Below, piece by piece: positions 1 to 12,022 of a DNA stretch of 12,022 bases (position 1 is the first letter of the stretch; the number at the start of each line of letters is the position of its first letter). The stretch spans positions 1 to 12,022 of the forward strand of contig JARXKO010000030.1 of the NCBI GenBank assembly GCA_030271595.1. The letters run 5' to 3'. Position numbers and translations under genes: made by a program. The notes under the pieces are model-generated. The model made no database searches and was not told where the DNA came from. It saw only the letters and a list, made by a program, of their open reading frames with translations. The DNA is from Pseudomonadota bacterium (GTDB taxonomy: Bacteria; Pseudomonadota; Alphaproteobacteria; Sphingomonadales; Sphingomonadaceae).

Positions 1-655
1 TCTGACCAAGGGAAAGGGCGTCAAACGCCTCCGCGCCGCCGGTATCGCGGTCAAGCTCGGGGTCGGCCGCGCCGCCGCGGCCCACGCCATGGCCGGCTGG
101 CTCACCCGGATCGCCACCGGTCGGCCGCAGATCACGCTCAAGCTGGCGCTATCGATCGACGGCAAGATCGCGCTGCCCTCGGGCGAATCGAAATGGATAA
201 CCGGGGAAGACTCGCGCGCCCACGTCCACCTCGAGCGCGCCCATTCGGACATGATCCTGGTCGGGCGCGGCACCTATCTCGCCGACCGGCCGCGGCTCGA
301 TGTGCGCTTGCCGGGACTGGAGCTGCGCTCGCCGCGGCGCGCGTTGCTCACCCGCGGCGAGGCGGTCGAGGGGTGGGAGAAACTGTCGTCGCCCGGCGAC
401 GTCTTCCGCCTCCATGACGTCAACGACTTGCTGGTCGAGGGGGGATCGGCGACTGCCACCGCCTTTCTCGGCGAGGACCTGGTCGACCGAATCCTCATTT
501 ACCGAGCGCCGATCATCGTCGGCGAGGGCAAGTCGAGTTTCGGCTTTGTCGGGCTCGACGCAATCGCCAATGCCCATCAGCGCTGGGCGCTGGTCGATGA
601 GCGCCGGCTCGGCCCCGACCGGCTCGAAGTTTACGAGCGGGTCCGCGCCGCCTAA
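1..655 (+). CDS. ribD: Riboflavin biosynthesis protein RibD, C-terminal reductase part (5' end outside window)
   Basis: RibD deaminates the first pyrimidine intermediate of riboflavin synthesis and then reduces its ribosyl side chain with NADPH. Only the last 217 residues are here, read in the frame starting at base 2. The visible part opens at the end of the deaminase domain (GKGVKRLRAAGI, typical of the link between domains) and covers the whole reductase domain. Family landmarks are GRPQITLKLALSIDGKIA, GESKWITG, MILVGRGTYLADRP and LLVEGGSATATAF near the NADPH/substrate site. The deaminase catalytic region (His/Cys zinc motifs) would lie upstream. The first internal ATG, at base 89, is not the start, because clear RibD sequence precedes it. 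The stop lies 9 bases before ribE, so both probably share a transcript. Identity is secure; only the missing N-terminus is unseen. Confidence 0.95.
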   Translation, partial: LTKGKGVKRLRAAGIAVKLGVGRAAAAHAMAGWLTRIATGRPQITLKLALSIDGKIALPSGESKWITGEDSRAHVHLERAHSDMILVGRGTYLADRPRLDVRLPGLELRSPRRALLTRGEAVEGWEKLSSPGDVFRLHDVNDLLVEGGSATATAFLGEDLVDRILIYRAPIIVGEGKSSFGFVGLDAIANAHQRWALVDERRLGPDRLEVYERVRAA

Positions 656-664
656 GCCGCTGCC

Positions 665-1285
665 ATGTTCACCGGACTCATCAGCGACGTCGGGACCGTT
701 CGAAGCGCCGAGCAGCGCGGCGACCTGCGCCTGACGGTCGCGACCGCGTTTGACGTCAGTGCGATCGATCTCGGCTCGTCGATCGCCTGCTCGGGGGTGT
801 GCCTGACCGTGGTCGACAAGGGCACAGCGCACAGCGGCGGCTGGTTCGCGGTTGATGTGTCGGCCGAAACGCTGTCGCGCACGGCGGCCGGTCTGTGGAC
901 CGAGGGCGCCCGACTCAACCTCGAGCGCGCTCTGCGCATTGGCGACGAGCTTGGCGGCCATATCGTCACCGGCCACGTCGATGGCGTCGGCGAAGTGCTT
1001 GGCTCCTGTCCCGAGGGCGATTCGGTGCGCATCGGCATCCGCGCTCCAGCCGGGCTCGGGCGTTTCATTGCCGAAAAGGGTTCGCTGACCCTCGACGGCG
1101 TGTCGCTGACGGTCAATGACGTGCGCGAGGAGAAAGACGGCTCGACTCACTTCGCGGTCAACATCATTCCTCATACCGCGGCCAATACCACGCTTGGCAA
1201 GGCGTCGACGGGGCGGCAGCTCAACGTCGAAATCGACGTGCTTGCCCGCTATCTCGACCGAATGCTTGCCGCCCGATCACATTAA
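665..1285 (+). CDS. ribE: Riboflavin synthase, alpha subunit type
   Basis: This enzyme joins two molecules of 6,7-dimethyl-8-ribityllumazine to give riboflavin and the pyrimidine substrate that RibH reuses. The 206-residue product has the usual family length and two lumazine-binding repeats. Repeat 1 starts with the diagnostic MFTGLI and contains SSIACSGVCLTVVD (about residues 38-51) and FAVDVSAETL. Repeat 2 contains GGHIVTGHVDGVG (98-110), LTLDGVSLTVNDV (141-153) and FAVNIIPHTAANTTLG. The ATG at 665 is chosen because MFTGLI is the universal N-terminus. No good Shine-Dalgarno sequence precedes it, which fits translation following ribD. In some naming schemes this gene is ribC. Its last codons contain ATCACATT, a copy of the left half of the palindrome found just downstream. 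Confidence 0.96.
   Translation: MFTGLISDVGTVRSAEQRGDLRLTVATAFDVSAIDLGSSIACSGVCLTVVDKGTAHSGGWFAVDVSAETLSRTAAGLWTEGARLNLERALRIGDELGGHIVTGHVDGVGEVLGSCPEGDSVRIGIRAPAGLGRFIAEKGSLTLDGVSLTVNDVREEKDGSTHFAVNIIPHTAANTTLGKASTGRQLNVEIDVLARYLDRMLAARSH
1276..1283 (+). promoter_or_regulatory. Candidate upstream operator half-site (ATCACATT)
   Basis: The octamer ATCACATT at the very end of ribE repeats the first 8 bases of the palindrome at 1308-1325 in the same orientation. Its start lies 32 bp upstream of the palindrome start, close to three helical turns, so a bound protein would face the same side of the DNA. It overlaps the last codons and stop of ribE, so chance cannot be excluded. Confidence 0.3.
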
Positions 1286-1307
1286 CTCGTCATCGTCAGT
1301 CCTTCCA

Positions 1308-1325
1308 ATCACATTGCAATGTGAT
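1308..1325. promoter_or_regulatory. Perfect 18-bp palindrome before ribBX, candidate operator
   Basis: ATCACATTGCAATGTGAT equals its own reverse complement over all 18 bases. It fills much of the 51-base gap between ribE and the HTH-RibB gene, ending 11 bases before the ATG. The gap is AT-richer than its surroundings. GATAAT at 1323-1328, overlapping the right edge, could be a -10 hexamer. A protein bound here would cover the promoter or the translation start. There is no T-tract, so it is not a terminator, and the gap is far too short for an FMN riboswitch. The two 9-bp half-sites suit a dimeric HTH protein; the adjacent gene encodes one, but the pairing is inference. Confidence 0.6.
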
Positions 1326-1336
1326 AATGCGCGGGA

Positions 1337-2620
1337 ATGAGCAGCAATTTGATCGACCAACTCAACGATATCATCGCGACCGGCGAAGTCAGCCGCGCTG
1401 GCCTCGCTCGCGCGGCCGGTCTTCATCCCAACAGCCTGCGCAAGATGGGCGCAGCCGACTGGAACCCGACCGCCGATACCCTCGGCCGGCTCGAAAAATT
1501 GCTCCAGCGCGGCTCGGCCGACGTCCTGGTCGGGGCCGAAGCGATCATCAACGAAGCGCGCAACGGGCGCATGTTCATCCTGGTCGACGACGACGACCGC
1601 GAAAATGAAGGCGACCTCATCATCCCGGCGCAAATGGCGACCCCCGACGCGGTCAATTTCATGGCCCGGCACGGGCGCGGGCTGATCTGCCTGGCGCTGA
1701 CCCGCGAGCGCGCCGATCATTTGGGTCTCGAGCCGATGGCGCGGACCAACCGCAGCCGCAACGAGACCGCCTTCACCGTCTCGATCGAGGCGCGCGAGGG
1801 GATTTCGACGGGCATCAGTGCCGCCGACCGCGCCCGCACCATTGCGGTGGCGATTGATTCGGCCAACGACCCGGACTCCCTGGTCTCCCCGGGCCACGTC
1901 TTTCCGCTCGTCGCCAGGCCCGGCGGGGTGCTGGTCCGCGCCGGCCATACCGAGGCGGCGGTCGATGTCTCGCGCCTCGCCGGGCTCAACCCGTCGGGGG
2001 TGATCTGCGAGATCATGCGCGAGGACGGGACCATGGCCCGGCTCGACGATCTGATCGAATTCGCCCAGCGCCACGGTCTCAAGATCGGCACCATCCGCGA
2101 CCTTATCGCCTACCGCCTCAAGAAGGATCATCTGGTCGAGCGCACGGGAACCACCAGCTTCACCGCTGCCGGCGGGGCCCAGTGGCAGGCGCAGGTGTTC
2201 CGCGACAAGACCAGCGGCGAGGAGCAATTGGCGCTGGTTCACGGCGCGATCGATCCGGCGAACCCGACCCTGGTCCGGATGCACAGCCTCGATCTGTTCG
2301 CCGACGTGCTTGGCGAAGCGGGGGCGAAGTCGTCTCTCCTGGGCAGCGCCATGCGCATGATCGAGGCTAACGGCTCGGGCGTGGTGGTCGCGCTTCACGC
2401 CGCGGCGCCGGGCTCGCTGTCGCGCTCGGTCGACCTCCGCGCCGGCCGCCCGTCCGACAGCAGCAGCGCCGAGCGCACCTATGGCATAGGCGCGCAAATC
2501 CTCGCCGCTCTTGGTATCCATGACATGGTGTTGCTGACCAATTCACATCATTCTCCGGTCGCGCTGGCTGGCTATGGGCTGGCGATCGTCGACCAGCGGC
2601 CGATCGCGGCCGGAGCCTGA
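1337..2620 (+). CDS. ribB: HTH-fused 3,4-dihydroxy-2-butanone-4-phosphate synthase with degenerate GTP cyclohydrolase II domain (RibBX type)
   Basis: The 427-residue product has three parts. Residues 1-57 resemble an Xre/lambda-repressor-like helix-turn-helix ([19 protein letters not shown] at 19-37, then [14 protein letters not shown]). Residues about 62-262 form a full DHBP synthase domain, which converts ribulose 5-phosphate to the four-carbon unit used by RibH. It shows the acidic loop [12 protein letters not shown] (83-94), [23 protein letters not shown] with H187, and RAGHTE (201-206). Residues about 285-423 align with GTP cyclohydrolase II and keep [13 protein letters not shown] and the [10 protein letters not shown] end. 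Where RibA has its three zinc cysteines, this protein reads [18 protein letters not shown] (316-333), with none. GTP cyclohydrolase activity is therefore unlikely. This resembles RibBX of Shewanella, whose RibX domain regulates DHBP synthase activity. An in-frame TAA at 1325-1327 fixes the start near ATG 1337, so the HTH is genuinely part of the protein. The stop is 2 bases before ribH. Confidence 0.93.
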
Positions 2621-2622
2621 CC

Positions 2623-3045
2623 ATGGCCAAGATTCTGATCGTCGAAGCGCGTTTCTACCCGCATCTCAACGACATGCTTCTCGCCGGCGCGCAGGGCGCG
2701 GTCGAGAAGGCCGGCCATTCCCACGAGACCGTGACCGTGCCGGGGGCGCTCGAAATACCGGCGGCGATCGCGCTCGCCGCCGACAGCGGCTCGTTCGACG
2801 CCTTCGTCGCGCTTGGCGTGGTGATCCGCGGCGAAACCTATCATTTCGAGATTGTGGCCGAAGAAAGCGCGCGCGGGATCATGGCGCTGACGCTCGACGG
2901 CCTCGCCGTCGGCAATGGCATCCTCACGGTCGAGAATGAAGCGCAAGCGATCGCCCGCGCCGACCCCAGGCAAAGCGACAAGGGCGGCCATGCGGTCAAA
3001 GCGGCGCTGGCATTGCTCGACCTGCGCGGCCGCTTCGCCCGTTGA
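2623..3045 (+). CDS. ribH: 6,7-dimethyl-8-ribityllumazine synthase
   Basis: Lumazine synthase condenses the pyrimidine intermediate with the four-carbon phosphate made by the upstream RibB domain, giving the substrate of RibE. The 140-residue protein is near the usual length and carries the family landmarks: [12 protein letters not shown] near the N-terminus, VPGALEIP (39-46), [20 protein letters not shown] (63-82) with the expected catalytic His74, [11 protein letters not shown] (99-109) and a following R112 and DKGG. The ATG at 2623 follows the ribB stop by 2 bases. The stop overlaps a TTG start for the transporter (TTGA at 3042-3045). Such enzymes form pentamers or 60-mer capsids; the sequence alone does not show which. 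Confidence 0.96.
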
Positions 3046-3956
3046 GCCGGGGGGCGTTGAACCCGGAGGAGGCGACGCCGCACCGCTTCGCCTTCGCGCT
3101 GATGCTGCTCGGCAACACGATTCTGGCGCTCGGCCCGTGGCTGGTCCGGCTGGCCGACGTCGGTCCGGTGGCGATCGGCGCGTGGCGGCTGATCATCGCT
3201 CTGCCGTTCCTGTGGCTGGTGGCGCGGGTGTTGCGCCAGCAGCCGCATTGGCCAAAGCGCGCGCTGATCATCACCATTCTCATCGCGGCAATTTTCTACG
3301 CGCTCGACCTCGCCGCGTGGAATGCGGGCATCCTGCGGACCAAGCTCGCCAACGCCACTTTGTTCGGCAACACCGGCAGCCTGGTCTTCGCGGTCTACGG
3401 CCTGATCCTCGCCAAGGGCGCGCCCTCCACCCGGCAGATCGGCGCCCTGACCCTGGCGGTTGCGGGCGGCGCGATGCTGATGAGTGGAAGCTATCAGCTC
3501 AGCCCGCGGCATTTCGCCGGCGACCTGCTCGCGCTGTTCGCCGGGCTGACCTATGGCGGCTATCTGATTTTCATCGAGCGCGCCCGCACCCGATTGCAGG
3601 CCTTGCCCTTGCTGCTGCTCGCCACCGCGTTCGCGATCCTGCCGCTGGTGCTGATCAGCGCCATCCTCGGCGAGAGTTTCTGGCCGCACAATTGGACCCC
3701 GCTGATCATTTTCGCGCTGTCGAGCCAGGTCATTGGCCAGGGCTTGCTGGTCTATTCGATCGGCCATTTCCCGCCGCTCGTCGTGGGCCTCGCCTTGCTG
3801 ACCCAGCCGGCGGTGTCGGCGCTGGTCGGCTGGCTCGTCTATAACGAGCGCCTCAGCGCCGGCGATGTGGTCGGCGCGCTGGCGATTGCCGCGGCGCTGA
3901 TCCTGGTGCGGCTGCCCGAACGGGGCTTGCGCCGGGCCAAAGCCGGGACCAGTTGA
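3042..3956 (+). CDS. EamA/DMT family transporter coupled to the riboflavin genes
   Basis: This is an inner membrane protein of about 304 residues with the two-repeat, roughly ten-helix pattern of the drug/metabolite transporter superfamily. Repeat 1 runs about residues 16-148 ([20 protein letters not shown] first, then [17 protein letters not shown]). Repeat 2 runs about 160-290 and ends with [24 protein letters not shown], the usual EamA C-terminal pattern. No good ATG exists before the first helix. TTG at 3042, overlapping the ribH stop as TTGA, is the best start; TTG at 3057, behind a G-rich run, is a second choice, and ATG at 3102 would cut into helix 1. The substrate cannot be read from the sequence. 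RibN, a known riboflavin transporter, belongs to this same broad family. Position directly behind ribH makes a flavin or precursor a reasonable guess, no more. Confidence 0.85.
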
Positions 3957-3961
3957 AGGCC

Positions 3962-4639
3962 ATGGACCAGCCCACGAAACAGCCCAAGGAAGAGACCAGC
4001 CCGCTCGAAGCTCTGCGCCGCCGGCTGGCGCTTGCCGTTGGCGAAAACGCGGTCTTCGATGGCTGGACCAAAGCGGCGGTCGACTCCGCCGCGGCGCAAC
4101 TCGGAATAGATCCGGCCGCGGCGCGGCTGGCCATGCCCAAGACCGCTGCCGGCAAGATCGACGTTTATATGGATGGCGTCGATCGCGCGCTGTCAGCATG
4201 GGCGGGGGACCATGCCATTGGCGCGCTCAAGATCCGCGAACGCATCCGCTCGCTGGTGTGGCAGCGGCTGCAACTGATGGCGCCAGCGCGCGAGTCGGTG
4301 CGCACCGCGCTCGCCACTTTGGCGATGCCGCACAATCTGCCGCTTGCGGCGCGGCTGTCGTGGCGCAGCGCCGATTCCATGTGGCGTCTGGCCGGCGACA
4401 CCAGCACCGACTTCAACCATTATACCAAGCGCCTGACCCTGGGCGCGGTGCACGGATCGACTTTGCTGGTGTGGATCGACGACCGCAGCGAGGACCAGGC
4501 CGACACCGCCGCCTTCCTCGACCGCCGGATCGACAATGTGATGCAATTCGAGAAAGCCAAAGCGCAATGGCGCAGATCGGGCGACCGGCGCCTGAGCCTG
4601 TCGCGATTTCTCGGACGGTTGCGCTATCCGCCGCGCTGA
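3962..4639 (+). CDS. coq9: COQ9 family protein, ubiquinone biosynthesis
   Basis: COQ9 proteins have a TetR-like fold that binds lipids. In mitochondria they present ubiquinone precursors to the hydroxylase COQ7; alphaproteobacterial members are thought to act likewise at the inner membrane. The 225-residue product shows the conserved C-terminal block: ALKIRERIRSLVWQRL (88-103), RSADSMWRLAGDTSTDFNHY (135-154) with the diagnostic AGDTSTDFN, then FLDRRIDNVMQFEKAK (185-200). An early FDGWTKAAVDSAA matches the N-terminal helix region. ATG at 3962 is preferred, 5 bases after the transporter stop and behind GAAGG. TTG at 3953 overlapping that stop would add three residues. Its place in a flavin operon is odd but may matter, since several ubiquinone hydroxylases use FAD. 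It has no DNA-binding role that I can infer, despite the fold. Confidence 0.9.
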   Translation: MDQPTKQPKEETSPLEALRRRLALAVGENAVFDGWTKAAVDSAAAQLGIDPAAARLAMPKTAAGKIDVYMDGVDRALSAWAGDHAIGALKIRERIRSLVWQRLQLMAPARESVRTALATLAMPHNLPLAARLSWRSADSMWRLAGDTSTDFNHYTKRLTLGAVHGSTLLVWIDDRSEDQADTAAFLDRRIDNVMQFEKAKAQWRRSGDRRLSLSRFLGRLRYPPR

Positions 4640-4654
4640 TTGCGCCTGCCTGAA

Positions 4655-4673
4655 GTTAATGATAATCACTCGC
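4655..4673. promoter_or_regulatory. Fur-box-like site before feoAB
   Basis: GTTAATGATAATCACTCGC matches the classical Fur consensus GATAATGATAATCATTATC at 15 of 19 positions. The left two hexamers are nearly perfect and the right arm is weak. It lies in the AT-rich gap between coq9 and feoA, just before the likely feoA start. GATAAT at 4661-4666 could also be the -10 element. Iron-bound Fur would then repress feoAB when iron is plentiful, as is usual for feo genes. The family that controls iron in this organism is not visible here. Confidence 0.65.
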
Positions 4674-4678
4674 AAGTA

Positions 4679-4948
4679 ATGAACGCGCCCTTTGCCATGC
4701 ACGAGATCCACCTCGACCAAATCAAGCTCGGGACCAGCGCCCGGATCGTCGCGATCGATTGGGATTCGCTCGACGCGCCCGATGCCTCCCGACTGCGCGA
4801 TTTCGGATTCGACGAGGGAGTCGCGATCGAGGCGCTTCACCTCGGCCCGTTCGGGCGCGATCCGATGGCGGTCCGGGTCGGGCGGATGACCGTTGCCATC
4901 CGGCGCAAGCACGCGGCGGCGATCCGCGTCCTCCCCGACCGCAAGTGA
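4679..4948 (+). CDS. feoA: Ferrous iron transport protein FeoA
   Basis: FeoA is a small cytoplasmic SH3-like protein that supports the FeoB iron(II) transporter. The product is 89 residues from this ATG, or 83 from the ATG at 4697, both normal for the family. The sequence LDQIKLGTSARIVAIDW followed by LRDFGFDEGVAIEALHLGPF and GRDPMAVRVGRMTVAIRRKHA follows the FeoA pattern: a GLxxG-like turn, then the GxxxAlRrxeA ending. The frame could extend to TTG 4640, but that would place the Fur-like site inside the gene, so it is rejected. Neither ATG has a clear Shine-Dalgarno sequence. If GATAAT at 4661 is the -10, the mRNA would start only a few bases before ATG 4679. The stop overlaps the feoB start as GTGA. 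Confidence 0.88.
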   Translation: MNAPFAMHEIHLDQIKLGTSARIVAIDWDSLDAPDASRLRDFGFDEGVAIEALHLGPFGRDPMAVRVGRMTVAIRRKHAAAIRVLPDRK

Positions 4949-6795
4949 CCCCGCTGCCGCTGGTCGCCGTCGTCGGCAGCCCCAATGCCGGCAAAAGCGC
5001 GCTGTTCAATGCGCTGACCGGGGCGCGCCAGAAAGTTGGCAATTATCCCGGCGTCACCGTCGAACGGAAATCGGGGCGGCTGGTGCTGGCCGATGGCCGT
5101 CCGGTCGAGCTGGTCGATCTGCCAGGCACCTACAGTCTTGAGCCGTCGAGCCCCGATGAGGCCGTCACCCGCGACGTCCTTGCCGGAAAGCAGCGCGGCG
5201 AGCGAGACCTCGATGCGCTGCTGATCGTGCTCGACGCCTCGAACCTCGACAATCATTTGCGCTTTGCGTTGCAGGTGATCGAACTCGGGCTGCCGACGAT
5301 TGTCGCCCTCAACATGATCGATCTTGCCAAACGCGACGGGCTCGAGCTCGATTCGGCGCGGCTGTCGCGGGATCTGGGAGTGCCGGTGATCGAGACCATC
5401 GCCGTGCGCCGGCGCGGCGTCGAGCAATTGTCGGCCGCGCTCGACGACATGCTGTCGGCGCCGCGCTGCGGCGTTCACCAGCACGCGCCGAGCGACCTCA
5501 TCCACCTCCAGCGGCGGGCCCGTGAGATCGCCACCGCGGCGGTAATCAGCGAAACCCCGGTGCGGCGCCTGACCCACCGCCTCGATTCGGTTCTGCTCCA
5601 TCCGCTCATCGGTCCGTTGATCCTGGCGGCGATCATGTTCGTCATGTTCCAGGGCGTGTTCGCGTGGAGCGCTGCGCCAGTGTCGTGGATCGAAGCTGGC
5701 ATGGGGCAGCTGTCCGCCGCGGCCTCCGCGGTTCTGCCGCCGGGTCTGCCGCGCTCGCTCGTCGTCGACGGGGTCATCGCCGGGGTCGGGGCGGTGATCA
5801 CCTTCCTGCCCCAGATTTTGATCCTGTTCTTCTTCATCCTGCTGCTCGAAGGCACCGGCTATATGGTCCGCGCGGCCTTCCTGATGGACCGGCTGATGCG
5901 CGGGGTCGGACTGTCCGGCCGAGCCTTCATTCCACTGCTGTCGAGCTTTGCGTGCGCGGTTCCGGGGATCATGGCGACGCGCACTATCGACGATCCCAAG
6001 GACCGCCTGACCACCATCCTGGTGGCGCCGCTGATGACCTGCTCGGCGCGGCTTCCGGTTTACACTTTGGTCATCGCTGCCTTCATTCCGGACCGCGACA
6101 TCGGCCCCGGAGTCGGGCTTCAGGGGCTGGTGATGTTCGGGCTCTACCTGGCCGGCATCGGCGGCGCGCTGCTGGCAGCACTGGTGCTTCGCCGCGGGGT
6201 GCTCAAGGGCGGCGGCAGCGCGTTCATGATGGAGCTTCCCAAATATCAATGGCCGCCGCTCAAGGACATCGCCATCGGACTGCTGACCAGGGCCCAGATA
6301 TTTCTCAAGCGCGCCGGCACGATCATCCTTGGCACGACTCTCATCCTGTGGGTGCTTGCAAGCGTCCCCCAGGCCGCGCCCGGCCAGCGTCAGAGTGACG
6401 TCTCGATCGCCGGCAAGATCGCCGGCGCGATCGAGGTCGTGGTCAAGCCGATCGGCTTCAACCGCGACATCTCCCTCGCCTTGCTGCCGGCAATGGCGGC
6501 GCGCGAGGTTGCGGTGAGCGCCATCGCCACGGTTTACTCGATCGATTCGACCGATGATTCGAAAGCCCAGCGGACACTGGCCCAGAAAATGCGCGGGCGC
6601 TGGTCGCTGGCGACGGCGCTGGCGTTCCTCGCCTGGTTCGTCTTCGCCCCGCAATGCATCTCGACCATCGCCGTCACCCGGCGCGAGACCAACGGCTGGA
6701 AGTGGCCGATTTTCATGGTGACTTATCTGTTCGCGCTGGCCTATCTCGCGGCGGGTATCACATATTGGCTGGCGGTCGCCGCCGGCCTGGGTTGA
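4945..6795 (+). CDS. feoB: Ferrous iron transporter FeoB
   Basis: FeoB carries iron(II) across the inner membrane, gated by an N-terminal G domain. Translated from GTG at 4945, the protein has 616 residues. It shows G1 GSPNAGKS (11-18), the GNYPGVTVE switch (32-40), G3 DLPG (58-61) and G4 NMID (123-126), then a helical linker. The membrane core follows, with a first gate motif around Cys337 ([16 protein letters not shown]) and a second around MAAREVAV (517-524). A longer open frame begins at 4759, but the extra 62 residues are arginine-rich antisense-like noise overlapping feoA. GTG at 4945, overlapping the feoA stop as GTGA, puts the P-loop close to the N-terminus as in known FeoB proteins. 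The length is well below E. coli FeoB (773) but complete in domains. No feoC follows. Confidence 0.96.
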
Positions 6796-6800
6796 GGAGA
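6795..6800 (+). promoter_or_regulatory. Ribosome binding site of ssb
   Basis: AGGAGA, starting on the last base of the feoB stop codon and 6 bases before ATG 6807, is the only near-consensus Shine-Dalgarno sequence in the window. It settles the ssb start and suggests strong translation, in contrast to the neighbours, which rely on stop/start overlaps. Confidence 0.8.
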
Positions 6801-6806
6801 GCGAGC

Positions 6807-7298
6807 ATGGCGGGCGTCAACAAGGTCATCCTGGTAGGCAATCTGGGTGCCGACCCCGAAGCGCGGAACCTCAATAGCGGGGGCGAAGTGGTCAATATGC
6901 GGGTGGCGACGTCCGAAAGCTGGAAGGACCGCGACGGCAATCGCCAGGAACGGACCGAATGGCACAATGTCGTGATCTTCAATGAAAACCTCGGGCGGGT
7001 CGCCAAAAGCTATTTGAAAAAGGGTTCGAAAGTCTATCTCGAAGGGCAGATCCAGACCCGCAAGTGGACCGACCAGACCGGCAACGACCGCTACACCACG
7101 GAGATTGTGCTGCAGCGGTTCCGCGGCGAATTGGTGCTGCTCGACAGCCGCGGTGAAGGGGCCGGCAGCTTTGGCGGCGGCGGATCGGGCGGCTTTGGCG
7201 AGGATGACATGGGCAGCGGCGGCGGCGGGTCGCGCTCGCAATCGCGGCCGCAGCCGGCGGCGTTCGACACCGACCTCGACGACGACGTTCCGTTCTAG
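6807..7298 (+). CDS. ssb: Single-stranded DNA-binding protein
   Basis: SSB coats single-stranded DNA in replication, repair and recombination and recruits partners through its acidic tail. The 163-residue product has an OB fold over about residues 1-110, opening [20 protein letters not shown] and including [20 protein letters not shown] and [14 protein letters not shown] glycine-rich linker follows, and the tail DLDDDVPF carries the canonical DDxxPF hexamer. The start is fixed by the AGGAGA sequence and the family's N-terminus. It lies only 11 bases after feoB. A housekeeping gene is unlikely to rely on an iron-controlled promoter alone, so an internal promoter at the end of feoB is likely, but I could not identify one. 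It converges on the yceD gene 24 bases downstream. Confidence 0.97.
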
Positions 7299-7322
7299 GG
7301 CGCCTGTCTAGGGCGTACTCCC

Positions 7323-7850
7323 CTAATCCCCGCTGTCTAGCTTGCCCTTGAGCGCTGCCAGCGCCGCGAACGGACTGGCTTCGGCCTCGGTCATGATTCC
7401 CGCTTCCTTGAGCGCGGCGTCCGCCCCGGCGCTGCGCGGGAAGGGGTCGATGCCCAGCGCAACCGTGTCCACGACCGCCTGGCCAAGGTCGATCACCGCG
7501 CCGTCGTGAAAGACGACGTCGCAATCCTCTGCGCCAAGCTCGATTTCCGAATCGGCGGCGAGGTCGTGCGCGCCGGGCACGAATCTCAGGTCGAAGGGTT
7601 CGTCGACATGCGCGGCCACGGTTGCGCCCGTCACCACACAGGCCTGTTTCAGCGCGGCCTGGACCCGGCCCGTCGCGCGCACGTCTTCGCCGGTTCGCTC
7701 GAGCATGGCATGAGCATCGAGTTTGGTCAGCGAGACAAGACCGAGATCGCGGGCGATTGCCTCGCGCTCCGAATCACTGGCGCTGAGATCGATTCGTTCG
7801 CCGCTTCGAATCTGGTCGAGCCGCAGCTCGTGGCTGAAACATGCGCTCAT
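7323..7850 (-). CDS. yceD: YceD/DUF177 family protein
   Basis: YceD proteins are small acidic proteins linked to 23S rRNA accumulation and ribosome assembly; the biochemical role is poorly defined. The 175-residue product has FSHELRLDQI at the start, a central QAACVVTGATVAAHVDEPFD-like segment around Cys71 (family pattern C-V-V-T with VDE-F following), an acidic stretch, and the typical IDLGQAVVDTVALGIDPFPR (120-139). The open frame extends to 8021, but ATG 7850 is chosen because the extra 57 residues are arginine-rich and overlap the chaperone gene, and because ATGA (7847-7850 read on the minus strand) overlaps the chaperone stop. In many bacteria yceD precedes rpmF or plsX; here it ends facing ssb, so that neighbour is absent. 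Confidence 0.88.
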   Translation of the reverse strand: MSACFSHELRLDQIRSGERIDLSASDSEREAIARDLGLVSLTKLDAHAMLERTGEDVRATGRVQAALKQACVVTGATVAAHVDEPFDLRFVPGAHDLAADSEIELGAEDCDVVFHDGAVIDLGQAVVDTVALGIDPFPRSAGADAALKEAGIMTEAEASPFAALAALKGKLDSGD

Positions 7851-8359
7851 CCAATCGCTCCATTGGCAAGTGCGGCAAGGTCGGCGGCCACGAGCCGGGA
7901 CCACAAGGCGCGAAGCTCGGTCGCGACCAGTTCGAGCGCCGCCGGATCGGGCTCGCTCGCATAGACGCTCGAGCGGGTCGCGGCGCTCCACTCGCCGCCG
8001 TCCGCGATCGCCGAGCGCCACCAGTCGACCCTCCTGGCCAGCGCTCCGACGAGCTTGCGCACGGTCTTGCCAAGCGTCGGGTCGCCAAGCCCGAGCTCGC
8101 GGTGTTCGGCCTCCATCGCGGCGATGAAGCGCTCGGTCAGCACCACCGACAGCGGATTGCCGCGATCGCCCTCGAGCTCGATCCGGTTGAGCAGCAACGC
8201 AAGAACGGTGGTCAGCAGCGCGAAGCGGCCGTCGATCGTGTCCGGCACCTGGCCGTGGCGGAAGAACGCCGGCCGGCGGGCGATTGCGATGACCGCGGCG
8301 AAGGCGCGGGTGCCGTCATCGTGCCGCGGCGTTAATCGTGCGAACAGGAAGTTCAGCAT
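7847..8359 (-). CDS. Ubiquinol-cytochrome c chaperone family protein (CBP3/UQCC1-like)
   Basis: Mitochondrial CBP3/UQCC1 assists synthesis and assembly of cytochrome b in the bc1 complex; alphaproteobacterial homologues presumably help assemble the same complex at the inner membrane. The 170-residue product matches the family in outline: an N-terminal ARRPAFFRHGQVPDTIDGRF block (about 27-46), a helix LLTTVLALLLNRIE, LTERFIAAMEAEHRELGLGD (74-93), and GKTVRKLVGALARRVDWWRS. There is no signal peptide or clear membrane helix, fitting a cytoplasmic-side chaperone. ATG at 8359 has only a weak Shine-Dalgarno sequence. The gene is the first of a two-gene minus-strand unit with yceD and is divergent from bamE. 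Assignment is from remembered family patterns; no search was run. Confidence 0.85.
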   Translation of the reverse strand: MLNFLFARLTPRHDDGTRAFAAVIAIARRPAFFRHGQVPDTIDGRFALLTTVLALLLNRIELEGDRGNPLSVVLTERFIAAMEAEHRELGLGDPTLGKTVRKLVGALARRVDWWRSAIADGGEWSAATRSSVYASEPDPAALELVATELRALWSRLVAADLAALANGAIG

Positions 8360-8514
8360 AAGTCCGGTTCGCTCCCTGACTTTGAGGCGTGGGTATCGGG
8401 CGGCGAGCGCAAGTGGGTTGCGCCCTTAGCCTTGGGTCAGCATATGGAGGTCGCTGCCGGTCGGGCAAGGCCGGTGCTTCAACAGCGGCGATTTCGAGAA
8501 AGGTTTTGGCCCCA
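8360..8514. promoter_or_regulatory. Divergent promoter region between bc1 chaperone gene and bamE
   Basis: These 155 bases separate two divergent genes and must hold the control signals for both. I found no convincing -35/-10 pair on either strand. A 6-bp inverted repeat lies at 8407-8423. A purine-rich GAGAAAGG at 8496-8503 may be the bamE ribosome binding site, though its 11-base spacing to ATG 8515 is long. The frame that reads into bamE from 8389 is noncoding in character. Confidence 0.6.
8407..8423. repeat. Inverted repeat GCGCAA-N5-TTGCGC
   Basis: Two 6-bp arms around GTGGG form a perfect inverted repeat in the middle of the divergent promoter region. It could be an operator for a regulator acting on both directions, or a short RNA hairpin in a leader. 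The arms are GC-rich, so chance is possible. Confidence 0.35.
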
Positions 8515-8973
8515 ATGACGTTTGCGAAATCAGCCCGGTTGCTGTCGATCCTCGGTGCGGCGGCGCTCATTTCGGGGTGCTCGGCGGTTCGGACGCACAA
8601 GGGCGCGGTGGTCGATCCCCAACTGGCGACCGCCATCCAGCCCGGAATCGATAATAAGGATTCGGTCGCCAAAACGCTTGGCCGGCCGTCGTTCACCGGC
8701 GAATTCACCCCCAACGACTGGTATTACGTATCGCGCGATACGACCCAGTTCGCCTTTGGCAATCCGCGCGTGTCGAGGCAGACCGTCTACCTCGTCCGGT
8801 TCGACCCGGCCGGCAATGTCAGCTCCGTCGGCCACCTCGGCAAGGAATGGATTTTCGCGGTCAATCCGAATAGCCGCAGGACCCCGACTCTGGGCCGCAA
8901 ACGCGGTTTCTTCGAAGAATTGTTCGGCAATGTCGGAACCGTCGGAAGCGTCGGCAATTCGCCGGGCTATTAA
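8515..8973 (+). CDS. bamE: Outer membrane protein assembly factor BamE (SmpA/OmlA lipoprotein)
   Basis: BamE is a small lipoprotein of the BAM complex that folds beta-barrel proteins into the outer membrane. The 152-residue precursor begins with a short positively charged segment and hydrophobic helix (SARLLSILGAAALISGC). The lipobox ISGC has its lipidated Cys at position 22, and the +2 residue is Ser, which fits outer membrane sorting. The SmpA/OmlA domain follows: IQPGIDNKDSVAKTLGRPSF (41-60), NDWYYVSRDT and VYLVRFDPAGNV. The C-terminal tail after about residue 115 is basic, then rich in Gly and Val (GNVGTVGSVGNS), and looks disordered. ATG 8515 is chosen because it places the signal peptide at the N-terminus; the in-frame ATG at 8389 would add 42 unrelated residues. 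Confidence 0.93.
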   Translation: MTFAKSARLLSILGAAALISGCSAVRTHKGAVVDPQLATAIQPGIDNKDSVAKTLGRPSFTGEFTPNDWYYVSRDTTQFAFGNPRVSRQTVYLVRFDPAGNVSSVGHLGKEWIFAVNPNSRRTPTLGRKRGFFEELFGNVGTVGSVGNSPGY

Positions 8974-9009
8974 GCGCGCTGCCTTGGCGCTTCCGCGCCG
9001 CCCGGCTTT

Positions 9010-9019
9010 GGCTTAAGCC
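9010..9019. repeat. 10-bp palindrome GGCTTAAGCC before the dioxygenase gene
   Basis: GGCTTAAGCC is a perfect palindrome that ends 6 bases before the dioxygenase ATG, in the 52-base gap after bamE. No Shine-Dalgarno sequence is visible there. It may be part of an operator controlling the tryptophan genes, but it is short. An RNA hairpin of this size without a loop would not form, so a DNA site is the only functional reading. Confidence 0.25.
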
Positions 9020-9025
9020 CCGGTC

Positions 9026-9781
9026 ATGACCGCGACCCCAGCCGGCATGACTTATGCCCAATATCTCGGCCTCGACGAGCTCCTGTCGGCGCAGCGCCCG
9101 CTGTCGGGCCTGCACGACGAGATGCTGTTCATCGTCATCCACCAGACCATGGAATTGTGGATGAAGGAAATGCTTCACGAGGTGGATTATGCGATCCGCC
9201 TGATCGGCGAGGACAGTTTCGCGCCAGCCTATAAGGCGCTTGCCCGGGTCGGACGGATCCAGTCGGTGATGACGCTGTCGTGGGACGTGCTGTCGACTCT
9301 GACCCCGGTCGATTATCTCGCCTTTCGCGACGTTCTCGGGACGTCGTCGGGCTTTCAGTCCGCGCAATTCCGCGAGCTTGAGTTTCGTCTTGGCCTCAAG
9401 GATCCCGCTTTTCTGTCCCAGCACACCGCGGGCGGGGCCGATCGTCACAAGCTCGAGCGGGCGCTCGAGCAACCGAGTTTGCGCGACGCCGCCGCCGCCG
9501 CGCTCGAACGCGCCGGCTTCGACATCAGCGACGGCACTGGCCCGGCGTGGCTCGACGTCTATCGCCGCGCCGACGACCTGTTCGAGCTTTATCAGCTGGC
9601 CGAAAAACTCGTCGACCTCGACGATGCGCTGGCGATGTGGCGGCACAAGCATGTGCTGACGGTCGAACGGATCATCGGCAACAAGCGCGGCACCGGTGGC
9701 TCCGCCGGCGCGTCGTACTTGCGGTCGACGCTCGACAAGCGCCTGTTCCCCGAATTGTGGTCGCTAAGGACCGATCTTTGA
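9026..9781 (+). CDS. kynA: Tryptophan 2,3-dioxygenase
   Basis: This heme enzyme opens the indole ring of L-tryptophan with O2 to form N-formylkynurenine, the first step of the kynurenine pathway. The 251-residue protein contains MTYAQYLGLDELLSAQRPLS, then DEMLFIVIHQTMELWMKE with the substrate-side His39. Near the C-terminus, MWRHKHVLTVERIIGNKRGT has His209 at the place of the proximal heme ligand, followed by GTGGSAGASYL and FPELWSLRTDL, all diagnostic. It is shorter than Xanthomonas campestris TDO (about 298 residues) because the helical middle region is reduced; the active site motifs are intact. ATG 9026 begins seven residues before MTYAQYL. The stop overlaps a TTG start for the next gene (TTGA 9778-9781). 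Confidence 0.95.
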   Translation: MTATPAGMTYAQYLGLDELLSAQRPLSGLHDEMLFIVIHQTMELWMKEMLHEVDYAIRLIGEDSFAPAYKALARVGRIQSVMTLSWDVLSTLTPVDYLAFRDVLGTSSGFQSAQFRELEFRLGLKDPAFLSQHTAGGADRHKLERALEQPSLRDAAAAALERAGFDISDGTGPAWLDVYRRADDLFELYQLAEKLVDLDDALAMWRHKHVLTVERIIGNKRGTGGSAGASYLRSTLDKRLFPELWSLRTDL

Positions 9782-10938
9782 GCTTCAAGGCGCTGTTTTC
9801 GCGCAGTCTGGAAGCGAATCCGGAGCGTCTTCATTTCGCCGCCCACAGCCATCATTTATGGCCCGACGCAAGCTTTGCCGGTCACCTCGAAGCGTGGCGC
9901 GACGCAGCCGAGCTGGCCGACCGCAAATGGGACAAGGTTATGGGCGAGGTGTGGCCCGAAGCGCAGGCCCATGTCGCGAGCGAGCTCGGCAGCGCCCAGC
10001 CCGAGGCGGTGGTGTTTGCCCCCAATACCCACGATTTCATCCTCCGCCTGGTCTCGGCGGTCCCGCGGCGCGGGCCGATTCTGAGGGTGCTGACCAGCGA
10101 CGGCGAATTCCATTCGGCACGGCGCCAGTTCGCGCGCTGGGCGGAGGATGGCTGGTTCGCCGAGGAACAGGTGGCGGCCGAACCGTTCGACAGTTTCTCC
10201 GAGCGCGTTGTCGAGCGCGCCCGAAGCGGCGATCACGACCTCATTTTCATCAGCCAGCTGCTGTTTTCGTCGGGCCGCTTGTTGGGCCCGCTCGGCGAGC
10301 TCGCGGCCCTTGGCCAGCCGGACGGGCCGTGGGTTGTGTTCGACGGCTATCACGCCTTCATGGCCATTCCCGAGCCCTTCGCCGGGATAGCGCCGGCGAC
10401 CGCCTTCTACCTTGGCGGGGGTTATAAATATGCGATGGCCGGCGAAGGCTGCGGCTTCCTGCACGCGCCCGCCGGCTTCGGTCCGCGCCCGGCGGTCACC
10501 GGCTGGTTCGCCGAGTTCGAGGATCTGAGCCTGCCCCCGGGGAGCCTCGGCTACGCCCCCGACGCCGGCCGCTTTCTCGGTGCGACCTTCGACCCGTCGG
10601 GCCTCTACCGCTTCAACGCGGTGCGGCGGATGCTCGACGAGCACGGCCTGAACACCGCGATCATTTCCGCGCATGTCGCAAAGCTGCAGGCCCGGTTCCT
10701 TGGCGCGATCGACGGCAGCGCGCTCGCCGGCGCCGAATTGCTCAATCCGCTCGATGGCGGCGGACACGCCCGCTTTCTCGCCTTCCGCGATCCGCGAGCC
10801 CTCGGTTGGGGCGACGCGCTCAAAGCGCGCGACATCATCACCGACGTCCGCGGCGACGTGCTGCGCATCGGCTTCGCAATCTACCAGGATGAAACCGACG
10901 TCGACCGGCTGGCCAGCGCGATCAGGGAGCTGACATGA
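9778..10938 (+). CDS. Kynureninase-like aminotransferase class V enzyme
   Basis: This is a fold-type I PLP enzyme of 386 residues. FDGYHAFM (188-195) gives a D189-x-x-H192 pair and GGGYKYAMAGEG (213-224) gives Lys217, matching the DxxH and SYKYL cofactor motifs of kynureninase. PNTHDFILRL (82-91) lies in the phosphate-binding region and GWFAEFE (242-248) resembles the kynureninase GWF/GWW segment. Overall the sequence looks divergent and somewhat short for classic KynU. Directly behind tryptophan dioxygenase, cleavage of kynurenine to anthranilate and alanine is the obvious role; a related class V lyase or transferase remains possible. The start is TTG 9778, overlapping the dioxygenase stop. 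The frame is open back to 9547, but that extension overlaps kynA coding and has no ancestry signal. Its stop overlaps the MFS start (ATGA). Confidence 0.82.
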   Translation: MSFKALFSRSLEANPERLHFAAHSHHLWPDASFAGHLEAWRDAAELADRKWDKVMGEVWPEAQAHVASELGSAQPEAVVFAPNTHDFILRLVSAVPRRGPILRVLTSDGEFHSARRQFARWAEDGWFAEEQVAAEPFDSFSERVVERARSGDHDLIFISQLLFSSGRLLGPLGELAALGQPDGPWVVFDGYHAFMAIPEPFAGIAPATAFYLGGGYKYAMAGEGCGFLHAPAGFGPRPAVTGWFAEFEDLSLPPGSLGYAPDAGRFLGATFDPSGLYRFNAVRRMLDEHGLNTAIISAHVAKLQARFLGAIDGSALAGAELLNPLDGGGHARFLAFRDPRALGWGDALKARDIITDVRGDVLRIGFAIYQDETDVDRLASAIRELT

Positions 10939-12022
10939 TCGCAGCGCCGGCGTTGCCAGCGCGAAGCAGCAGGCTGGTGCTGCTGTTCCTGCTCATCGCC
11001 TACATCTTCAACTTTCTCGATCGCCAGATTCTCGGCATTCTCGCCCAGCCGATCAAGGCCGATCTTCACCTCACCGACACCCAGTTCGGCGCGGTCGGCG
11101 GCCTCGCCTTCGCCTTGCTTTATGCAGCGCTCGGGGTGCCGCTAGCCTATCTTGCCGACCGCACCAGCAGGAGCGCGGTGATCGCCGTCTCGGTGGCGGT
11201 GTGGAGCGGGTTCACGGCCTTGTGCGGGACCGCAGCCGGGTTCGGCCAATTATTTCTGTTTCGCCTCGGCGTCGGGGTTGGCGAGGCCGGCGGAGTGGCT
11301 CCCTCCTACGCCTTGATCGCCGATTATTTCCCGCCCGAACGGCGCGCCCGCGCGCTCGCGATATTTTCGCTCGGCGTGCCCATCGGCCTGGCCTCGGGAG
11401 TCTTGCTCGGCGCCTATATCGCCGCCGCGATCAACTGGCGCGCAGCCTTTTGGATCATGGGCGCTGCGGGCCTCATCCTGGCCCCGGCAATGCTCTTCGT
11501 CGTGCGCGACCGCCCGCGCCCGCCGTCGGCGCTGGACAGCGCCCCGGTGGGCGAGGTGTTCGCGATTGTCGCGCGCAAGCCGGCCTTCTGGCTGCTCGCT
11601 TTCTCCGCCTCGTGCAGTTCGTTGTGCGGCTATGGCCTAGCGCTGTGGACGCCGTCGGTGCTGATGCGCAGCTTCGGCCTTGATCTGGTCCACACCGGCC
11701 AGTTTCTCGGCTCGGTTCTGCTCCTCGGTGGAGTCGCCGGGGTCTATGGCGGCGGCTGGCTCGCCGACCGGCTCGGGACCGGGGATCGCGGCTGGTACGC
11801 AAGGCTTCCGGCAATCGCCTGGCTGCTCACCGCGCCGGCCTTCGCTTTGGGCCTGATGGCGCCCAATCTGTTTGTCGCCTGGCCGTTGCTGCTCGCCGCC
11901 AATGCACTCAATATTTTATGGCTGGGGCCGGTCACGACCGCGGTCCAGCACCTGGTTGCGAGGCGGATGCGCGCCACCGCCTCGGCCAGCTTCCTGTTGA
12001 TCAACAATCTGATCGGCCTTGG
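10935..12022 (+). CDS. MFS transporter, Spinster-like (3' end outside window)
   Basis: The first 362 codons of a major facilitator transporter are present; no stop occurs before the window ends. Helix 1 (LVLLFLLIAYIFNFLDRQIL) has the NFLDRQ pattern common in this branch. The loop 2-3 signature is GVPLAYLADRTSR, helix 4-5 has RLGVGVGEAGGVAPSYALIA followed by YFPPERRARALAIF, and a second-half signature GGGWLADRLGTGDRG lies in the loop between helices 8 and 9. About ten of the usual twelve helices are inside the window. The ATG at 10935 overlaps the preceding stop as ATGA, indicating one operon with the two tryptophan enzymes. Uptake of tryptophan or kynurenine, or export of anthranilate, would fit, but the substrate is not readable. 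Confidence 0.9.
   Translation, partial: MIAAPALPARSSRLVLLFLLIAYIFNFLDRQILGILAQPIKADLHLTDTQFGAVGGLAFALLYAALGVPLAYLADRTSRSAVIAVSVAVWSGFTALCGTAAGFGQLFLFRLGVGVGEAGGVAPSYALIADYFPPERRARALAIFSLGVPIGLASGVLLGAYIAAAINWRAAFWIMGAAGLILAPAMLFVVRDRPRPPSALDSAPVGEVFAIVARKPAFWLLAFSASCSSLCGYGLALWTPSVLMRSFGLDLVHTGQFLGSVLLLGGVAGVYGGGWLADRLGTGDRGWYARLPAIAWLLTAPAFALGLMAPNLFVAWPLLLAANALNILWLGPVTTAVQHLVARRMRATASASFLLINNLIGL

Follow-up and report, generated by a model that had tools for sequence, protein, structure and literature searches.

To our knowledge, little is understood of how bacteria that lack an FMN riboswitch control their riboflavin synthesis. In Escherichia coli, BirA is both the biotin ligase and a repressor, which controls the biotin operon with an N-terminal HTH and a palindromic operator, and its ligand is known. 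Archaeal RbkR, in which an HTH is joined to a CTP-dependent riboflavin kinase, is listed as both a gene regulator and an enzyme (PMC8305020). For RibBX of Shewanella oneidensis and Aeromonas salmonicida, it is reported that the X domain regulates RibB, by a mechanism described there as unknown (PMC10012899).

The locus studied here lies in a window of 12,022 nucleotides, the whole stretch of DNA that was analysed, from a member of the Sphingomonadaceae. The gene order is part of ribD, ribE, a 51-bp gap, the gene of a 427-aa fusion protein, ribH, and the genes of an EamA transporter, COQ9, FeoA and FeoB. In the fusion, a DNA-binding domain is joined to a pathway enzyme, the HTH (residues 1-62) being followed by RibB and then by RibX (Table 1). 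From gene adjacency, ribB, ribH, the transporter gene and coq9 are a plausible set of putative targets. The frames after ribH, for the EamA transporter, COQ9, FeoA and FeoB (3042-6795), overlap or touch, so that iron uptake may share the riboflavin transcript. Farther downstream (9026-10938), a tryptophan 2,3-dioxygenase gene is followed by a kynureninase-like gene (Pfam) and then by an MFS transporter gene.

The first-pass annotation had described a perfect 18-bp palindrome 11 bases before the HTH-RibB start, in a gap of 51 bases, and the sequence bears this out. All 18 bases of ATCACATTGCAATGTGAT are self-complementary, 11 bases separate its end from the ATG of the fusion at 1337, and the gap between the ribE stop codon (ending at 1285) and this ATG measures 51 bases. 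By chance, any perfect 18-bp palindrome is expected about 0.05 times per 12 kb (12,005 x 4^-9). With up to 3 mismatches allowed, ATCACATTGCAATGTGAT was unmatched elsewhere in the window and in 200 shuffles, and the scan for further copies that had been proposed returned only its own site in the source genome assembly (1.59 Mb, 67% complete). The Rfam scan of the window gave zero families at gathering score, so an FMN riboswitch was not found there.

The HTH domain of the fusion itself very probably has the palindrome as its operator, and we consider it highly likely that the downstream RibB-RibX enzyme, with this N-terminal HTH, represses its own synthesis from that site. Sequence comparison supports autoregulation; that it takes the form of repression rather than activation we infer, as we do direct binding, contact by a dimer, a leaderless start and co-transcription of ribH and the later genes. 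Across the relatives described below, the putative operator and the HTH are present or absent together, with a fixed position, a half-site spacing and one site per genome, and several stand-alone HTH relatives have a like layout.

Table 1. Features of the HTH-RibB-RibX locus, in coordinates of the window.
Feature	Position	Strand	Basis or remark
ribE	665..1285	+	Upstream neighbour, ending 51 bp before the fusion
Second half-operator (candidate), ATCACATT	1276..1283	.	Exactly 32 bp upstream of the O1 left half; overlaps the ribE end, including the first stop-codon base
Probable core promoter, putatively of a leaderless mRNA	1302..1336	+	-35-like and -10-like sequences
-35-like sequence, CTTCCA	1302-1307	+	
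-10-like sequence, TAATGC or extended -10 TGTGATAAT	1325-1330 or 1320-1328	+	Begins inside the O1 right arm
O1, main operator (candidate), perfect 18-bp palindrome	1308..1325	.	Sequence and conservation in relatives
HTH domain, fusion residues 1-62	1337..1522	+	Relatives' alignment, predicted fold
RibB domain (3,4-dihydroxy-2-butanone 4-phosphate synthase), residues 68-259	1538..2113	+	Pfam, TIGR00506
RibX, degenerate GTP cyclohydrolase II domain, residues 281-422	2177..2602	+	Pfam, TIGR00505
ribH	2623..3045	+	Two bases past the fusion stop codon; probable co-transcribed target

The RibB domain of the fusion is complete (TIGR00506, 236.5 bits against a cut-off of 177.45). RibX matches GTP cyclohydrolase II in Pfam, yet it reaches only 43.9 bits with the RibA equivalog model TIGR00505, whose cut-off is 205.85. 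Within alignment columns 310-345, cysteine occurs in at most 4 of 128 HTH-bearing rows and at most 1 of 20 HTH-less rows per column, and the cysteines that we take to be the zinc ligands of RibA are lacking in RibX here. A second, higher-scoring PF00925 match, representing a separate RibA gene, was found elsewhere in 20 of the 20 genomes tested. With a complete RibB, a RibA-like domain below cut-off and a separate RibA, the fusion is therefore a RibBX protein in the sense in which PMC10012899 describes one. The AlphaFold model of the full-length fusion has a mean pLDDT of 70.9, with residues 129-193 below 50, and the domain arrangement was not read from it.

Pfam finds only DHBP_synthase and GTP_cyclohydro2 in the fusion, and the HTH stays below every Pfam cut-off (HTH_31 with 15.4 of the 27 bits needed, HTH_3 with 14 of 23 and HTH_26 with 13.7 of 22 among the curated HTH models). 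In the alignment of 31 relatives, the invariant residues of this domain include A24, A27, G28, L29, H30, N32, L34, R35, W42, N43, P44 and T45. Its AlphaFold model is a helical fold (pLDDT 83.5), for which the best Foldseek matches are lambda-repressor-like, with the phage P22 c2 repressor, and weak (E 0.5, probability 0.94; none at E <=0.001). Sequence search of the PDB with the HTH profile gave no significant match, and the PHROGs search gave weak matches, mostly to transcription-regulation families.

The position of the palindrome was compared among 155 non-redundant HTH-bearing loci, a set that omits one locus (L196) with only about 50 bp of upstream sequence. In 110 of them, the distance from the end of the site to the start codon is 5-14 bp (11 bp in 64), and in the other 45 it is 19-58 bp. 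Shine-Dalgarno-like tetramers precede 10 of the 110 close-site genes, 33 of the 45 farther-site genes and 18 of 28 HTH-less genes. On the simplest reading, transcription would start about 10-12 bp past the site, giving a leaderless mRNA where the gene begins there and a leadered one otherwise; in the window, the start is expected near 1333-1337. The genus logo (67 loci) revealed that conservation of the outer bases is higher in the right half than in the left, and that an A at position 19, one base beyond the site, is present in 62 of 67 loci and has no symmetric partner, which is as expected if a -10 element overlaps the site. Conservation of the -35 element is poor, with 40 of the 110 close-site loci having TTG at -7 to -3. 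Additionally, 99 of the 155 loci carry a half-site (at least 7 of 8 bases) at a distance of 31-33 bp from the main site and 56 do not, while offsets shifted by 5-10 bp give 1-11 loci.

In the mechanism that we propose, a dimer of the enzyme would set its two HTH domains on the two halves of the palindrome, and the protein might touch the same DNA face again three helical turns upstream. As the operator overlaps the core promoter, probably that of a leaderless mRNA, enzyme bound there should block RNA polymerase, and would thus repress the expression of its own gene and of those that follow. The sign of regulation is unreadable from sequence, and a half-site three turns upstream would also suit an activator, so HTH-RibBX might instead bind the palindrome and activate the promoter. 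We regard this as unlikely, because the site that is conserved best lies across the predicted core promoter and, in the 110 close-site loci, occupies the usual place of a repressor.

The first-pass annotation had made its case for autoregulation depend on the palindrome tracking the HTH domain among relatives. A match to the fusion was found in 194 of the 197 genomes searched (source genome included). From the places listed among these 194 genomes, rather than from all places, 130 upstream regions were chosen for comparison, 101 with and 29 without the HTH. One HTH-less region, a contig-edge fragment (L070, G012), was left out, and the remaining 28 consist of 13 loci of 12 same-family genomes and 15 loci from other families. 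The site score was the best match to ATCACATNNNNATGTGAT (14 fixed bases) within 250 bp upstream; for two loci with a start misplaced into ribE (L122 and L126), the whole loci were scanned and the gap values ignored. The palindrome does track the HTH, and this co-occurrence supports autoregulation by the adjacent domain: all 101 HTH-bearing regions score at least 10 and 90 at least 12 (14/14 in 39, 13 in 33, 12 in 18, 11 in 10 and 10 in 1), the HTH-less regions never score above 10, and none of the 28 HTH-less loci reaches 12 over the whole 2 kb, where one reaches 11. The loci are related by descent, so the counts are not independent.

The weakest HTH-bearing match (10/14), 26 bp before the start, belongs to a genome of the same genus (G053, L067), and ten other loci score 11/14. 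The HTH-RibBA of this genome (L067, L285, L302) is divergent, with 62% identity to that of the window, and it may have changed specificity or have its start codon elsewhere. In a second collection, the best 80 of 580 relatives (Sphingomonas, Sphingobium, Sphingorhabdus, Blastomonas, Sphingosinicella, Stakelama and others), the core was matched at 10 or more of 12 positions within 150 bp upstream in 80 of 80, and 55 of these loci were absent from the first set.

On the RibBA tree (84 rows), the HTH label has to change 6 times, and well-supported branches force at least 4 of these changes, so the HTH has probably been lost together with the site several times. Where ribE lies directly upstream, the gap between ribE and ribBA is 40-65 nt in 66 of 72 HTH-bearing loci, whereas the 22 HTH-less loci range from -17 to +36 nt, with a median of 2 (another two HTH-less values are artefacts). 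In this way, the HTH-bearing state looks like an added block, made up of about 50 bp of promoter and operator and about 190 bp of HTH codons. Furthermore, ribE was not detected within 1.4 kb in 28 of the 101 HTH-bearing loci, from which the operator is still not missing, so that the operator goes with the HTH gene and not with ribE.

Whole-genome counts were made with the pattern TCACAYNNNNRTGTGA, which is present in 65 of 71 genus genomes, in a single copy in 60 of the 65, while the reversed control pattern occurs once, in one of the 71. Among the genus genomes without the pattern, G004, G040, G046, G053 and G059 have a variant ribBA site (10-12/14), and in G038 the gene is present only in truncated form, at the end of a contig. 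Five genus genomes carry six further palindromes between them, which were examined as candidate regulon members; five of these lie inside homologous coding frames, the sixth is L292, and no regulon beyond ribBA is claimed. The palindromes in these coding frames (L293-L297, from G064, G015, G041, G005 and G060) are probably due to chance; the two frames tested encode TatD-like DNases. In 30 genomes picked as lacking a normal HTH-RibBA, the pattern was found in four, namely G077, G087, G125 (three) and G128 (one; the control also one), and the HTH, searched in 15 of the 30, was present in G077 and G087 only.

Relatives of the HTH also exist as separate proteins. When 385 genomes of the class were scanned with the profile of the HTH, six matched, four from the same family and two with short HTH proteins. 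Genome G087, which is Tardibacter chloracetimidivorans by the name of an identical protein, has HTH-less RibBAs plus a stand-alone HTH protein of 68 aa, which is found on a viral contig as well (L303). Upstream of this stand-alone gene, ATCACATTCAGATGTGTT ends 12 bp before the ATG and a second site lies 31 bp upstream. In the same genome (L291, 3872-3920 and 6712-6915), the palindromes ATCACATTAGGATGTGAT and ATCACATTATGATGTGGT stand 31 bp apart among phage-like ORFs, at a distance of about 2.8 kb from the gene of the separate HTH protein.

Two scans of viral contigs yielded 7 and 10 loci, on partly shared contigs, and a second class scan added bacterial relatives. For 10 of 19 stand-alone relatives, an inverted repeat matching in at least 6/7 positions was found with its end 7-14 bp ahead of the start, against a mean of 0.9 and a maximum of 4 in 200 shuffling runs; one of the ten (L308) is counted by an upstream alternative start, and with its other start, 32 bp from the palindrome, the count is 9. 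The remaining 9 of the 19 show no clear palindrome by this test, among them L304, whose helix reads HPN as in RibBA. Judged by eye, and with L304 as an exception, the operator sequence seems to vary according to the recognition helix: CACAT/ATGTG-like sites are found for L303 (HPN) and, in imperfect form, for L305 (HAN); L307, L308 and L137 (KDT, NDT and SDT) have GCAT/ATGCG-like sites; and L313, L315 and L316 (H-x-N-T-L-L) have GCATA/TATGC sites. In the unrooted HTH tree of 64 columns, the phage rows L303, L309, L313, L315 and L316 fall among the RibBA HTHs at low resolution, and the direction of transfer between phage and RibBA is not settled by it. These proteins (L303-L308 and L312-L316 on viral contigs, and L137, L327, L329 and L330) are small HTH proteins of phage type that form one family, several members of which have a palindrome about 12 bp before the start with differing half-sites, and the family looks suited to a study of covariation between helix and operator.

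These distributions bear on a further explanation, by which another transcription factor binds the palindrome to control ribBA and the HTH has some other role. Many regulators bind such palindromes, and binding by the HTH is itself an inference, but this explanation is very improbable. The site follows the HTH through the 101 HTH-bearing and 28 HTH-less loci, including the losses inside the family, and where the RibBAs lack the HTH, in Tardibacter, it precedes the stand-alone HTH gene. The single copy in 60 of 65 genus genomes is unlike the sites of a global regulator. The half-sites of CRP are ordered TGTGA-N6-TCACA, and those of the palindrome stand in the inverse order, TCACA-N6-TGTGA. A role of the palindrome in RNA, as a terminator or leader hairpin, can be dismissed almost entirely: the arms could pair as a short hairpin if transcribed from ribE, but in the window no T run follows the palindrome, there is no Rfam match, the two-fold symmetric half-sites recur at helical spacing, and the site follows the HTH and not ribE, as its retention in the 28 loci without a nearby ribE attests.

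A covariance-model match to the FMN riboswitch (RF00050) was not found in 119 sampled same-family genomes, under stricter filters that lose weak matches; with these filters, 15 of 197 relatives were positive, all in other families. The HTH was also considered as a simple replacement of the FMN riboswitch, and this was rejected because the HTH-less members of the same family are without the riboswitch too. As for the signal, it is our guess that DNA binding responds to occupancy of RibB or RibX, be it by a flavin, by ribulose 5-phosphate or by a molecule like GTP. RibX would be the natural candidate for ligand sensing, because in Shewanella RibBX, according to the account cited above (PMC10012899), RibB is regulated by the X domain.

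A possible history, which we offer tentatively and hold to be rather doubtful as a whole, is that an ancestor of the Sphingomonadaceae received, in a single event between ribE and ribBX, a repressor module of phage type, about 240 bp long and comprising operator, leaderless promoter and HTH frame. The module would have made the enzyme its own repressor, with RibX as sensor, in a lineage where no FMN riboswitch was found. Phage and host control of riboflavin might then cross-talk, because stand-alone regulators with an operator of this kind are still encoded in prophages, as in Tardibacter. In this locus, an operator, a promoter and an HTH of phage type would have been joined to a metabolic gene, and natural losses serve as controls; the locus also hints that the degenerate RibX domain, so far a puzzle, has a part in regulation. 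The testable answer that it offers, for a group that is large and widely used (Sphingomonas, Sphingobium, Sphingomicrobium, Blastomonas and others), is that RibB itself would be the repressor. Judging by its sequence, the locus very probably represents riboflavin control by an HTH-bearing enzyme at its own gene, of which we found no prior description in the open-licence literature searched; an HTH-RibB regulator was not found in the titles and abstracts of the open-licence PubMed Central articles that the searches listed, from a body outside which most subscription papers lie.

Compared with known systems, the HTH resembles the stand-alone phage-type HTHs (L303, L305, L307, L312, L313, L315, L316 and others), which are homologous to it. 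In many of these, about 12 bp separate the end of a palindrome from the start codon, and L303, L307 and L313 have a second site about 31-32 bp away; they differ from the fusion in being about 60-90 aa long without an enzyme domain, and several have other half-site sequences. The enzyme part resembles RibBX in combining RibB with a degenerate RibA-like domain while a separate RibA is present elsewhere; neither an HTH nor an operator appears in the account of RibBX given in PMC10012899, whereas an HTH and a candidate operator are present here. Like RbkR, the fusion would be a riboflavin-pathway enzyme that regulates genes through an N-terminal HTH, but the enzyme and the domain of life are different, and Pfam finds RibB and RibX here and no riboflavin kinase domain. 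Similarly, it shares with BirA the plan of a vitamin-pathway enzyme with an N-terminal HTH and a palindromic operator, presumably also for repression, but the enzyme and the type of HTH are different, and Pfam finds no biotin ligase domain in it. By analogy, the best reading is that the fusion works like RbkR and BirA and is a member of neither.
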